Assembly: GCA_013112575.1 (NCBI GenBank)
Contig: JABFGG010000005.1
Coordinates: 85,497 to 149,496 of the forward strand
Source of the DNA: Chloroflexota bacterium
Lineage (GTDB): Bacteria; Chloroflexota; Anaerolineae; Anaerolineales; UBA11579
Direction: 5' to 3'
DNA length: 64,000 bases
Below, piece by piece: positions 1 through 64,000 of this stretch. How positions within the stretch are numbered: position 1 is the first letter of the stretch; the number at the start of each line of letters is the position of its first letter. Both the position numbers and the translations under genes were made by a program. The notes under the pieces are model-generated. The model made no database searches. It saw nothing but the letters and a program-made list of their open reading frames with translations, and was not told the origin of the DNA.

Positions 1-956
1 GCCAGCCATATACCTTTGTATTCCCCTTCTTCCAGATAAGTATCCAGCCCAACCCAGTTCCTGTCATAACCGCGTGCCCCACAGTTCTCGAGGAACGGCC
101 CCAGTTCATCAAATAATGCCTGCCCAATTTCAACCGGTTCGGCATAGGTCGCCGGGCTCATCACCTGGCTGCAATACAGGGCAAATTCGGTCATATCTTC
201 AGAAAGCTGGGCCAGTTTGAAGCGCATAGTCCCTGGCAGTTTTTGGCCTTCAACAGTGAAGTCGACTGTAAACCACTGCGACCAATGGTTGACAGCTATG
301 AAGGCCCAATCATCGCCACCCGAAAGCTGGATAAAAATACCCGCCTCACCATCCGGATTTTGGGCCGTATACATTTTTAATTCAGGCCCTGAGCCCTGTA
401 CATCCTTATCAGGCAAGATATGAACTTTAGCAGATACCACTCCATCTCCATCAACCCTTTCAACAGGGGTTGCATCGCGCAACCCATCGATCAGGCCAAG
501 GGTAGCAAAACAGGCGCTCGGGCGGATTTCAAAGGGTGAACGTGTAGCAGGCGAACCCAACCCAGCAATGAAGTAGTTGTCTTCGGTGGTAGCAGGCCAG
601 GCTCCGGGGAAATTGAGGGTGGCCGTTTTTAATCCGGCTTTATTGGCCGCCTCCCACAGTGTTTCTGCCTGACGTGTGCCGGATAGAAAAGCATTGACAC
701 CGCTATCCAGTGCTGCACCGGGCTCAACGATGAGGAAGTCCGTGATGCCATGCGTGCCGGGATAAGCCCCGGTGGAAACGCTGGCCCAATTAACCGGAGT
801 CACTCCAGGGAACACAGAATGCAAGAGGGCATAGCCCCCTCGTCTTCGCATTTCTGCCAGGTTGGGCATGTCCCCTGATTTAATGTATTCTTCCACCAAA
901 GATGCCACGGCGGCATCCAGGCCGATGACGATGACTTTATCTTGTTGTTCTGCCAT
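1..956 (-). CDS. Type I phosphodiesterase / nucleotide pyrophosphatase family protein (C-terminus outside window)
   Basis: The reading frame is open on the minus strand from an ATG at 956 to the left edge, so about 318 residues are visible and the C-terminus is missing. The N-terminus has the metal-binding start of alkaline-phosphatase-superfamily phosphodiesterases (VIVIGLDAA). About 45 residues later comes the active-site loop PGVTPVNWASVSTGAYPGTHGI, in which a Thr is the expected nucleophile. Such enzymes hydrolyse phosphodiester or pyrophosphate bonds in nucleotides. The start has a good ribosome site (AAAGGA, about 7 nt upstream). The gene lies 13 nt downstream of the M20 peptidase, so the two probably share a transcript. 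The substrate cannot be told from sequence; a nucleotide or phosphonate-type substrate would fit the nucleoside genes to the right. Confidence 0.8.
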   Translation of the reverse strand, partial: MAEQQDKVIVIGLDAAVASLVEEYIKSGDMPNLAEMRRRGGYALLHSVFPGVTPVNWASVSTGAYPGTHGITDFLIVEPGAALDSGVNAFLSGTRQAETLWEAANKAGLKTATLNFPGAWPATTEDNYFIAGLGSPATRSPFEIRPSACFATLGLIDGLRDATPVERVDGDGVVSAKVHILPDKDVQGSGPELKMYTAQNPDGEAGIFIQLSGGDDWAFIAVNHWSQWFTVDFTVEGQKLPGTMRFKLAQLSEDMTEFALYCSQVMSPATYAEPVEIGQALFDELGPFLENCGARGYDRNWVGLDTYLEEGEYKGIWL

Positions 957-969
957 TTTGGGTTCCTTT

Positions 970-2160
970 CTAGCTACACAGTTTCAGGGCTGTTTGGGCA
1001 TACACTTCAGCTACTTTAAAGATTGAATCAATCTCCACGTATTCATTATTGGCGTGCGCCCCTGCCCCATCCGGGCCATAGGTGCAGGTGGGGATACCAT
1101 AGCCATTTAGCAAATAGGATTCATTGGCGGGACCAGAGACCTGCACGGCCGGATCGATATCAAGAACCTCCCGGACACTGGCACGTAGTGCCGTCAAGAC
1201 CTCAGCATCATCAGGAATGATGGTGGGCGGTAGATAGGTTTCAGTTTCCACACTTGCCTGCAAGGAGGGGCGGCGTTGAATTACATCTGCAACCAACCCT
1301 TGGATAGCGTCTTCGATCTCTTTACGCGGCACGTCTGGAACGAGGCGCATATCGACATGCGCCTCACAAATATCTGGCACCATACTGGGACCAGAACCAC
1401 CTGTAATTACCGTCGGGGTGATAACCGTCTCCTTATCTTCAAAAAATGACGAAGCTGCTGGACGCGGAAAAGTCAGTCGTTCCAATCCGCCAATGATCTC
1501 TGCCATGCCTGTCACAGCATTGTGGCTGCGGTCAGTATCCTGCCAATCCAGTGAGCCACTATGGAAACTCTGTCCGCGCGTGGTGAGCTTAATGCGCCAC
1601 ACGCCACGGTGCCCGATGTTGGTTCGATCCGAGTCAGGGTAAACATAGATAGCCCCCTTTCCCTGTAATTTGCCAATTTCCTGTAAGTACTTGATACCCA
1701 ACCGTCCAGTGGCTCCCGACTCTTCGTCAGGCACACCGATCAGGGTCACACTCATTTTTAATTCCTCAAGGGCGTTTTCCCTGAGCCACCATAAGGCAGC
1801 CATGGCCGCGGCGATGCCACCTTTGTTGTCAATGGCACCGCGGCCGTACATCTGATTTCCTGAAATTTCGCCACTAAAGGGAGGATATTCCCAGTTACTT
1901 TCATCTCCCACCGGGACGGTATCCATATGACCGATCAATAAGAGGCCGGTCTGCTCTTTAGGCCCCAGATGCACAAGCGCACAGGGGCGCTCTTCTTCCA
2001 AAGCCAAAATCTCTGTATCCAATTCCAAAGAATTGGCAAAAGCAATCATCTCTTCGGCCATGGCGCGTTCGTTGTGCTGGCCGTTTACCGAGGGAGTCTG
2101 GATCATCTTTTGGGTGAAGTTGAGAGTGGTCTGTATCTGCACTTCCGTGAGCATTGTCAT
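970..2160 (-). CDS. M20 family metallopeptidase / deacylase (ArgE-DapE-YgeY type)
   Basis: This 396-residue protein belongs to the M20 zinc hydrolases, which remove acyl groups or cleave dipeptides using two zinc ions. Visible motifs are GHMDTVPVGD (first zinc ligand and catalytic Asp, about residue 77), YGRGAIDNKGG (bridging Asp) and PDEESGATG (catalytic Glu pair). A lid/dimerisation domain follows, with HRGVWRIKLTTRGQSFHSG. The length is usual for the family. A ribosome site AAGGA lies 5 nt before the ATG. It is transcribed divergently from the amidohydrolase at 2284 and is followed by the phosphodiesterase gene. The pattern resembles YgeY-type hydrolases associated with purine catabolism, but exact substrate assignment is inference. 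Confidence 0.85.
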   Translation of the reverse strand: MTMLTEVQIQTTLNFTQKMIQTPSVNGQHNERAMAEEMIAFANSLELDTEILALEEERPCALVHLGPKEQTGLLLIGHMDTVPVGDESNWEYPPFSGEISGNQMYGRGAIDNKGGIAAAMAALWWLRENALEELKMSVTLIGVPDEESGATGRLGIKYLQEIGKLQGKGAIYVYPDSDRTNIGHRGVWRIKLTTRGQSFHSGSLDWQDTDRSHNAVTGMAEIIGGLERLTFPRPAASSFFEDKETVITPTVITGGSGPSMVPDICEAHVDMRLVPDVPRKEIEDAIQGLVADVIQRRPSLQASVETETYLPPTIIPDDAEVLTALRASVREVLDIDPAVQVSGPANESYLLNGYGIPTCTYGPDGAGAHANNEYVEIDSIFKVAEVYAQTALKLCS

Positions 2161-2283
2161 ATTCGTCCTTGATGAAAAACAAAATCAGTGTATCTTATTT
2201 AGAGACCGGACGGAAGACATGGAAAAGTTACCGTATAATAAAAAATCGTTGGCTGGGGGATGGGGATCTGTTGAGGAGCATAG
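2161..2283. promoter_or_regulatory. Divergent intergenic region with a plus-strand -10 box
   Basis: This 123-base gap separates the divergent M20 peptidase and amidohydrolase genes. A perfect TATAAT lies at 2234-2239, about 45 nt before the amidohydrolase ATG. No convincing -35 hexamer is seen at normal spacing, which may mean activator dependence. GAGGAG at 2272-2277 is the ribosome site of the plus-strand gene. Confidence 0.4.
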
Positions 2284-3603
2284 ATGACATCGACTTTGTT
2301 GCAGGCAGACACCATCGTCACACTTGACGCCCAAGACCAAATCTTTGAACCTGGTTATATCGCCCTGGAAGACGGGCGCATCACTGCAATCGGTCAAGAT
2401 ACCAATATTAAAAGCAGCTATGATGAAGTCGTAGACTTGGGTGAAAGTTTATTGATGCCTGGCCTGGTGAACACGCATACGCACACACCCATGGTGCTTT
2501 TCCGCGGATTAGCCGAAGGCGTCTCGCTGTTCTCGATGGAAGGATTTCTGGAAGTGCTGCGCGTGCTGGAAGGCGCGGCAGATGAAAGCATGGTCGCAGC
2601 AGCAGTTGAGGTCTCTTGCGCGGAGATGATCCGCACAGGCACGACCTGTTTTGCCGACCAGTATTTTTATATGGACGAGATCCTCCCCGTTGTGCAGAAA
2701 AGCGGATTGCGTGCCGCACTGGCTTATGGCATTGTGGAACTGGGAGATGAAGCATCCAGGGAACGCGAACTGGCGGGAGCGACGCGGCTATTAGAAAGAG
2801 CTAAAGATGGCCCACTGATCAAAGGTTGGGTAGGGCCACATGCCTTTTTCGTAGACAACAGCCTGGAAGCCATCCAACTGGAGCTTGACCTCGCAGAGAA
2901 ATATCAAACAGGATTCCACATCCATCTGGCTACCAACTGGGAAGAAGAGAACTATTGCCAAGAAAACTATGGCATCAGCGCCGTCGAACAGATGAAAAAG
3001 ATCGGGGTGCTCGACTACCCCCTGCTGGCAGCCCACTGCATCACTATTCCCGAAGAAGATTTCCCTACCCTTGCAGCCGCTCCCTTCACAGCGGTGATCT
3101 GCCCCTCGGCGGCCATGCGCAGTGCCACAGGCTCATCACCGTTAAAAGCTTTACAAGCTGCAGGAGTCAACACAGCTTTGGGTTCGGACAATGTAGCTAA
3201 CGCCAACTCATATGATATGTTCAACGAAATGCAACTGGCGGCCAAGTTAATGTCTTATCGCGAGCAAGAACCTGCGGCCATTCCAGCCCGTGACATCCTG
3301 GACATGGCAACCATGGGAGGCGCCAGGGCTTTGGGACTGGAAGATGAGATCGGTTCACTGGAAGTGGGCAAACAAGCTGACATCATCGCCCTTGACCAGA
3401 CTTCAATTGGTTGGGGCCCGCGTGGTGCCCAGGATATATTTACCGCACTGGTGTATGGTATCTCTGGGATGCACGTCACAGACGTGATGGTAGCTGGGAA
3501 CTGGCTGTTACGCGACACGCAATGGACAACGGTCAATTATCCTGCTGCCAGAGAAACCATGAACGAAGACTACAAAGAATTACGCCGCCGCTTAGATGCC
3601 TGA
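2284..3603 (+). CDS. Amidohydrolase, S-adenosylhomocysteine / methylthioadenosine deaminase-like
   Basis: This 439-residue metal-dependent amidohydrolase belongs to the ATZ/TRZ and MtaD group, which deaminate adenine nucleosides or related rings. Zinc ligands are visible in NTHTHTPMVLFRGLAEG (HxH, about residue 64), FHIHLATNWEE, AAHCITI and GSDNVANANSYDMFNEM (the metal Asp followed by the Asn-rich loop typical of this group). The small beta-sandwich of the composite domain is formed by residues 1-55 and about 375-439. It starts a plus-strand run with a nucleoside hydrolase and a small RarA-like protein. The context favours a nucleoside such as SAH, MTA or adenosine as substrate. Guanine deaminase is a less likely alternative. 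Confidence 0.8.
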   Translation: MTSTLLQADTIVTLDAQDQIFEPGYIALEDGRITAIGQDTNIKSSYDEVVDLGESLLMPGLVNTHTHTPMVLFRGLAEGVSLFSMEGFLEVLRVLEGAADESMVAAAVEVSCAEMIRTGTTCFADQYFYMDEILPVVQKSGLRAALAYGIVELGDEASRERELAGATRLLERAKDGPLIKGWVGPHAFFVDNSLEAIQLELDLAEKYQTGFHIHLATNWEEENYCQENYGISAVEQMKKIGVLDYPLLAAHCITIPEEDFPTLAAAPFTAVICPSAAMRSATGSSPLKALQAAGVNTALGSDNVANANSYDMFNEMQLAAKLMSYREQEPAAIPARDILDMATMGGARALGLEDEIGSLEVGKQADIIALDQTSIGWGPRGAQDIFTALVYGISGMHVTDVMVAGNWLLRDTQWTTVNYPAARETMNEDYKELRRRLDA

Positions 3604-3627
3604 AATCCTGGCGGCCAAGGAGCAAAC

Positions 3628-4557
3628 ATGAAACGATTGGTGATCGATACAGACCCCGGCGTGGATGATGCCGAAGCCATCATGATGGCCTCAGTGCATC
3701 CAGACGCCAGCATAGAAGCCCTCACCGTAGTGGGTGGCAACGTACCCTTGGAGAACACTGTCCCCAACACCCTCAAGATCCTCGACGTACTCGGAGAAGA
3801 AGCCCCTGTATTTGCAGGCTCCCCCGGTCCGCTGGTGTCGCTGCCGGATGAAGACGCAGCCTTCGTACATGGCTCGGATGGCCTGGGCGATGCGGGCTTG
3901 CCAGCCTCAACCCGCAAAGTAGAAGAAGAGCATGCCGCCAATGCACTGGTGCGACTGGCCAATGAAAACCCCGGCGAGTTGAGCCTGATAGCCATTGGCC
4001 CGTTGACCAATGTAGCTTTGGCCACACGCCTGGACCCTGAGCTACCCCAGAAGTACAAAGAACTGATCATCATGGGTGGGGCAGTGTACGCCCAAGGGAA
4101 CACGGTCAATACAACCGCGGAATTCAATATTTTCTTCGATCCCGAAGCTGCTTATGTAGTATTTGATGCCTGGCCGGAACTAACCATGATCTCCTGGGAA
4201 GCCACAATGTCACATGCTATTGGCCCGGATCAATTAAAGCTTTTGAAAAATAACGATAATCCGCGTGGGATATTCTTTGATGCGATCTCAGCCAAGATCA
4301 TCAAATTCATCAAAGAGGTCATGGGACGCGACGAGTTGTTTGGCGCAGACCCGCTGGCTATGGCAGTGGCTTTAGAGCCCGACATAGTAACCAAGATGGC
4401 AAAACATCACGTGCACGTTGAGCGCTTTGGTGGAGCCAGCCGTGGCCAAACTATTGTGGATTGGAACAATAGGACCGGCAAAGAGCCCAATGCCAACATC
4501 GTGCTGGATGTTGATATGGAGCGTTTCTTTGACTTGTTCCACGCTGCTGTACGTTAG
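3628..4557 (+). CDS. Inosine-uridine preferring nucleoside hydrolase family protein
   Basis: The protein has 309 residues, the normal length for nucleoside hydrolases that split ribonucleosides into base and ribose. The calcium-binding signature DTDPGVDDAEAI is intact at residues 7-18. The central strand LSLIAIGPLTNVA and the following IIMGGAVYAQGNTVNTTAEFN loop, whose Asn and Glu contact the ribose, are also present. The C-terminal DPLAMAVAL supplies the last metal Asp. AAGGAG precedes the ATG. It lies 24 nt after the amidohydrolase and 17 nt before the next gene, so a three-gene operon is likely. A deaminated nucleoside produced by the preceding enzyme would be a suitable substrate. Confidence 0.92.
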   Translation: MKRLVIDTDPGVDDAEAIMMASVHPDASIEALTVVGGNVPLENTVPNTLKILDVLGEEAPVFAGSPGPLVSLPDEDAAFVHGSDGLGDAGLPASTRKVEEEHAANALVRLANENPGELSLIAIGPLTNVALATRLDPELPQKYKELIIMGGAVYAQGNTVNTTAEFNIFFDPEAAYVVFDAWPELTMISWEATMSHAIGPDQLKLLKNNDNPRGIFFDAISAKIIKFIKEVMGRDELFGADPLAMAVALEPDIVTKMAKHHVHVERFGGASRGQTIVDWNNRTGKEPNANIVLDVDMERFFDLFHAAVR

Positions 4558-4574
4558 ACGAATAGGAGAATAAA

Positions 4575-5144
4575 GTGCCCGAACATCAAAAAGACCCGTG
4601 GGTCAGTGTACGCACCTACCACGACCTGCCCGGCGATGAAGTCATTTCCAGCTTGCAGAAAGAGATCCGCAGAGGTAACACCGAAAACGCCTGTCTGCTG
4701 GCCTATGAAATGTACCTGACCAGCCCGGAGATGGAAGCCAAATTGTGGAAACGATTATTGGTAATTGCTGTAGAAGATATTGGCCTGGGTTCGCCAACCG
4801 CCCCTCAATTAATCTACACACTATTCCAGATCCACAATGAATTTGACTACAACGCCCTTGATCGGCCACTGTTTGCCATTCACGCAGTACGTTATCTTTG
4901 CGAACAGCAAAAAGACCGTTCCAGCGATGAGCTAGTTAATTGGGTGCGCCGAAGTTTAGAACAAGGCCAGGCCAGACCCCAAATCCCAGATTACGCCATC
5001 GATATGCATACAGCTCGCGGGCAGGAAATGGGCCGCGATCTGAAGCATTTCTTCGCAGAAGGGGCAAAAGTGGCCCCCGAAATGCCGGAACGCAACCTGG
5101 AATACCGCAAGCGACTGCTCACATTGTTGAACATTGATGAGTAA
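4575..5144 (+). CDS. Stand-alone protein resembling the C-terminal domain of RarA/MgsA
   Basis: This 189-residue protein uses a GTG start with AGGAG 6 nt upstream. Its helical sequence resembles the tetramerisation/C-terminal region of the AAA+ clamp-loader-like protein RarA: LWKRLLVIAVEDIGLGSP matches the RRLxxxAxEDIGLAxP element. There is no P-loop, Walker B or sensor motif, so it is not an ATPase. It follows the nucleoside hydrolase by 17 nt and is probably cotranscribed. The role is unknown. It may be a helical scaffold repurposed outside replication repair. Recognition rests on a single motif, so confidence in the family link is moderate. Confidence 0.65.
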   Translation: MPEHQKDPWVSVRTYHDLPGDEVISSLQKEIRRGNTENACLLAYEMYLTSPEMEAKLWKRLLVIAVEDIGLGSPTAPQLIYTLFQIHNEFDYNALDRPLFAIHAVRYLCEQQKDRSSDELVNWVRRSLEQGQARPQIPDYAIDMHTARGQEMGRDLKHFFAEGAKVAPEMPERNLEYRKRLLTLLNIDE

Positions 5145-5147
5145 ATG

Positions 5148-5175
5148 TTGACAAGCCGGATTCCTACTGTACAAT
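5148..5175 (+). promoter_or_regulatory. Sigma70-type promoter of the LacI-family regulator
   Basis: TTGACA at 5148-5153 and TACAAT at 5170-5175 are separated by 16 bases, a near-consensus housekeeping promoter. It starts immediately after the stop codon of the preceding gene and lies about 56 bases before the regulator ATG. Confidence 0.75.
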
Positions 5176-5182
5176 AAGAAAT

Positions 5183-5196
5183 CGATTGCGCAATCG
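5183..5196. promoter_or_regulatory. LacI-type palindromic operator
   Basis: CGATTGCGCAATCG is a perfect 14-base palindrome with a central CG step, the usual form of LacI/GalR operators. It begins 7 bases after the -10 box and covers the expected transcription start, so a bound repressor would block the promoter. Autoregulation by the adjacent LacI-type protein is inferred. Confidence 0.7.
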
Positions 5197-5231
5197 TTTT
5201 CTTAGAAATAAGAGAAGATATATCACACTAT

Positions 5232-6221
5232 ATGACAAAAATGCGAGATGTGGCCAAGCATGCAGGGGTGTCAGTCAGCACGGTTTCGCATGTCATTAAC
5301 GAGACCCGCCACGTAAGCACAGACACACGCCAGCGTGTGTTGGGCGCCATGGATGCCCTAAATTACCAACCCAACCGCCTAGCACGTAGTCTGCGGGTGA
5401 AGAAAACCCAGACAATTGGAATGATCGTGCCGGATAGTTCCAATCCATTCTTTTCCGAGATCGCCCGTCATATCGAAGATTATTGTTTTGAACAGGGATA
5501 TAGCGTAATCCTGTGCAACTCGGACGGTGATCTGGATAAGGAACTCTTCTACGCCAACGTTTTGGTTGAAAAGCAGGTAGACGGTATCTTATTCGTGGCG
5601 GTGGGACTCAGCGAAGACAATATCCTCAAATTGAATGCTCAACGCATCCCCATTATGCTGGTTGACCGCCAGATTCCTAATCTTCCCCTGGACAGTGTAC
5701 TGGCAGATAACCGTCGCGGAGGGTGGCTGGCAACCCAACACTTGATCGAACACGGGCACAAGCGTATCGGCTGTATCACCGGTTTTTCAGATCTAACCCC
5801 CAGTTCCGAGCGCGTCATCGGCTACCACCAGGCTTTGGAAGAACATAATCTCGGCATTGATGAAACGCTGATCTTGCAAGGGGATTTTCATCTTCAGAGC
5901 GGTTATGACCGCGCCAATCAATTACTGGATATGAATCAGCCCCCCACCGCTATCTTCTGTGGCAATGACCTGATGGCAATTGGTGCCATGCGAGCTGCGG
6001 GGGGAAGAGGATTGCGGATCCCTGATGACATCGCTATTGTTGGTTTTGATGATATCCCCATTGCCCAGTTCACAAACCCACCCTTGACCTCTATTACACA
6101 GCCATTAAAAAAATTAGGTCGGTTATCAAGCCAGCTATTGATCGAACGCATTCAAAAAAAAGACTTAGACGTTGCCCAACATATGCTTGAAGTTGACCTG
6201 GCTATACGACAATCCAGTTAG
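5232..6221 (+). CDS. LacI/GalR family transcriptional regulator
   Basis: The 329-residue protein has the N-terminal LacI helix-turn-helix (MRDVAKHAGVSVSTVSHVIN) and the hinge region (NYQPNRLARSLR). A periplasmic-binding-protein-like effector domain follows from about residue 60 (TIGMIVPDSSNPFFSEI, then the FCGNDLMAIGAMRA and DDIAIVGFDDIP elements). Length and order are typical. Family members bind sugars or nucleosides and repress transport genes. Its own promoter carries a perfect palindrome at 5183-5196. It lies directly before the nucleoside ABC transporter, with 125 bases between, which suggests that it controls that operon. The ligand (ribose, a nucleoside or a base) is inferred. Confidence 0.92.
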   Translation: MTKMRDVAKHAGVSVSTVSHVINETRHVSTDTRQRVLGAMDALNYQPNRLARSLRVKKTQTIGMIVPDSSNPFFSEIARHIEDYCFEQGYSVILCNSDGDLDKELFYANVLVEKQVDGILFVAVGLSEDNILKLNAQRIPIMLVDRQIPNLPLDSVLADNRRGGWLATQHLIEHGHKRIGCITGFSDLTPSSERVIGYHQALEEHNLGIDETLILQGDFHLQSGYDRANQLLDMNQPPTAIFCGNDLMAIGAMRAAGGRGLRIPDDIAIVGFDDIPIAQFTNPPLTSITQPLKKLGRLSSQLLIERIQKKDLDVAQHMLEVDLAIRQSS

Positions 6222-6270
6222 AAAACTTGTCGCATCCAAGAGAAATTAGGCGTTCACTGAGGAGGTGAAG

Positions 6271-6345
6271 TTGAAAAAAGGAAAAAAAGAATCACCTGGA
6301 CTATACTGTTCCACAATCTATATGTTCTATTCACCAAGGAGATGA
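6271..6345 (+). CDS. Possible 24-residue leader peptide upstream of the BMP lipoprotein gene
   Basis: A strong ribosome site AGGAGGTGA (6260-6268) has no annotated gene behind it. It is followed after 2 bases by a TTG-initiated frame of 24 codons that ends with TGA one base before the ATG of the substrate-binding protein. The peptide is Lys-rich at its start (LKKGKKES) and otherwise unremarkable. Translation through it could couple to, or expose, the AAGGAG site of the next gene. No codon-use evidence supports it because it is so short, so it is offered only as a candidate. Confidence 0.3.
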   Translation: MKKGKKESPGLYCSTIYMFYSPRR

Positions 6346-6346
6346 C

Positions 6347-7420
6347 ATGAAAAAGAGATTGACCCTTATTGCACTGATGCTGATCTTTGCCGTGTTGCTG
6401 GCTTCCTGTGGGGGAGCTGCCGATACCGGCGGCGACGAAGGTGGCGAAGAAGCTGCCGCATTTAACGCAGCTATCGTGATGCCCAATCCCCTGGGCGACC
6501 GCTCCTTCATCGACTCGTCGGCCCGCGGCATTGAGCAAGCTAACAGCGAATTGGACGTAGATGCAGTGATCGTTGAAACACAGGGTGTGGCCGAACATGA
6601 AGCCGCACTGCGTGGCGCCATCCAACAGGGCTATGACATAGTTCTGGGTCTGGCCATCGATGCCGAGTTATTCGTTAACTTAGCGGAAGAGTTCCCGGAC
6701 CAGAAATTTGGTTCGCCCTCTGAGATCTTCGCCGAAGACCTGCCGGACAACCTGGCTGCTTACACGATCAACGTACACGAATCCAGCTTCCTCGTGGGCC
6801 TGATCGTGGGTTCTCTGACCGAGACCAAGACGGTTGGTGCCGTTGTTGGTGGTGACGCTCCTGCTTTGAACCAATTCTACTGGGGCTACAAGCAAGGCGT
6901 CCTGGAAGTGTGTCCGGACTGTGAAGTACTGGTCAGCTACCTGGGCTTCGACTTCGCCAACCCGACCCTGGGTCAGGAAACGGCTATCGCCCAGTATGAT
7001 GCGGGTGCGGACATCATCTACCAGGTGGCCGGCCTTTCCGGTGAAGGCGTACTTTCTGCCGCAGCCGAACGCGACCTATATGCCATTGGCGTAGACTCCA
7101 ACCAGGATGACATCCAACCAGGCAACATCATCGTTTCGATGATCAAGCGTGTGGACGTGACGACCTACAACCTGATCCAATCCGTTGTTGATGGCACTTA
7201 CACCGGTGGCTTCTCCGAACTGGGTCTGGCCGACGGCGCTGCTGCCCTCTCCTGGGACGAAGGCTCAACCACATTTGCCGACAATGGCCCCGCCTCAATG
7301 GTAGACCAACTTCCAGCTGTCCAGGAATTGGTCGAGGAATACCGCGCTCAGATCCTGGCTGGCGAATACGAAGTATGTAACGCGCTGGTCGAGACCCCTG
7401 TCTGCGATCCCCTGAAATAA
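6347..7420 (+). CDS. BMP family (PnrA/NupN-like) nucleoside-binding lipoprotein
   Basis: This 357-residue basic-membrane-protein family protein is the extracellular binding component of a nucleoside ABC importer. A lipoprotein signal ends at the lipobox LLASC with Cys21, followed by a Gly/Asp/Glu-rich tether. The mature domain begins with FNAAIVMPNPLGDRSFIDSS, whose loop holds the ribose in PnrA-type proteins. It continues with GYDIVLGLAI and a domain in which DIIYQVAGLSGEGV and AIGVDSNQDD match the family. AAGGAG precedes the ATG. It is the first gene of a transporter operon with ATPase and two permeases downstream. A strong hairpin right after the stop probably protects this message so that binding protein is made in excess. 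Confidence 0.93.
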   Translation: MKKRLTLIALMLIFAVLLASCGGAADTGGDEGGEEAAAFNAAIVMPNPLGDRSFIDSSARGIEQANSELDVDAVIVETQGVAEHEAALRGAIQQGYDIVLGLAIDAELFVNLAEEFPDQKFGSPSEIFAEDLPDNLAAYTINVHESSFLVGLIVGSLTETKTVGAVVGGDAPALNQFYWGYKQGVLEVCPDCEVLVSYLGFDFANPTLGQETAIAQYDAGADIIYQVAGLSGEGVLSAAAERDLYAIGVDSNQDDIQPGNIIVSMIKRVDVTTYNLIQSVVDGTYTGGFSELGLADGAAALSWDEGSTTFADNGPASMVDQLPAVQELVEEYRAQILAGEYEVCNALVETPVCDPLK

Positions 7421-7444
7421 CACCACTATTACAAAGTAACATCA

Positions 7445-7476
7445 ACCGGCCCCGAGGCGCATGCTTCGGGGCCGGT
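7445..7476 (+). terminator. Intercistronic hairpin after the binding-protein gene
   Basis: A 14-pair stem (7445-7458 with 7463-7476, including one G-U pair) closes a four-base loop between the lipoprotein stop and the ATPase start. There is no T-run, so it is not a standard terminator. Such hairpins commonly stabilise the upstream message or cause partial termination, which keeps the binding protein in excess over the ATPase. Confidence 0.6.
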
Positions 7477-7488
7477 AGAGGATAACCT

Positions 7489-9051
7489 ATGACGAACGCA
7501 GTCGAAATGAAGGGCATTTCCAAGTTCTTTGCGTCCTCGAACGTACAGGCTTCCAGCAATGTGGATTTCTCTGTGGAAACGGGCGAAGTGCATGCCCTCG
7601 TAGGTGAAAATGGTGCCGGCAAAAGCACCCTGATGAACGTGTTGTATGGTCTCGTCGAAGCCGATGAGGGTCAAATTTTTATTGAAGGGAAGGAAGTCAA
7701 GATCGGACATCCTGATGATGCCATTCACCATGGAATTGGCATGGTACATCAGCACTTCAAACTGGTTCCCTCTTTCACCATTGCACAAAACATCATGCTG
7801 GGTATGGAACCCAGCCAATATGGTCTACTGCAACCCAAAGAAGAGGAAGAGGTCGTACGGCAGTTGGCTGACAAATTCGGCCTGCCTGTAGACCCTTCTG
7901 CGCGGGTCGGAGACCTGTCCGTTGGCATGCAGCAACGCGTGGAAATCCTCAAAAGCTTGCAACGCGACATACGCATATTGATCCTGGATGAGCCGACGGC
8001 GGTGTTAACACCGCAAGAAGTAGAGGAGTTGATCCAGGTGGTACGTGGTCTGACGGAGTTGGGCCAAACCGTTGTTTTTATTACTCATAAATTGGTGGAA
8101 GTCACCAAGGTTGCCGATCGCGTGAGCGTGATGCGCGGGGGGAAGATGATCGGCACCAAAAAAGTTGCCGAGACGGATATCCCTGAAATGGCGCGCATGA
8201 TGGTGGGCCGAGACGTATTGTTCCGTGTAGAAAAAGAGGCCGCCAATCCCGGAGAGGTTGTTTTTGAAGCCAAGCACCTGACGGTGCTGAGCGAAAGTGG
8301 CGTGCCCGCGGTCAAAGACCTATCATTGCAAGTGCGTGCCGGAGAGATCCTGGGCGTTGCAGGGGTAAGCGGCAACGGGCAAAGTGAGTTAATCGATGCC
8401 ATTGCTGGCATCAGGCCTGTTGAAATGGGCTCACTCCATCTGGAGAACGATTCCTTAGATGGATTGGATGTTTCTGCCCGTCGGGATAGAGGCGTGGCAC
8501 ATATCCCCGAAGACCGCATTCATGTAGGGCTGAACATGGAAACTTCTCTAGAAGAGAACGCCCTGCTTTCGCGTGAAAACCATCCCGATTACAACCGCTG
8601 GGGAATGCTGATACGGTCCGCAGTGCGTAAATTTGCCAGTTCGATCATCGACCGATATTCCGTCGCTTCAGCCACTCCTGAAGGTGGTATTGTGACGCTA
8701 TCTGGCGGCAACATGCAAAAGGTAGTAGTGGGACGCGAACTGGCCGGAGACCCTAAACTGATCCTGGCCAACCAACCCACCCGCGGCCTGGACGTGGGCA
8801 GTATCGAATTCGTGCACAAAACCCTGATCGAAGCCCGAGATGAAGGCGCAGCGGTCTTGTTGATCTCTGTTGAATTGGACGAGATCTTCTCACTCAGCGA
8901 CCGCATCGCGGTAATCTACAACGGGCAGATCGTGGGTGAATTCGCTGCCAATGAAGCCACAGAATACCAACTGGGTCTTTTGATGGCTGGTGGTTCACTT
9001 GATCAGGAAGAAAGCGCTCAAAAGAAAACCCCGGCTGAAGCTTTACCTTAG
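7489..9051 (+). CDS. Nucleoside ABC transporter ATP-binding protein with two ABC domains (NupO-like)
   Basis: The 520-residue protein carries two ATPase domains in tandem, as in sugar and BMP-type nucleoside importers. Domain 1 has Walker A GENGAGKST (39-47), signature LSVGMQQR (143-150), Walker B ILILDEPT (163-170) and H200. Domain 2 is degenerate: its Walker A reads GVSGNGQSE (292-300) without the Lys, and its Walker B reads LILANQPT with Gln in place of the catalytic Glu. Its signature LSGGNMQK (404-411) is intact. One active and one inactive site is the usual state for this family. It powers uptake through the two permeases that follow. GAGGATAACCT precedes the ATG. Confidence 0.95.
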   Translation: MTNAVEMKGISKFFASSNVQASSNVDFSVETGEVHALVGENGAGKSTLMNVLYGLVEADEGQIFIEGKEVKIGHPDDAIHHGIGMVHQHFKLVPSFTIAQNIMLGMEPSQYGLLQPKEEEEVVRQLADKFGLPVDPSARVGDLSVGMQQRVEILKSLQRDIRILILDEPTAVLTPQEVEELIQVVRGLTELGQTVVFITHKLVEVTKVADRVSVMRGGKMIGTKKVAETDIPEMARMMVGRDVLFRVEKEAANPGEVVFEAKHLTVLSESGVPAVKDLSLQVRAGEILGVAGVSGNGQSELIDAIAGIRPVEMGSLHLENDSLDGLDVSARRDRGVAHIPEDRIHVGLNMETSLEENALLSRENHPDYNRWGMLIRSAVRKFASSIIDRYSVASATPEGGIVTLSGGNMQKVVVGRELAGDPKLILANQPTRGLDVGSIEFVHKTLIEARDEGAAVLLISVELDEIFSLSDRIAVIYNGQIVGEFAANEATEYQLGLLMAGGSLDQEESAQKKTPAEALP

Positions 9052-9078
9052 CTCCCCTAGTCCGGATCGAGGTACTTT

Positions 9079-10185
9079 ATGGATAGAGCACGACGCAGAA
9101 AAATATTTGATGCAATGACCGTCCCAGTCCTGTCTATCATTTCGGGACTGCTGGTGGCAGCGATCTTGGTCTTATTCACGGGAGAATCTCCCTGGGAAGC
9201 CTACAAGACCTTATTCTCTGCCAGTTTTGGATGTGCTGAACTCTCACGCTGCGCATTATTCAGTATGCTGGAAAGAGCGACACCTTTGATCCTCACGGGC
9301 TTGTCGGCAGTGGTGGCATTTCGTTCCGGCATGTTCAGCCTGGGCCAGGAAGGCCAGATGATGATCGGTAGTATCATGGCTGCCTGGTTGGGTTACGTTG
9401 TGATGCTCCCGGCCGGCATACACCCGGTGTTCGTGATGCTGGTGGCTATGGCTGCCGGTGGCGCTTACGGCTGGATACCTGGCTGGTTGAAAGTGCGCCT
9501 GGGGGTCAACGAGATCATCTCCACCATTGTGATGAACAGTATCGCCATCTTGTTCCTGGAATACGTGGTGAACTTCCCATTGCGAGCAGATGCTGGCGCT
9601 ACGGCTCATTCCCATATCATCCACGAGACAGCCTGGTTGCCCACTTTCTTCCCCGGTTCCAGATGGGGGTTCGGCTTCATAATCGCACTGGCCGCTGCCG
9701 CAGCTGTTTATTATTTCTTATGGCATTCATCTTCTGGCTATCAGCAACGTATGGCCGGGCAAGCACCATTGTTCGCCCGTTTTGGCGGCATCTACAATGA
9801 GCGCATTGCCATCCGCAGCATGTTCATCAGTGGTGCGTTGGCAGGTCTGGCTGGTGCGATCGAGGTGCTAGGGGTACACCACCGTATCATCACAGGCTTT
9901 TCGGTAAACCTGGGCTTTGATGGCCTCAGTGTAGCTATCCTGGGACAGGTCCATCCTATTGGTGTGGTTATCGTGGGAATGTTGATTGCAGGTGTTCGCC
10001 TAGGAGCACAGCTTGGCTTGCAGATCCAGATGGGTATCCCGCGCGAATTGGGTGGCACAGTGATCGCTTTGATCATCCTGTTCGTGGCTGCAGAAAAATT
10101 CTTCCAGAACAACATTGATACTTTCCGCCAGTTCTGGGAACGCATAAGGCCTAAAGAGCCAGTCGGCGAGTTAGGAGAGGATTAA
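9079..10185 (+). CDS. Nucleoside ABC transporter permease 1 (NupP/BmpB-like)
   Basis: The 368-residue integral membrane protein has about nine hydrophobic segments and the branched-chain/ribose-type permease fold. Diagnostic elements are ATPLILTGLSAVVAFRSGMFSLGQEGQM and the cytoplasmic coupling region LKVRLGVNEIISTIVMN, followed by GALAGLAGAIEVLGV. It is paired with the smaller permease two bases downstream, and the two form the heterodimeric pore. A close paralogue lies on the minus strand at 12902-13972. A weak GAGGTAC site precedes the ATG. Function as a nucleoside importer is inferred from the BMP-type binding protein in the operon. Confidence 0.92.
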   Translation: MDRARRRKIFDAMTVPVLSIISGLLVAAILVLFTGESPWEAYKTLFSASFGCAELSRCALFSMLERATPLILTGLSAVVAFRSGMFSLGQEGQMMIGSIMAAWLGYVVMLPAGIHPVFVMLVAMAAGGAYGWIPGWLKVRLGVNEIISTIVMNSIAILFLEYVVNFPLRADAGATAHSHIIHETAWLPTFFPGSRWGFGFIIALAAAAAVYYFLWHSSSGYQQRMAGQAPLFARFGGIYNERIAIRSMFISGALAGLAGAIEVLGVHHRIITGFSVNLGFDGLSVAILGQVHPIGVVIVGMLIAGVRLGAQLGLQIQMGIPRELGGTVIALIILFVAAEKFFQNNIDTFRQFWERIRPKEPVGELGED

Positions 10186-10187
10186 AC

Positions 10188-11159
10188 ATGGAAGATATTC
10201 TTGGATTACTTACCCCCGCCCTGCTGAACAGCAGCATTCGCCTGGCAACCCCTATCATCCTGGCAGCTTTGGGAGGCGCGATATGCAATCGTGCTGGTGT
10301 ACTCAACCTTGCGCTGGAAGGCAAGATGCTGCTGGGTGCATTCCTGGGAATCCTGGGCGCTTTCTTCTTCGCCAATACATACATGGGCGTGCTGGTAGCC
10401 GTAATGGCTGGTGGATTGCTGGGCGCTTTCTTCGCCTTTGTGTACCTGAAATACGATGTAAACCTGATCATCCTGGCTATCGCTATCAACTTGCTGATCC
10501 TCGAGCTAACCGTATACATGATGCGTATCCTGCTGGGTAACGTGGGCACCTGGTCCGACCCCAGCATTCAAAAATTGCCTGACATTGAGATCCCGATCAT
10601 TCAGGATATCCCTGTTTTTGGTGACATTGTGAGTGGCTACAACATCATCGTTTATCTGTCTTGGTTCCTGGCAATTGCAGGCTACGTGGTCTTGTTCCAC
10701 ACAAAGTTCGGGCGCCACATACGGGCGGTAGGAGAAAACCAGGACGCAGCCGAAGCAGTAGGCATCAACTCACGACGCATACAGCTTTTTGCCCTGGTGA
10801 TCAGCGGCGCACTGGCCGCGTTAGGTGGCGCCTTCCTCTCCATTGGACATCTCACCCTGTTCACTCGTAATATGAGCAACGGGCGCGGCTGGATCGGCGT
10901 GTCTGCTGCCTTATTTGGTTTTAGCCATCCCATTGGGGTGTTCCTGGCAGGCTTGTTCTTTGGCTTTGCAGATGCCTTTGCTGTGCGCCTGCAAAATGTG
11001 ACTGATCTGCCCCCCAGCCTGATCCAGGTGTTACCGCATTTTGCGACCCTGTTTGCCCTGGTGCTGGTAGCCTTGCGCGAGAAGCTGTCGCTGTATATGG
11101 CAAAACGAAGGTCAAGCGCGGCGTTACGTAGCGGGTCTGAGGCCGCAACTGCCGACTAA
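10188..11159 (+). CDS. Nucleoside ABC transporter permease 2 (NupQ-like)
   Basis: This 323-residue membrane protein is the partner permease. It has eight to nine hydrophobic segments and family motifs RLATPIILAALGGAICNRAGVLNLALEGKM, then RAVGENQDAAEAVGIN (the coupling helix that contacts the ATPase) and GALAALGGAFLSIGHL. The start follows GGAGAGGATTAAAC, and the gap from the previous stop is two bases, which indicates translational coupling. It ends the transporter unit; nucleoside hydrolase and phosphorylase genes follow on the same strand, so imported nucleosides can be cleaved at once. Confidence 0.92.
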   Translation: MEDILGLLTPALLNSSIRLATPIILAALGGAICNRAGVLNLALEGKMLLGAFLGILGAFFFANTYMGVLVAVMAGGLLGAFFAFVYLKYDVNLIILAIAINLLILELTVYMMRILLGNVGTWSDPSIQKLPDIEIPIIQDIPVFGDIVSGYNIIVYLSWFLAIAGYVVLFHTKFGRHIRAVGENQDAAEAVGINSRRIQLFALVISGALAALGGAFLSIGHLTLFTRNMSNGRGWIGVSAALFGFSHPIGVFLAGLFFGFADAFAVRLQNVTDLPPSLIQVLPHFATLFALVLVALREKLSLYMAKRRSSAALRSGSEAATAD

Positions 11160-11223
11160 TTTCATGCAATAAGCTCAAATATGAAACGGCCTGCCGCTTG
11201 GTGGGCCGTTTCTGAATACAGGT

Positions 11224-12153
11224 ATGACCAAGATACTGATCGATACAGATGTCAGTCTGGGGACGCCTAAAGCCGAGATAGACGATGGCGCGGCTCTCCT
11301 CGCGCTTTTGAATACGTCTGCAGAAATCCTGGGGATCAGTACAGTGTATGGCAACGTACTGATAGAAGATGTAAACAGTAACTTGCTTCGTTTGTTGAAA
11401 TACACCGGGCGGGAGGACATTCCTGTTGCACAAGGAGCGGTTGAAGCCCTGGTTGAAGACGAGGAATGGCTGTCTTTCCTGGCAGAGTGGCAATCACAAT
11501 ATGGGGGCACCCCTGAATGGGACGGTGCAAGGCCAACACAATCTGCTGTAGATTTAATAATTGAGGTCGTGGGACAAAACCCCGGCGAAGTCATTATCCT
11601 GGCCTTAGGGCCACTCACCAACCTTGCATTAGCCTTACAGCAATCCCCGAAAATCGTGAAACAAGTAAAAGAAGTAGTGATGATGGGTGGATCGTTGAAT
11701 GACGTGGAGGAGGCGGAGTTCAATATCCGCAATGACCCTGAGGCTGCCGAAATGGTGCTGCAAGCTGGCTGGCCCATCCGTATGTTGGGGCTGGAGATCA
11801 CACGTCAGGCTTTGTTCACTCGCGAAGATTTTGCTGACCTGCAAGCAGGCAACCCAGCGGTGACTTTGCTGCAAGAACAAGCCAAGCAATGGATCCCGAT
11901 CGTGGAAGCACAGGGTTGGGAAACTGGGGGATGTTCGCTACACGATGCTGTTGCTGTCGCGGCGTTATTCAAACCAGAACTATTCCAGTTCATGCCCGTT
12001 GGTGTTGAAGTAATTACGGATAGCAATGAAGTAAGGGGAGCAGTGCAAGTGGAAAAGGAAGTACGCGGCAGCCATATCCAAATGGCTGTCGATATTGATG
12101 CACAGGCCTGCCATGCCTGGATCAAACAACAAATACAAGGGCAAATTCTATAA
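11224..12153 (+). CDS. Nucleoside hydrolase, divergent calcium-site variant
   Basis: The 309-residue protein has the nucleoside hydrolase fold (VIILALGPLTNLALAL, VVMMGGSLNDVEEAEFNIRNDPEAA, and GGCSLHDAVAVAALF near the C-terminus). The metal-binding signature at the N-terminus is expanded. Instead of DTDPGxDD it reads DTDVSLGTPKAEIDDGAAL, placing about nine extra residues between the first Asp pair and the last. Some subfamilies show such an insert. Substrate preference probably differs from the enzyme at 3628. It lies 64 bases after the permease. A short inverted repeat (11184-11191 with 11204-11211) stands just before the start, and the ribosome site is weak. Confidence 0.88.
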   Translation: MTKILIDTDVSLGTPKAEIDDGAALLALLNTSAEILGISTVYGNVLIEDVNSNLLRLLKYTGREDIPVAQGAVEALVEDEEWLSFLAEWQSQYGGTPEWDGARPTQSAVDLIIEVVGQNPGEVIILALGPLTNLALALQQSPKIVKQVKEVVMMGGSLNDVEEAEFNIRNDPEAAEMVLQAGWPIRMLGLEITRQALFTREDFADLQAGNPAVTLLQEQAKQWIPIVEAQGWETGGCSLHDAVAVAALFKPELFQFMPVGVEVITDSNEVRGAVQVEKEVRGSHIQMAVDIDAQACHAWIKQQIQGQIL

Positions 12154-12178
12154 AACTCATTTCTACGGAGGTACGACC

Positions 12179-12901
12179 ATGGAATTCCACATTCTCGCCG
12201 AAGCCAAAGACATCTCTCGTTACGTATTCTGTCCCGGTAGCCAGGCCCGCGCCAAACGCATCGCGTCTTATTTCGACGATATGCAGTTGATTGATGACAA
12301 CCGCGGCATCGTGGTTTATTCAGGCCTGTATAAAGATGTCTTCATGACCGTATGCGGCACAGGTATGGGTGGCGCGGTAGTTGGTATTGCCCTGGAGGAA
12401 TTAGCCCATCTAGGAGCTGACACATTTATCCGCGTGGGTTCCTGCGGGGTCTTCCAGGAAGGGCAAAAACCCGGTGACATTATTATCGCTACAGGGACAT
12501 TCCGGGCAGGAGGCACAGCCAATGCTTACCTGCCGCTGGCCTTCCCAGCCGTACCCACCTTCAACATCCTACGCAGTTTGGTTGAAGCGGCCGAGCGCAT
12601 GGACGTCGAGCACACCGTCGGTGTGGGTATTGCCGGGGATGCTTTTTATGCTCCCAGAGATCCAGATGCACGCGATTTCCTGGTGGATGCCGGGGTGGTT
12701 TCTGTTGAAATGGAAAGCGATGCTCTCTTCATCATCGGGCAATATCGCGGCTGGCGCACAGGCGCGCTCTACACTTCTGACGGCGCGCCAGGCGAGATCA
12801 AACCGACCTGGGGTGAAGAGGCTTATAAAGAGGGCGAAGGCAAGTGCATTGAGGTGGCATTGGAGGCGATGCTTGAGATCGCCAAGAAGGATGCTGCTTA
12901 G
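12179..12901 (+). CDS. Nucleoside phosphorylase (purine nucleoside / uridine phosphorylase family)
   Basis: The enzyme replaces the base of a nucleoside with phosphate, giving ribose 1-phosphate. The start is placed at ATG 12179 because ACGGAGGT lies 6 nt upstream; the frame is open further upstream but has no ribosome site. The 240-residue product matches the family: phosphate-binding start CPGSQARAKRIA, GTGMGGAVVGIALEEL, IRVGSCGVFQEGQKPGDIIIATG and the nucleoside-binding VVSVEMESDALF. It closes the salvage operon, 25 bases after the nucleoside hydrolase. It meets the convergent permease gene with no gap, so the operon end lacks a separate terminator. Confidence 0.93.
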   Translation: MEFHILAEAKDISRYVFCPGSQARAKRIASYFDDMQLIDDNRGIVVYSGLYKDVFMTVCGTGMGGAVVGIALEELAHLGADTFIRVGSCGVFQEGQKPGDIIIATGTFRAGGTANAYLPLAFPAVPTFNILRSLVEAAERMDVEHTVGVGIAGDAFYAPRDPDARDFLVDAGVVSVEMESDALFIIGQYRGWRTGALYTSDGAPGEIKPTWGEEAYKEGEGKCIEVALEAMLEIAKKDAA

Positions 12902-13972
12902 TTAGAACTTGCTCCTTAAAGCAGCAAAGCGTTCACGTAAGCCAAAGGCATTTATACGGAATAAATGTTGGCCAGCCATAAGCAGGGCCATGACTGCCAG
13001 CATCACATTACCCAATTCACGCGGAATACCGGCCTGAATTTGTAATCCGTTTAGCGCGCCGAGGCGCACACCGCCAACAAAGATCGCGGCCAGTACGATG
13101 CCCAGAGGATGGCTTTGACCTAGCAAAGCCACCAGGATACCGTCGAAGTTCTCATCAGCAGAGAAGCCCACCAGAAAACGGTAGTGTACCCCCAGCACTT
13201 CGATAGCACCAGCTAGCCCTGCCAGTGACCCGCTAAATAACAGCGCCAATGTGACCGTGCGCAGTTCCTTATAACCGCCATATCTGGCAAAGCCCGGCGC
13301 TTGACCGACCATGCGCTGACGATAGCCAGCCGCAGAAGACCACAAATACAAGTAAACAATAACCACCGCTATAAGCGCAATGAAGAAACCTTGATTGAGT
13401 TTGGTGGCTGGGGCTAATGTACTTAATTGAGCCGTTTGATTGATGGTACCAAAATCTAAAGGGACAAAACCAACCAGAAAACCAGCAACAGCATTCAGTA
13501 CGATGCTGGAAATGATCTCATTGACGCCAATACCGACTTTGAGCAACCCAGGAATAACGCCCCATATCGCCCCGGCGACAGCAGCGGCTAATAATGCCAA
13601 TAAGGGGTGCCAGCCAGCCGGGAGAGTTTGATAGGCTACCCAGGCGGCAAAGCCTGCCCCAAGCACCATCTGACCTGCTTGCCCAATACTAAAAACACCC
13701 GCCCGAAAAGCCACGGCGGCAGATAGCCCAGCCAGCATCAATGGTGTAGCAAATTGCAGTGTCGTCCAGAAAGAACAGTTATCTAATTGCCCGCAGCCAA
13801 AACCAGCTGTGAGTAATAAGCGATATGAGCGAAGAGGTGCTTCCCCCGAGAAAAGTAAAAAGAGCCCCCCGGCCAGTAGACCAACCAGGGCTGCTAATAC
13901 GGGTCGCCACAATTTGGAACCGGAGAAGCGGTCGCTGGTCAGTACCGAGATATAACTTTGGGAGCCTTTCAT
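12902..13972 (-). CDS. Second nucleoside-type ABC permease (paralogue of 9079-10185)
   Basis: This 356-residue membrane protein is a clear paralogue of permease 1: both share FSGEAPLRSY/FTGESPWEAY, a GFGCGQL/SFGCAEL extracellular loop with matching Cys pairs, TPLMLAGLSAAVAFRAGVFSIGQAGQM, and VGIGVNEIISSIVLN. It has no ATPase or binding protein of its own here, so it may use the components of the neighbouring operon with altered substrate range. It follows the ADP-ribosylglycohydrolase-like gene with a 4-base ATGA overlap, so the two are translationally coupled, and the imported compound may be the substrate of that hydrolase. Confidence 0.9.
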   Translation of the reverse strand: MKGSQSYISVLTSDRFSGSKLWRPVLAALVGLLAGGLFLLFSGEAPLRSYRLLLTAGFGCGQLDNCSFWTTLQFATPLMLAGLSAAVAFRAGVFSIGQAGQMVLGAGFAAWVAYQTLPAGWHPLLALLAAAVAGAIWGVIPGLLKVGIGVNEIISSIVLNAVAGFLVGFVPLDFGTINQTAQLSTLAPATKLNQGFFIALIAVVIVYLYLWSSAAGYRQRMVGQAPGFARYGGYKELRTVTLALLFSGSLAGLAGAIEVLGVHYRFLVGFSADENFDGILVALLGQSHPLGIVLAAIFVGGVRLGALNGLQIQAGIPRELGNVMLAVMALLMAGQHLFRINAFGLRERFAALRSKF

Positions 13973-16074
13973 GCAGGTTTCACTATCACAGCATCAGAGG
14001 CCATGGTGCCCGCTTCACAAAGCAAAGCAACTGCACCACCATCAAAAGGATCATCCTTGTCCTCAACACTGAATACATGCTCTCCATCTACCCAGGCATC
14101 CAGTTGACCATCTACGCACTGCAAGCTGAATTCATAATGGTTGCCAAAGTCAATTTTAAGGTCTTTTTCAGCCAGGATGAGCTCTTCACTATGAAGTCTT
14201 TTTACTAATCGCGCTTGTCCCTGCTCTGTAAGCAATAAGGCATAATAGCGACGCATGCCCTGCACCATCACGCCCAAACCTGCTGACTTTGCCAGGTCAA
14301 CACGAATGTTAGCTGAGCCCTTATAGTCCTTCCACTGGCGCGTACCCTGCATCAAGAGACCACGGCCTTCGTTCTGCACAAGGCGGTAGGTGTCCTCCCA
14401 ATAATTATCGAGTTGGTCAACCCCATTGACCCAGGCGCGTTGCCACATCTGCCCGGCCTGATCTGGCTTACGAAGGACTATGTCGGGAGGGCCATGCCAG
14501 CCCAGGTAATCGAGGTAGAGTGTTCCGGCAGTAGACCCATCACTCGAAATTTCGAGACCTATTGAAACGATAGGGACGCCTTCCGGCGCTTCTATGCTCC
14601 AATCCAATTCTATGTCAGTATCAGGCTGAAGCGTGGATTCATCTGCATAGATGATTTCCAAGTAGTCATCCGCTCCGTAGTATTGGATAAACAGCTTGAC
14701 CTGGATGGCAGCCTGGTTTTTGGCATCTGCAACCATGCGCGCCTTGACCTGCTGCCCGGAATACAAAGTTGGCGAGGCCAGCAATGGGTAGATCGACTCT
14801 TTGCTGGCTTCTGGAGGGATAAAAGTAGGTGTATGGGCCTGTATAGCATCTTCAGACGAAAGCGCTTGGAAACGGATGGCAAGGCTACGTTTACCTGAAA
14901 GGCTATGCCCCACTACATTCTCCAACTCAGCGGGGGCCTGTCCCTTCGAAGAAACCTGAAATCCCTGCAACGCGCCGGGTAATTCAAAATGAAAACGGGC
15001 CGCATCCTTTGGATTTAGAGGAGCTTCACCAGCAAGTTTGCCAACCAGGTTAGCAAGAATGTAACTCTCCTGCACAGCATCTGAAATGGCGCGCCCCCCA
15101 TCGGCAGAAGAGATGTACAGGCGATCGGCAATTGGCTGGCGCAAATCTGGATGGGCATCAATGCCAGTCAGGCCATTTTTGATGCCCAATAGACAACCCA
15201 AATTGCCTCCATTGCAATCGGTATCCCAACCGCTTGTATTAGTTATCATCAGGGACTTTTTGAGATCATCTTCTCCATACAGCAAGCCCAGGAGGATGAG
15301 GGCATGGTTGGGCACGATGTGGCAGTTGCCGCCGTACTTGTCATAGCCATAGTTATCAGCAATATGCTGCCGGGCGATGCGCCAATCTTCTTCTTTGGCA
15401 TGCCAGTTTCGTACATCCTCTACCAGTCGCGGCATCAAAGCATCGGAGAGTATTAAACCAAGAGCGGTATCCAAGAGTGTATTTGTATCATCCTCGACAA
15501 AGGCCATGGATTGCATGGCAGCCAGAAGTTGGGCGGCGTAAATGGCTTCGCCATCATGGCTAACGCTGGCAGCCCGCCCCGCAAGGTCTGCGGCCATCTC
15601 CGGGTCACTAGGGACAACCATGGCCCAACTGTCAATGAAAATCTGTGAGCCGATCTGCTGGGCGACAACAGGGCCATTGAGAGCGATTGAGCCGCTGGCA
15701 GGTGCGGAGATGCCCTGCTTCAAACGCAGATAGGCTGTATGTTCTGTTGAATTGCCCAAACCTCCCCACCAGAGGATCGTGCGGTTCTCAATCAGGTAAT
15801 TGAGCCAGGTCTCGCCGATGTCGGCGGGGGTGATGTCCAATCCGCTGGCGTGGTCTTCAAGGGCACGGATAAAGGTGAAGGTGCCGCCGATGTCATCATC
15901 GGTAACGATCAATTGCTGGTCAAGCTGCTCGTGGATATAGCTATCGATCTCCCCAAAGCGTTCGTTGATGCGCTCATAGGTCCAGCCCTCGACAGGACGG
16001 CCTAAATACACCCCGATAAGTTTGCCTAACACGCCGGCATAGACGCGTTCCAGATAATCGGTTGGCAAGGGCAT
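13969..16074 (-). CDS. ADP-ribosylglycohydrolase family protein with C-terminal beta-sandwich region
   Basis: Residues 1 to about 345 match the ADP-ribosylglycohydrolase/DraG fold: AGVLGKLIGVYLGRPVEGW at the start, the first metal motif TDDDIGGTF, and the second metal motif SGWDTDCNGGNLGCLLG. Residues about 350-701 form an added region rich in predicted beta strands with features of LamG/carbohydrate-binding sandwiches (RQWKDYKGSANIRVDLAKSAG and a final DAWVDGEHVFSVEDKDDPFDGG). The length of 701 far exceeds typical DraG proteins of about 300. Family members cleave N- or O-glycosidic bonds of ADP-ribose. No signal peptide is evident. Coupling to a nucleoside permease suggests action on an imported ribosyl compound. 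Confidence 0.8.
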   Translation of the reverse strand: MPLPTDYLERVYAGVLGKLIGVYLGRPVEGWTYERINERFGEIDSYIHEQLDQQLIVTDDDIGGTFTFIRALEDHASGLDITPADIGETWLNYLIENRTILWWGGLGNSTEHTAYLRLKQGISAPASGSIALNGPVVAQQIGSQIFIDSWAMVVPSDPEMAADLAGRAASVSHDGEAIYAAQLLAAMQSMAFVEDDTNTLLDTALGLILSDALMPRLVEDVRNWHAKEEDWRIARQHIADNYGYDKYGGNCHIVPNHALILLGLLYGEDDLKKSLMITNTSGWDTDCNGGNLGCLLGIKNGLTGIDAHPDLRQPIADRLYISSADGGRAISDAVQESYILANLVGKLAGEAPLNPKDAARFHFELPGALQGFQVSSKGQAPAELENVVGHSLSGKRSLAIRFQALSSEDAIQAHTPTFIPPEASKESIYPLLASPTLYSGQQVKARMVADAKNQAAIQVKLFIQYYGADDYLEIIYADESTLQPDTDIELDWSIEAPEGVPIVSIGLEISSDGSTAGTLYLDYLGWHGPPDIVLRKPDQAGQMWQRAWVNGVDQLDNYWEDTYRLVQNEGRGLLMQGTRQWKDYKGSANIRVDLAKSAGLGVMVQGMRRYYALLLTEQGQARLVKRLHSEELILAEKDLKIDFGNHYEFSLQCVDGQLDAWVDGEHVFSVEDKDDPFDGGAVALLCEAGTMASDAVIVKPA

Positions 16075-16081
16075 GGTCAGG

Positions 16082-16777
16082 CTAAACCTGCTTGCTCCAA
16101 ACCCCGGTCCACTCGGGTAAACGCGCCCATTGGTTCTGACGGATGGTCTCGGCTAACTCGGGACCAAAAAAGAATTCCGTGCGTGCTACAGCCTCTTCGA
16201 CGCTCTCAAATTGGTAATCGGTTTGTATTGTGTCGCGGGAATATCCCCACTCACCTTCCAGCCAGGTGTAATACTCGGCCAGTTCCTCATTGGGAGGTGC
16301 AGGTTCGAGCGCGCCGGTGGTGAGCGTTTCGATGATGATCAATGTGCCGCCAGCAATCACCACACGTTCCATATCACGTAAGATCTTGCCGATCTCCGCT
16401 TGCCAGTTATCTGCATACCAGCCACGCAAATGGCCGATAGCCCAGCCAGCCATAACAACATCTGCCCAGCGAGTGTGGAATGGTAAATGACGATTATCAC
16501 CACATACAAGCGGCCAATCCCCTCCAACTTCCTGGCTCCGTTTTTGTTGTTCAAGCAGCATGGGAAAATTCAGATCAAAGGCAAGAATGTCTGCTACCTT
16601 CTCATGAAGCAGTAGAGGCAGGCGGCCTGTGCCTGATCCGAGGTCTAATACGCGCTTGCCTTCCAATGCCGTTGCCCTTTCGAGAGCAGGCACCAGGTTA
16701 GCTTCGACATCCTCCGGGGCGATCATTTCGTGATATTCTGTGGCGTTGTAAGCGTAAATCTTTTCAAAATGATCCAT
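16082..16777 (-). CDS. Class I SAM-dependent methyltransferase
   Basis: The start is set at ATG 16777, preceded by AGAGGA at proper distance; the frame is open further upstream but would run into the divergent gene. The 231-residue product begins MDHFEKIYAYNATEYHEMIAPED. It carries the SAM-binding motif VLDLGSGTGRLPLLLHE (motif I), then ILAFDLNFPMLLEQQK, LVCGDNRHLPFHTRWADVVMAGWAIGHL and ERVVIAGGTLIIIETL. It is probably a small-molecule methyltransferase of the UbiE/Methyltransf_11 type. Its stop is 8 bases before the start of the ADP-ribosylglycohydrolase-like gene on the same strand, so the two are likely cotranscribed. Substrate is unknown. Confidence 0.85.
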   Translation of the reverse strand: MDHFEKIYAYNATEYHEMIAPEDVEANLVPALERATALEGKRVLDLGSGTGRLPLLLHEKVADILAFDLNFPMLLEQQKRSQEVGGDWPLVCGDNRHLPFHTRWADVVMAGWAIGHLRGWYADNWQAEIGKILRDMERVVIAGGTLIIIETLTTGALEPAPPNEELAEYYTWLEGEWGYSRDTIQTDYQFESVEEAVARTEFFFGPELAETIRQNQWARLPEWTGVWSKQV

Positions 16778-16829
16778 GTGATCTTCCTCTCGATGATAGG
16801 GCTGAATACATATTATATCGGCTCGCAGG

Positions 16830-17624
16830 ATGCAACAAATGGAATATGACAGCAAACAAGTAGAACTGGAACGAGGGGTAGCGGGCATCCTTTGTGCGCC
16901 AAGCCTGGGTAAAGACACGCCCGCGGTACTCATGCTGCATGGTTTCGCCAGCCACAAGAATGAAGTGGGCGACCTGTTCAAGCTACTGGCAGAAAGCCTG
17001 GCAACTCAGGGCATCATATCGTTGCGCATTGATTTCCGTGGCTGGGGTGATAGCGCCGGGGATATGGCAGACACAACTGTAGATACACTACGGGAAGATA
17101 CTAGGATAAGCTTAGAATACCTTGCTCAACTTGAAGAAACGGACGCATCGCGCCTTGGGTTGTTAGGCTTCAGCCTCGGAGGCGCAACTGCGGTGCTTAC
17201 TGCCAGTGAACTCCCAGACCAGATAAAGTCGCTGGTTACCTGGTCCAGCGCGGGAGAGTTGGAAAAGGATTTTCGGCGTTCATTGGGCAATGCAGCATTT
17301 GAAACTACCCAGAGTGAAGGCGAAGTAGAAATTGATATGGGCTGGCGCAGTGTGAGACTAAAGAAAGGCTTTTTTGAAAGTCTATCTAACTACGCGCCGA
17401 TTACAGCTATCCAGAATTATTTCGGGGCTTTTTTCAACGTGGCAGGCACAGAAGATTTTTCCGCCCACTACCTGGATACCTATTATGAAAATGCTGCCGG
17501 GGAAATAAAAGACCGGCTCCTAATTGAAGGAGCCGATCATATTTTCAACGTTCTAAATGATAGAGCACCATTTGCTGAACAGGCGCTACAAGCTACCAGT
17601 GAGTGGTTTTTAAAGACCCTTTAG
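16830..17624 (+). CDS. Alpha/beta hydrolase (serine hydrolase, prolyl-oligopeptidase-like)
   Basis: A 264-residue cytoplasmic alpha/beta hydrolase. The oxyanion strand reads VLMLHGFASHKNE, followed by RIDFRGWGDSAGD. The nucleophile elbow GLLGFSLGGATA places the catalytic Ser in GFSLGG, and the late His is in EGADHIFN. The Asp probably lies near GTEDFSAHY. It resembles YqkD/FrsA-like esterases that act on small esters or amides. The next in-frame ATG (16839) has better spacing from CAGG and may be the true start. It is divergent from the methyltransferase and overlaps the stop of the convergent ribokinase by 4 bases. Confidence 0.85.
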   Translation: MQQMEYDSKQVELERGVAGILCAPSLGKDTPAVLMLHGFASHKNEVGDLFKLLAESLATQGIISLRIDFRGWGDSAGDMADTTVDTLREDTRISLEYLAQLEETDASRLGLLGFSLGGATAVLTASELPDQIKSLVTWSSAGELEKDFRRSLGNAAFETTQSEGEVEIDMGWRSVRLKKGFFESLSNYAPITAIQNYFGAFFNVAGTEDFSAHYLDTYYENAAGEIKDRLLIEGADHIFNVLNDRAPFAEQALQATSEWFLKTL

Positions 17625-18544
17625 GCCAGTAAATCTGGGTCCAGATCTTTGGCGTCAGGGAAGCTGGTTTGTGTGCCAGGGGCCTGCACACTGATGGCTG
17701 CAATCTTGTTGGCCCGGTGCATGGCATCCTGCAAAGGCTTGCCTGCTGCCAGGAAATAAGCCAGGCTGCCCACAAAGGCGTCACCTGCACCAGTGGTGTC
17801 TTTAGGCTTCACCGCTTCGGCTGCTACGTGTACAACTTCATCATCCGATACCAATAAACTGCCTCGCTCCCCTAATGTGAGAATGACCATTTTGCAGCCA
17901 CGCTGCATAAGTACGCGCGCCGCAGCTTCAGCCTCTTCCATACTGGTTACCGGCATACCTGTAAGCAACTCGGTTTCAGTCTCATTTGGGCAAAAGATAT
18001 CGCACAATCCATAAATTTCTTCAGGTAATTCTGCGCGGGCCGGGGCCGGGTTAAAGATGGTCTGCACACCCAATTCCTTGCCCAACCTCAAGGCGGCAAG
18101 ATTAGTCTCCACTGAAATCTCCAATTGGCACACCAGCACCTGGGAGGCTGCAATGATCTCCCGTACTGCTTCAAGGTCATCCTGGTTGAGCACATCATTG
18201 GCCCCTGTCACAATAATGATCGAGTTATCGCCTTCGGGGTTGACGGCAATAGGTGCAACTCCTGAAAAGGCTTGATCCGTAAAGGTCACGCCCGTAGTGT
18301 CAATACCAAATGCCTCATAATTCTTATAAGTATCTTCGCCAAAGATGTCACGGCCCAACTTGGTGACCATGGCGACTTCGCCACCCAGCTTGGCAGCCAT
18401 AACGGCCTGGTTGGCCCCCTTACCACCATAACCTATCGCAAATTGCGTGCCGTGCAGGGTCTCGCCGATCTTGGGCATACGGGGCACGTAGCTAACCAGG
18501 TCAATATTGGACGCACCGACAACGCAGATTCTTGGTGGGGTCAT
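17621..18544 (-). CDS. rbsK: Ribokinase (PfkB family)
   Basis: The 307-residue PfkB-family kinase phosphorylates ribose at O5. Both signatures are present: GYGGKGANQAVMAAKLGG (about residues 38-55), which binds ribose in ribokinases, and DTTGAGDAFVGSLAYFL (about 246-262) with the catalytic Asp and the anion hole. NEVE/NETE-type metal site appears as FCPNETETELLTG. GGAG precedes the ATG. It fits the window's salvage theme by capturing ribose released by the nucleoside hydrolases. It lies just upstream of the terminus of the hydrolase at 16830 and downstream of a Nudix gene on the same strand, with 53 bases between. Confidence 0.93.
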   Translation of the reverse strand: MTPPRICVVGASNIDLVSYVPRMPKIGETLHGTQFAIGYGGKGANQAVMAAKLGGEVAMVTKLGRDIFGEDTYKNYEAFGIDTTGVTFTDQAFSGVAPIAVNPEGDNSIIIVTGANDVLNQDDLEAVREIIAASQVLVCQLEISVETNLAALRLGKELGVQTIFNPAPARAELPEEIYGLCDIFCPNETETELLTGMPVTSMEEAEAAARVLMQRGCKMVILTLGERGSLLVSDDEVVHVAAEAVKPKDTTGAGDAFVGSLAYFLAAGKPLQDAMHRANKIAAISVQAPGTQTSFPDAKDLDPDLLA

Positions 18545-18597
18545 TGTGTATCTCCAATGGCAGAATAAGGCAATTTTACACCACTAGTCATCATCTA

Positions 18598-19140
18598 CTA
18601 CCCCTCTAAATGGTCTACAAAATGGGATCGGGCCAAGCCTAATGCTGCAACGGTCTTAGCATCATCAAAATCATTTCTATGCAACATCGCATACACTTCA
18701 GCAACAGGATATTGTTCCACCTTAATATATTCATCAATGTCTTGCTCAAGTGGGTCTGGGCGCAGGTCCTTTGCCAGATAGAGGTGCATATATTCTGTGG
18801 AATAGCCTGGCGCTAAATAGAAATTACCAAGGAATTCCAGCTTGTCAGCCGCCATACCGATCTCTTCACGGATCTCCCGTGCTGCACAGGCTTCCGGCTC
18901 TTCCCCAACCTCCAAAGTGCCAGCCGGTATTTCCAGGATCATGCCGCCCACAGCAGGTCGGTACTGCCGCACAAACCAGATGCGACCTTCATCGTCCACC
19001 GGCAGGATGGCTACCGCGCCATTGTGCTGCAACAGATCAAAGTAAGCTTCCCGGCCGGTTGGGAAACGGATGTGGTCCCGCCGGAGTTTGAAGACCCGGC
19101 TTTCGAACATATCGCGTGAATCCAGCAATTTAAAGTCCAT
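18598..19140 (-). CDS. Nudix hydrolase, ADP-ribose pyrophosphatase type
   Basis: The 180-residue protein has a perfect Nudix box, GX5EX7REUXEEXGU, spelled GTLEVGEEPEACAAREIREEIGM at about residues 75-97. It is preceded by the proline-glycine turn YRPAVGGMILEIPAG and a FLGNFYLAPGYSTE segment typical of ADP-ribose pyrophosphatases (YqiK/NudF type), which split ADP-ribose to AMP and ribose 5-phosphate. AGAGGT precedes the ATG. It is upstream of ribokinase on the same strand. Together with the ADP-ribosylglycohydrolase-like protein this supports local handling of free ADP-ribose or related dinucleotides. Confidence 0.9.
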   Translation of the reverse strand: MDFKLLDSRDMFESRVFKLRRDHIRFPTGREAYFDLLQHNGAVAILPVDDEGRIWFVRQYRPAVGGMILEIPAGTLEVGEEPEACAAREIREEIGMAADKLEFLGNFYLAPGYSTEYMHLYLAKDLRPDPLEQDIDEYIKVEQYPVAEVYAMLHRNDFDDAKTVAALGLARSHFVDHLEG

Positions 19141-19210
19141 CAGTTACCTCTGTAATCAAAATGAGGACACAGAATCTGTGTCCTCATAAACTTGTCTGTT
19201 GCTACCAACA

Positions 19211-19837
19211 TCAAGGGATTTGTATCTTATCGCCTACTTTTGGAGTGAAATCAATGCCCTTGCTGTTTGCCAGGGCGATCTCTTCAGGATACACATCCCC
19301 AAATTTACAGGCTATTGAATAAAAGGTATCGCCAGAAACAACCGTATATTCAGTGGGATGGGGTGAGAGGGAGCGCTGCCCAGTGGCAAATTTGGCTGCG
19401 TTTTGGGGGATAGTCAGACTTTGGCCGGGGCTGACTACGCTTTGTAGCGTAAGACCATTAGCACTTAATAATGCGGCGATGTCGATGTCAAAGCGTCGCG
19501 CCAAGCAGAATGGAAACTCGCCCTTCCTCAAGGTATAGTTATTGGGCACCGTGGGATCAAACTTGGGCTCTACAATACCACCGTCACGCGGGTCTTCTTG
19601 AGCAGGAGGCTCAGGCTGAACTGCAGGGACCACAGCCACAGGTGTGGCAACCTCTTCCTCTTCCGGTGCTTTATCGATGGCTTCTGCCTGCTCAGTTTGG
19701 CTCGCAAAAATGGAGTCTATGGCCTCTGATCCCGACGTAGGAGAAGCAGGCGGAGGTGTAGATGCAGACTGTGTACAGGCCAGGGAAACTAACACGAGTA
19801 AGGCAACGATTGAAATGATGAGGTAGAGTTTCCTCAT
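19211..19837 (-). CDS. Lipoprotein with two LysM domains
   Basis: The start is taken at ATG 19837, which gives a proper lipoprotein signal (MRKLYLIISIVALLVLVSLAC, lipobox VSLAC) and has GGAG upstream; the longer open frame adds an unlikely N-terminus. The 208-residue product then has a Pro/Glu-rich linker to about residue 95. A first LysM-like unit follows (YTLRKGEFPFCLARRFDIDI ending in PGQSLTIP), and then a second LysM (YTVVSGDTFYSIACKFGDVY ending in VGDKIQIP). LysM domains bind N-acetylglucosamine polymers, so an extracytoplasmic, cell-wall or glycan-binding role is likely. The linkers resemble those of other lipoproteins in the window. Confidence 0.85.
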   Translation of the reverse strand: MRKLYLIISIVALLVLVSLACTQSASTPPPASPTSGSEAIDSIFASQTEQAEAIDKAPEEEEVATPVAVVPAVQPEPPAQEDPRDGGIVEPKFDPTVPNNYTLRKGEFPFCLARRFDIDIAALLSANGLTLQSVVSPGQSLTIPQNAAKFATGQRSLSPHPTEYTVVSGDTFYSIACKFGDVYPEEIALANSKGIDFTPKVGDKIQIP

Positions 19838-19984
19838 AAGGGTGGCTCCAAGTCGATTGTACGCAGGTAAAGAGATGCGGACACCCGAAAATCCAGATTG
19901 ATTGCATACTAGCATAAGCCCGAATCAGCGTCAAGCGGGATAGCGACGCAATCTATTTTGTTTATTTATTACAAGAATTGTGCC

Positions 19985-20016
19985 AAAGAAAAAGGCTTCC
20001 CGCGAGCGAGAAGCCT
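19985..20016 (-). terminator. Rho-independent terminator of the mevalonate operon
   Basis: On the minus strand a 7-pair stem (20016-20010 with 19999-19993, AGGCTTC/GAAGCCT) with inner G-C pairs is followed by TTTTTCTTTGG. It sits 27 bases after the DUF35 stop codon and ends the four-gene mevalonate operon. Confidence 0.75.
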
Positions 20017-20042
20017 GTCAGATTCATAGTTGTAGCAGTATT

Positions 20043-20447
20043 TTATTGGCGCAACATTGGGCGGAATTTGTAGCCATAGACCAGCATGCCACGATCTTCT
20101 ACTGTAGAGCGCAGTTTACGCGTGACCATCTCAACAGGCATACCGATTTCAACATCATCCAAATCTACATCAGTGAGTTGGGCTGTAATGAGGCTGCCAT
20201 CATCAAGCCTGACCATGGCAACGGGATAAGGAGCGAATTCCTGGTAGCCTTCGGGGGCTTCAAAGACGGTTGCAAACGAATAAATTTCACCGGTAATCGT
20301 CTCAGGTTGAGCGACCTGTTCTTCAAGATGGGGTTTGTGCCCGTTGCTGCTGGGGCCAACCACAGCAAGAACAGCCTCTGCCTGGTTTTCTGTTTGCAAG
20401 GCGTAGCGATGTTTCTTCAGTCTCCAATGTCGTGCAATGTCCATCAT
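20043..20447 (-). CDS. DUF35 (OB-fold) protein without zinc-ribbon cysteines
   Basis: The 134-residue protein starts ARHWRLKKHRYALQ, the conserved N-terminal helix of DUF35 proteins, and ends with an OB fold (AMVRLDDGSLITAQLTDVD, IGMPVEMVTRKLR). In archaea DUF35 bridges acetoacetyl-CoA thiolase and HMG-CoA synthase. The segment after RYALQ, where family members carry the CxxC...CxxC zinc ribbon, here contains no Cys at all and reads TENQAEAVLAVVGPSSNG. It is the last gene of the operon, 68 bases after the thiolase homologue. A scaffold role is retained by inference; metal binding is lost. Confidence 0.8.
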   Translation of the reverse strand: MMDIARHWRLKKHRYALQTENQAEAVLAVVGPSSNGHKPHLEEQVAQPETITGEIYSFATVFEAPEGYQEFAPYPVAMVRLDDGSLITAQLTDVDLDDVEIGMPVEMVTRKLRSTVEDRGMLVYGYKFRPMLRQ

Positions 20448-20515
20448 TTTCTCCTACTAGTCACAATAATCAGCGTATCTTACCTAGTCAAAACTATCAA
20501 AAACTCTCAAAAGGC

Positions 20516-21685
20516 TTAAGCATCCGAAGGATAACTTTGCAGCACATGAGTGATGGCTGTGGAACCCGGTCCACCCAGGGATTGAATTAGGGCAGTTTTT
20601 GCGCCGGGAACCTGATTGTCACCGGCTTTGTGGCGCAATTGAAGGGTAGCTTCAATCGCCTGGTACACACCGGTAGCCCCTCCGGGGTTGCCACGCGCTT
20701 TGAGACCGCCAAATGTGGTTACCGGCAATTCCCCATCAATGCCAATGCCACCATTTTGAGCCAGCTGCCAGCCCTGGCCTGCTTCGGCCAACCCGGCTGC
20801 TTCCAACGAAAGGGCGCTGTAGATCGAATAGGCGTCAAACAATTCAAACAAGTCAGCATCTTTAGGCTGGATATCAGCCTGTGCACAGGCACGTTCTACT
20901 GAGAGTCGCGCGGCCTCCAGGTTCAGGGGATTCTCACGATTGTGCAGGGCCAGTTTATCCGTCACCACGCTGGAACCACCGATATAGACCGGAGAGTGTT
21001 CAAAATCATCCGGCAGCAGATCGGGACGGGTCAATAATAAAGCCGCGGCGCCGTCTGCAGGCGGGGCCACGTCAAACATATTGAGCGGTTCTGCCACCAT
21101 ACCGGCCCTGGCATAAGTTTCGGGCTTGATGGCACGCTGGAACATGGCATTGGGGTTGCCTGCCCCATTCGCATGGGCATTGACCGCAAAACCTGCAAAG
21201 CCGTCCTGGGGCACATCATACTCGTGCAAATAGCGGCGCATCAGCATAGCAGCCTGGGCAGTCATAGTCAGTCCATGCACTGCTTCAAAATCGGCATCCA
21301 GGTTGGTGGCGAAAGCCGCTTCGGTTTCACCCGGCAACTGGTCGCTGAGCTTCTCAACGCCCAGTACCAGGGCAGCTTCAATGGCCCCGGAGGCCACAGC
21401 CAGGTAAGCAACACGCAAAGCCATAGCGCCAGAGGCGCCCCCCGCTTCGACAGTAGTGGCTTCTACATTCTCCAATCCGGCATAGTCGGCGATCAAGCTG
21501 CCCAACTGGGACTGACGCGACAGTGTGGCAGCCAGCATATTGCCTACGTAAAGGGCCTCCGGTTGGATACCAGGGGCATCTTTGAGTACGGCTTCAATGG
21601 CAGTCCCGGCCAATTCACGGATAGACATTTCCCAATGCTCCCCCACTCTCGTTTGGCCGATACCGGCAATTACAACTTCATGCAT
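20516..21685 (-). CDS. Thiolase-family protein lacking the catalytic residues
   Basis: The 389-residue protein aligns over its full length with archaeal-type acetoacetyl-CoA thiolases of the thiolase/HMGS/DUF35 complex. It carries MHEVVIAGIGQTRVGEHWE, SLIADYAG, LAVASG and DGAAALLLTRPD. The nucleophilic Cys of the VEAACASG motif is Gly83 (VEAGGASGA). The His of the VHDCF motif is Phe283 (ELFDAYSI). The His of GHPxGATG is Asn333 (GNPGGATG). Each change was re-read from the DNA. The enzyme is therefore probably unable to condense acetyl-CoA and may serve as structural partner of HMG-CoA synthase. AAGGAG precedes its ATG, 12 bases after the HMGS stop. Confidence 0.85.
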   Translation of the reverse strand: MHEVVIAGIGQTRVGEHWEMSIRELAGTAIEAVLKDAPGIQPEALYVGNMLAATLSRQSQLGSLIADYAGLENVEATTVEAGGASGAMALRVAYLAVASGAIEAALVLGVEKLSDQLPGETEAAFATNLDADFEAVHGLTMTAQAAMLMRRYLHEYDVPQDGFAGFAVNAHANGAGNPNAMFQRAIKPETYARAGMVAEPLNMFDVAPPADGAAALLLTRPDLLPDDFEHSPVYIGGSSVVTDKLALHNRENPLNLEAARLSVERACAQADIQPKDADLFELFDAYSIYSALSLEAAGLAEAGQGWQLAQNGGIGIDGELPVTTFGGLKARGNPGGATGVYQAIEATLQLRHKAGDNQVPGAKTALIQSLGGPGSTAITHVLQSYPSDA

Positions 21686-21697
21686 CGGTTCAGCTCC

Positions 21698-22765
21698 TTA
21701 TTTCATCACCAGTTTGCCGCGATAACGGGCATAGGTGGCATAGTCGATTTCAGTACGGCGCGATACATAATCTTGTGTTTTGGGCGCTTTGTCACGCCGC
21801 GTGAGGATGTTCTCGGTAACTCGCAAAGCCATGGCATCGGAACCAGCACCGGAACCGAAAGACACCAGCAAAATGCGATCGCCGGGTTCAGCCTCATCCA
21901 GGATGGCACTCAGGCCGATGATGGCTGCCCCAGAGTATGTGTTGCCGATCTCGGGCACCAGCAAACCGGTCTTAACCTGCTCCGGCTGGAAACCCAATTT
22001 GGCGGCGGCGCGCTGTGGGAATTTTGTATTGGGTTGGTGCACCACGACGAATTTGTAGTCTTCCGGGGTGGTGTTGGTGGCTTCCATCAAGGCGCTTCCG
22101 GCCTGGTGAATGTGCTTGAAGTAAGCCGGTTCACCCGTAAAACGGTTGCCGTGTTCGGGGTACTTTTGATAAGCACGCCGCCAGAAGTCGGGCGTATCCG
22201 TTACGAATGAGTAGGAAGCCTCTATCACGGCCATAGCTTCTTCAGCAGGGCCGATGATGTAAGCCGCCCCACCCGCACCTGCCGTATATTCCAGGGCATC
22301 ACCTGGGCGGCCCTGAGCGGTATCCATACCAATCGCCAGGGCATAATCTGCCATACCCGACCCCACCAGCCCCATGGCTGCCACGATGGCTTCCGTACCG
22401 GCCTTACAAGCAAATTCCCAATCGGCCGCCTGGGTGTTAGGCACGGCACCAATCGCTTCCGCCACGATGGTTGAAGTGGGTTTGACGGCATATGGGTGCG
22501 ATTCCGAACCGACCCAAACAGCACGGATGTCCGTCGGTGCAATACCTGCACGCGATAGAGCATTGCGGGCGGCTTCCACCGACATGGTAGCTACATCTTC
22601 GTCAGGCCCCGGCACGGATTTTTCTTTGATGGGCAAACCTGCATTACCACCGGTCCACACCCGCGATACCTCGCTGGCAGGCAAACGGAAACGCGGCACG
22701 TAAGCCCCGTAGCCCACGATCCCAACAGCTCGTTCGGGGATCAACAGATCATTTTGATCAACCAT
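21698..22765 (-). CDS. Hydroxymethylglutaryl-CoA synthase, archaeal type
   Basis: The enzyme condenses acetyl-CoA with acetoacetyl-CoA to HMG-CoA. The start is placed at ATG 22765, which overlaps the preceding stop as TAATG and has GGAG 6 nt upstream; the ATG at 22777 lacks a usable site. The 355-residue product begins the domain with [16 protein letters not shown]. It has Glu88 in [12 protein letters not shown], the nucleophile Cys120 in [11 protein letters not shown], and the His of [14 protein letters not shown]. All catalytic residues are present, in contrast to the thiolase homologue downstream. It is the second gene of the mevalonate operon and probably sits in a complex with the two following products. 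Confidence 0.93.
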
Positions 22766-24057
22766 TATTGGCTCCATTCCTTCATCAATTCTTCGGCGCG
22801 GTCGATGCGCACAGTTTTTTCATTTACAAGTTGGCTAGCCAGTTTATCCACTTGCTCCCCTTCAGCCCCGGCTGCAATCGCCACCTGACGGGCGTGCAAG
22901 CCCATGTGGCCGCGTTGGATGCCTTCCGTAGCCAGAGCGCGGATAGCAGCCAGGTTCTGGGCAAGCCCCACGGAGACAATGATCTCGGCCAGTTCGGCCA
23001 CGGTGGTGACCTGCATGAGCTTTAGTGCGGCGCGCGCCGTGGGATGTACTTTGGTGGCCCCACCCACAATGCCGACAGCCATAGGCATTTCAAGAGTGCC
23101 AACAAGATTGCCTTCAACATCAGTGCCCCATGTGCTGAGAGAGGTGTACTTACCATCGCGGGCAGCATAGGCATGCGCTCCGGCTTCGATGGCACGCCAG
23201 TCATTGCCTGTGGCCAACACCACTGCGTCCACACCGTTCATGATGCCTTTATTGTGTGTGGCCGCCCGGTAGGGATCGGCAGCAGCAAAGGCCCAGGCTT
23301 CGATAATGCCATCACGCACTTCTTCAGCCGTGTAGTCACCAAAGGCCAAGTCTTCTAACGGTACAGTACAACGCACACGTGCCAGACGGCGGTCGGCCAG
23401 ATTGGAAAGAATGCGTAAGTGCACGCGCCCACCGGTGATGGCTTCCACCTGGGGGGCCAGGCGTTCACAGGCCGTATTGACGGCATTGGCACCCATGGCA
23501 TCACGCACGTCGTAGATCAGGTGCAGCACCAGGAATGCGCCGATAGGCGAATCTTCAATGATGCGCACTTCCAGGTCGCGCGGCCCGCCACCCAGCTTTT
23601 TGAGGATGGGGTCGATCTCGCCAGCTTCGGCCAGCAATTCAGTCTTCTTTTCCAGGATGGCCAGGCGCGCAGTTGCAGGATCATTCACGTCCAGCAACTG
23701 CATTTGCCCGATCATCTCCGGTTGGCTGGTATGGGCGGTAAAACCGCCGCCAGCCCGGACCAGTTTAGCCATAAATGAGGCCCCAGCAACGACAGAAGGT
23801 TCTTCTACCGCCATGGGCACGAGTACGTCGCTCCCGTTGACCAGGAAGTTAAGGCCAATCCCAAGCGGTAAATTATGGGTACCGACCACATTTTCGATCA
23901 TGTGGTCAGCTTGTTCTACATCCAGGCCACCATCACCTGCCAGCGCGCTGAACTCTTCCGGGCTGAGGAGCTTGCCGGGATCCAGTTGGGCGCGGCGTTC
24001 TGCAAAACTAAGCTTGTAGAAACCGGGGCGACGGGAGTTGTATTCAGTATTTGACAT
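22765..24057 (-). CDS. mvaA: Hydroxymethylglutaryl-CoA reductase, class II
   Basis: The 430-residue enzyme reduces HMG-CoA to mevalonate. Class II features are visible: [21 protein letters not shown], the catalytic Glu in [19 protein letters not shown] (about 85), [14 protein letters not shown], the Lys in [30 protein letters not shown] followed by the catalytic Asp, and the late His in [16 protein letters not shown]. Class II enzymes are the bacterial form, used either for synthesis or for mevalonate degradation. Cotranscription with HMG-CoA synthase argues for synthesis of isoprenoids. It is the first gene of the operon, and the following gene overlaps it by one base. Confidence 0.94.
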
Positions 24058-24295
24058 AGGCCAAATTCACGCAAATATCCTATAGTACAGGACACAATAT
24101 AATTTCATTATTCTCGCAAAAACTATCAAAGTTTTGCAATGCTTCAAAAGCCCCCAAAAAGCACTTGAGTGCACTGGACCTCATAAAAACAGACCGCTCA
24201 CATCATATTTTCTAGTATAGGAGGAGGTTCGCCTATCCGTTATACTTGACCAAAATCTATGCATTCACCAAAAATGTTCTAAGAAAGGGTCGCGT
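24058..24295. other. Divergent intergenic region between HMGR and NfeD genes
   Basis: This AT-rich 238-base stretch separates the minus-strand mevalonate operon from the plus-strand NfeD-flotillin pair and must hold both promoters. I see no promoter pair with good spacing, no tRNA and no convincing hairpin. AAAGGG at 24286-24291 is the probable ribosome site of the plus-strand gene. Confidence 0.4.
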
Positions 24296-24895
24296 ATGGC
24301 TAATTTATCCTTCATCGAAATCATTTATTGGGCTTCGGCCATCATTGGTGGCACGCTTTTCATCTTCCGTGCAGTGCTGTTTTTCATTGCGGGAGACGTC
24401 AGTGACGTGGAAGGCACCGACGGTTTTTTTGAAGCCGGAGATGTCGATATATCTGACGGAAGTACTGAAATCCATCATGGTGACACTGACCTGAGCTTCA
24501 AACTCCTGTCACTACAAAGCCTCACCGCCTTCTTCATGATGTTCGGCATCTTTGGGCTGGCGTTTGTGGCTGCCGGTTGGGACGTGATCTGGACAGTCTT
24601 CGGGGGCGCGGCGATAGGTGTGTTTGCCATGTGGGTGCTCGGCCTGATCTTCAACACTATGATACGGCTGCAATCCGAGGGCACCATCGATATAGAGAAT
24701 GCTATCGGGGAGACAGGCACGGTGTATTTGACAGTACCGGCCAATGGCAGTGGGCAAGTTCAGGTCAGCGTCCAAGGTAGTCTAAAAGTGTACGACGCTA
24801 TATCTGGAAACAAGAAAAAACTCGCCACCGGCGAAAAAATTAAAGTTGTGGGTGTTGTCACCGGCAACACCTTAATTGTCGAAAAGCTTATCTAA
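24296..24895 (+). CDS. NfeD-like membrane protein (YuaF type)
   Basis: The 199-residue protein has an N-terminal hydrophobic segment (IIYWASAIIGGTLFIFRAVL) and an acidic loop rich in Asp and Gly. Two closely spaced membrane segments (SLTAFFMMFGIFGLAFVAAG, then VFGGAAIGVFAMWVLGLIF) follow. The C-terminal soluble OB-like domain contains AIGETGTVYLTVPANGSGQV and TGEKIKVVGVVTGNTLIVE, the NfeD signature. Its layout matches the short NfeD proteins such as YuaF that accompany flotillin. It directly precedes the flotillin gene with 19 bases between, which supports joint action in membrane microdomains. Confidence 0.85.
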   Translation: MANLSFIEIIYWASAIIGGTLFIFRAVLFFIAGDVSDVEGTDGFFEAGDVDISDGSTEIHHGDTDLSFKLLSLQSLTAFFMMFGIFGLAFVAAGWDVIWTVFGGAAIGVFAMWVLGLIFNTMIRLQSEGTIDIENAIGETGTVYLTVPANGSGQVQVSVQGSLKVYDAISGNKKKLATGEKIKVVGVVTGNTLIVEKLI

Positions 24896-24914
24896 TTCTC
24901 TACCGGAGGAAATA

Positions 24915-26354
24915 ATGGACAATGCTTCAGTATTAATAGTTTTTGGGGTAGTTGCGTTTGCCCTGATGGTGTTCTTCACCATCATCTACCTGACCAGCCG
25001 CTATAAACGCTGCCCGTCCGACAAGATCCTTGTGATCTATGGTCGTGTGGAAAAAGGACGCTCGAGCAAGACCTTACACGGTGGTGGCAAGCTCGTGTGG
25101 CCACTCATCCAGGACTATGCTTATCTGAGCCTGACGCCCATGACTATCAGCATCCCCCTGGAAGGCGCGCTGTCTTTACAAAATATCCGCATCAACGTGC
25201 CCAGTACCTTCACCGTGGGTGTAAGTACAGTCCCCGAGATCATGACCAACGCTGCGGAGCGCCTACTGCATCTGCCGCCTGGTGAGATTGAAGAAATGGC
25301 CAAGGAGATCATCTTCGGTCAACTGCGCCTTACAGTAGCATCTTTGACGATTGAGCAGATCAATCAGGACCGAGAAAGTTTCCTCGAGTCCGTGCGCCAT
25401 AACGTGTCACCTGAACTCAATAAGATCGGCCTGTACCTGATCAATGTGAACATCACGGACATCACGGACACGTCCGAGTACATTGATAGCATTGGTAAAA
25501 AAGCCGCTTCAGAAGCCATCAACGTTGCTGTTGTTGATGTGGCAGAAAATGAAAAAATGGGCGCGATTGGTAAAGCTGACGCTAACCGCGAAAAAGATAT
25601 CCGCGTGGCCGAGAATGTCGCCGAAGCTGAAAAGGGCCGCAAAAGGGCGGAAGCCGACCAGCGTATCTTCGTGCAGGAACGTGAAGCCGAAGCTGTCAGT
25701 GGTGAGAATACAGCCAAGGCCAATATTGCCATCTCCAACGCTGACCTGGCAGTGAAAGAAGCCGAGGCAGAACAGCAGGCCGAAGTTGCCAAGCGCCAGG
25801 CTGAAGCCGAGATCCAGCGGGCCGAGTACCTGGCCGAGCAGGAGCGGCTCAAGGCCGTTGAAGTGGTGCGCGAAGAAACCGAAAAAGCTAAGGTCGAGAT
25901 CGCAGCTGAGGCCGAAGCTGAACGAGTGCGCCGTGTGGCCAAAGGTGAAGCAGACGGGGTCCTCATGAAGTATGAAGCTGAAGCCGATGGTATGCGCAAG
26001 CTGCTGGAAGCCAAGGCAGACGGCTATGCCAAACTGATCGACAGCGCTGACGGCGACGCTAAAGCAGCCGCTACCCTGTTAATGATCGAGAAGATGGAAG
26101 AACTGGTCGAAAAGCAGGTCGAGGCCATCAGCAACCTCAAGATCGATAAGATCACTGTGTGGGATGCCGGTTCCGGAAACGGTCAGGGCTCCTCCACAGC
26201 GAACTTCGTATCGAACTTCGTCAAGAGCATCCCTCCCTTGCAAGACATTTCTTCGATGGTAGGCGTGGAATTGCCTGAATATCTGGGCAAGCTCGCTGAT
26301 GAAAAAGTTGTAGACGGCAATAGCTCGTCGGAAGAAAAGGAAACGGAGAAATAG
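24915..26354 (+). CDS. floT: Flotillin family protein (FloT-like)
   Basis: The 479-residue protein has one N-terminal membrane segment (LIVFGVVAFALMVFFTIIYL), an SPFH/PHB domain (about 35-190) and a long coiled coil dominated by Ala, Glu and Lys (about 205-370; repeats such as EAEAEQQAEVAKRQAEAE). A C-terminal oligomerisation region ends in a hydrophilic tail. The ATG at 24915 is chosen because CCGGAGGAAATA lies directly upstream; the longer frame would overlap the NfeD gene. Flotillins scaffold functional membrane microdomains together with NfeD proteins. A strong terminator follows, so the pair forms one transcription unit. Confidence 0.93.
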   Translation: MDNASVLIVFGVVAFALMVFFTIIYLTSRYKRCPSDKILVIYGRVEKGRSSKTLHGGGKLVWPLIQDYAYLSLTPMTISIPLEGALSLQNIRINVPSTFTVGVSTVPEIMTNAAERLLHLPPGEIEEMAKEIIFGQLRLTVASLTIEQINQDRESFLESVRHNVSPELNKIGLYLINVNITDITDTSEYIDSIGKKAASEAINVAVVDVAENEKMGAIGKADANREKDIRVAENVAEAEKGRKRAEADQRIFVQEREAEAVSGENTAKANIAISNADLAVKEAEAEQQAEVAKRQAEAEIQRAEYLAEQERLKAVEVVREETEKAKVEIAAEAEAERVRRVAKGEADGVLMKYEAEADGMRKLLEAKADGYAKLIDSADGDAKAAATLLMIEKMEELVEKQVEAISNLKIDKITVWDAGSGNGQGSSTANFVSNFVKSIPPLQDISSMVGVELPEYLGKLADEKVVDGNSSSEEKETEK

Positions 26355-26369
26355 AACCTATCGTTCATA

Positions 26370-26402
26370 AAAGGACAGGGTTACTCCTGTCCTTTTTGTT
26401 TT
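26370..26402 (+). terminator. Rho-independent terminator after flotillin
   Basis: A 10-pair stem (26370-26379 with 26386-26395) closes a six-base loop and runs into TTTTTGTTTT. It stands 15 bases after the flotillin stop codon. Confidence 0.9.
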
Positions 26403-26410
26403 AATCAAAC

Positions 26411-26440
26411 CGCAGATAAACACGGATGAACACAGATAAT
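26411..26440. repeat. Three tandem 10-base units, CRCRGATRAA-type
   Basis: Three adjoining decamers, CGCAGATAAA, CACGGATGAA and CACAGATAAT, follow the flotillin terminator. They fit a common consensus with a helical-turn period. Similar strings occur in intergenic DNA of many unrelated bacteria; function is unknown. Confidence 0.6.
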
Positions 26441-26470
26441 ATGTGATTCTTTGATTACAATCCTTTTCAA

Positions 26471-27265
26471 ATGACGGAAATCATCAGCAGTCGCCAGAAC
26501 GCTAAAGTAAAACAGGCGCGCAGCCTGCGCCAGAGAAAGAACCGCGCCAGTCTGGGTCTGTATTTAGCTGAAGGTTTACATCACATTGGAGCAGCAATAG
26601 AAGCGGATGCTCCAATAGCCTATTTGCTTTATGCCCCCGAAATATTGAATAGCGATTTTGGCAGTGAACTGCTGGCCCAGGCAAAGCAGCAAAAAGTGGA
26701 TAGCTTCCCAGTGAGTGCGGACGTTTTCGCCTCCATCGCAGAAAAAGACAATCCACAGGGCGTCCTGGCTGTGGTTCGACAGCAACCCCACAAACTGGAT
26801 GAGTTTTCTCCAGCCAACCTCGGCTGGGGAGTAGCTCTTGTCGCCCCACAAGACCCCGGCAATGTCGGTACGATCCTGCGCACAATGGATGCGGTGGATG
26901 CGGATGGTCTTATTTTGTTAGATGGCGGGGTTGACCCGTACCACCCCACAGCCGTGCGGGCCAGCATGGGGGCCTTGTTCTGGCACCCGCTCATCCAGGC
27001 CAGTTTTGAAGATTTTGCGGTCTGGGTAAAGGTGCATGACTATCATGTATATGGCAGCTCTGCCAAAGCCAGGCAGGATTATCGCCAGGTCGAATACCAG
27101 AAACCTGCCATCTTGCTGATGGGCAGCGAGCAAAAAGGGCTGACACAAGAACAAGTTGAGATTTGTGAAAAGGTTGTCAGACTGACGATGGAAGGGCACG
27201 TGACCTCTTTAAACCTGGCCGTGGCAACCAGCATCCTTTTATACCAATTTCACCAAATGAAGTGA
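26471..27265 (+). CDS. TrmH/SpoU family RNA 2'-O-methyltransferase
   Basis: The 264-residue protein has an N-terminal substrate-binding L30-like domain (SSRQNAKVKQARSLRQRKNR, typical of rRNA enzymes of the RlmB/TsnR type) and a C-terminal SPOUT knot. The knot motifs are APQDPGNVGTILRTMDAVDADG (motif 1), LLMGSEQKGL (motif 2) and MEGHVTSLNLAVATSILLYQ (motif 3), which bind SAM. Family members methylate a ribose 2'-OH in 23S rRNA or tRNA; which site is modified cannot be told. No strong ribosome site is visible. The stop overlaps the ribosome site of the next gene. Confidence 0.92.
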   Translation: MTEIISSRQNAKVKQARSLRQRKNRASLGLYLAEGLHHIGAAIEADAPIAYLLYAPEILNSDFGSELLAQAKQQKVDSFPVSADVFASIAEKDNPQGVLAVVRQQPHKLDEFSPANLGWGVALVAPQDPGNVGTILRTMDAVDADGLILLDGGVDPYHPTAVRASMGALFWHPLIQASFEDFAVWVKVHDYHVYGSSAKARQDYRQVEYQKPAILLMGSEQKGLTQEQVEICEKVVRLTMEGHVTSLNLAVATSILLYQFHQMK

Positions 27266-27271
27266 GGATAC

Positions 27272-28117
27272 ATGTACCAACTCAATATCGGTTTTCTCCA
27301 TCCGGGGGCCATGGGCATCTCTTTAGCGGCCAGCGCACAGAATTCAGGCCACAAAGCATACTGGGTCTCGGAAGGACGCAGCCAGGATACCCGGGAGCGC
27401 GCCGAGAAACATAACCTGACAGATGCCATGACGCTGGCCAACCTGTGTGAAGAGTGCGACATCATTGTCAGCATCTGCCCGCCGGACGCGGCGGAAGATG
27501 TTGCCAAACAGGTTGTGGATGGTGGATTTAGTGGTCTTTATGTAGACGCCAATGCCATTGCCCCACGGCGCGCCCAACGCATTGAGGAAATACTGTCAAA
27601 GGCGCAGATCAACTTTGTGGATGGTGGCGTGATCGGCGGCCCAGCCTGGGAACCGGACTCAACTTACCTGTATCTGTCCGGGGACAGCGCCGAACAGGTC
27701 GCAGCATGTTTTGCAGCCGGGCCTCTGGCCACTGAAGTCCTGGATGGGGGCATCGGCAAAGCCTCTGCGCTCAAGATGTGTTATGCGGCCTACACCAAAG
27801 GCACTTCGGCCCTGTTGAGCGCCATCCTGGCAACAGCAGAAAACCTGGGCGTACGTGGGGACCTGGAAAAAGAATGGGCCCGCGATGACGAAGACTTTGT
27901 CGAGAAAACCAATCACCGCGTTAGGAGAGTCACGGCCAAAGCCTGGCGTTTCGCCGGGGAGATGGATGAGATCGCCAGCACCTTTGCAGAAGCCGGATTG
28001 CCCGATGGGTTCCACAAGTCAGCAGGAGAAGTTTATCGCCGCAGTGCTCATTTCAAGGGGACAGAAGAGCTCCCGGAACTCGTGGACGTATTGAAAAGCC
28101 TGACCCAGAATAAGTGA
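27272..28117 (+). CDS. 6-phosphogluconate dehydrogenase-like NAD(P) oxidoreductase with DUF1932 domain
   Basis: The 281-residue protein has an N-terminal Rossmann fold (IGFLHPGAMGISLAASAQ, the GxxxxG nucleotide site) followed by IIVSICPPDAAEDVAKQV and YVDANAIAPRRAQRIEEIL. Its C-terminal helical DUF1932 domain (SALKMCYAAYTKGTSALLSAIL) carries the conserved Lys equivalent to the beta-hydroxyacid dehydrogenase catalytic residue. GAGGA precedes the ATG. It follows the RNA methyltransferase by 6 bases. The substrate is probably a hydroxyacid, but the DUF1932 group is poorly characterised. Confidence 0.85.
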   Translation: MYQLNIGFLHPGAMGISLAASAQNSGHKAYWVSEGRSQDTRERAEKHNLTDAMTLANLCEECDIIVSICPPDAAEDVAKQVVDGGFSGLYVDANAIAPRRAQRIEEILSKAQINFVDGGVIGGPAWEPDSTYLYLSGDSAEQVAACFAAGPLATEVLDGGIGKASALKMCYAAYTKGTSALLSAILATAENLGVRGDLEKEWARDDEDFVEKTNHRVRRVTAKAWRFAGEMDEIASTFAEAGLPDGFHKSAGEVYRRSAHFKGTEELPELVDVLKSLTQNK

Positions 28118-28172
28118 AATTCGCAAAAAATATCAAGGACATTTGTTTCATTTGCTTTATGCTTAGGAGTTG

Positions 28173-29108
28173 ATGTTCCCTGTGCGTCCAGAAACTGCCG
28201 AGAGATACCAGGAAAATATGCTGGATGTGCTTTTGCACATTGAAGCCAACCTGACGCGCGAACTCCCCCTGGAAGAACTGGCCGAAGTGGCCGGTTTTTC
28301 ACCGTATCATTTCCATCGTATCTTCAGCGAGTTGCAGGGCGAAAAGGTAAAGGAATACATCCGTCGTTTGCGTCTGGAACGAGCCGTGTACCGCCTCAAG
28401 GTCAGTGGCGACAATGTGCTGGACATCGCGCTGGAGTCGGGCTTTAAAACACACGAAAGTTTCACGCGCGCCTTCAGCGAGCGTTTCGATCTAGCCCCTT
28501 CTGAATTCCGCAGTTGGTTGGAAGGTTTTCGGACGCTGGCAGGCGGCAAGGATTTCAGCCTGGCCCTGGCGGGTTTAAGCAACGATAACCCATTAGAAGC
28601 AGTCAACAAACAAGCACAAGTAGTAGTTGAACAACAAAAACAGCCTGGCATGAACATGGCTTTTGTGCGCTATACAGAAAGTTATGAAAGTGTATTTTCA
28701 GAGGGTTTCCCCCACCCCTGGGAGCCTCTATTTGATTGGGCAGAGATCAAAGGTTTAGATAAAGAAAGCCTAAACTTAATTGGCATCTGTCACGATGACC
28801 CATTGCTTACGCCGCCTGAAAAGATACGCTTTGATGCTTGCATCGAGGTAGATAAGTTGGAAGAACGCCAGAATAAGGTCAACTTTAAACGCCTGGAAGC
28901 AGGCATATGTGCCGTGCGTAGCCATAGCGGCGGGCCAGAAGAGATCGCCAACACCTATGGAACTATCGGCTTAGAGTGGCTTCCGCATGAAGGCTACTGC
29001 CTGAGTGCTGCGCCGCCTTTCGAAATCTACACGTATGAGTGGGTCGAAGGCAACCCCCAGCGCCAGGACACAAAAGCTTTTATCCCTCTGGAAGAAGTCC
29101 CGCACTAA
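28173..29108 (+). CDS. AraC family regulator with GyrI-like effector domain
   Basis: The 311-residue protein carries an N-terminal pair of AraC helix-turn-helices (LPLEELAEVAGFSPYHFHRIF and DIALESGFKTHESFTRAFSERF). A C-terminal GyrI/Rob-like domain (about 160-310) follows, which binds small hydrophobic effectors. It shows AVRSHSGGPEEIANTYGTI and ends in FIPLEEV, typical of this fold. ATG 28173 is taken as start with GGAG just upstream, at short spacing; an in-frame TTG precedes it. The SRPBCC gene directly downstream may be its target and may bind a similar ligand. Confidence 0.9.
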   Translation: MFPVRPETAERYQENMLDVLLHIEANLTRELPLEELAEVAGFSPYHFHRIFSELQGEKVKEYIRRLRLERAVYRLKVSGDNVLDIALESGFKTHESFTRAFSERFDLAPSEFRSWLEGFRTLAGGKDFSLALAGLSNDNPLEAVNKQAQVVVEQQKQPGMNMAFVRYTESYESVFSEGFPHPWEPLFDWAEIKGLDKESLNLIGICHDDPLLTPPEKIRFDACIEVDKLEERQNKVNFKRLEAGICAVRSHSGGPEEIANTYGTIGLEWLPHEGYCLSAAPPFEIYTYEWVEGNPQRQDTKAFIPLEEVPH

Positions 29109-29117
29109 GGAGACAGC

Positions 29118-29549
29118 ATGGCAGGATTTGAACTCAGCACAACCATCAAACGCCCCATTGAAGATGTCTTTGCATTCATCAGCAACGTGTGTGTTGGCGT
29201 AGAGATCATTGATGAGATCATTGCCTGCGAGAAACTGACCGAGGGACCTATCGGCCTGAACACGCGTTTTCTGGAAACCCGGCTGGTCAACGGCAATGAA
29301 GCCCAGGCCGAACTGGAGATCATGGCCTACGAACCACCCCACAAAGTTACCGTCGGTGGGGAGATGGATGGCGTCGAAAGTCTTTACCACTACACATTGA
29401 CACAAGATAGCGATAGCACACTATTACATTGGGAAGCTGATATCCGAGCACAGGGTTTACGACGCTTAGTGCTACCGATCTTAGTGGGCTTCCTGAAAAC
29501 AGAAGATGCTAAACACCTGGAGAAGGTGAAACAGGCGCTGGAGAAGTAA
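29118..29549 (+). CDS. SRPBCC (START-like) domain protein
   Basis: The 143-residue protein has the polyketide-cyclase/START-like fold that forms a deep hydrophobic pocket: FELSTTIKRPIEDVFAFISN at the N-terminus, a beta sheet with VTVGGEMDGVESLYHYTLTQ, and a C-terminal long helix (FLKTEDAKHLEKVKQALEK). AAGGAG precedes the ATG. It lies 9 bases after the AraC/GyrI regulator, so the two are cotranscribed. Binding of a small lipophilic ligand is expected from the fold; the ligand is unknown. Confidence 0.85.
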   Translation: MAGFELSTTIKRPIEDVFAFISNVCVGVEIIDEIIACEKLTEGPIGLNTRFLETRLVNGNEAQAELEIMAYEPPHKVTVGGEMDGVESLYHYTLTQDSDSTLLHWEADIRAQGLRRLVLPILVGFLKTEDAKHLEKVKQALEK

Positions 29550-29552
29550 ACA

Positions 29553-30773
29553 TTATCTCCAATCAATAATGCTGGCCCCTGACAATTGATCTATTCTTTG
29601 TATTTCCCAAGTGTCAATCCTTAAAAACCAGACTTCTTCAGAAAATACACCGGGCTCATCATCCGGTTCCCTCTTTAAGCTATTGATCAACAAATAATCT
29701 GAATTCGGGGACCAAAACATGAGTCCAGATGAAACTATCGGAAGTTTACGACCTGGGCCTCCATCTGCTGGAATTAGCCAAATTCCTCTTTCTTTAGGAT
29801 TCTCTGCCAGCGCATATAATGCAAGCCATTTGTCATCAGGACTCCATTCAGCCGCTAAAGGCCAGCCATCCACCCCTAGCGGGAGGTAGCTATGCAATAT
29901 ACTCGCATTGGTTGATTCGAGTTCGATGATAATCAGGGATATATTCCAGCCCTTCAACGAATCATCACCCTCGATACCGGCGATCCAGGCAATGCGCGTC
30001 CCATCATGTGACCAGGCCGGGCTTGCTATTCGTTCAATTTCTCCAGGCAATTGACCTCGAGGGATTTCCAACTGATTTACACCAGAATTCATGTCATAGA
30101 CCAAGGGTTTGTCAGGAAAACCGCTGAACGCAAATTTCCGGCCGTTCGGGGAAAAGGAGGGACCTGAAGAAATTTCCTCAGATAAAACACTTATCTCACC
30201 ACTTCGAATATTTAATGTAGACGGGCTTCCGAACGAATAAGGGGCACCATATACACCCATGAGTACGGTATCGGTCCGCCCGGGCCACCACATGGCCCCG
30301 CCTTCAAATTCTTCTTCGTCACCGCTTGTATTGGTCAGGTTCCTGGATGTACAGGATTGATGATCCATCAGCCACAGATTCCACTCCTCAACAAAGAGGG
30401 CATAACGCAAATCAGAGGATACATTTCTTGAAGCAAAACAATCATAGAGTTGCTGACTATTCCCTTCATCATCAATCGTCCAGATAGTGTCATCAATTCC
30501 GTAAAGCAAACCACTCAATAACCGCATATCCGTTTCAGCCAGCAACGGAACTGTGGGCGTTGGTTTGAAGGTGGGGGTTGGCGAAGCAGTGGACTGAGGG
30601 GGACGTGTATTTGTAGGCGAAGGCGTGGCTGTTGGAGATGGTGTTTCTGTGTGAACTGCAATGTCGGTATCATTAATTTCAACCAGGGCACAACCAGCAA
30701 TAATCCCCGTAACAAAAACCATCAACAAGATTTGAATAAGTCTTCTCTTGGTCTGCATTTGTAAATTGCTCAT
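29553..30773 (-). CDS. Lipoprotein with TolB/WD40-like beta-propeller
   Basis: The 406-residue protein has a positively charged start and a hydrophobic signal ending in the lipobox VTGIIAGC. A Pro/Thr/Ser linker (TPSPTATPSPTNTRPP) to about residue 80 follows. The rest is a propeller of PD40-type blades with GPSFSPNGRKFAFSG, SPAWSHDGTRIAWIAG, AAEWSPDDKWLALYA and MFWSPNSDYLLINS. The lipid-anchored extracellular propeller would bind a protein or ligand. It is convergent with the SRPBCC gene, with 3 bases between, and is probably transcribed alone from within 30774-31004. Confidence 0.85.
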   Translation of the reverse strand: MSNLQMQTKRRLIQILLMVFVTGIIAGCALVEINDTDIAVHTETPSPTATPSPTNTRPPQSTASPTPTFKPTPTVPLLAETDMRLLSGLLYGIDDTIWTIDDEGNSQQLYDCFASRNVSSDLRYALFVEEWNLWLMDHQSCTSRNLTNTSGDEEEFEGGAMWWPGRTDTVLMGVYGAPYSFGSPSTLNIRSGEISVLSEEISSGPSFSPNGRKFAFSGFPDKPLVYDMNSGVNQLEIPRGQLPGEIERIASPAWSHDGTRIAWIAGIEGDDSLKGWNISLIIIELESTNASILHSYLPLGVDGWPLAAEWSPDDKWLALYALAENPKERGIWLIPADGGPGRKLPIVSSGLMFWSPNSDYLLINSLKREPDDEPGVFSEEVWFLRIDTWEIQRIDQLSGASIIDWR

Positions 30774-30930
30774 TTTCTCTCCCTTGCCGCGAAACTGCAG
30801 CCTTGCAAAACAGCAAACTTAATTGCCGGGTGGGAACATGACGGCAATAGTGCTGATACGCTGGACAAAGTGAAAAGGTGTATGCTATAGCTAGCTTTTT
30901 CAAAGCTTCAGCCTCTCTTCCTCCTTCACA

Positions 30931-30960
30931 AAAACGCTCTCATTGCAGAGCGTTTTTGTG
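30931..30960. terminator. Bidirectional terminator hairpin without an upstream gene
   Basis: A 10-pair stem (30931-30940 with 30947-30956) closes the loop CATTGC and is flanked by A-rich and T-rich arms (TTTTTGTGTTTT on the plus strand). No annotated plus-strand gene ends before it, and no minus-strand gene ends to its right. It may end a short transcript starting near 30896 after a weak TGGACA/TATAGC pair. Confidence 0.6.
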
Positions 30961-31004
30961 TTTTCCAAATTGACCCGTGCATATGGGGATGATAACATTC
31001 CCGC

Positions 31005-31561
31005 ATGAACTACGCTCCCCTATGGCGACGGCTCGTTGCCTACTTCATTGATGGTTTGATTGCCTTTGGTGTGGTGCTTGTCATCCTGCAAAGCCTGATC
31101 TTCCCCCTGCTTTCCGGCTCCTCGGAGAGTTTTATCTTTCGGGGCCCCGCATTGAAATCTATACCTTATTAACCATCTCCCTACCAGTATGGCTCTATTT
31201 TGCCATCATGGAAAGCCGCGGCAAGGGCGCCACTGTGGGCAAACGCTTACTAGGCATTCACGTCAAAACAGCAGATGGAGAAGTCTTGACTTTCACCCAG
31301 GCTTTGTCACGCACGATTATCAAATTGCTGCCCTGGGAGATCGCCCATATGGTCATCAACCTGCCGACTAACGCCTGGATCAACCCGGCAACAGGTGTAG
31401 TTGATCCTGCCAATGCGGTCATGGGGCCATTTCGTAGCGGCATTCTATTGTCAGTTTATTTGTTGGCCTTTGCCTACGTGGTCCTGGCGTGGCGCAGCCC
31501 GCAAAAGCAAAGTCTGCACGACCGCTTTATGGGCACGGTTGTGCTACAAAGTGAGTCTTAG
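31005..31561 (+). pseudogene. RDD family membrane protein gene with a frameshift
   Basis: The ATG at 31005 opens a frame encoding MNYAPLWRRLVAYFIDGLIA, the typical RDD start with its Arg and Asp in the first membrane helix. It stops after about 55 codons at 31170. The rest of the RDD domain continues in the -1 frame (IEIYTLLTISLPVWLYF, then GKGATVGKRLLGIHVKTADG and QSLHDRFMGTVVL). The frames join at the run GGGGCCCC near 31141-31148; one more C would restore a continuous protein of about 185 residues. Either the gene is broken or the assembly lost one base of the run. RDD proteins are small membrane proteins, some with ion-exchange activity. Confidence 0.75.
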
Positions 31562-32121
31562 GCGCGCGAATCCCATAAGGGTTCATCGATGCCCCTCTGT
31601 TGATTCTCATACCGCCCCATCACAAAAAGCGCATCCGATAAACGGTTGAGGTAGGCCTGGGTCAACTCACCCGGGTCTTCTTCTTGTGCAAGGGTAACTA
31701 CAGCGCGTTCGGCCCGGCGGCAGATCGTGCGGGCAACCTGCAAAAAAGCCGCACCCGATGAACCGCCCGGTAGGATGAAATTCTCCAAAGGCCCCACTAC
31801 TTCATTCAATTCATCGATCAACTCTTCCAGGGAATCTACGTGGCGCTGCTCGACGCGCGGCACTTCAAACTCCTTTTTGTCTTCTTCAGGAAAAGCCAGA
31901 TCTGACCCCAAATTGAATAGTTCATTCTGGATATTGGGCAAACTTTGCATAAGCCGATCACTCAAGCCCTGTGCCATGGCCGCACCGATCATTGAATTCA
32001 ACTCGTCAACTACGCCATAAGCATCCACCCGCACATGGTTTTTTGGAACACGCTGTCGCGTACCCAGCGAGGTTTCACCCTGGTCGCCTCCACGAGTATA
32101 GATCTTGGTCAAACGGGGCAT
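31558..32121 (-). CDS. Cob(I)alamin adenosyltransferase, PduO type
   Basis: The enzyme attaches the 5'-deoxyadenosyl group of ATP to cob(I)alamin. The start ATG at 32121 has GAGG 6 bases upstream; an in-frame TTG lies 12 bases before it. The 187-residue product carries the ATP-binding start [22 protein letters not shown], then [15 protein letters not shown], the cobalamin-contact [12 protein letters not shown] and [17 protein letters not shown]. All are family signatures. It overlaps the last 4 bases of the convergent RDD gene. A partial substrate-binding protein of the cobalamin/metal type lies at the far right edge, but no physical link is visible. Confidence 0.94.
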
Positions 32122-32212
32122 GCAGCACCTCAACGTTACAGTTTTGATGGAATTATATCCCAGCCATAAGGTGCTGCTTACATAGCCCCTGCTTTTGCGT
32201 TATCATAGTTTT

Positions 32213-33946
32213 ATGCGTCGTTTGGAAACCCTACTTTTGGCCGACCGAATCGTGGTCGCTGTACGCTGGCTGGGGCTCATCAGCCTGGCAGCCCTGGCAT
32301 TTGCAGGCGATGAGGTTTCCACGGTGCTACAAACCCTGTTTTTTCTAGGTGGTGTGGGCAACTTCATCCTAACCGGGTTAACTCTCTTCCGAAGACGACT
32401 ACCCAGCCACGAATATGTCAGCATCGCAGCAGATGTCATCCTGGCCTCACTCTTATTCCGGGTAAGTGGAACCATCAATGGCTCTCTGATCTGGGCGGGT
32501 TTACTCCCAGTGGTAACTGGCGCAGTTTATTATGCTGCACAGGGCGGGTTGCTCGGAGCCATGCTCAGTCTGATCGGCATGAGTGTTATGGCATTCTTCG
32601 ATACTTCAGTATCTGAGACCTTACGAGCCTTCATTTTGCCCTCAATTGTCTTCCTTGGGGGTGGCCTGGTATTGGGCTTTCTAAGCCGCAACGCCAGCAA
32701 TGAATTAAAGCAGCGCCTGTTGAGTGAGGTGGGCATCGGCGCACAATCACGACGTCTGGCGCGCAATCGTATCCAGGCGGTCTATGACATCACGGCCAAA
32801 CTCAACTCCACCCTCAATTACTCGCGGGTCCTGGATCTGGCGCTGGATGTCAGCAATCAGGCCCTGGCCCAACCGGGCAGAGGTACCCCTCTTGTCAGCG
32901 CATTCTATTTATATAACGGTGGCATGCTTGAAGTGGGTTCTGCTCGCCGCTATACACCATCAGACATGCGCGTAACCTTACGCGGCAAACGTGGGCTGCT
33001 GGCCAGTGCCATCAATGCCGGTACACCGCGCTTCATGAAGAACCCCAGCGCAGACCCGGAGTTCCGTCGTATCGTGGCTCTCAGTAACTGCAAATCTGTA
33101 TACTGCTACCCGCTAAAATCGGGGCTGGACGTTTATGGTGTGTTGATCTTCGGCAGCGAAGACGAAAACTATTTTGTCGAAGAAAATCGCGAGATACTTA
33201 ACATCGTGGGCAGAAATGCCCAGGTGTCATTGCAGAATGCACGCCTCTACCAGGAACTCGAAGAAGAGAAGCAACGCATCATCCAGATACAGGAAGAGAC
33301 CCAACAAAAACTGGCGCGTGACCTGCACGATGGGCCTACCCAATCTGTAGCGGCGATTGCCATGCGCGTGAATTTCGCCCGCCGTCTGATGGAACGCGAC
33401 ATCAACGCCACAGGGGAAGAGTTGTTCAAGATCGAAGACCTGGCCCGGCGTACCACCAAAGAAATTCGTCACATGCTGTTCACGCTGCGACCACTTGTAT
33501 TGGAATCCTCAGGCCTGGTCCCAGCTCTCGAGTCGATGGCGGAGAAAATGGATGAAACCTACGAGCAAAAGGTCAGCGTGGAAGCCGACCCCGGCATCGA
33601 TCAGCAATTGGAATCGCGCAAACAAGCCGTGGCTTTCTATTTAGTAGAAGAAGCGACCAATAACGCTCGCAAGCATGCCGAGGCCGAGCACATCTGGATC
33701 CGCATCAAGCCAGCGGGCGAAGACCTGGTGCTACTGGAGATCGAGGACGACGGCGAAGGCTTTGACTTGTCTGCCGTTGAAGCCACCTACGATGATCGCG
33801 GCAGCCTCGGCTTGCTGAACATGCGCGAGCGCGCGGAACTTATCAGCAGTGTCTTGCAAATTGACTCACGCCCCAAGCGTGGCACGCGCGTACGAGTGTG
33901 GATCCCCTTGACTGAAGCGGCCATTGAACGCATCAAAAATGCTTGA
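32213..33946 (+). CDS. Sensor histidine kinase, NarL/DesK type, with GAF-like domain
   Basis: The 577-residue protein starts at ATG 32213 (an in-frame TTG lies upstream). It has about six membrane segments to residue 155, then a linker helix and a GAF-like domain (about 185-345). The HisKA_3 dimerisation domain has the phospho-acceptor His in RDLHDGPTQSVAAIA. The HATPase domain shows EEATNNARKHAEA (N box), EIEDDGEGFD (G1) and GSLGLLNMRERAEL. The expected partner is a LuxR/NarL-type response regulator, but none is encoded in this window. The next gene overlaps its 3' end. Confidence 0.93.
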   Translation: MRRLETLLLADRIVVAVRWLGLISLAALAFAGDEVSTVLQTLFFLGGVGNFILTGLTLFRRRLPSHEYVSIAADVILASLLFRVSGTINGSLIWAGLLPVVTGAVYYAAQGGLLGAMLSLIGMSVMAFFDTSVSETLRAFILPSIVFLGGGLVLGFLSRNASNELKQRLLSEVGIGAQSRRLARNRIQAVYDITAKLNSTLNYSRVLDLALDVSNQALAQPGRGTPLVSAFYLYNGGMLEVGSARRYTPSDMRVTLRGKRGLLASAINAGTPRFMKNPSADPEFRRIVALSNCKSVYCYPLKSGLDVYGVLIFGSEDENYFVEENREILNIVGRNAQVSLQNARLYQELEEEKQRIIQIQEETQQKLARDLHDGPTQSVAAIAMRVNFARRLMERDINATGEELFKIEDLARRTTKEIRHMLFTLRPLVLESSGLVPALESMAEKMDETYEQKVSVEADPGIDQQLESRKQAVAFYLVEEATNNARKHAEAEHIWIRIKPAGEDLVLLEIEDDGEGFDLSAVEATYDDRGSLGLLNMRERAELISSVLQIDSRPKRGTRVRVWIPLTEAAIERIKNA

Positions 33947-34337
33947 TTCGCAACCTGCTCCAGATAAGTTGCGCTTTTGGCTACGGCTATGTGGTTTGCT
34001 GATCGGTTTCTTGTTTTTGGTGTGGTTGCCTTTTGAGGATGTGGATGTAGTCTATACGATATCCCTTGCCATCGCCGTTGGAGCCTGGTTATTGCTGCGG
34101 TTGATTTACCAAAAGCAATACCATCTTTGGCAATTTGCGCTCTCCGGTTCAGTATTCGGGTTACTGGTATCCCCTTTAGCTCTGACCTTGATGGCCTTCA
34201 AAAGCAGCCTACATGCCCACGGTTTCAGTGACTTTGCACTTCCCCAGATAAGAACTGTTTTGGCTGCAACCCCCTGGTTCATCCTGGGTGGCTTACTTCT
34301 GGGGCTTGCGATCTACACACTAAACCGGCCAGCATAA
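33939..34337 (+). CDS. Small four-helix membrane protein of unknown function
   Basis: The 132-residue protein starts at ATG 33939, overlapping the last 8 bases of the histidine kinase gene; it lacks its own ribosome site, so it is probably translated by coupling. Four hydrophobic segments are visible: LWLRLCGLLIGFLFLVWLPF, VYTISLAIAVGAWLLLRLI, LWQFALSGSVFGLLVSPLAL and TPWFILGGLLLGLAIYTL. No family is recognised. Tight coupling suggests a role alongside the kinase, for example as a membrane accessory; that is inference. Confidence 0.65.
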   Translation: MLDSQPAPDKLRFWLRLCGLLIGFLFLVWLPFEDVDVVYTISLAIAVGAWLLLRLIYQKQYHLWQFALSGSVFGLLVSPLALTLMAFKSSLHAHGFSDFALPQIRTVLAATPWFILGGLLLGLAIYTLNRPA

Positions 34338-35102
34338 ATGCCAACTCAAAACTCGATCTACTATTACGCTTCAAAAGGTGGCTCTGCCACTAAGCCACCT
34401 GTGGTACTCATTCATGGCGCAGGTGGTGACCATAGCCACTTTCCACACACCGTTCGTCGCTTGCCCGGTTACCGTATCTTTGCCCTCGACTTGCCTGCGC
34501 ATGGCAAGTCCGGTGGATTGGGACAGCAAAACATTTCTGCCTACACCTGGCAGGTTCTGGATTGGATGCTTGACTTAGGCATCCCCCATGCGGTGTTTGT
34601 AGGCCATTCGATGGGTGGAGCAATTGCCCAGACCCTGGCGTTGGATCACACGGAACACGTGCTTGGCCTTGGTCTGTTTGGGACGGGGGCGCGCTTACGG
34701 GTCGGGCCAGAGCTGCTGGATAAACTCAGCCGGGAGAACACCTTTGAGGCCGCGGTAGACTTGATCAATTCTGGGTACTTCTCCGGGGAATTGGGACTGA
34801 CCATCCCGGTCAATGTCCGCGGCAAATTAGCCAAAACCCGCCCTCCGGTCGTGCATGGTGATTATCTGGCCTGCAATGAGTTCGACCGCATGGAGGAAAT
34901 CAAAAATATAAAAGTACCCACGCTGGTGGTGTGTGGCGAGAATGACCCTATGACCCCACCCAAGTATTCCCAATATCTGGCGGAAACCATCCCCAACGCA
35001 AAACTTGAACTCATTCCCAAATCCGCCCACTTGGCCATGCTGGAACAGCCTGACCTGGTAGCCAAAGTTTTAGAGAACTTTTTAGACTCCATCCCCTATT
35101 GA
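34338..35102 (+). CDS. Alpha/beta hydrolase
   Basis: The 254-residue protein is a canonical alpha/beta hydrolase: oxyanion VVLIHGAGGDHSHF, LDLPAHGKSGG, the nucleophile elbow FVGHSMGGAIAQ, the acid in VVCGENDPMTPP and the His in PKSAHLAMLEQP. All members of the triad are present. A cap domain of about 65 residues (130-190) sits between strands 6 and 7. It could be an esterase, lactonase or C-C hydrolase. The ATG follows the previous stop directly and shows no ribosome site, so coupling is likely. A TTGA overlap joins it to the next gene. Confidence 0.88.
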   Translation: MPTQNSIYYYASKGGSATKPPVVLIHGAGGDHSHFPHTVRRLPGYRIFALDLPAHGKSGGLGQQNISAYTWQVLDWMLDLGIPHAVFVGHSMGGAIAQTLALDHTEHVLGLGLFGTGARLRVGPELLDKLSRENTFEAAVDLINSGYFSGELGLTIPVNVRGKLAKTRPPVVHGDYLACNEFDRMEEIKNIKVPTLVVCGENDPMTPPKYSQYLAETIPNAKLELIPKSAHLAMLEQPDLVAKVLENFLDSIPY

Positions 35103-35887
35103 GGCGTGTCATCTCACAGATCGTATTTGGATTCCATTGGTTGCTCAACGCGGTGGCCTTCATCATCGAGTTGGTGTTTTGCATTCCCGTATTGGGACGC
35201 GCTGCTAAGTGGCTCTGGAATCTTGTTTTGTTGTTGCCAGGCATCATCAGTCTTATTGTTGATTTCATTCTAAACCTGGCCGGTATCCAACTCGAAAAGA
35301 AAATGCGGGTGGGTGTCATCGTGCTCAATGCCCCTGACGTGGGGAGGGTGGCCCAACCAGCTGAGATCATACAGGGTCTGACTTTTGCAGAACGCGTTTT
35401 CGCTGAACAGGCCAATGTAAAAATGGTCACCATAGTGGAAACTGCAACGATAGCTCCAGGGAACACAGCCCCCTGGCTACGTTATGAATCACATCCCAGC
35501 CCGCCTGCCATACTGAATGTACATTGCAACCTCTCGGCCGTATTGGAGGATCTATGGCTGGCTGGCGGTCATTTTGAATATTTCATGGCCACACGCTGGT
35601 TCGCTTCAAATTTTCGGCGCGTGTTTGGCCTGGGTTCTCCGCTGATCGTTTTTGTAGTCCGCGGCATAGAGAACTTCGGAGGCTGTTCATTAGGGCCTCT
35701 GTCTGATTACGTGACGATCGTACCCAACAGTCTGATATGCATTGCCCATGAGTTGGGCCATGCCTGCAACCTGCCGCATACAGAGGATCCGAGAAACTTG
35801 CTGCACCATGCCCGCTGCGATCAACCACAGCTTACACGTTGGCAAGTGGCCGTGCTCCGTGCTTCGCGTCACGTCTCTTACTTTTAA
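35099..35887 (+). CDS. Membrane-anchored metzincin-like protein
   Basis: The 262-residue protein appears to start at TTG 35099 (TTGA overlap with the previous stop); ATG 35303 is an alternative that would omit the two N-terminal hydrophobic segments. Near the C-terminus lies HELGHACNLPH, a metzincin zinc motif HExxHxxGxxH in which the usual Gly is Asn. It is followed by NLLHH, where other metzincins have a Met-turn (NLM), and by a conserved-looking tail, QVAVLRASRHVSYF. Zinc ligands and catalytic Glu are intact, so peptidase activity is possible. No propeptide is evident. The family is not recognised precisely. Confidence 0.65.
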   Translation: MRRVISQIVFGFHWLLNAVAFIIELVFCIPVLGRAAKWLWNLVLLLPGIISLIVDFILNLAGIQLEKKMRVGVIVLNAPDVGRVAQPAEIIQGLTFAERVFAEQANVKMVTIVETATIAPGNTAPWLRYESHPSPPAILNVHCNLSAVLEDLWLAGGHFEYFMATRWFASNFRRVFGLGSPLIVFVVRGIENFGGCSLGPLSDYVTIVPNSLICIAHELGHACNLPHTEDPRNLLHHARCDQPQLTRWQVAVLRASRHVSYF

Positions 35888-35897
35888 GGAAAGACAA

Positions 35898-36077
35898 ATG
35901 AAAAACACACTTTACGTTCTATCAGCCTTATTATTCTTTGTCGGCGTTGTATGGATTTTACAAGGCATCAACATCATCCCCGGCAGTTTTATGACCGGTC
36001 AGATCGAGTGGGCCTTTGCCGGAGCGGTCTGTGTCGTTGTAGGAGTCTTTGTGCTGCGCAACGCCCAAAGCCGTTAA
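35898..36077 (+). CDS. Small two-helix membrane protein (59 residues)
   Basis: ATG 35898 is preceded by AAGGA at proper spacing and gives a 59-residue protein with two hydrophobic segments (LYVLSALLFFVGVVWILQGI and WAFAGAVCVVVGVFVLRN) and a short polar loop with a Pro-Gly turn. The longer open frame begins inside the metzincin-like gene and is not needed. Such small proteins with the QGINIIPGSFM loop are common in bacterial genomes; function unknown. Confidence 0.7.
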   Translation: MKNTLYVLSALLFFVGVVWILQGINIIPGSFMTGQIEWAFAGAVCVVVGVFVLRNAQSR

Positions 36078-36080
36078 GCC

Positions 36081-37283
36081 TTGACTTTCATCCGATCCGC
36101 TCCAAAGAAGCCTGTCAAGCTGCAACTGCGCCGTGACCTCGTGCGCAGCATCAAACGCGGGCATGCTTGGGTGTATGCCGATGCACTGCGAAGCAAACCT
36201 GACGCGCCACCAGGCTCCCAGGCTATCTTATTGGACAACCGCGGCGGCCGCGAGATCGCACGCGGCATTTATGACCCCGCGGGAGCAATCACCTTACGCA
36301 TCGCCAGTACACAACGCGGCGAGACTTTAGATAATGAATGGGCGGAAAAGCGCATGTCGTATACTTTGGCTATGCGCAAACAGCTATTTGATGAAGATAC
36401 AAGCTCCTATCGCCTCTTTAATGGAGAGGGCGACGGCCTGCCGGGGCTGGTGTGTGACGTTTACGGCAAGGCCGCAGTGCTAAAGGCGGATGGCCCTGCC
36501 GCCCAGGCTTTCTGGGATCTAACTGGCATTGCCCACTGGTTAGTTGAGCAGCTTGAACTGGACCTTGTGTACGAACGCTTCCGCGACAAATCGGGTGGGC
36601 GTGGGCAAATCCTTATTGGAAAGGTCCCAGATGAACCCATCCCTTTTGTGGAGCATGGTTTGCAGTTCACTGCCGACCTTGTACGAGGCCAAAAAACAGG
36701 GTTCTTCCTGGATCAACGCGACAACCGGCAACGCATTCAAGCCTTTAGCCAAAATAAACGCGTACTCAATGTATTTGGCTACACAGGTGGGTTCTCGGTA
36801 TATGCCGGTGTGGCGGGTGCCTCTCATGTCACCACAGTAGATTTGGCGAAACCCGCTCTCAAAGCTGCCGAAAAGCACTGGCACATTAACAAACTTGAAC
36901 CTGACAAACACATCACGATCGCTGCTGACGCCTTTGAATACCTGGAGGAAGCTGCCAGGCAGAATCAATCCTGGGACCTGGTTATTCTTGATCCCCCATC
37001 TTTTGCCCCTTCAAAAGACAAATTGCCCCAAGCGCGCAAGGCCTACCAGAAGCTGATTGCTGCCGGGGCACAGGTCACCAGCCCTGGCGGCATCCTGGCA
37101 GCCGCTTCATGTTCCAGCCATGTAGATCGAGATACATTTTTGCAATTGTGCGAAGAAGGGGTTTCAAAAGCCCGCCGAAAAGCCATCACCCTCGGCATCC
37201 ACGGACAACCAGCCGACCACCCCGCCCCCCTCGTTATGCCGGAGTTGCACTATCTGAAATTCGTGCTGTTACAATTGGATTGA
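36081..37283 (+). CDS. Class I SAM-dependent rRNA methyltransferase, RlmI-like
   Basis: The 400-residue protein has an N-terminal PUA domain (LRRDLVRSIKRGHAWVYADAL) for RNA binding. A central RlmI-type linker holds LFNGEGDGLPGLVCDVYG. A C-terminal Rossmann methyltransferase follows: the SAM motif NVFGYTGGFSVYAGVAGA, the motif LVILDPPSFAPSK, and AASCSSHVDRDTF, which carries a Cys at the position used by m5C enzymes. RlmI methylates a cytosine of 23S rRNA. The start codon is TTG 36081 without a clear ribosome site, 3 bases after the previous gene; this start is uncertain. Confidence 0.88.
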   Translation: MTFIRSAPKKPVKLQLRRDLVRSIKRGHAWVYADALRSKPDAPPGSQAILLDNRGGREIARGIYDPAGAITLRIASTQRGETLDNEWAEKRMSYTLAMRKQLFDEDTSSYRLFNGEGDGLPGLVCDVYGKAAVLKADGPAAQAFWDLTGIAHWLVEQLELDLVYERFRDKSGGRGQILIGKVPDEPIPFVEHGLQFTADLVRGQKTGFFLDQRDNRQRIQAFSQNKRVLNVFGYTGGFSVYAGVAGASHVTTVDLAKPALKAAEKHWHINKLEPDKHITIAADAFEYLEEAARQNQSWDLVILDPPSFAPSKDKLPQARKAYQKLIAAGAQVTSPGGILAAASCSSHVDRDTFLQLCEEGVSKARRKAITLGIHGQPADHPAPLVMPELHYLKFVLLQLD

Positions 37284-37299
37284 TCAGGAGGAGGTCGTC

Positions 37300-38064
37300 A
37301 TGAGGATTCGATTCTCGTATTTAGCTGTCCTGGCATTTATGCTGAGTGCCTGTAACCTGCCTTTTGCCCCCCCGACACCCACGCCAACTCTGACGCCCAG
37401 CGCCACAGCAACCGAAACCCCCGTTCCCCCGACAGATACCCCCACGCCTGAACCTAGCGTTACTGCCACAGAAACAGCTATCCCCACAGATACGCTCTCA
37501 CCTACGCCTGAATTTTCACCGACCCCAGAGTTCTCTCCCACGCCCAAGCCGCTGACGGCTACCGCCACCGGCAACGCCTTCTGTCGCTGGGGGCCGGACG
37601 TGGATTACATTCAATCTTACGTGATTCCCGAAGGGCAAATGGTAGCCGTTGAAGGGCGCAACTTCGCCAGCACCTGGATCTATGTACAATCCCCGGATAT
37701 CAATTGGAAATGTTGGGTGGCCACATCTACCTTTGAACTTAGCGGCGATGTCGAGCAAGTCGAGTTCCGCATCATCGGCCTGCCCATCAATGATGAAGTG
37801 CAGGCACCTAATGGGGTCAGCGCGGTGCGCAACGGCAACCAGGTCACCATTTCCTGGAATGCGGTACAACCCGCCCTGCAATTACAGTACCTGATCGAAG
37901 CGCGCATTTGCCGCAATGGTTTATTCCTGGAGGATGCTTTTGCCACCACCAATACGTCTATCACCATCCAGGATGATACGAATTGCACAAACCCCTCATC
38001 TGCCGAATTACGGGCCAGCAATAAGCTGGGTTATTCTCCTGCGGTAACGGTTCCCTGGCCGTAA
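37300..38064 (+). CDS. Lipoprotein with Pro/Thr linker, SH3b-like and FnIII-like regions
   Basis: CAGGAGGAGG precedes the ATG. The 254-residue product has a lipoprotein signal ending in the lipobox MLSAC (Cys19 region) and a linker of about 70 residues built of Thr, Pro, Ser and Glu. An SH3b-like segment follows (ATGNAFCRWGPDVDYIQSY to KCWVATSTFELSG). A fibronectin-III-like domain (PNGVSAVRNGNQVTISWNAV to the C-terminus) ends the protein. It is an extracellular lipid-anchored binding protein by inference. Its CRWGPDVDY and WKCWV elements resemble the NCRxGPGxPY and NCWLW elements of the tandem lipoproteins at 39041-44022, so it may be a diverged relative. Confidence 0.8.
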   Translation: MRIRFSYLAVLAFMLSACNLPFAPPTPTPTLTPSATATETPVPPTDTPTPEPSVTATETAIPTDTLSPTPEFSPTPEFSPTPKPLTATATGNAFCRWGPDVDYIQSYVIPEGQMVAVEGRNFASTWIYVQSPDINWKCWVATSTFELSGDVEQVEFRIIGLPINDEVQAPNGVSAVRNGNQVTISWNAVQPALQLQYLIEARICRNGLFLEDAFATTNTSITIQDDTNCTNPSSAELRASNKLGYSPAVTVPWP

Positions 38065-38125
38065 CTCGAACAAATGTTTCGTGTTATTGCTAAAAATCAG
38101 TTTCCTATTTTGAAGGAGGAAGAAA

Positions 38126-38527
38126 ATGCCCCCATTTGATATCAATTGGATCGGCGTAATTATTGCCCTGGTGGTCAACATGATCATCGGTGCGGTGTGG
38201 TATGGCGTATTTGCCAACCCGTGGATGGCTGCCATTGGCAAAACGCGTGAAGAAATCGAGGGTGACCAGGACTGGCGCGCCTATGGCGTGGCCGGGCTAA
38301 ACTCGCTGATTATGCCAATCGTGATGGGCTTTGTATTGAACTGGGCGGGTGCATCGGGGATTGGCGCGGGTCTCACAGTTGGCTTCATCGTTTGGCTGGG
38401 TTTTATGGCCATGCCGGTTGCAACCAACTACGCCTTTGCGGGCCAACCCCGTAATTTATGGTTCATCGATGCGGGTTATCACCTGGTCAGTTTCCTGGTA
38501 ATTGGTGGGTTGCTGGGCGCGTTGTAA
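38126..38527 (+). CDS. DUF1761 family membrane protein
   Basis: The 133-residue protein has four hydrophobic segments and matches DUF1761. The match includes an INWIGVIIALVVNMIIGAVWYGVFANPWMAAIG start, a central cytoplasmic loop, LTVGFIVWLGFMAMPVATNYAF, and a final helix after NLWFIDAGYHLVSF. AAGGAGGA precedes the ATG. A strong terminator follows, so it is the end of a transcription unit. Function of the family is unknown. Confidence 0.85.
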   Translation: MPPFDINWIGVIIALVVNMIIGAVWYGVFANPWMAAIGKTREEIEGDQDWRAYGVAGLNSLIMPIVMGFVLNWAGASGIGAGLTVGFIVWLGFMAMPVATNYAFAGQPRNLWFIDAGYHLVSFLVIGGLLGAL

Positions 38528-38550
38528 CTATCTATAGTCTATTATTACAA

Positions 38551-38578
38551 AAGGGCTGCCGGGGCAGCCCTTTTTTTA
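38551..38578 (+). terminator. Rho-independent terminator after the DUF1761 gene
   Basis: The arms AAGGGCTGC and GCAGCCCTT with a four-base loop run into TTTTTTTA. It lies 23 bases after the stop codon. Confidence 0.92.
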
Positions 38579-38580
38579 TA

Positions 38581-39040
38581 GCGGTGTTCCGTGAAGTTCA
38601 TCACGTTGGTGTTTTAGAGGGGGGGGGGTACTAGTACTTGTCTGACAAGTATGGTTGGCTTGATTGGAGAATAAACTGCCACCGGACGATACGCCCTGAT
38701 GAAGGGCAATTTTTGAGAGAAATAAGCCCATCTTTCCAGACACTGCCATTTCTAGAGTGCGATGAAGTAAATGGCTTTTTACACGGGCGAAGCATGCTTC
38801 GCCCCTACCCCAGACATCTTTAGGGGCAGAGTAGCCATCAAGTTCACCGCTCTCCATTCCTGGGGAGTGCTGAATTATGTGGCTTTTTTGCACGGGCGAG
38901 AGGCCTTGCGCCCCTACACCAACTATCTTAGGGGCAGTGGTAACCATCAAGGTCATTACTCTCCATTCCTGCACAAATTGGAATAATTAGGATAAATAAA
39001 GTACGATACAATCGTCCATTCACAATTCACCGGAGGAGAA
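38581..39040. repeat. Intergenic region with two tandem ~108-base repeats
   Basis: This gap of about 460 bases contains a G10 run (38619-38628) and two direct repeats of about 108 bases starting near 38771 and 38879 (GGCTTTTT recurs 108 bases apart). Each carries an inverted repeat: 38785-38804, GGGCGAAGCATGCTTCGCCC, a perfect 20-base palindrome; and 38894-38913, an imperfect variant. Both are followed by TAGGGGCAG and ACCATCAAG/GCCATCAAG elements. A third copy is at 49872-49953. A TACAAT -10-like box at 39007-39012 may serve the first tandem lipoprotein gene. Confidence 0.8.
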
Positions 39041-39916
39041 ATGCGCTACAGACTCGTCGCCAGCCTGTTCGTTTTAACTGTCCTTGTAACCGCCTGCAAC
39101 CTGCCTGGGAGCGAAAATATCTCGGAAGAGGATGCGGTGCGTTTTGCGCAGGAAACCCTGCAAGCGCAGTTGGCTGCTGAGAACCAGCAGCAAGCACAAG
39201 ATCAAGCCGCACCTCCGGCTGACCAGGCCCCTGCCGACCAGCCACCGGCTGGAGACACGACGCCTCCCACAGAAACGCCCATCCCCGCTACACCTACTAT
39301 CACGCTGACGCCCACCTCAGCGGTGCCGATGGTCTCGGTAACCACAGCCACCAACTGCCGCAACGGCCCCGGCATTCCCTACGACATTGTGGGTTCACTG
39401 AGCCCCGGCCAGAATGGGAATATCGCAGCCCAATCCTCGGTCAATAATTACGTACTGATCCAGAATCCGGCAGGCGGACCCAATTGCTGGCTATGGCTGC
39501 AGCACGCCACCATCACAGGTGACATCAGCGGACTGCCGGTTGTCACACCACCACCGTCACCAACGCCTACATTCACACCTACCCCGACAATCGACTGGTC
39601 GGGGGCCTGGAACCATTCTGATGATGGTGGCGGCCCCTATACGATGAATATCACCGTCACCGGCAATTCGCTCTCCGGCGCCTTTACAGCCGGGAACAAT
39701 TTCACAATTTCGGGGACTATCAGTGCAGATGGCATGAGTGTTAGCGGCACGATAACCGACACTACTCTTGCCACGAGCGGCCCATTCACCTGGTTCATTG
39801 TTCCAGGCAGCAACAATAACCAATTCAACGGCAATGGAGATATTGGAGCTGGTAGTTTCGGTTGGTGTGGCTGGCGCAATGGCGCCGCTATGCCTGTGCC
39901 CTGCGCAAACCCATAA
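39041..39916 (+). CDS. Tandem SH3b lipoprotein, copy 1
   Basis: GGAGGAG precedes the ATG. The 291-residue product has a lipobox VTAC (Cys19), a short predicted helix ISEEDAVRFAQETLQAQ (27-43) and a Gln/Pro linker. An SH3b-like domain (about 97-166) contains ATNCRNGPGIPYDIVG and NCWLWLQHATITG. A second linker of Pro/Thr/Ser (167-183) leads to a C-terminal beta-rich domain (184-291) with DWSGAW, MNITVTGNSLSGAF, SADGMSVSGTI and the closing WCGWRNGAAMPVPC. The NC...NC pair may form a disulfide. It founds an array of six related genes. Function is unknown; extracellular binding is inferred. Confidence 0.85.
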   Translation: MRYRLVASLFVLTVLVTACNLPGSENISEEDAVRFAQETLQAQLAAENQQQAQDQAAPPADQAPADQPPAGDTTPPTETPIPATPTITLTPTSAVPMVSVTTATNCRNGPGIPYDIVGSLSPGQNGNIAAQSSVNNYVLIQNPAGGPNCWLWLQHATITGDISGLPVVTPPPSPTPTFTPTPTIDWSGAWNHSDDGGGPYTMNITVTGNSLSGAFTAGNNFTISGTISADGMSVSGTITDTTLATSGPFTWFIVPGSNNNQFNGNGDIGAGSFGWCGWRNGAAMPVPCANP

Positions 39917-39940
39917 GAATACGCTCTGAGGAGTGAATCA

Positions 39941-40819
39941 ATGAAGCACTATAGACTCATCGCCAGCCTCTTCGTTTTAACTATTCTTCTGACCGCCTGC
40001 AACCTGCCCGGGGGCGAGAATATCTCGGAAGAGGATGCGGTGCGCTTTGCGCAGGAAACCCTGCAAGCGCAGATGGATGCCCAAAACCAGCAGCAAGCAC
40101 AAGATCAAGCCGCACCTCCGGCCGATCAACCGCCAGCGGCCCAGCCACCTGCCGGAGATGCTGCAACCCCGACCGAAACGCTTATCCCGGCTACTCCTAC
40201 CATCACTCTGACACCGACCTCGGCAGTGCCGATGGTTTCGGTAAGCACGGCCACCAACTGCCGCAACGGCCCCGGCATTCCCTACGACATTGTGGGCTCA
40301 CTCAGCCCCGGTCAAAATGGGAACATCGCGGCCCAATCCTCGGTCAATAATTACGTCTTGATCCAAAATCCCGCAGGCGGGCCCAACTGCTGGTTGTGGC
40401 TGCAGCATGCCACCATCACCGGTGACATCAGCAGCCTGCCAGTTGTAACACCGCCGCCTTCACCCACCCCTACCTTCACCCCCACTCCAGAGATCGATTG
40501 GACCGGGACATGGAATACAGATGCGGACGGCGCGGTTACCATGAACATTACCCAGACAGGCAACTCGGTTTCAGGCAGCGGAACGGGTGGTGGAGTCACT
40601 GTGACGATCAATGGCACGGTCAGCGCCAATGGCATGACCGTTTCAGGCACGTACAGCACAAACCTGGGAGGCAGCGGCTCATTTACCTGGCAATTGATCG
40701 GGGGATCAATGGACCAGTTCAATGGCAACTACCAACAAACGCTACCAGCTGCCGGAAATGGCCCATGGTGTGGTGGACGCAATGGCGCGGGCCTGCCTGC
40801 TACATGCCTGGGGCCGTAA
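39941..40819 (+). CDS. Tandem SH3b lipoprotein, copy 2
   Basis: The 292-residue product is closely related to copy 1 over the signal, helix (ISEEDAVRFAQETLQAQMDA), first linker and SH3b domain. The SH3b part, including ATNCRNGPGIPYDIVGSLSP, is nearly identical at DNA level. The C-terminal domain (about 184-292) diverges: DWTGTWNTDADGAVTMNIT with SVSGSGTGGGVTV, and ends WCGGRNGAGLPATC. Lipobox LLTAC. The high similarity of the 5' two thirds and divergence of the last third suggest recent duplication or gene conversion with selection on the C-terminal domain. It starts 25 bases after copy 1, with GAGGAG upstream. Confidence 0.85.
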   Translation: MKHYRLIASLFVLTILLTACNLPGGENISEEDAVRFAQETLQAQMDAQNQQQAQDQAAPPADQPPAAQPPAGDAATPTETLIPATPTITLTPTSAVPMVSVSTATNCRNGPGIPYDIVGSLSPGQNGNIAAQSSVNNYVLIQNPAGGPNCWLWLQHATITGDISSLPVVTPPPSPTPTFTPTPEIDWTGTWNTDADGAVTMNITQTGNSVSGSGTGGGVTVTINGTVSANGMTVSGTYSTNLGGSGSFTWQLIGGSMDQFNGNYQQTLPAAGNGPWCGGRNGAGLPATCLGP

Positions 40820-40842
40820 ATTCAAACTATTTGGAGAAATAA

Positions 40843-41727
40843 ATGAAGCACTATAGACTCGTCGCTACTATATTCATTCTCGCCCTATTGGTTGGAGCTT
40901 GCAACCTGCCTGGGGGCGGCACGATCTCGGAAGCCGATGCAGTGCGCTTTGCTCAGGAAACCCTGCAAGCGCAGCTCGATGCGGGTGAAGTTCAGCCGCA
41001 AGAACAGGCTCAAGCTCCTGAGGATCAAGCCCCAGCCGACCAGCCGCCTGCTGGGGATACAGCTCCCCCAACCGAGACGCCCATCCCGGCTACCCTTACT
41101 ATCACGCTGACACCTACTTCGGCTGTGCCCATGGTCTCGGTCAGCACAGCCACGAACTGCCGTACCGGCCCCGGTGTACCCTATGCCATCACTGGCGCCC
41201 TCAGCCCGGGCCAAAATGGTATTGTGGCCGCACAATCATCAGTCAATAATTACGTGCTGATACAGAACCCCAGCGGCGGGGCTAACTGCTGGCTGTGGCT
41301 GCAACACGCCACCATCACCGGGGACATAAGCGGCTTGCCAGTGGTAACACCCCCGCCTTCACCAACACCGACATTCACTCCAACCCCAATGATCGACTGG
41401 TCAGGTTCCTGGATGCTTGATAATGACAATGGCTTCGGCAGCTACCCATTGGTGATCACCCAAACTGGAAATTCAATTTCAGCGGTTGCTACAGCAGCGG
41501 GGGAAACAGCCACGATAACGGGGACCGTCAGCGCTGACGGGAGAACAGTTACTGCCACGTGGTCAAACACTTTGGGGGAAAGTGGCACCCTCACCTGGCA
41601 GTTAGTGCCAGGGACTGTGGACCAATTCACCGGAAATGCCCAAATAACAGTTCCTGGACCTGGCAGCCAGGCGAGTTGTGGTTTTCGAAATGGGGCCGGA
41701 AAACCCAATCCCTGCCTGGGGCCGTAA
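40843..41727 (+). CDS. Tandem SH3b lipoprotein, copy 3
   Basis: The 294-residue product keeps the same architecture: lipobox LVGAC, helix ISEADAVRFAQETLQAQ, Gln/Pro linker, SH3b (ATNCRTGPGVPYAITGALSP, then NCWLWLQHATITG), Pro/Thr linker and C-terminal domain (DWSGSWMLDNDNGF, VITQTGNSIS, VSADGRTVTA, ending ASCGFRNGAGKPNPC). Compared with copies 1 and 2 the linker and C-terminal domain vary most. TTTGGAGAAATAA precedes the ATG, 23 bases after the stop of copy 2, so the genes are very likely cotranscribed. Confidence 0.85.
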   Translation: MKHYRLVATIFILALLVGACNLPGGGTISEADAVRFAQETLQAQLDAGEVQPQEQAQAPEDQAPADQPPAGDTAPPTETPIPATLTITLTPTSAVPMVSVSTATNCRTGPGVPYAITGALSPGQNGIVAAQSSVNNYVLIQNPSGGANCWLWLQHATITGDISGLPVVTPPPSPTPTFTPTPMIDWSGSWMLDNDNGFGSYPLVITQTGNSISAVATAAGETATITGTVSADGRTVTATWSNTLGESGTLTWQLVPGTVDQFTGNAQITVPGPGSQASCGFRNGAGKPNPCLGP

Positions 41728-41752
41728 ACGCATGCTTTTGATGAGCGAAAGA

Positions 41753-42187
41753 ATGATGAAGAAGATCGTTTTTCCTTTGGTTTTGCTGATGAGCTTAGTC
41801 GCATGCACGGGCGCGCAAGCACCTGTACCCACTCCTACTCGAACCCCCGTGATCGTATCGGCCATGAACTGGTATGGAACCTGGGAGGTAAAACTCAATG
41901 GGGATAGCTTTTCTATGGTGGTGGAACGAACAGGCAACCTGATCGTTGCCTGGGCCATCGAACCACCCGGTTTGAGATTTGATTTCGTTGGTACAGTCAG
42001 TGAGGATGATTCCACCGTAACCGGAACATACGTAACGTCTGGAGGGGCAGACGGGACGTTTGGATGGCAACTGCTAGATGGAAGCATTAATCAATTTCAT
42101 GGATTTGTAGATGGCGGCAATGGCCCCGGGCCATATTGCGGCTGGCGCAATACTAACCCCATGCCCGATCCTTGCTTAGGGCCGTAA
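41753..42187 (+). CDS. Tandem lipoprotein, copy 4, lacking the SH3b domain
   Basis: The start is placed at ATG 41753 by alignment of the signal peptide with copy 5 (MKKIVFPLVLLMSLVAC against KKIVFHLALLIILAAC); other in-frame ATGs lie at 41732, 41741 and 41756. The 144-residue product has the lipobox LVAC and a very short linker (PVPTPTRTPV). It passes directly into the C-terminal beta-rich domain: MNWYGTWEV, MVVERTGNLIVAW, VSEDDSTVTGTYV, DGSINQFHGFV, ending YCGWRNTNPMPDPC. The helix and SH3b domain are missing, showing that the C-terminal domain can stand alone. Confidence 0.75.
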   Translation: MMKKIVFPLVLLMSLVACTGAQAPVPTPTRTPVIVSAMNWYGTWEVKLNGDSFSMVVERTGNLIVAWAIEPPGLRFDFVGTVSEDDSTVTGTYVTSGGADGTFGWQLLDGSINQFHGFVDGGNGPGPYCGWRNTNPMPDPCLGP

Positions 42188-42213
42188 GCGTAAACTTTTC
42201 AGGAGTGTACATA

Positions 42214-43068
42214 ATGACGAAGAAGATTGTTTTCCATTTGGCTCTGCTGATAATCTTAGCCGCCTGCAATGGCACAAATGGGATGAGTGAAGAAGAAGCC
42301 ATTGAAAGTGCGCGCCTGACCCTGGAAGCGGGCCTGACGCAGAATGCCCCCCAGGAGCAGGCCCAAGCGCCCGCCCCGGCAGAACAAGAGCCACCTCCCG
42401 AAGCAGCCGCGCCCACGCTGACTGAAACCTTGGTTCCTCTAACCCCCACCATTACATTGACACCGACCAGTTCGATACCTACTGCGGCGGTGAGCGTGGC
42501 GACCAACTGCCGCAGCGGGCCGGGGGTAGCCTATGGCCTGCTGGACGTGGTCAACCCTGGCCAATCGGTGGTAATCACGGCCCAGACCACGAACAGCAAT
42601 TACGTGCTGGTGCAAGCCCCGGGGGGCGGGCCGGACTGCTGGCTGTGGCTGCAACATGCCACCATCTCAGGCAACATAGGCAACCTGCCGCTGGTCACGC
42701 CGCCGCCTTCACCCACTCCGACATTGACCCCGACGGAAGTGATCGACTGGACGGGGGCCTGGCAAACAGATTCTGGTAACGCCCAGTTCGTTTTAAATAT
42801 CACCCAAAGCGGCAACACCATCACAGCCACCGAAGTAGTTAATGCCATCACTCTGACGATCAACGCCGCGCTCAGCCCTGATGGCCGTACAGCTACCGGG
42901 GCCTGGGTGCAGGATAATGGTATCAGCGGCACCTTCGTTTGGCAGATGCTGCCGGGTTCAACAGACCAGTTCAATGGCAATTGGGTCACTGTACCGCCCC
43001 CGGGTGCTAACTACTGGTGTGGTTTCCGTAATGGCGCGGGCTATCCCAACCCCTGTGCTGGCCCATAA
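42214..43068 (+). CDS. Tandem SH3b lipoprotein, copy 5
   Basis: The 284-residue product starts at ATG 42214 with AGGAG upstream. It has the lipobox LAAC, a diverged helix (MSEEEAIESARLTLEAGLTQ), a Pro/Ala/Glu linker, an SH3b domain (ATNCRSGPGVAYGLLDVVNP, DCWLWLQHATISG) and the Pro/Thr linker. The C-terminal domain contains DWTGAWQTDSGN, NITQSGNTITA, LSPDGRTATGAW and LPGSTDQFNGNW, ending WCGFRNGAGYPNPC. Its helix type is shared with copy 6, so the array has two subgroups (copies 1-3 and 5-6). It follows copy 4 by 26 bases. Confidence 0.85.
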   Translation: MTKKIVFHLALLIILAACNGTNGMSEEEAIESARLTLEAGLTQNAPQEQAQAPAPAEQEPPPEAAAPTLTETLVPLTPTITLTPTSSIPTAAVSVATNCRSGPGVAYGLLDVVNPGQSVVITAQTTNSNYVLVQAPGGGPDCWLWLQHATISGNIGNLPLVTPPPSPTPTLTPTEVIDWTGAWQTDSGNAQFVLNITQSGNTITATEVVNAITLTINAALSPDGRTATGAWVQDNGISGTFVWQMLPGSTDQFNGNWVTVPPPGANYWCGFRNGAGYPNPCAGP

Positions 43069-43080
43069 TTCAGGAGAACT

Positions 43081-44022
43081 ATGAGAAAACATCGCAGACC
43101 ACCAACACAACGACTTCTGGGTAGCTTCCTCGTGCTCACCCTTGTACATACTGCCTGCTTTGGCACGTCGGGGGTAAACGACGGCCAGGCCATTGAAAAT
43201 GCACGCCTAACCCTTGAAGCTGGCCTGACACAGAATGCGCCTGCAGCCGATCCGGCTCAAGTGCAGCAAGAAGGGCAACAGGTCGAAGAGCCTCAAGCTG
43301 AGGCAACGCAAACCGAAACACCTGTGGCTGATGTGGTACAGGGTGCAGCAACGGGGACGTTTACTGCCACAGTAGCCAATGGCAACCCCACCGTCTCGGT
43401 ATCAACGGCAACCAACTGCCGTAGCGGGCCGGGCGCGCCCTACGCCATCAATGGGGCGCTCAGTCCTGGGCAAACGGCCAACGTCACCGCCCAGACCTCG
43501 GTGAATAACTATGTCTTGATCCAGAATCCCGGTGGCGGGCCGGATTGCTGGCTGTGGCTGCAACATGCCACGGTGAATGGCGACATCAGTTCATTGGCAG
43601 TGGTGACACCACCAGCTTCACCTACACCAACACTAACAGCCACACTTGCCTTTACACAAACCCCAACCCCTACAACGGTAGCCCCTATCAACTGGACGGG
43701 CTCGTGGACAATGATCCTTGGCGAACCCTTCACAGTTAATGTGACGCAGTCCGGTAATTCCATCAATGGTCTGTGGACAAGCGGAGCCAGCACCATCAGT
43801 TTCTCTGGAACTGTCAGCAATAATGGAACCACCGTTAATGGCTCATTTGATGTAAATGCCGCCGCAGTACTTAATGGGAACTTCATTTGGCAAATGCTTC
43901 CCGGCTCAACGGATCAGTTCAATGGCAACATCCAGCAAGTTTCGCCAGCCCAATACAACGGCCTTGCGTGGTGTGGATGGCGGAATGGTGCAGGCCAGCC
44001 TAATCCCTGCCTGGGGCCGTAA
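43081..44022 (+). CDS. Tandem SH3b lipoprotein, copy 6
   Basis: The 313-residue product is the longest of the array. It has a lipobox-like HTAC at the end of LLGSFLVLTLVHTAC, helix NDGQAIENARLTLEAGLTQ, Gln/Glu linker, SH3b domain (ATNCRSGPGAPYAINGALSP, DCWLWLQHATVNG) and a longer Pro/Thr/Ala linker. The C-terminal domain runs from NWTGSWTMILGEPF through NVTQSGNSINGLW and NNGTTVNGSF to LPGSTDQFNGNI, ending WCGWRNGAGQPNPC. GGAG precedes the ATG 12 bases after copy 5. A strong terminator follows, closing the operon. Confidence 0.85.
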   Translation: MRKHRRPPTQRLLGSFLVLTLVHTACFGTSGVNDGQAIENARLTLEAGLTQNAPAADPAQVQQEGQQVEEPQAEATQTETPVADVVQGAATGTFTATVANGNPTVSVSTATNCRSGPGAPYAINGALSPGQTANVTAQTSVNNYVLIQNPGGGPDCWLWLQHATVNGDISSLAVVTPPASPTPTLTATLAFTQTPTPTTVAPINWTGSWTMILGEPFTVNVTQSGNSINGLWTSGASTISFSGTVSNNGTTVNGSFDVNAAAVLNGNFIWQMLPGSTDQFNGNIQQVSPAQYNGLAWCGWRNGAGQPNPCLGP

Positions 44023-44030
44023 TTCAACAA

Positions 44031-44062
44031 AAAAACTCCCGCACATGCGGGAGTTTTTTATA
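44031..44062. terminator. Bidirectional terminator closing the lipoprotein array
   Basis: An A/T-flanked stem (AAAAACTCCCGC at 44031-44042 with GCGGGAGTTTTT at 44047-44058) has a four-base loop and T-runs on both strands. It lies 8 bases after the stop of copy 6 and 13 bases beyond the stop of the convergent minus-strand gene. Confidence 0.92.
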
Positions 44063-44075
44063 TCTCAAAATATGT

Positions 44076-44984
44076 CTATGGGCCGGGTGTAAAGCCGCTG
44101 CCAGAGCCACCGGTTGGCTGTGGGATGGTCAGGCCGGGCACCACTACCTGTACCCAGATAGAAAGGTTCCCATCCGTCCCACCGCCGAAGGTGTAGCCTG
44201 AGCGGGAGAACATCAGCCAGTCCCCGCGGTAGGTGCCGGGAGCGGTGGGGGCACGCATTTGTACTGTCAGGTTGACGTATGCGCCAGGAGCTACTGTATG
44301 CGGAATACTGACCTCGTTGGGGGCATTGAGTTGGAAGCCGCTAATGAAGACCAGTTTATAACCGGTCGTCCAGGTGCAGGTGCCGACGTTCTGGATGCGC
44401 CAGGTCTTGGTCATAGACTGGCCGGAGCGTACTTCGCTATTATCCGGATAGGTGATGTCGTCGACGAAAACAAAACGGTCACAGGCATTCTGCTCGCCGG
44501 GGGCGGCGGGCGTAAAGCCAGCGTTGCGCGGAGGCGGCTCGTCGGTCGAGACAATGACGATCTCACCGGCCTCATTGGTGATCTCAGTGCCAGGTTCCAA
44601 TGTGCCTTCAGCCGTAGGGGTGGAAGACACAACGATGGCAGTCAGAGTGCCTGCCAGGCGAGTCAACTGCGCACCTTCTACTGTGGCAGTGGGGGTGCCT
44701 TCTTCATCTTCTCCGTCGGTATCCTCTTCTGTCGAATCCGGCTCAGGTGTGCCGGTGACTTCCACAGCGACTTCTCGTGTAACCTCACGCAATACCTCTT
44801 CGGTAACGACAACCGGAGTGCCGTTAATGGCTGCATCTACCGTGAGCTGCAAGGCATCACTGGTTAACTGCACAGAGTCAGTCGGCGTTAGCGCGATGGG
44901 GCCGCAGGCCGCCATCACGGGCAACAAAATAAGGAAAGCCAGGATTAAAAACTTTTGCTTAGGCATCATCGCCATACCATCCAT
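44076..44984 (-). CDS. Lipoprotein with NBR1-type Ig-like domain
   Basis: The 302-residue product has a signal ending in the lipobox PVMAAC, a helix-rich segment with repeated Glu/Val (VTEEVLREVTREVAVEVTG) and an acidic Thr/Glu linker. The C-terminal Ig-like domain (about 165-285) is of the NBR1 type: DDITYPDNSEVRSGQSMTKTWRIQNVGTCTW, PHTVAPGAYVNLTVQMRAPTAPGTYRGDWLMFS. Such domains occur in bacterial cell-surface proteins and in the autophagy receptor NBR1. The start could be any of three clustered ATGs near 44984-44966. An extracellular binding role is inferred. Confidence 0.85.
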   Translation of the reverse strand: MDGMAMMPKQKFLILAFLILLPVMAACGPIALTPTDSVQLTSDALQLTVDAAINGTPVVVTEEVLREVTREVAVEVTGTPEPDSTEEDTDGEDEEGTPTATVEGAQLTRLAGTLTAIVVSSTPTAEGTLEPGTEITNEAGEIVIVSTDEPPPRNAGFTPAAPGEQNACDRFVFVDDITYPDNSEVRSGQSMTKTWRIQNVGTCTWTTGYKLVFISGFQLNAPNEVSIPHTVAPGAYVNLTVQMRAPTAPGTYRGDWLMFSRSGYTFGGGTDGNLSIWVQVVVPGLTIPQPTGGSGSGFTPGP

Positions 44985-45070
44985 GATTCAGGGTCTTGCT
45001 CTTATATGGGTGAATATACAAGAAGTGTGCCAAATGCGCTACAAAACACTATCCCCGATTACATTTGTTA

Positions 45071-46483
45071 CTAAATTATAGGCGCTGCATAAGAAACTTC
45101 AGGGAAATATACCGAACCCGTGTCCAGTAAATTGGTATCCTGAACCTGAATGTACTTATCGAAAAAAGCCACCACATAGGTATTGACGATCTTCATAGCC
45201 CGGCGCGGGTTGACCGAGCCCCTGAAGCGCAAATAGCGCGCCATGACCGGCGACAGGAAAGTCATTGTGGTCAGGTCCTGGTGTTTAGTACCAGCAATGG
45301 TCAGTTGGTAACCGGGGGCTTTCAGGTTTTCCATCATCTGCGCCAGTCGCCGGTAGGTGATTGACAAATCGATGGAACTATTCCAGGTCTCACTGAACAT
45401 CAGCAGAGTTGGAATATCAACACCGGCTTCAATGACTTCATCAGATACTGGCTCCGACCACAAGTCCATGGCCAACAAAGCCTTGCAACGTTTATCTGAC
45501 GAACTGAATTCGAGTGCTGCTCCGCCACCGGTAGAATGTCCCATGACCCCCACCCTTTCCATATCCAAACGTTGGGTAAAGCGCCCGGCAGGGTCATGCT
45601 GGTTTAAGTGTTCAAAATGATCCAACACAAACTTGAGGTCGGCTTGCCATTGGCGCACCACGCGGTTAAAAGCCTGCATAAGTTCATCCGGTTTAGCATC
45701 CCTGGGAAACGCGTCCGGGTCAGGCAAGATCACACGCCCGTCCGGGAAAACAGTGGCCAAGGACCAATATGTGTGGCTGGGAGCCATGACTACATATCCA
45801 TGGCTGGCCAGTTCTTCCATCTGGGCGATGTTTTGCTCCATAAAGCCGGTGAAACCATGTGAAAACAAGATGACCGGGTAATTTGATTGCTCTGAACTTA
45901 ATGGCGCATCCTGGATAGAATGTGATTTCGCCAGGACAAGGTGGTCCATCAGAAAGCCGGGGTAGTGAATGATCTTTAACGCAAAAGCGCTAAATTTTTT
46001 TGTGCCCTCTATCCAGGGCGCACGTTGTCCACCTGCCTTTTTATCCCTGGGATACCACACCTGCACGACCAATTCGCGAAGGTCGTTGGGGTTGCCACTG
46101 TAAATCTCCTTACGCTGATCATCAATCAGGTGGAATTTGACCGTGCCGATTCCAAAAGGCCCACTCGGTTTTGGTAGCGAAGGAACAGGCAGCACCCCTC
46201 CCAAGACTAATGAAGTAAACCAAGCCACCAAGCCTAACACACTGGCCCACCAGGGCCAGGCTTTGCACTGGTTTGGGAAACAATTTAAGGCAAAATACAA
46301 TTCGAAGGTAATGAGGAGATAAAGCGGAACCATTTGCCAGCGATGACGCTCAAAAATCACGTGCAGGAGTAAAAAAAGCACACCCACGATCGGTAACCAC
46401 AAGAGGCTTTGAGAGGCTGGCAGCCAGGGCCATAGCAATAAGGGTAAATAGAGGAACAACAGCAAACGTTCGATATTCCGCAT
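45071..46483 (-). CDS. Membrane-anchored alpha/beta hydrolase, PAF-acetylhydrolase-like
   Basis: The 470-residue protein begins with about four hydrophobic segments (to residue 120) and then has a soluble hydrolase domain. VILFSHGFTGFMEQN holds the oxyanion loop, GVMGHSTGGGAALEF the nucleophile Ser, and TKHQDLTTM the late His. The family of plasma platelet-activating-factor acetylhydrolase and related lipases has this GHSxGG order and cleaves short acyl esters of lipids. The membrane anchor would place the active site near lipids. No ribosome site is obvious. An inverted repeat lies in its leader. Confidence 0.8.
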   Translation of the reverse strand: MRNIERLLLFLYLPLLLWPWLPASQSLLWLPIVGVLFLLLHVIFERHRWQMVPLYLLITFELYFALNCFPNQCKAWPWWASVLGLVAWFTSLVLGGVLPVPSLPKPSGPFGIGTVKFHLIDDQRKEIYSGNPNDLRELVVQVWYPRDKKAGGQRAPWIEGTKKFSAFALKIIHYPGFLMDHLVLAKSHSIQDAPLSSEQSNYPVILFSHGFTGFMEQNIAQMEELASHGYVVMAPSHTYWSLATVFPDGRVILPDPDAFPRDAKPDELMQAFNRVVRQWQADLKFVLDHFEHLNQHDPAGRFTQRLDMERVGVMGHSTGGGAALEFSSSDKRCKALLAMDLWSEPVSDEVIEAGVDIPTLLMFSETWNSSIDLSITYRRLAQMMENLKAPGYQLTIAGTKHQDLTTMTFLSPVMARYLRFRGSVNPRRAMKIVNTYVVAFFDKYIQVQDTNLLDTGSVYFPEVSYAAPII

Positions 46484-46507
46484 GTTTTCACCGATAAAAG
46501 CAATAAG

Positions 46508-46536
46508 AGCAAACCGGCCATAGGGTCAGGTTTGCT
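46508..46536. other. Inverted repeat in the leader of the PAF-acetylhydrolase-like gene
   Basis: AGCAAACC (46508-46515) and GGTTTGCT (46529-46536) form an 8-pair stem with a 13-base loop, 25 bases upstream of the minus-strand start codon. Short T-runs flank it on both strands, so it may act as a weak terminator or leader hairpin. Confidence 0.35.
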
Positions 46537-46692
46537 TTTCATATTTCATCCAGGCTATACCCAGGGAACATGCGGTTCCAGCCATGCATGCCATCGACAG
46601 GTTCGGTAGCATGAATCGCAAATGAAATACAGTTTCAGTTAAATAATAACGATTACCTATAAACAAAGTTATAAACGGGCATTTGTACGCAC

Positions 46693-46720
46693 AAAAAAAC
46701 GGCCTCGAGGCCGTTTTTTT
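46693..46720 (-). terminator. Rho-independent terminator of the lysozyme gene
   Basis: A 12-pair stem with loop TCGA (46693-46704 with 46709-46720) has A7 and T7 arms, so it can act on both strands. It stands 28 bases beyond the stop of the minus-strand lysozyme gene. Confidence 0.92.
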
Positions 46721-46747
46721 AACATTTTATAGTACGGAGGTACTGCC

Positions 46748-48421
46748 TTAAAAGTTCTGGAAAGCCCCCAACTCGTCCTGGAGGGCAGCTTTCTCTTCTG
46801 TTTCCAGGTTGGGTAACTGCTCAACGCGTTCCCCGCGATAGGGTTCATAACGATCCATACGCGTGGCCGCCATATACTCCAATTGGGCACGCTCGATCCA
46901 GGTCCAGCCATTCTGGTTGAATTGGGTCGCCGCCCGGTAGAACACATTGATCATGTCCTGGTTTACCATACCGGGATACGTGATGATGATATCGTCATCC
47001 CCCGGCGCGTCCAGGCCCAGTGCACGCGCAACGGCCTCTTTTTGATCCTCATCTAACCCGGCCATCTCCGCTATCAATGGTCCTTGATAAATAACCTGGC
47101 GTTCGTCCACCAGATCGGTCAACTCGGCAATTGTGATCAGCGACCAGCCCGGCAAACCAAGGGTGCTGGCTGCTTCGTAGAAGGCATTGATCATCATCTG
47201 GTTGGTCAACCCCGGAAAAGGTTCGGTTGGCTCATCATCACCAGAATCGTCCTGATCATCATCATCCCCACCATCATCTGTGGGAGTCAGGCCAAGCACT
47301 TCTCGCAAAGCTGCTTTCTGGGTGGCATTAAGCCCGGGCAATTCGTCGATTGATGGGCCGGTATAAGGTGCATGGCGGTTGGTCACCAGCCAGTTCAATT
47401 CAGCCATCTGGATCAAGGTCCAGCCAGGCATGCCCAGCAAATCAGCAGCCCGGTAAAAAGCGTTGATCATGTCCTGGTTGGTCAAGCCTTCCAGTTCGTT
47501 GGGGTTGGGGTCAGACTGTACCACTTCGATAGCATCCAGCAAAGCGGCCTTTTCCTGGTCAGTCAAGGGCATTTCTTCAATCGCCAGGCCATCGTATAGC
47601 CGCGCCCGGTTACTTACGGGTGTACTCAAATAGGCGAAGTCCAGCCGGGTGATCCAAGTTTGCACGGAAGCGTTCATGGCTTGTGCAGCAGCTGCCACAG
47701 CCGTCAACATCTCAGCATTGGTGACATTCGGCGGTAAAGAACGCGGCCCCGTGATTCCCAGCCAGTTATTCATGGCGCTTTCAGAGCTTTTATACACATT
47801 CAAATCGACAGGCGGCAAGCCATCATTGATGCCTTGCACGGTTCCCGTGGCAGAATATTGCCACATCTCCCATCCATTGCCGCCCCAATTGCCAGCCGGC
47901 ACATAGGGTTTGCTCACGCCGTAATTGGCTACCCACAATGGGAATTGTTTAAAATCTTGCGTATTGCCCAGGGTGGCCTGCCAGGTACTCTGGTTAGTGT
48001 AAATGATGGGATTACGTCCGGTAGCGGCGCCCACCACATCCAGCCAGCGGCGCACGCGTTGCTGCCGTTGTGCTAAAGAAAACTCATAGTATTCATCCCG
48101 CACGTAGGAGGGATAAGCCTCCACATCCAGGATGGCAGGGAGGTCCGTCTCATGCAGAATGTTGCCCACAATGCTCAGGAACAATTCGGCCTGCTCCTCA
48201 GGGTCAACTGCCGGACGGAAGAAATGATAGGCCCCGCGGATCAGGCCCACACGGCGCATTTGAGTCCAGTTGTAGTCAAAAGTTGGATCTACAAAATAAC
48301 CGCCATCTGTGGCTTTGGTGATACTGAAATGGACACCATCATTAACCACCAACTGCCAGTCTATCTGGCCGCGGTAATGGCTGACGTCTATACCTAGGGC
48401 GAGTCCGGGGTCTGGAGACAT
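46748..48421 (-). CDS. GH25 family lysozyme with four C-terminal helical repeats
   Basis: The 557-residue protein begins directly with a GH25 muramidase domain (about 6-212): GIDVSHYRGQIDW with Asp12, IRGAYHFFRP, the catalytic ILDVEAY (Asp99, Glu101), IIYTNQSTW and WEMWQYSATG. Four units of about 75 residues follow (roughly 228-300, 310-390, 405-480, 482-555). They share NQDMINAFYRAAxxLGMPGWxLIxxAELxxLxxxR and ExPGLxxxQKAALxxxLGL elements and are split by an Asp-rich spacer after the second repeat. No signal peptide is visible, which is odd for a peptidoglycan hydrolase. The repeat family is not recognised; a wall-binding role is plausible. Confidence 0.85.
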   Translation of the reverse strand: MSPDPGLALGIDVSHYRGQIDWQLVVNDGVHFSITKATDGGYFVDPTFDYNWTQMRRVGLIRGAYHFFRPAVDPEEQAELFLSIVGNILHETDLPAILDVEAYPSYVRDEYYEFSLAQRQQRVRRWLDVVGAATGRNPIIYTNQSTWQATLGNTQDFKQFPLWVANYGVSKPYVPAGNWGGNGWEMWQYSATGTVQGINDGLPPVDLNVYKSSESAMNNWLGITGPRSLPPNVTNAEMLTAVAAAAQAMNASVQTWITRLDFAYLSTPVSNRARLYDGLAIEEMPLTDQEKAALLDAIEVVQSDPNPNELEGLTNQDMINAFYRAADLLGMPGWTLIQMAELNWLVTNRHAPYTGPSIDELPGLNATQKAALREVLGLTPTDDGGDDDDQDDSGDDEPTEPFPGLTNQMMINAFYEAASTLGLPGWSLITIAELTDLVDERQVIYQGPLIAEMAGLDEDQKEAVARALGLDAPGDDDIIITYPGMVNQDMINVFYRAATQFNQNGWTWIERAQLEYMAATRMDRYEPYRGERVEQLPNLETEEKAALQDELGAFQNF

Positions 48422-48510
48422 ACATCACTCTCGATCATAAAGATTTGTTCAAAGTTCAACATGATCGCAATGATGCAATTTCTATTCCAAATGGCTGAAA
48501 CGCTTACAAA

Positions 48511-48987
48511 TCAGGGCCCAACATAGGTCCAGTCCCCGCAGCCTTCCATCTCTACTTCGTAATCCACATCCTCAATACGCATGGTTGTGCCCTGCTGCCC
48601 AAAGTAACTCCCCAGGATGACGCCGTCATATTTTCTACGCACCCAGTAACAGCTTAGCCCGGCCCCATCTTCAGAACGCCATTCCCCTAAGGCAATATCG
48701 AAGCCAACCATGAAGACACCGTCACCTTTGACACCAGTGGGATCAGGCTCCGGGGTTGCTGTATCTCCCGGGGTAGCCGTGTCTTCGGGGGTTGGTGGAA
48801 TTTCTTCGGTGGCCGTGGGGGTTGCGTTTAGCGCGGCTTGGGTCTCGGAGCTGCTGATGTCCTGCATGGCAGTCAGGATCAACTCCGGGGGGATGGTTGG
48901 GGTAAGATCGGCGGCTGAGGATTCTCCGCAGGCTCCAAGAAACAGGGCACAAAAGGACAGTAAGAAGGCAATATGTTTTAGAGACAT
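48511..48987 (-). CDS. Small lipoprotein with a compact disulfide-type C-terminal domain
   Basis: The 158-residue product has a signal with lipobox FLGAC (Cys20), a helix-rich stretch and a Thr/Pro linker (TPEDTATPGDTATPEPDP). The C-terminal domain (about 88-158) holds GVFMVGFDIALGEWRSEDG, LSCYWVRRKYDGVILGSYFG, a strand with MRIEDVDYEVEMEGC and a final DWTYV. The two Cys probably pair. Similar domains occur in exported proteins of actinobacteria and Chloroflexota; function unknown. It lies between the lysozyme gene and the divergent HTH gene. Confidence 0.75.
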   Translation of the reverse strand: MSLKHIAFLLSFCALFLGACGESSAADLTPTIPPELILTAMQDISSSETQAALNATPTATEEIPPTPEDTATPGDTATPEPDPTGVKGDGVFMVGFDIALGEWRSEDGAGLSCYWVRRKYDGVILGSYFGQQGTTMRIEDVDYEVEMEGCGDWTYVGP

Positions 48988-49069
48988 GAGGTCATATTAT
49001 AGCCAAACTGGCCTCAATTGCCGAACATTGCCAAAGCGTGTCAAAGTCTTGACAATTCGCTCATGCACC

Positions 49070-49112
49070 TTGCTTTGTTTATCATAATACGTATAATAGA
49101 ACTTAAGTTCTA
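49070..49112 (+). promoter_or_regulatory. Promoter with overlapping 16-base palindrome
   Basis: TTGCTT (49070-49075) and a perfect TATAAT (49092-49097) are 16 bases apart. A perfect palindrome TAGAACTTAAGTTCTA occupies 49097-49112 and covers the expected start site. The product of the next gene has a helix-turn-helix and may bind here. Confidence 0.65.
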
Positions 49113-49132
49113 CTAACCACACATACCCAGGC

Positions 49133-49555
49133 ATGACCCATAACAGCATGCCCAGCAAACAGGCAATTGCAGACATCATTTGGGCTTATCGCAAAAAGAT
49201 AGGCGCCAATAACGGCCCCCTGCCGCTACGTGAGTTGGCAGTGGCCCTGAATGAGCAGTTAAACTCCATTGGGGGACATATCTCCCATCAAAGTCTCAGC
49301 AACTGGGAGAACCAGGTCCACGTACCCTCCAGCCTCACGATCATGCAACTTATCCAACTGGCAAACCAGGTCGGGTTGGGTTGGCAGGTTGATTTTGCAC
49401 AGGACCTCCTGGCCATCTTAAAACCGAGGCAATTTTCCCCGGCTACTTCCATTGGCAAAAAGGCGCTCAAGCAATTGCACAAGCGCACTCATAACCCTAG
49501 GGCTTCCAAGCCCCCATCTCGCAAACCTCCCAGTTCCCCCGGAGCTGGTGGTTGA
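49133..49555 (+). CDS. Small helix-turn-helix protein with basic proline-rich tail
   Basis: The 140-residue protein has an XRE-like helical region: AIADIIWAYRKKIG, LRELAVALNEQL, then ISHQSLSNWENQVHVPS, which looks like the recognition helix and following loop, and LIQLANQVGLGWQVDFAQDLL. The C-terminal 35 residues are Lys/Arg/Ser/Pro-rich (KPPSRKPPSSPGAGG), a plausible nonspecific DNA-binding tail. ATG 49133 is used; an ATG at 49151 is possible. A promoter with a 16-base palindrome lies 21 bases upstream. It is a likely autoregulated DNA-binding protein; targets unknown. Confidence 0.7.
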   Translation: MTHNSMPSKQAIADIIWAYRKKIGANNGPLPLRELAVALNEQLNSIGGHISHQSLSNWENQVHVPSSLTIMQLIQLANQVGLGWQVDFAQDLLAILKPRQFSPATSIGKKALKQLHKRTHNPRASKPPSRKPPSSPGAGG

Positions 49556-49636
49556 ACAGGTTCCTGGGACGCCCTCCTCGTCTCAGGAACCTACCGTTTC
49601 CCTTATTGGTTTCACAATCTCCCGGAGTCAAAATTT

Positions 49637-49873
49637 ATGGTCTTTCCCTTACCACCATCCGATGATGTCATCCTGCGTGAAGAAGTCATTTATGCCTGTG
49701 GCTGCACCACCACGCGCATTGAACACCTTCGTGGGCAACAGGCCAGCGGAAGCCTATGTCATGGCCATGAGGAGCGCGTCGTAAAAGTGATCAAAACAAC
49801 CGAATATCCTGAAGCATACTTGGAGAAGGATAATGCTCCCTCCTCAATTCAATTCCAGAGAGCAGCGAAATAA
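49637..49873 (+). CDS. Small Cys-containing protein (78 residues), uncertain
   Basis: An open frame of 78 residues follows the HTH gene by 81 bases. It starts MVFPLPPSDDVILREEVIYACGCTTTRIEHL and continues with SGSLCHGHEERVVKVIKTTE. The C-x-C and C-H-x-H cluster could bind a metal. A CGGAG lies about 10 bases upstream. Its last bases reach the palindromic repeat at 49872. No family is recognised. It may be a real small partner of the HTH gene or chance coding; the absence of any overlapping gene and the Cys/His grouping favour the former slightly. Confidence 0.5.
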   Translation: MVFPLPPSDDVILREEVIYACGCTTTRIEHLRGQQASGSLCHGHEERVVKVIKTTEYPEAYLEKDNAPSSIQFQRAAK

Positions 49874-49953
49874 TGACCTTTTATACGGGCGAAGCATGCT
49901 TCGCCCCTACCCCGGATACCTTTAGGGACAGAGTAGCCGTCAAGTTCCCCGCT
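49872..49953. repeat. Third copy of the palindromic repeat
   Basis: ATGACCTTTTATACGGGCG continues into the same 20-base palindrome GGGCGAAGCATGCTTCGCCC (49887-49906) and then CCTACCCCGGATACCTTTAGGGACAGAGTAGCCGTCAAGTTCCCCGC-like sequence. It matches the copy at 38771-38852 over about 80 bases with few changes, 11 kb away. Confidence 0.85.
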
Positions 49954-49958
49954 TGCCA

Positions 49959-49986
49959 AATACCGCCGATTGGCGGTATTTTTATT
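49959..49986 (+). terminator. Rho-independent terminator after the HTH gene region
   Basis: A 9-pair stem (49959-49967 with 49972-49980), loop GATT, continues into TATTTTTATT. It probably ends the transcript of the HTH and small Cys-containing genes. Confidence 0.85.
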
Positions 49987-50008
49987 GGCTTTATCGTACA
50001 ATCAACGC

Positions 50009-50212
50009 GTGCAATCCACTCCACTCACCAATCCCGGCCTTTGTGCCACCTGCCAACATGCCGAAGTCATCCGTAGCGCACGAGATAGCATCTTCTGGCT
50101 TTGCAGAGCATACAAGCTGAATCCACAAATGCCCAAGTATCCACCGTTGCCAGTGAGGGAGTGTGGGGAATACTTAGGCTCTGATATTGAAATAAAGGGA
50201 GAAAGCCAATGA
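50009..50212 (+). CDS. Small zinc-ribbon-like protein (67 residues)
   Basis: A GTG at 50009 opens a 67-residue frame with PGLCATCQHAEVIRSARDSIFWLC, then PKYPPLPVRECGEYLGSD. The pattern CxxCxH...C...C resembles a recurrent family of small bacterial proteins with a CxxCxH motif followed by PKYPxLPVxxC, probably metal-binding. The frame is open upstream to 49970 but that part overlaps the terminator. It overlaps the next gene by 4 bases (ATGA), so they form a coupled pair. No ribosome site is obvious. Confidence 0.6.
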   Translation: MQSTPLTNPGLCATCQHAEVIRSARDSIFWLCRAYKLNPQMPKYPPLPVRECGEYLGSDIEIKGESQ

Positions 50213-50883
50213 CTAAAACAAAAAGTAAAACAAATCCACTTATATACTTTGTCGGGCATTCAATAACCATCTGGGCACAATTGATATTCAACCCAACTGT
50301 TGAGAGTTATCGCCGTATTGGTAAGGATGCTATTACTGAGGACTCAAAGCGAACCAATCGCTGGGCCTATGGGTGGATAATCTTTGTTTCAGTCCTTACC
50401 TTATGTTTGTACCTGTGGATTGCATATAACAATTCTCCTGAACGGCTATGGATAGAAACGTTCTTGTCCATTATTAGCTTTTCTCTTCTGATCGGTCTAT
50501 TTACCGTTTACGTTGGCGCAACCCAATTTTTCGCTAATCGCTGGTTAGGCGGCAAAGGGACTTTCACAAAAACCCTGTTTGTATTCTCTGGTTTCACATC
50601 CGCAATACTAATTCTTTCCTTGATTGCTAGTGCAATAATGTTTCTAATAAATGATTTCCTTATCGCAAATCTATCTCTCAGGGATTATCAGGCATTAAAT
50701 AGGGCCATAAGTTCAGTAACAATCACACTAGTGCTTATTCTGAATATCCAGGCAGTACGTGCTGTCCAGCGCGTTTCATTTTTCCGGGCAGTAATAATTA
50801 TCCTTCTTTCTTTAGTCACACTTGTAATTCTTGGTTTTGTTCTTCTGCCCTTAATATTTGGTGGCATCGAAAATTTCCTATAA
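50209..50883 (+). CDS. Yip1-like integral membrane protein
   Basis: The 224-residue protein has five hydrophobic segments after a charged N-terminus (WAQLIFNPTVESYRRIGKDA). The segment FFANRWLGGKGTFTKTLFVFSGFTSA matches the Yip1 domain pattern (GGxGxfxxxlxvxxys). AAAGGGAG precedes the ATG. The sequence is visibly AT-richer than its neighbours, which may hint at a different origin. The 4-base overlap with the small Cys protein suggests a joint function. The role of bacterial Yip1-domain proteins is unclear. Confidence 0.7.
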   Translation: MTKTKSKTNPLIYFVGHSITIWAQLIFNPTVESYRRIGKDAITEDSKRTNRWAYGWIIFVSVLTLCLYLWIAYNNSPERLWIETFLSIISFSLLIGLFTVYVGATQFFANRWLGGKGTFTKTLFVFSGFTSAILILSLIASAIMFLINDFLIANLSLRDYQALNRAISSVTITLVLILNIQAVRAVQRVSFFRAVIIILLSLVTLVILGFVLLPLIFGGIENFL

Positions 50884-50904
50884 CAAGTCTTCGGAGCATC
50901 TATC

Positions 50905-51375
50905 ATGACCCAAACCCTTATCCCCATTCAAGACCAATATATGGACGTGCGCGCCACCTGCTTCGGCTGTGGGCGGCTCAATAAGGATGGCCTGCAGATC
51001 AAAAGCTACTGGGATGGAAAAGAACTTGTGGCGCAATATACGCCTGCCGACCACCACATTGGCCACCCCGGCTACATGAATGGTGGCATTATCGCCACAC
51101 TGATCGATTGCCACTCGGTTGGCTTGGCGATGGCTGAAGCGCATAATGCCGAAGAGCGAGAGATCGGCTCAGCCCCGCTGATCACCTACGTGACCGGCAC
51201 GCTCAAGGTCAGTTACCACAAACCCACCCCTGTCACCAAAGGGCCTGTAGAGCTACGTGCTCACATGGTCAACAAAAAAGGCCGCAAGACCTGGGTGGCA
51301 TGTTCGCTGTTTGCGGATGGTATTGAAACCGTTAAAGGGGAAGTACTGGCCGTGCGCATCGAGGATATCCCTTAA
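50905..51375 (+). CDS. Hotdog-fold thioesterase, PaaI family
   Basis: The 156-residue protein shows an N-terminal CFGCGRLNKDGLQIKSYWDG motif, common in a PaaI-like subgroup. The hotdog helix region HIGHPGYMNGGIIATLIDCHS holds the catalytic Asp, and TGTLKVSYHKPTPV with KVEL-type strands follows. Such enzymes hydrolyse acyl-CoA thioesters. CGGAGC precedes the ATG. It faces the convergent envelope-stress-like gene, with a structured 119-base gap between. Confidence 0.88.
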   Translation: MTQTLIPIQDQYMDVRATCFGCGRLNKDGLQIKSYWDGKELVAQYTPADHHIGHPGYMNGGIIATLIDCHSVGLAMAEAHNAEEREIGSAPLITYVTGTLKVSYHKPTPVTKGPVELRAHMVNKKGRKTWVACSLFADGIETVKGEVLAVRIEDIP

Positions 51376-51379
51376 AAAG

Positions 51380-51487
51380 GACAAGCTCCTGGGAGGAGGT
51401 CCAGGAGCTTGTCATGCACAAGGAGGAGATGTGCGCTTATAGAACTTAGACAATTGATTCTCTAAGTTTCTTACCACGCACACCTCC
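51380..51487 (+). ncRNA. Candidate structured RNA with GGAGG-bearing hairpin loops
   Basis: Between two convergent genes lie three hairpins in a row. H1 is a 13-pair stem (51380-51392 with 51401-51413) with loop GAGGAGGT. H2 is GCACA/TGTGC (51416-51420 with 51430-51434) with loop AGGAGGAGA. H3 is an 8-pair stem (51443-51450 with 51461-51468). CACCTCC at 51481-51487 can pair with GGAGGT of loop 1. As an alternative to H2, TGTGCG (51430-51435) with CGCACA (51477-51482) plus GGAGG (51422-51426) with CCTCC (51483-51487) would enclose H3. There is no T-run, so it is not a plain terminator. Strand and expression are unproven. Confidence 0.4.
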
Positions 51488-51494
51488 CGGCGCA

Positions 51495-52559
51495 TCAGCG
51501 GATACGCAACACCCCAGATCCCACGTCAATTTGAATGCTGAGTTGCATCTCAGCCTCGTCGAAGTTATCGCTCTGCCAACGGTTGTTGCCGACGCTATCA
51601 AAGCCGCCCGGCACGCTCACTGAACCCGAGCCAACACTGCCACGAATCTCTACACCTACCCCATCCGGCACATCCAGCGTGACAATGCCGGAGCCCAAGT
51701 CAACTTCAATCGTGCCATTGACCCCATCTGCCAGCACAATGCTCACGCGCCCCGAGCCTACGTCCACACCGAGGTCAACAGCCGCATCCTGAGCGATATC
51801 GACATCCACTAAGCCGGAACCACTGTCTAGTGAAATTGGATACGTACCAGAAGGTAGATGTACGTCAATGCTGCCTGAACCATTATCGATCCGGACATCT
51901 GTGAGCTGCAATTCGCTCAGGTCAAAGTTGCCGATGCCTGAGCCGCTATCAACGACCAGATCCATAGGCACGTTTGGGCTTAGGCCCACGTCGGCTTTAA
52001 CTTCCAGGTCTTCCCAGAAGTTAAAGAAACTTATGCCCGGCAGTTCATCCAAGCGCAACTCAACCGTTCTACGGTCGCCACCGCTAGCGCTCAAACTGGC
52101 TGTCCCATTGTGGGTCAGGGTTGCCGCCAACAGATTCGTCGAATCATTCAAGGCAACTACATTGGCGTCCCCATAATCCAGGTCCAGACGGACAGATGCT
52201 TCGCCGGCACCATCCAATGCCTCTACAAATTCTTCGGTAATCAGGTCAGTGCTGGGAGCCAAGTTCAATTGCGGCGCAAAAACCAGCACCGCTATGGCCC
52301 CGCCGGCCAGCAACACAGAAAGAATGGTACCTACCCAGGGGAAACTACGCCCAAATAGAATCTGTGCCCCGGCCGCGATCAGCAGCAAAGGCCATATGCG
52401 CAATAAAGCTACCAGGTTAACAGGTGCAATAATTCCTAGGTTTGCCAATAATAGAATAACGCCAACACCAATCAGTAAGATCGGCCAGAATAATGAGCGC
52501 CCTTCTCTGCTTGGCCCTTCGCTACGCGGGCCTTCGTTCTTAAATTCTTGTTCGTCCAT
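51495..52559 (-). CDS. Membrane protein with DUF5668/LiaF-like segments and GSG beta-solenoid
   Basis: The 354-residue protein has a charged start and hydrophobic segments LFWPILLIGVGVILLLANLG, NLVALLRIWPLLLIAAGAQI and VGTILSVLLAGGAIAVLVFA, typical of LiaF/DUF5668 proteins. A long extracytoplasmic part follows with regular GSG turns every 18-22 residues (VDSGSGIGNFDL, IDNGSGSIDVHL, LDSGSGLVDVDI, VDVGSGRVSIVL, VDLGSGIVTLDV, GSVGSGSVSVPG), expected to build a beta-solenoid of the DUF4097 type. The family is linked to cell-envelope stress sensing. It is transcribed divergently from the membrane genes at 52661. Confidence 0.85.
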   Translation of the reverse strand: MDEQEFKNEGPRSEGPSREGRSLFWPILLIGVGVILLLANLGIIAPVNLVALLRIWPLLLIAAGAQILFGRSFPWVGTILSVLLAGGAIAVLVFAPQLNLAPSTDLITEEFVEALDGAGEASVRLDLDYGDANVVALNDSTNLLAATLTHNGTASLSASGGDRRTVELRLDELPGISFFNFWEDLEVKADVGLSPNVPMDLVVDSGSGIGNFDLSELQLTDVRIDNGSGSIDVHLPSGTYPISLDSGSGLVDVDIAQDAAVDLGVDVGSGRVSIVLADGVNGTIEVDLGSGIVTLDVPDGVGVEIRGSVGSGSVSVPGGFDSVGNNRWQSDNFDEAEMQLSIQIDVGSGVLRIR

Positions 52560-52660
52560 TTAACGACCTCCAGATGCTTCTACTGTAATTATACGAAGCA
52601 CGTGGCTCAGGGTTGCGCCAGAATAACGGTAAAATACACTCACCAATCAGGAGTTGGCCC

Positions 52661-53263
52661 ATGAACAGAAGTATGCAAATCTCAATTCCCATGCTCATTG
52701 GTGTTATTGCCGCTCTGCTCTTATTGCTGGCAGGCGTTCTCAACAGCGGCTATGTAGACATTATTCCTCTGGATAATTATCCTCTCCTGGACCTAGTCGG
52801 GCTCATCCTGGTTGGGCTGATCTTTGTTGCTTTCCGCAATGGTCCCAAACTGAGTAAAGAAGATGGGGATTGGCGGCGTTTCATTCCTGCAACTCCCTGG
52901 GGTATGTTCTCCATCGGAGCCTTTTTGGGGATGGGAGCGGTAGGATTAGTCCCCATGTTCGTAGAAACCAATGTTGCCTCGCAAACCGTGGTCGGTACCT
53001 GGCTTTATCCCGACGAGATCGCAGGTACCATAGTCGGTACAGTCCTGGGTATTACTATCGCCCTGCTGATCGACTCACGATTAGCAGCCGGTTTCCTATT
53101 TGGTTTTGCTATTGGGATGCCCAGCGGCCTACTCATCACCAACCCGCGCATCCACGACCTCTTCTGGACCTATGGTGGCTTTATGGCTTATTTTGGTATC
53201 TTGGGTCTGGTGCACTGGTACGTGATGCCATCCTTACTCTCGGGCATACGTAGATCGGACTGA
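52661..53263 (+). CDS. Multi-pass membrane protein of unknown function
   Basis: ATG 52661 has AGGAG 7 bases upstream; an open frame upstream to 52613 is not needed. The 200-residue product has five to six hydrophobic segments (IPMLIGVIAALLLLLAGVL, LLDLVGLILVGLIFVAF, MFSIGAFLGMGAVGLVPMF, TIVGTVLGITIALLIDS, AAGFLFGFAIGMPSGLLI and FMAYFGILGLVHWYVMP). No family is recognised. It shares a transcript with the next gene, one base apart. Confidence 0.7.
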   Translation: MNRSMQISIPMLIGVIAALLLLLAGVLNSGYVDIIPLDNYPLLDLVGLILVGLIFVAFRNGPKLSKEDGDWRRFIPATPWGMFSIGAFLGMGAVGLVPMFVETNVASQTVVGTWLYPDEIAGTIVGTVLGITIALLIDSRLAAGFLFGFAIGMPSGLLITNPRIHDLFWTYGGFMAYFGILGLVHWYVMPSLLSGIRRSD

Positions 53264-53264
53264 C

Positions 53265-53792
53265 ATGCGTATTCAATATCGCCGCACATTCTCCCAATTC
53301 ATCGACACCTATCTCTCCACCTATTACGGCCAAAACGCATTAGTGCGCATTTTAGGTGGGCCGACACTGATCGTAGCTGGCGGCATTATGCTAGTTTTCA
53401 GCGGCCGAGAAGAATACGGCTGGCTGCTGCGCGGCGCCCTGATCCTTGTTGGGGGCATCATTCTGGTGCGCGGGCTTATGATCATGTTGCGTCCCCTACT
53501 CAATGTCTTCCTGGTGTGGCTGCGCCGCGATGAGTTTCTAGGAGAAGAGAATGCCAAAACCACCATCGAACTTCACGAAGATCGCGTAACCGTGAGCGAT
53601 GCAGATGGCGATATTGAAATGCCTTTAGAGAATATCCTGACGGTCAGCCACCGTACAGACGGCGCCTGGATCGTCACAAATAGTGACAATATCATTTATG
53701 TGCCCCGCGAAGATCTATTGGAAGGCGACCACGACAAATTTGTAGAGGCACTTGAAATAGCCATCACCCCCGACGAGGAAGAAGAACACTAG
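53265..53792 (+). CDS. Two-helix membrane protein with YcxB-like C-terminal domain
   Basis: The 175-residue protein has two hydrophobic segments (GGPTLIVAGGIMLVFSG, WLLRGALILVGGIILVRGLMIML) and a C-terminal cytosolic domain of about 80 residues. That domain, RRDEFLGEENAKTTIELHEDRVTVSDADGDIEMPLENILTV ... IIYVPREDLLEGD, has the PH-like pattern of YcxB family proteins (the W/I strand and the final I/P strand). The stop is followed by a very acidic tail (TPDEEEEH). It is coupled to the preceding membrane gene. Function is unknown. Confidence 0.75.
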   Translation: MRIQYRRTFSQFIDTYLSTYYGQNALVRILGGPTLIVAGGIMLVFSGREEYGWLLRGALILVGGIILVRGLMIMLRPLLNVFLVWLRRDEFLGEENAKTTIELHEDRVTVSDADGDIEMPLENILTVSHRTDGAWIVTNSDNIIYVPREDLLEGDHDKFVEALEIAITPDEEEEH

Positions 53793-53825
53793 CTAAGACT
53801 CTTTGAGTTAGGATCTACCTGGCAA

Positions 53826-54632
53826 TTAATCCTTGCTGACCATCCCAAACTGTACCTGTCGTTCAAGCAAATATTCCCAATCAGCATTCACATCCACATC
53901 ATAGGCGATCTCTGGATGCGGTGACATTAGAATACGCCCGACAATGCCCAACTTGTATACCACCCTGTCGACTGCTTCTTGCAAAGTGAAGCGCCTGAAA
54001 AGCATGCCCAGCAAATTGCTATAACCGAACAAGGCCGCCTGCCGCCAGATCGATTTGCGGGTAGCTTCCAGGCTTTGCCAGAATTTCATATCAATTTCCA
54101 GAGTACGCGCCGTAACCACACCCATGGCCGCTCCTGTCACTTCTGTGTCTTTAAAGGCCACGTAGCCACGCTCCATCTCCGGGAAATGGGCTTCCATCGA
54201 TTTACGCGTCACCAGCGGATAGTAGATGTCCGCCGTGTCAACCAGGCATTTTGTAATAATCCAATCCAGCATATGTGCCTGGATTAGCGGCAGGTCGGAA
54301 GAACACAAGAAATAATGTTTAGTGCTTGGGTTGGTTTGTTGAATGAACCGCATGCCCCCTAACAAATTATCCATCATGCTGCCCTGATGAGGCACGAAAG
54401 CTAAAGGTTTTTCCGCCCGCAATTCCAGACCGAGTTCAGGCCCCACGATCACAATGCGCTTAATGTGTTCTGAAGCATCCAGCGCGCTCAAGCTACGCTG
54501 TACCAGGCTTGTTCCGGTCAGTTTTAGGCTTGCTTTGGGATGGCCCTGTGAGTATTGGTAGAGCGGTTTCCCAGGTTTGGGAACACCGCCTGTCAGCAAT
54601 ATGGCTTCCACAGTGGGTAGAGGATAGCACAA
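53826..54632 (-). CDS. MobA-like NTP transferase domain protein
   Basis: The 268-residue protein resembles nucleotidyltransferases of the MobA/GT-A fold: VEAILLTGGVPKPGKPLYQYSQGHPKASLKLTG (nucleotide-binding glycine loop and a Lys for the phosphates), IKRIVIVGPE, GSMMDNLLGGMRFIQ, YFLCSSDLPLIQAHMLDWI with the metal Asp, and a DVDVNADWEYLL C-terminal element. The start codon is uncertain: TTG 54632 or GTG 54611, both without a strong ribosome site. It may activate a sugar or cofactor phosphate. It is divergent from nothing nearby and is followed by a short gap to the YcxB-like gene. Confidence 0.8.
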   Translation of the reverse strand: MCYPLPTVEAILLTGGVPKPGKPLYQYSQGHPKASLKLTGTSLVQRSLSALDASEHIKRIVIVGPELGLELRAEKPLAFVPHQGSMMDNLLGGMRFIQQTNPSTKHYFLCSSDLPLIQAHMLDWIITKCLVDTADIYYPLVTRKSMEAHFPEMERGYVAFKDTEVTGAAMGVVTARTLEIDMKFWQSLEATRKSIWRQAALFGYSNLLGMLFRRFTLQEAVDRVVYKLGIVGRILMSPHPEIAYDVDVNADWEYLLERQVQFGMVSKD

Positions 54633-54671
54633 GAAGAGTACTCAAGGAATAACTTTCTTGTTAGGAATACA

Positions 54672-54699
54672 AAAAAGCTCCTCTTTCGAGGAGCTTTTT
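54672..54699 (-). terminator. Rho-independent terminator of the KorAB operon
   Basis: A 12-pair stem (54672-54683 with 54688-54699), loop TTTC, with A6 and T5 arms, lies 33 bases beyond the stop of the beta-subunit gene. Confidence 0.92.
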
Positions 54700-54731
54700 G
54701 ACATTTTTGTAAACAGTGTTTGTGGTCAGGC

Positions 54732-55754
54732 TTAGAACATCATCGCATTGACCGCATCAATGGCTTCTTTCTTAGGCCGCAGGTGTTCCTGGCCCAGACG
54801 ATTGAGCGGTTCATCCTGTGAAAGACCGTGCATGTCCAGCAGGGAATCCGGTTCTGTATTAATGTAGATCAAGCCCGTCATCAAGACATCCTCTTCATAG
54901 GACTGCTGGATCATGTCCATTGCGTTCTTGCGATTGGTCGGGTCATAATCCTCATCCAGCTTCTTGAGGATAATTGAAGAACCATCGTGCATGGTCACTC
55001 GGCGGGTCTCACCTTCCACCATCTCAACTTCGATTTCCTCTTCAAAGGGGACGAAGGAGAAGTCGTGCAAAGGATCTTGATGCTCTTTGGCCCAGCCATA
55101 GGAATGGCGGGCGTCGTCGGCATTGTTGAAGGTCACACAGGGGGAAATGATATCCAGGATGGCCAGGCCGTCATGACTCAAGGCGGCCTTGATCAACTCG
55201 CGCACCTGGGTTGCATCGCCAGCAAAGGAGCGAGCTACAAAAGTCGCCTGGGATACCAGCGCTTCCATGATGACATCGACAGGCATGTAGGGGTTGGCAC
55301 CCTGATACTTGAGGGTCAGCCCCTGCTCTGCTGTGGCCGAGAACTGACCTTTGGTCAGACCATAAACACCGTTGTTCTCGATGATGTACACCATAGGCGC
55401 ATTGCGCCGCAGGATGTGCTTGAACTGCCCGATACCGATATTGGTCGAGTCGCCATCACCGCTGACAGCCACAGCCTTGAGGCGGGCATCGCCAAACAGC
55501 GCTCCCGTTGCCACGGAGGGCATACGGCCATGCAAGCTGTTGAAACCAAAACTGCGCCCGAGGAAATAAGTGGGGCTTTTGCTGGAGCAACCGATGCCAC
55601 TGAACTTGATCACGTCTTCCGGGATCAGGCTCAGGTCATAGGCCGCCTGAATGATCTGGTTGGAGATCGAGTTATGTCCGCAGCCTGCGCACAGGGTTGT
55701 TGGCGCACCGCGATATTCGTTCTTTTCTAAACCAACTGCATTTACTTTTGCCAT
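54732..55754 (-). CDS. korB: 2-oxoacid:ferredoxin oxidoreductase, beta subunit (KorB type)
   Basis: The 340-residue subunit binds thiamine diphosphate. It has the CAGCGHNSISNQIIQAAY start with Cys and His conserved, GIGCSSKSPTYF, the TPP signature SGDGDSTNIGIGQFKHILRRN ... IIENNGVYGLTKGQFSAT, and the DIISPCVTFNN segment. Together with the alpha subunit it oxidises a 2-oxoacid such as 2-oxoglutarate or pyruvate to the acyl-CoA and reduces ferredoxin. It lies 2 bases after the alpha gene. The pair lacks a separate ferredoxin-like delta subunit, as is usual for KorAB. Confidence 0.92.
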   Translation of the reverse strand: MAKVNAVGLEKNEYRGAPTTLCAGCGHNSISNQIIQAAYDLSLIPEDVIKFSGIGCSSKSPTYFLGRSFGFNSLHGRMPSVATGALFGDARLKAVAVSGDGDSTNIGIGQFKHILRRNAPMVYIIENNGVYGLTKGQFSATAEQGLTLKYQGANPYMPVDVIMEALVSQATFVARSFAGDATQVRELIKAALSHDGLAILDIISPCVTFNNADDARHSYGWAKEHQDPLHDFSFVPFEEEIEVEMVEGETRRVTMHDGSSIILKKLDEDYDPTNRKNAMDMIQQSYEEDVLMTGLIYINTEPDSLLDMHGLSQDEPLNRLGQEHLRPKKEAIDAVNAMMF

Positions 55755-55756
55755 GG

Positions 55757-57586
55757 TTAGTTCTCCTCTGCCTGGATCGCTTCAGATGTCCAGCGAGCGT
55801 TTAGGGGCAGACCGTCATGTTTCGTAATCGACACCAGCTTGTTGACCATCTCTGGATAAGCCAGGCTCAACAATTGGTGCATCTGACCGTCACGGTTCAT
55901 TTCTACTACGTAAACTTTGTCATGCTTTTGGATAAATTCCTGCACCTCATCCCGGAAAGGATAGGAGCGCAAGCGCAAATAGTCGGCCTTGAGATCATCT
56001 TCTTCCAGCTTATCGCAGGCTTCCTCAATGGCCGGATGCGTGGAGCCATAGGCAATGATGCCGATTGTGGCTCCTTCCTTTTCAAAGATATCGCTTTCAG
56101 GCAGGTACTGGCGTGCTGTATCGTATTTTTTGATCAGGCGCTCCATGTTGTGTTCCCAATCATCCCCTCTTTCAGTGTAAGCCGCGTACTCATCGTGGCC
56201 CGTGCCGCGCGCAAACCAGGCACTCTTGGGATGCTTGTTGCCGGGCACGGTACGGTAAGGGATGCCGTCGCCATCCTTATCCAGGTAACGCCCATAGCGT
56301 CCTTCCCAATTCTCCAGATCTTGTTCCCACACGACCTTGCCGCGGTCCATATCTACATCAGGATACTCAAAGGGATCGGTCATCCACTGGTTCATACCCA
56401 GATCCAGGTCGGACATCACGAATACGGGAGCCTGTACACGCTCGGCAATATCAAAAGCTTTCCAGCCAAACTCGAAGCACTCTTGGGCACATGCAGGGAA
56501 CAACATGATGTTATGAGTATCACCATGTCCCAGGAAAGCCACCTGGGTGATGTCCCCCTGTGCTGTGCGGGTCGGCAAGCCCGTGGAGGGACCTACACGT
56601 TGTACGTCCCAGATCACTACCGGGGTTTCTGAGTAGTATGCCAATCCGGCAAACTCAGTCATCAGGCTGATGCCGGGTCCGGAGGTCGAGGTCATTGAAC
56701 GTAAACCAGCCCAGCCAGCACCCAGGGCCATACCAATAGCAGCCAACTCGTCTTCTGACTGTATGATGGCGTAGGTCTTGCCGCCTTCATACAAGTCATC
56801 ACGATATTTGCCAATATTGATAGTGAGGGCTTCCGCCACGCTGGATGCTGGAGTGATCGGATACCAGGAGGCGAACTGCACACCGCCAAAAATAGCGCCC
56901 AAAGCCGCTGCGGTATTACCGTCGGCCATGATCTTGCCTTCGGTGCCATCCATTGCTTCTACGTAATAAGGGTCTTGTTTTTCCAGGTTCTCTGCAGCCC
57001 ATTCGGCAGCCGCTTCGATCACACCCATATTCAAGGCGATCGGTTTTTCTTTTCCGCTGAAGTGGAAGTCCAACGCTCCTTTGATCTGTTCCATGTCGAT
57101 ACCGATCATATGGGCCAGCACGCCCACGTAAGCCATGTTGGCTACGTAGTCGCGCAAGGCTGCTGGAGCACCAGAATCCTTGGCCAGTTTTTTGGCCGGG
57201 AAAGTGTACACGGCGATGTCATCGCGATTGATCTCGAACTTGAGGTGGTCGCCATAATAGAAGGCACCACCCGGCACTACGCTTTCCAGGTCCTGTCCAA
57301 AGGTATCGGCGTTCATCGCCACGATGATCTCGTGGGTTTCACGTCGTGCCAGGTAACCATCTTTGCTTGCCCGGATGGTGTACCAGGTCGGCAGACCCTG
57401 GATATTGGAGGGGAACAGGTTCTTACCCGAAACGGGAATGCCCATCTTAAACATGGCCCGTAACAGCGTAAGATTGGAAGTTTGGGAGCCCGAGCCGTTC
57501 ATGGTTGCCACCGTCATCGAAAAGTCGTTGACGATGCGCTCACCAGAACTTTGGGCTTCCTCCTTGGTCATGGCTTGAACGGTCAT
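55757..57586 (-). CDS. korA: 2-oxoacid:ferredoxin oxidoreductase, fused gamma-alpha subunit (KorA type)
   Basis: The 609-residue subunit joins an N-terminal gamma domain (about 15-185; SGERIVNDFSMTVATMNGSGSQTSNLTLLRAMFKMG) to the alpha pyrophosphate-binding domains (about 205-600). The latter contain TPASSVAEALTINIGKYRD, IIQSEDELAAIGMALGAGWAGLRSMTSTSGPGISLMTE and VIWDVQRVGPSTGLPTRTAQGD. The fusion is typical of KorA. AAGGAG precedes the ATG. The GntR gene upstream on the same strand probably regulates it. The substrate may be 2-oxoglutarate or a branched 2-oxoacid; sequence alone does not settle this. Confidence 0.92.
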   Translation of the reverse strand: MTVQAMTKEEAQSSGERIVNDFSMTVATMNGSGSQTSNLTLLRAMFKMGIPVSGKNLFPSNIQGLPTWYTIRASKDGYLARRETHEIIVAMNADTFGQDLESVVPGGAFYYGDHLKFEINRDDIAVYTFPAKKLAKDSGAPAALRDYVANMAYVGVLAHMIGIDMEQIKGALDFHFSGKEKPIALNMGVIEAAAEWAAENLEKQDPYYVEAMDGTEGKIMADGNTAAALGAIFGGVQFASWYPITPASSVAEALTINIGKYRDDLYEGGKTYAIIQSEDELAAIGMALGAGWAGLRSMTSTSGPGISLMTEFAGLAYYSETPVVIWDVQRVGPSTGLPTRTAQGDITQVAFLGHGDTHNIMLFPACAQECFEFGWKAFDIAERVQAPVFVMSDLDLGMNQWMTDPFEYPDVDMDRGKVVWEQDLENWEGRYGRYLDKDGDGIPYRTVPGNKHPKSAWFARGTGHDEYAAYTERGDDWEHNMERLIKKYDTARQYLPESDIFEKEGATIGIIAYGSTHPAIEEACDKLEEDDLKADYLRLRSYPFRDEVQEFIQKHDKVYVVEMNRDGQMHQLLSLAYPEMVNKLVSITKHDGLPLNARWTSEAIQAEEN

Positions 57587-57619
57587 TGAATCTCCTTAGA
57601 GAAAATCGTTTTAATAAAT

Positions 57620-57647
57620 AACGGCATCAGCTTTTTATGATGCCGTT
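57620..57647 (-). terminator. Hairpin spanning the stop codon of the GntR gene
   Basis: AACGGCATCA (57647-57638 on the minus strand) and TGATGCCGTT (57629-57620) form a 10-pair stem with an A-rich loop around the stop codon and are followed by ATTTATTAAAA. It may weaken readthrough from the regulator gene into korA. Confidence 0.55.
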
Positions 57648-58319
57648 GCGTTCGTCTATAAAATGGAAGTGTTCCACGAGGGCTGCGTGGCCAGCGTCAA
57701 GATCACCTTTGATGATGCAGTCTACGAGTTTGTGGTGATAGCGCCACACCTTTTCCAGGTAGGCCAAGCCCTCATAGCGCGCCAGCCCCACGTCCTCGTA
57801 AGCGTCCCAATATGCTTCCAAGATGCCTAATACAAAGGGATTATTGAGGTGGCGGAAAATGGTCAGGTGCAATTCGCGGTGTTCGGGATGTGGGAGTTGA
57901 ATCTGTTGTGCTTTCAGTTTTTTGTCTGCACTTGCCAGTAAATCCTGCAGATGCTGCTTGTCTTCATCCGTCAATAATGCGACTGCCTCATGCCAGTAAG
58001 CCGCCTCAACGTGCTGGCGCAGGTCGGCATAGGCATCGAAGCGCGCCTCTTTGCGGGCAATGGCATAAGACAGACTTTCATAAACTGCGGGAGCAAAAGT
58101 GTAAGGTAAACGACGGATGCCTGTGCGTGGACGAACCTCTACAAAGCCGAGCGTGCGCGCGACTTCAAGCTGTTCACGTAAACTGGATATGCTGACCCCC
58201 ACCTCAGCGCTCAATTCATTTAAAGATGGCAACCGCGCCGCGTCCCCATTGCCATCATTGGCATACTGCTCATCTGCCAGATAATCTAAGAATACAAAAT
58301 TTTCTTTACGTCTCACCAT
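57627..58319 (-). CDS. GntR/FadR family transcriptional regulator
   Basis: The 230-residue protein has an N-terminal winged helix-turn-helix (LPSLNELSAEVGVSISSLREQLEVARTLGFVEVRPRTGI) and a C-terminal FCD domain (about 85-225). The FCD metal-site residues are visible in EHRELHLTIFRHLNNPFVLGILEAYWD and YHHKLVDCIIKGDLDAGHAALVEHFHF. FCD regulators bind organic acids. It is directly upstream of korAB on the same strand and probably senses a 2-oxoacid or related acid. Repeated CTATTAAT elements and a CCTATTAATAGG palindrome occur in its upstream region. Confidence 0.9.
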   Translation of the reverse strand: MVRRKENFVFLDYLADEQYANDGNGDAARLPSLNELSAEVGVSISSLREQLEVARTLGFVEVRPRTGIRRLPYTFAPAVYESLSYAIARKEARFDAYADLRQHVEAAYWHEAVALLTDEDKQHLQDLLASADKKLKAQQIQLPHPEHRELHLTIFRHLNNPFVLGILEAYWDAYEDVGLARYEGLAYLEKVWRYHHKLVDCIIKGDLDAGHAALVEHFHFIDERNGIIKS

Positions 58320-58337
58320 ATCTTTCTATCCAACCAC

Positions 58338-58371
58338 CCTATTAATAGGATGATTAGGATTAATAGTATTT
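58338..58371. promoter_or_regulatory. Candidate operator upstream of the GntR gene
   Basis: A perfect 12-base palindrome CCTATTAATAGG (58338-58349) is followed by ATTAGGATTAATAG, so that TTAATAG occurs twice, 18 bases apart. FadR-type proteins bind short palindromes. It lies 20-50 bases upstream of the regulator start. Confidence 0.45.
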
Positions 58372-58450
58372 TACCGCATTCTAATCCCCAGTCAATACTC
58401 AAATGGTTAAAATTCGCTAACAGTTTAGGAAATAAAGGTTGGGCAACATA

Positions 58451-60658
58451 ATGAACAAAAATCACTTCGTGACCCTTTTCGGAATTACCCTCATTTTGAC
58501 GGCATGCACCCAGGCTATCCCAAGCACTCCAGCAATCACTAAACCGGCGGATTCATCCTCTAACCCTGACCCCACTCAGAAAGTCCCCCCTACCCCAACA
58601 CAAAGCGAGTCCTTTTATCCAGTTCCTTTGCAGGTGTTAACCCCCGAGAACATCAAGGCTATACAACACATTGATACCATTGGAGAAGGGATAATTGGAG
58701 GAGTAGCAATTTCGCCCGATAAACAAACATTAGCCATTCATACTGGACGAGGAATATATTTTTATGAAAGTGAAACATTTTTAAAAGTAGGCTTTATTGA
58801 TACAGGTTTCTCAGGGAATACTGACCAAAGCCCCCTCGCCTACAGCCCAAACGGGAATCTATTAGCTTACTCAAATGGCATCATTGTGAGAATAATGGAC
58901 CTTATGGCAGGCAATTATGAGGATGAGTACTCTTTTATAATTAATGAGATCCCTGGCTTCACACCAACCCAAATCGAGTTCAGTCCCGCAGGGAATAATC
59001 TCCTCATTAAATCTGAAGGGTTCCTTAGGAAATGTGATGGAGCAGGGGCAAACTTTGCTCTATATAGCATTGAAGGAAATTTTCTTTTTGATCGTTATGT
59101 ATGCACAGCATATGCTAACCATTATTTTCGCTTTACAAATGACGACAGGCTGCACCTTTTCTTTCACACAAATTATGGGGTGGGCTCACCTTTAGCATTA
59201 CACATTGTGGAAACATCTACCGGAAAATTGATTGAGAGCAAGTTTTTTGACTACGACTTGTACAAAGAACTCTACGGTGAATTAACCATTCTAGAAGACA
59301 AAATATCTTATTATGATGTCAGTCCAGATGGAACCGTCTTAGCATATATGGCCGAGGGAAATGATTGGATTATTACAAAAATTGTTGATGCCGACACAGG
59401 GAAACTATTGGAAACAATTGATGGAGTAATTGAAATTGAAGATTTTCATGACGGGACACTGACATGGCACCCACGGCAAGATGCAAGATTCCCTAATATG
59501 CTCACAGGTGATATTTGCGATTTGGGAGGGGTGAAACCTTCTGGCTACTACATTGAGTTGTATTCCTTTGATAACTACAAAGTATTGTTGTATAAGTATT
59601 TCGGCTCTTTCAAATCGATTGAATTGTGGGACATCACTACTTGTGAAATCTCTAAAGAATTGGCGTTCCCTTCCGCACTGCAAATCCAATTCAGCCCAGA
59701 TGGACAGTGGTTATTTGCCCAAAATCGAGACGCGTCATACATTTGGGATATGACAAACCATAAGATCAATTCGACCCTACAAAATGAAATCATGAACGAA
59801 TTGATCAATCACTACAGGTTTAGCGAAGATGGGACCTATTTGATAACAGGAGTACTGGATATAGATAGGTTTTATTTAAAAAATACATTTAATGATTACG
59901 ATATTAAAATCTGGAACACAAAAACTGGTGAGTTAGTGAGGGAAATACACCCCTTCGGTGGTGCGCTTAAAGCATTAGAACTAAGTCCAACCGGAGAATT
60001 CCTAATTACACGAGACTCGCTGGGAATCTATGTCTGGGACTTGGCCACTGGGGAACCGGAAAGAAAACTTCAAGATGGCATATTTGCATTTGGCCAAGAA
60101 AATACACTTTGGTTAGGCAATGAAGACCAAATAATTCAATTTGACATGATTTCCGGGGAGCCTCTTCAAAAACTTAAACACAATTATTTGTTTATTTATA
60201 GCATCCAAACCAACGATTTAGCAAACAGAATCATTGCATCTGTAAAATATGAAGAATATGACATTTTGCATTTAGCCTTATTCGATGCATTGTCGGGGAA
60301 CTTAATAAAAGAGGTTAAAACGGACTACATATGTTGCCTATGGACATCGACGGATAAACACCTAATTACTGGTTCTCACTTCAAAGATGACCATTTTCAA
60401 TTTTGGGATTTAGAATTAGATAAAACTATTCAGAATTTACCTGCACATCAAGAATTTGCAATTTCGCCTGACGGGACTTTGCTTGTTTTCATGGAAGATA
60501 GCCGTGTCAAATTCTGGGATCTAGGATCGGGCGATTATCTTGGCGAGGAATATATAAACTCGAAAAACGGAACCATCACCTTCAGCCCAGATGGCCGCCT
60601 TATTGCCATCACGGGAAAGGATGGCTTAGTCGAACTGTGGGGCGTGCCAGCGGAATGA
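58451..60658 (+). CDS. Large lipoprotein with WD40-like beta-propeller
   Basis: The 735-residue protein starts at ATG 58451 (AAAGG upstream; an in-frame TTG at 58439 is less likely). The signal ends in the lipobox LILTAC (Cys19 region), then a Ser/Pro/Thr linker. The remainder has many WD40/PD40 blades ending in SPDG, for example VAISPDKQTLAIHTGRG, PSALQIQFSPDGQWLFAQ, AISPDGTLLVFMED and TFSPDGRLIAITGKDGLVEL. The coding sequence is markedly AT-richer than neighbours, with frequent A/T third positions, which hints at acquisition. An extracellular ligand or partner is unknown. It is divergent from the GntR gene. Confidence 0.85.
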   Translation: MNKNHFVTLFGITLILTACTQAIPSTPAITKPADSSSNPDPTQKVPPTPTQSESFYPVPLQVLTPENIKAIQHIDTIGEGIIGGVAISPDKQTLAIHTGRGIYFYESETFLKVGFIDTGFSGNTDQSPLAYSPNGNLLAYSNGIIVRIMDLMAGNYEDEYSFIINEIPGFTPTQIEFSPAGNNLLIKSEGFLRKCDGAGANFALYSIEGNFLFDRYVCTAYANHYFRFTNDDRLHLFFHTNYGVGSPLALHIVETSTGKLIESKFFDYDLYKELYGELTILEDKISYYDVSPDGTVLAYMAEGNDWIITKIVDADTGKLLETIDGVIEIEDFHDGTLTWHPRQDARFPNMLTGDICDLGGVKPSGYYIELYSFDNYKVLLYKYFGSFKSIELWDITTCEISKELAFPSALQIQFSPDGQWLFAQNRDASYIWDMTNHKINSTLQNEIMNELINHYRFSEDGTYLITGVLDIDRFYLKNTFNDYDIKIWNTKTGELVREIHPFGGALKALELSPTGEFLITRDSLGIYVWDLATGEPERKLQDGIFAFGQENTLWLGNEDQIIQFDMISGEPLQKLKHNYLFIYSIQTNDLANRIIASVKYEEYDILHLALFDALSGNLIKEVKTDYICCLWTSTDKHLITGSHFKDDHFQFWDLELDKTIQNLPAHQEFAISPDGTLLVFMEDSRVKFWDLGSGDYLGEEYINSKNGTITFSPDGRLIAITGKDGLVELWGVPAE

Positions 60659-60713
60659 GTCTTCTGCATTTACAATAAACGCTTAGCAAATCATCTAGGC
60701 ACCAGGAATTCCT

Positions 60714-61205
60714 TTGGCTATCTTAATCCAACTGCGAGACGTCACCCCAGACGACCTGCCCATCTTCTTCGAGTTTCAGCTCGACCCCGATGCCAATTAC
60801 ATGGCCGCTTTCACTGCCAAAGACCCGTCAGACCGAGAAGCCTTTGACACCCACTGGGAAAAGATATTGGGTAGTGAAGCAATCGCCAAGAAGACAATCC
60901 TGTTTAAAGATAATGTTGTGGGCTATCTCCTGCAATTCCACCAGTTCGGTCACACCGAAGTCGCTTACTGGATCGACAAAGACTATTGGGGCAAGGGCAT
61001 CGCAACCCAGGCCCTGACCGCCTTCCTCACAGAAATTGATATCCACCCTCTCTACGCACGTGCGGCCAAAGACAATCTGGGCTCCATCCGAGTTTTAGAA
61101 AAGTGTGGCTTTAGAATTGATAGTGAAGACAAAGGCTACGCGAATGCCAGGGGGAAAGAAATCGAAGAATATGTCTTAAAATTGGACTTATCCACAACTA
61201 GTTGA
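60714..61205 (+). CDS. GNAT N-acetyltransferase, RimJ/RimL-like
   Basis: The 163-residue protein starts at TTG 60714, supported by AGGA 6 bases upstream. It matches GNAT acetyltransferases of the Acetyltransf_3 kind: LRDVTPDDLPIFFEFQLDPDANYMAAF, VGYLLQFHQFGHTEVAYWIDKDYWGKGIATQAL (acetyl-CoA pyrophosphate site GKGIAT) and NLGSIRVLEKCGFRIDSED. It would acetylate a small amine or a protein N-terminus. It overlaps the next frame only if a TTG is used there. The final residues overlap nothing else. Confidence 0.9.
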   Translation: MAILIQLRDVTPDDLPIFFEFQLDPDANYMAAFTAKDPSDREAFDTHWEKILGSEAIAKKTILFKDNVVGYLLQFHQFGHTEVAYWIDKDYWGKGIATQALTAFLTEIDIHPLYARAAKDNLGSIRVLEKCGFRIDSEDKGYANARGKEIEEYVLKLDLSTTS

Positions 61206-61222
61206 CCAGTCTAAGGAACAAA

Positions 61223-61564
61223 ATGACTCTCATCCAAATACTCCAGATCATTTCCGCCCTCGCCACCGTCCTTATTGGCCTGGTTGCATTCTTCCGCGCC
61301 GATACTATTCAGGGCTTTACCGGTCTGACCTTCCCGGCTGCACGTGGCAAGGTGGAAATGCGTTCCATCTTCGGGGGTGCTTTTATTGCCTTAGGTGCAG
61401 TCCCCTTTTTCCTGGGTGCTCCCGGCTTTCAGGCTCTGGGTATTGTGTACCTGGGTATTGGCATTGCCCGCGCTATCGGCACCCTGGTTGATCGCTCGAT
61501 GGAAAATTCCAATCTCATCAGCCTCGCCAGCGAGTTCGTATTCGGCATAATCCTGCTACTGTAA
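61223..61564 (+). CDS. DUF4345-like small membrane protein
   Basis: ATG 61223 has AAGGA at proper spacing; the earlier TTG at 61202 overlaps the acetyltransferase gene and is less likely. The 113-residue product has three to four hydrophobic segments and a conserved-looking motif FTGLTFPAARGKVEMRSIFGGAFIALGAVPFF, matching DUF4345. Function unknown. It follows the acetyltransferase by 17 bases and is convergent with the universal stress gene. Confidence 0.75.
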   Translation: MTLIQILQIISALATVLIGLVAFFRADTIQGFTGLTFPAARGKVEMRSIFGGAFIALGAVPFFLGAPGFQALGIVYLGIGIARAIGTLVDRSMENSNLISLASEFVFGIILLL

Positions 61565-61580
61565 GGTTTTCGGAGCGCTT

Positions 61581-62393
61581 CTAGTGTCCTACTATTAATA
61601 CTGGAGCAGGACTGCGATCGATGACTTCGCTGGTCACATCCCCCTGCAACCAGCCCAGGAAATTAACCCGCGCCCCCGAGGCCCCCATCACGATCAGGTC
61701 ATAATCCCCTTCCTCGCTCTCCCGTAAGATCTCCTCCGCCACGATACCGTGCTCGACATCCAATTCCGCGGGAACTTCATGGTCAGCCAGTATTTCAGCG
61801 CCGCGCCGCAAATTGCGTGCTAGCGGCGTATCCGTATCCAATAGTTCTTCGGTGGTTTCTTCCATCTCATCCAGGCCGCTATACATCGAGGGCATGTTGC
61901 TGCCGACGTGCAATAAAGTGGCCTCTGCGCCTAATACTTCGGCCAGGTCCGCCCCGGCTTTTACTACCGGCTCAGATATCTCCTGCCCACCAGTACAGAT
62001 CAACATCCGTTTAATTTCTGGGCGCTCTTCAGTGACCACCATTACCGGTATCGCAGGTTCTTTCAACACACGACTATCTACCGAGTCGGCCACTTTTTTC
62101 AGGAAACCCAAACGTTTGGAAGCCCCCACGACCAGCATGTCGTATCGGCCTGTTTCTATTTCATCAAACAATAACTCAACCGGTTTGCCTGTTGCCACTT
62201 TAGCATCAATCTTTTGATCCCCTAAAATGGCCTGCGCCTCTTTAAGAGCAGTCTGGGCACGTTGTTGTCCTTTTTCTTCCCAACGTGCAAACAGCAAGGT
62301 CAGCCGCGAGTCACTCTGTTTAGCCAACGAGCGGGCCAGCTTTACAGCCGGTTCAAGAAATGGGTGTTCTACAACAAATAACAGCAAATTCAT
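61581..62393 (-). CDS. Universal stress protein with two USP domains
   Basis: The 270-residue protein contains two UspA-type alpha/beta domains. Domain 1 (about 1-125) begins NLLLFVVEHPFLEPAVKLARSLAK and has MLVVGASKRLGFLKKVADSVDSRVLKEPAIPVMVV. Domain 2 (about 130-270) begins KRMLICTGGQEISEPVVKAG and ends with the ATP-binding type motif VMGASGARVNFLGWLQGDVTSEVIDRSPAPVLIV. Such tandem Usp proteins act in stress tolerance, often with membrane transporters. It lies 18 bases downstream of the TauE/SafE gene, and cotranscription of USP with TauE-like exporters is common. Confidence 0.9.
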   Translation of the reverse strand: MNLLLFVVEHPFLEPAVKLARSLAKQSDSRLTLLFARWEEKGQQRAQTALKEAQAILGDQKIDAKVATGKPVELLFDEIETGRYDMLVVGASKRLGFLKKVADSVDSRVLKEPAIPVMVVTEERPEIKRMLICTGGQEISEPVVKAGADLAEVLGAEATLLHVGSNMPSMYSGLDEMEETTEELLDTDTPLARNLRRGAEILADHEVPAELDVEHGIVAEEILRESEEGDYDLIVMGASGARVNFLGWLQGDVTSEVIDRSPAPVLIVGH

Positions 62394-62411
62394 ACCTGTC
62401 TCCGTCCTGAG

Positions 62412-63332
62412 CTAATGTGCGCCACCAATCCCCAACAGGCTGAGGATCACCAGGGTAGCGCCAATCAATGGCAAGATTGAAAACAGCAAGCGGATGCGCG
62501 GCCCGGCAAAGAAGTTGGTGGCCGTAGCCCCGATCTGCGCGCCTAAGGCTGCCCCGGTTTGCATCACCAAAGCCATGAGAATATCTACATTGCCTTTAAG
62601 AGCATGCGTGAAGGTGCCAAAGCCTGCCGAGAAAATAATCTCAAATAAATCCGTGCCCACAGCCACGTGCGTTGGGACACCCAGCACGTAGATGAATAAA
62701 GGCATACGGATAAAACCGCCCCCCACTCCCAGGAAGCCCGCCAACAAACCGGAGATGAAACCAACGATCAGGATACTCCACAATGAAATCGATTCGATGC
62801 CGGAAGCAGGCAGAGAGATCATGGGCGGGATGCGGATGTTCTGCACCCGACGAGCCATGCCCTGAAAGCCTAACACCTCTGTGACCCCCACGCGCTCATC
62901 ATCCTCAGTCTGGTTGCGCAACGCACGGATGCTGCGAATTGATTCAAAGGCAGTGAAAGCGCTGATAGCCAGCAAGATCACGATATAGGTGGTGCCGATC
63001 ACCTGGTCTATCGAGCCGCTATCTTCAAGCAATTCGATCATTTGAGCCCCCGCCTCAACCCCCACCATCGTGCCAATTATCATCAGAAGTCCCAGTTTGG
63101 TATCCACATGGCCAAAGATGCGGTGGCGGCGTAGAGCGACCATCGACTTGCCCGTCATATGCGCCAGGTCGGTGCCCACCACAAAATTAGCGGGCACACC
63201 GGACCAGAGCATAAAAGGCCCCGCTAAAAAGCCGCCACCAACCCCAAAGAAGCCACCCAGGATGCCCACAATAAAACCAATGCCTGCCAACAGCAGTGGG
63301 TTGATGACTACGCCAGTGATGGGGAATTCCAC
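62412..63332 (-). CDS. TauE/SafE family sulfite exporter-like protein
   Basis: The 306-residue permease starts at GTG 63332, after a 3-base gap from the upstream gene. It has two repeats of the TauE/SafE half: IGFIVGILGGFFGVGGGFLAGPFML with VGTDLAHMTGKSMVALRR, and SILIVGFISGLLAGFLGVGGGFIRMPLFI with VGTDLFEIIFSAGFGTFTHAL. Both GFxGVGGGF motifs are intact. Family members export sulfite, sulfoacetate or other organosulfur anions. It is in one unit with the 82-residue membrane protein upstream and the universal stress protein downstream. Confidence 0.92.
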   Translation of the reverse strand: MEFPITGVVINPLLLAGIGFIVGILGGFFGVGGGFLAGPFMLWSGVPANFVVGTDLAHMTGKSMVALRRHRIFGHVDTKLGLLMIIGTMVGVEAGAQMIELLEDSGSIDQVIGTTYIVILLAISAFTAFESIRSIRALRNQTEDDERVGVTEVLGFQGMARRVQNIRIPPMISLPASGIESISLWSILIVGFISGLLAGFLGVGGGFIRMPLFIYVLGVPTHVAVGTDLFEIIFSAGFGTFTHALKGNVDILMALVMQTGAALGAQIGATATNFFAGPRIRLLFSILPLIGATLVILSLLGIGGAH

Positions 63333-63335
63333 GGC

Positions 63336-63584
63336 TTAGTCGTTCTCCTGGTTGTTGAGACCAAGCTGGTTGAGGATGAAGCTAACTACAAGGTCAAGCA
63401 TAAAGCCCTGAGCGATGATCAGCCCCAAACCAATCAGAGCATAGAGGGTCAGGTTCTCGGAGAAAAGCTGCTGGAGGGGCATATCCAGAAAGCGCAAAAC
63501 CACCAGGAAATAGCCAAGTAGTAGTAAACCATAGATGACTAATTCAAGGATGAACTTGCGTAACCACAAAGGGATGTTCTTCAT
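63336..63584 (-). CDS. Small membrane protein (82 residues), DUF1634-like candidate
   Basis: The protein has a basic start (MKNIPLWLRKFILE) and two hydrophobic segments (LVIYGLLLLGYFLVVLRFL and LYALIGLGLIIAQGFMLDLVVSFIL). It precedes the TauE/SafE exporter by 3 bases and follows a substrate-binding protein gene by 3 bases, so it probably belongs to the same transcript. A resemblance to small TauE-associated proteins (DUF1634) is suggested by size, two helices and position, but is not proven. Confidence 0.65.
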   Translation of the reverse strand: MKNIPLWLRKFILELVIYGLLLLGYFLVVLRFLDMPLQQLFSENLTLYALIGLGLIIAQGFMLDLVVSFILNQLGLNNQEND

Positions 63585-63587
63585 AAG

Positions 63588-64000
63588 CTAAGAAAAATAC
63601 TGGGGCAGTTCCTGCAAGGCCATGGCGATACGGGTGCCATGCCAGGTGATCAAACTGCCATCGACCAGATAGACGTTGTTGTTCTTTACGGCAGCGGTCT
63701 CAGCAAGGATATCCATGAGGGCCGTTCGGTGAGCATCATCGAAGACAAAGGGTTCACTCGGTAAGAGAATCAAGGCCGGGTTAGCCTCTACAACTTCTTC
63801 GATGGTCACACGAGGGTAGCGCGTATCCTCATGCTCATCCCCAGAATCGCTCTCTTGTTTACCCAAATCAGCAGCCAGGGGATACTGTCTTTGGCGTTCA
63901 GCAAAGATATTCTGCCCACCAAATACAGCCAACAGATCATGTGGGAAGGTGTGCTGGTTAAAGGTCATCCACCAGGTTTGCCCATCAGCTTCATCTTGCC
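63588..64000 (-). CDS. Substrate-binding protein of iron/cobalamin ABC type (N-terminus outside window)
   Basis: The frame is open on the minus strand from the right edge to 63588; the N-terminus is missing. The visible 137 residues show WWMTFNQHTFPHDLLAVFGGQNIFA, RYPRVTIEEVVEANPALILLPSEPFVFDD and the final helix. This is the C-terminal lobe of TroA/BtuF-like helical-backbone metal receptors, which bind cobalamin, haem or siderophores. The internal ATG at 63968 is not a start because the family sequence continues upstream of it. Acidic DSGDEHED lies between the lobes. It leads a group with the small membrane protein and TauE/SafE exporter. Confidence 0.85.
   Translation of the reverse strand, partial: QDEADGQTWWMTFNQHTFPHDLLAVFGGQNIFAERQRQYPLAADLGKQESDSGDEHEDTRYPRVTIEEVVEANPALILLPSEPFVFDDAHRTALMDILAETAAVKNNNVYLVDGSLITWHGTRIAMALQELPQYFS

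Follow-up and report, generated by a model that had tools for sequence, protein, structure and literature searches.

Why would a mevalonate operon keep a thiolase that has lost the residues of thiolase chemistry? The question is raised by a four-gene cluster in the window, the whole 64,000-nt stretch of DNA analysed here, from an Anaerolineae-like Chloroflexota genome. The genes follow the order HMGR-HMGS-thiolase-DUF35, all on the minus strand. The first gene (22765..24057, minus strand) encodes an HMG-CoA reductase (HMGR) scoring above the TIGR00532 cut-off, whose Glu, Lys, Asp and His we take to be present from reading by eye against the motifs of the family. It overlaps by 13 bases the gene of an archaeal-type HMG-CoA synthase (HMGS; 21698..22777, minus strand), which scores 537 bits against the TIGR00748 cut-off of 353 and bears Glu92, Cys124 and His247, the complete catalytic set that the first-pass annotation had ascribed to it.

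A thiolase fold emptied of its catalytic residues

The third gene (20516..21685, minus strand) encodes a 389-residue thiolase-fold protein. Its matches to PF00108 (75.8 bits) and PF22691 (139.9 bits) both exceed the Pfam gathering scores, while it stays under the curated NCBIfam cut-offs (NF053570, 313 vs 600 bits; NF004720, 377 vs 420 bits). Alignment by phmmer to 7yvy and 6esq places Gly83 (codon 21437..21439) at the nucleophilic Cys of thiolases, Phe283 (codon 20837..20839) at the HDAF/HDCF His and Asn333 (codon 20687..20689) at the GHPxGA His of intact relatives, all on the minus strand, just as had been claimed from the letters alone; the motif around Phe283 reads FDAY. The protein thus lacks the Cys, HDxF His and GHP His that characterize archaeal-type acetoacetyl-CoA thiolases. 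Its closest solved relative, the Pyrococcus furiosus thiolase PFC_04095 (7YVY, 44% identity), has the Cys and both His, whereas the window protein has none of them. The thiolase fold itself is predicted to be intact, with an AF2 model of pLDDT 88.7 and pTM 0.91 that superimposes on 6et9/6esq with a TM of 0.92.

The DUF35 protein that follows (20043..20447, minus strand) matches only the OB-fold family PF01796 (67 bits). It retains the N-terminal motif MDIxRHWRLKKxRY and the OB fold, and aligns to 6esq_E over residues 5-131, so that OB fold and N-terminal helix are both present by sequence, although its AF2 model is poor (pLDDT 58.7) and has no visible N-terminal helix. The reported loss of its zinc-ribbon Cys is confirmed, the protein containing no Cys at all; the stretch matching the relatives' four-Cys zinc ribbon lies at 20298..20396 (minus strand, about residues 18-50).

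Conservation and distribution of the dead state

The best 120 of 7995 matches to the window thiolase share Gly at position 83 without exception; position 283 is F in 80, Y in 32 and H in 8, and position 333 is N in 80, F in 37, Y in 2 and H in 1. Among these relatives the Cys is always missing and the two His mostly so, a few relatives keeping one. The first-pass annotation had named intact close relatives as the sign of sequence error or decay; the closest relatives are not intact, and only more distant ones are. Across the HMGS-linked thiolases that were read, the Cys is absent in 125 of 164, in both Chloroflexota and the archaeal Thermoplasmatota. Judged by sequence, then, a dead thiolase beside HMGS is a state of two phyla and no quirk of the window genome, and the Cys was probably lost several times separately across both. 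HMGS beside dead and live thiolases alike retains its Glu (158/158), Cys (158/158) and His (162/162) wherever these are readable. In a sample of 151 Chloroflexota, all 33 genomes with HMGS have a thiolase homologue, dead in 30, and HMGS of the operon type was never seen without one; a further 18 genomes have a thiolase homologue, and the one copy read in each of 17 bears the Cys (17/17).

The thiolase is under purifying selection, with median dN/dS of 0.085, 0.069 and 0.055 in three groups, in each of which the dead thiolase has a higher dN/dS than HMGS. Mean column entropy is 1.39 in dead copies vs 0.99 in intact ones, a difference that arises partly from the larger sampling of the dead. Gly holds position 83 in 86% of Chloroflexota copies (weighted), a uniformity that is unlike simple drift and may point to a function of its own. 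Both His are kept in 27 of 127 dead copies, while only 1 of 39 Cys-bearing copies misses a His, which suggests that the Cys was lost before the His. The HMGS-thiolase-DUF35 gene order is conserved among relatives in the operon loci examined; gene fusions among the three, which would show contact, were not found in these loci. One genome, G027, has dead and live thiolase copies in tandem.

The zinc ribbon is also missing from the nearest DUF35 relatives (P0121-P0126), and other DUF35 relatives read from the window's order retain the four Cys. It is lost in 18 operons, every one with a dead thiolase, and in 0 of 39 with an intact thiolase; on this sequence record the loss is a feature of certain lineages and always accompanies a dead thiolase. 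Where DUF35 is not adjacent to the thiolase, it is present elsewhere in all nine genomes searched.

Acetoacetyl-CoA, it had been proposed, must come from another thiolase. This finds support in the window's own genome, which encodes three thiolases with canonical motifs. One of them, on contig C20, adjoins what we take, by eye, to be a 3-hydroxyacyl-CoA dehydrogenase gene, and is the best local candidate for the acetoacetyl-CoA source. More widely, a strong match to PF02803 occurs in 72/72 dead Chloroflexota genomes and 51/53 dead Thermoplasmatota, and weak matches only in 5/6 intact Chloroflexota genomes and 21/32 intact Thermoplasmatota. Conversely, the operon thiolase is intact in 26 of the 28 genomes without a canonical thiolase, the exceptions being G215 and G263, dead yet without a strong canonical match; G217 is likewise dead without such a match, on a contig too short to reveal HMGS, and was left out of the table. 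An intact operon copy coexists with a canonical thiolase in 11 Thermoplasmatota and in G145. These raw counts ignore kinship, and a phylogeny-aware comparison of dead operon thiolase with canonical thiolase leaves no more than 4-5 independent pairs, with a median p of 0.5 by sign test. Canonical thiolases serve many other roles. DXR (PF02670) is absent in 58 of 61 genomes, the window's own among them.

Alternative explanations for the altered residues

Chance or a sequencing error is very unlikely in view of the conservation across relatives. A decaying or misassembled gene is hardly credible: one relative, in G036, does carry an in-frame TAG in its match, but the invariant Gly83 of the 120 best matches, the low dN/dS and the conserved gene order led us to reject error and decay together. 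It is highly improbable that the protein is still a thiolase whose nucleophile has moved to another residue. One candidate, Cys369, would match the canonical CxG loop and is present in 25/73 dead Chloroflexota copies, but this position is Ser in the window protein and S in 70, C in 31 and A in 19 of the best 120 of 7995 matches, and no Cys column in the dead Chloroflexota set rises above 38%. Cys206 is found in 49/54 dead Thermoplasmatota, but it is equally common in the intact ones (30/32) and so is no replacement nucleophile, and the window has Val there. With no replacement Cys column among dead copies, a migrated nucleophile was rejected.

Changed chemistry, in which the protein would be an enzyme of another kind such as an aldolase like Sal/Ltp2, is distinctly unlikely. 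Gly likewise stands at the Cys position of CtSal, an active aldolase (PMC12329534), and the good conservation of Gly83 in Chloroflexota is in line with such a change. However, not one of the 127 dead proteins has the Sal motif YDC or the variant YDHF, and no more than 11 have Tyr283; on the absence of these motifs a Sal/Ltp2-type aldolase was rejected. Moreover, among HMGS-linked thiolases position 283 varies between H, F, Y, S, N, T, D and C, and position 333 between N, H, F, D, Y, Q, R and E, which leaves no settled replacement for the catalytic pair at these sites. We know of no aldol step that the mevalonate operon would be missing. A heteromeric thiolase, in which the dead subunit would pair with an intact SCP2-type paralogue much as chain-length factor pairs with ketosynthase, is unlikely as well. 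Its appeal lies in the G027 gene row (HMGS, dead thiolase, DUF35, intact thiolase) and in the intact archaeal-type copy found elsewhere in many members of the window's order, but the window genome has no second copy of the thiolase subfamily (at E 0.001), and within the window's own family 8 of 9 second copies read also lack the Cys, only that of G003 having it.

A putative CoA-docking subunit

In archaea, thiolase, HMGS and DUF35 form a complex that channels acetoacetyl-CoA. Homologues of all three proteins of the archaeal complex 6ESQ are clustered in the window (HMGS match, 452 bits; DUF35, E 3.6e-15; predicted thiolase fold, TM 0.92). Unlike 6ESQ, the window thiolase lacks the Cys and both His, its DUF35 lacks the zinc ribbon, and acetoacetyl-CoA would need an outside source. 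As described in PMC6392133, CoA in 6ESQ is bound by residues from all three proteins. By analogy, DUF35 and the dead subunit would continue to contribute to the CoA-docking site, which would let HMGS accept acetoacetyl-CoA that a separate canonical thiolase has produced. Sequence comparison makes it likely that the dead thiolase-fold protein is kept as a non-catalytic subunit of a putative thiolase-HMGS-DUF35 complex, with CoA docking as its proposed role. Of the structural or regulatory pseudoenzyme initially suggested, the retained non-catalytic subunit is favoured by its conservation, purifying selection, the intact HMGS and the other thiolases, whereas sequence comparison found nothing specific to a regulatory role.

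Known relatives provide partial precedents. PhlABC (PpATase), a Friedel-Crafts acylase, has the same three-part architecture, and one partner has lost its catalytic residues and is thought necessary for assembly (PMC6392133); it is the mirror image of the window, its HMGS-like PhlA having lost Cys and Glu and its thiolase-like PhlC being active, and it lacks the CoA-binding residues. The Sal/Ltp2 steroid aldolases combine a thiolase fold with DUF35, as in the window, but with hydratases as partners where the window has HMGS (PMC12329534). MsTLP1 of Mycobacterium smegmatis has a thiolase fold with Gly102 for the Cys, and PMC3406046 reports no thiolase activity for it; unlike the window protein, it is a monomer with an extra C-terminal domain. 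It is absent among the solved structures matched by the window thiolase sequence. An earlier description of an inactive thiolase in an HMGS operon was not found in the literature searched.

Once acetoacetyl-CoA was supplied by another thiolase, selection on the chemistry of the operon thiolase may have been relaxed or even reversed. The Cys would have gone first and the His next, followed in certain lineages by the zinc ribbon of DUF35, while the regions needed for assembly would have stayed. In a related complex, the N-terminal and OB parts of DUF35 form the main interface, and its zinc ribbon gives the thiolase-fold partner's substrate cleft its shape (PMC12329534). A bolder reading, which we put forward tentatively and at less than even chance, is that the complex, on several separate occasions and in both bacteria and archaea, changed from producing acetoacetyl-CoA to receiving it one way only. 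Thiolysis is the favoured direction of the thiolase reaction. Without the Cys, acetoacetyl-CoA that has docked would no longer be split again into acetyl-CoA, and the complex would thus become a one-way intake for the acetoacetyl-CoA of other thiolases. The thiolase half of HMGS's CoA-docking port would be switched off yet kept, and the zinc ribbon, with no thiolase active site to shape, would be free to be lost.

Many of the dead proteins among the matches listed are named acetyl-CoA C-acetyltransferase in one source, and the first mevalonate step would need another gene in 30 of the 33 sampled Chloroflexota with operon-type HMGS, a caveat for annotation that matters for metabolic models and for the transfer of such operons into production hosts. 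If the docking role is true, the dead operons would constitute a natural experiment on the shared-CoA-site model of channelling, and the non-catalytic task of the thiolase subunit would be strong enough to preserve it after its chemistry was lost.

The mevalonate operon and its thiolase-like protein

Four successive genes on the minus strand encode HMGR (22765–24057), which comes first, an archaeal-type HMGS (21698–22777) scoring far over the TIGR00748 cut-off, a thiolase-like protein of 389 residues (20516–21685), and a DUF35 protein (20043–20447) whose sole family match is the OB-fold family. They lie on contig C5 of a 5.13-Mb genome in 44 contigs, taken as Anaerolineae-like Chloroflexota because its relatives bear the names Anaerolineales, Anaerolineae, Chloroflexi or Chloroflexota. 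In Pfam the thiolase-like protein scores above threshold for PF00108 and PF22691, but it stays under the cut-off in all 21 NCBIfam families matched. Alignment with the solved thiolases 7yvy (Pyrococcus furiosus) and 6esq (an archaeal thiolase–HMGS–DUF35 complex) places Gly83 opposite the nucleophilic Cys, Phe283 opposite the first His (HDAF/HDCF motif), and Asn333 opposite the second (GHP motif), exactly as the first-pass annotation had numbered them. Structure prediction gives a high-confidence model (pLDDT 88.7, pTM 0.91) that comes nearest to 7yvy and the complex thiolases 6et9 and 6esq. Its low-confidence patch, at about residues 111–140, is probably situated in the region that, as described in PMC12329534, roofs the active site in relatives.

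The earlier reading was open to sequencing error or decay, had close relatives borne an intact Cys. None did: of 8000 candidates scored in a protein search 7995 passed, and in the best 120 of these position 83 is Gly without exception (120/120), while position 283 is F, Y or H and position 333 is N, F, Y or H. Median dN/dS (Nei–Gojobori, own script), computed in three groups of related genomes, is low: 0.085 for the dead (Cys83-less) thiolase and 0.059 for HMGS in 10 genomes of one genus (45 pairs, dS 0.05–1.5), 0.069 versus 0.023 in 5 genomes, and 0.055 versus 0.030 in 4 genomes, where dS exceeds 1.5 and is near saturation. Sequencing error is thus rejected, and the ratios indicate that purifying selection on the dead gene is strong, yet less so than for HMGS.

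Breadth and origins of the dead state

The survey covered part of two phyla, Chloroflexota and Thermoplasmatota, mostly as fragmented genomes: 61 genomes comprising the window's and its relatives (thiolase homologue in 59), 151 across Chloroflexota (51 at E 1e-40), and 116 Thermoplasmatota reached via two Thermoplasmata loci (101 at E 1e-30). Alignments longer than 250 residues were kept and 7 duplicates among 227 removed, leaving 220 copies, 164 of them HMGS-linked (archaeal-type HMGS of ≥45% identity within 4 kb on the DNA examined). The Cys position of these 164 reads G in 82, C in 39, D in 20, S in 8, T in 8, E in 4, and Q in 3; hence 125 copies, 72 from Chloroflexota and 53 from Thermoplasmatota, are dead, and 39 (7 and 32) bear the Cys. 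Loss of the His residues varies: the 127 dead operon copies (the 125 plus L109 and L273) keep both in 27 and neither in 55, and the Cys-bearing copies retain the first in 39/39 and the second in 38/39. L109 (genome G121) is a Gly copy with its HMGS 2.4 kb off, and L273 (G217) a Gly copy at a contig end, with no HMGS visible on that contig piece. Among the 56 copies lacking HMGS on the DNA examined, 41 carry Cys, 13 carry T, S, M or P with both His, and 2 carry Gly.

Several variants were encountered along the way. Asp replaces the Cys with both His present in 16 dead copies (15 Thermoplasmatota; one Chloroflexota, L075), among them L223, L231, L243, L245, and L246; this arrangement might support other chemistry. 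A second, unlinked SCP2-type family in the window's relatives (L042, L043, L045–L050, L052, L054, L070) has Thr, Ser or Met for Cys, keeps both His, and forms its own supported tree group together with the Cys-bearing L044. In genome G027, the single operon L055 reads HMGS, dead thiolase, DUF35, intact thiolase, possibly a relic of ancestral duplication or a dead/live pair. Between the operon genes of L095 (G033), short pieces at 2074–2235 and 5193–5270 resemble the HMGR end and thiolase start, as if left over from partial duplications.

HMGS itself is intact beside the linked thiolase copies, with its catalytic Glu in 158/158, Cys in 158/158, and His in 162/162 of the sequences covering them. 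It occurs in 33 of the 151 sampled Chloroflexota genomes (E 1e-60), all of which also carry the thiolase, dead in 30 and intact in 3 (G094, G145, G192). By comparison, the 18 Chloroflexota genomes with a thiolase homologue but without this HMGS have Cys in 17/17 read (one copy each; G172 excluded). Cys loss in this sample thus goes with being an HMGS partner. In addition to its operon HMGS, G129 has a further archaeal-type homologue, more distant (E 3.9e-74), at a separate site (G129:C5:162533-163576).

A quick tree built from 68 representatives, with the trait columns left out, has a single branch (SH-aLRT 90, not starred) that splits off exactly the 19 dead Chloroflexota copies; the intact Chloroflexota operon copies make up another group (SH-aLRT 93) that includes one unlinked copy, and the forks between the two are not resolved on this tree. 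For the 20 dead Thermoplasmatota copies the tree calls for 5 label changes, of which starred branches force 3 or more, and a full-support branch parts all 20 from the dead Chloroflexota copies. On a FastTree tree of all operon rows, the Cys must switch between present and absent 5 times or more. Such counts do not separate loss from regain; if Cys was never regained, they would imply at least 4 independent losses.

Residual constraint on the thiolase and DUF35

In intact copies all three catalytic columns are invariant or almost so (the intact Chloroflexota group has 24 rows, unlinked intact copies among them), whereas by entropy columns 83, 283, and 333 fall to ranks 124, 305, and 250 of 389 in dead Chloroflexota and 274, 84, and 302 of 389 in dead Thermoplasmatota. 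Dead copies are more variable overall than intact ones. Conserved in all four groups are G326, G327, K329, G332, G336, A337, D205, and D211, and also, among others, E281, D284, R250, H171, and N177. Most dead Chloroflexota copies have replaced the Asn found at position 369 (window 20579–20581) of intact copies by Ser, Cys or Ala; where it is Cys, the loop reads CLGG, like the CxG loop of canonical thiolases, but is not conserved.

DUF35 lies on the examined DNA in 148 of 165 operon loci and is absent there in 17; all 9 genomes searched for a non-adjacent copy encode one elsewhere, with 66–77% identity to that of a relative and in some cases at a distance of about 10 kb from the operon. Of the 148 loci with DUF35, 18 lack the CxxC...CxxC ribbon, all 18 beside a dead thiolase: the window, 15 further Chloroflexota outside its class (families f31, f41, f67, f70), and 2 Thermoplasmatota. 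The zinc-ribbon loss first noted in the window is borne out, and is common to the related proteins P0121–P0126 (92–54% identity; P0124 shorter). No loss was seen in the 39 operons with a Cys-bearing thiolase, G027 counted among them (Fisher 0.004, uncorrected for shared descent), and the majority of dead operons (91/109) keep the ribbon. The N-terminal RHWR...RY motif and OB fold are retained. Loss of the ribbon after the active site, with the interface retained, would fit a related complex, in which the N-terminal and OB parts form the main interface and the ribbon shapes the partner's substrate cleft.

Acetoacetyl-CoA supply and a proposed HMGS docking site

Canonical thiolases were sought in the same genomes through their C-terminal domain, PF02803, a best match below 1e-25 counting as canonical and anything else as weak-only; weak-only matches, where placed, are mostly the SCP2-type thiolase itself. 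Among the 79 Chloroflexota genomes with a readable HMGS-linked thiolase, those with a dead copy score 72 canonical and 0 weak-only, those with an intact copy 1 and 5, and G027, bearing both, has a canonical thiolase. The 85 Thermoplasmatota genomes give 51 and 2 (G215, G263) with a dead copy, and 11 and 21 with an intact one. G252 was scored weak-only, its best match (2e-19) lying in another gene, and G217, dead and weak-only outside this tally, would make a third exception. The association has Fisher p of 3e-7 (Chloroflexota) and 5e-10 (Thermoplasmatota) on rows related by descent; among 4–5 independent pairs on the tree, 2.1 on average run in the same direction, 0.0 in the opposite, and 1.9 are undecided (median p 0.5). 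Assembly incompleteness may explain some absences of a canonical thiolase, the Thermoplasmatota genomes having no completeness figures. The window's genome encodes three thiolases with CxS, NEA(F/Y), GHP, and CxG motifs intact (names follow PMC3406046). One adjoins a putative 3-hydroxyacyl-CoA dehydrogenase gene, judged by eye, which would suit a role in acetoacetyl-CoA metabolism. For the competing MEP pathway, conventional DXR (PF02670), as distinct from DXR type II, was absent from 58/61 genomes, the window's included, and gave weak matches (3e-5 to 5e-5) in the remaining 3.

In 6ESQ, CoA is reported to be held at the subunit interface by residues from all three proteins (PMC6392133, citing earlier work), and thiolase and HMGS to have one CoA site in common (PMC12329534, citing earlier work). 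PhlABC offers a precedent in mirror image: its HMGS-like partner is reported to lack catalytic residues, and its activity to require the whole operon (PMC6392133). MsTLP1 combines the thiolase fold with a Gly in place of the Cys, and is reported to lack thiolase activity (PMC3406046).

The explanation to which we commit is that the dead thiolase would be retained as part of the HMGS docking site. If that site is partly made of thiolase and DUF35 residues, HMGS could poorly dispense with either protein, even with the thiolase chemically inactive, because both would help to build it. Thiolysis is the favoured direction of the thiolase equilibrium, and for this reason a bolder form may be conceived, in which the loss of the Cys would itself be useful by stopping back-cleavage of docked acetoacetyl-CoA.
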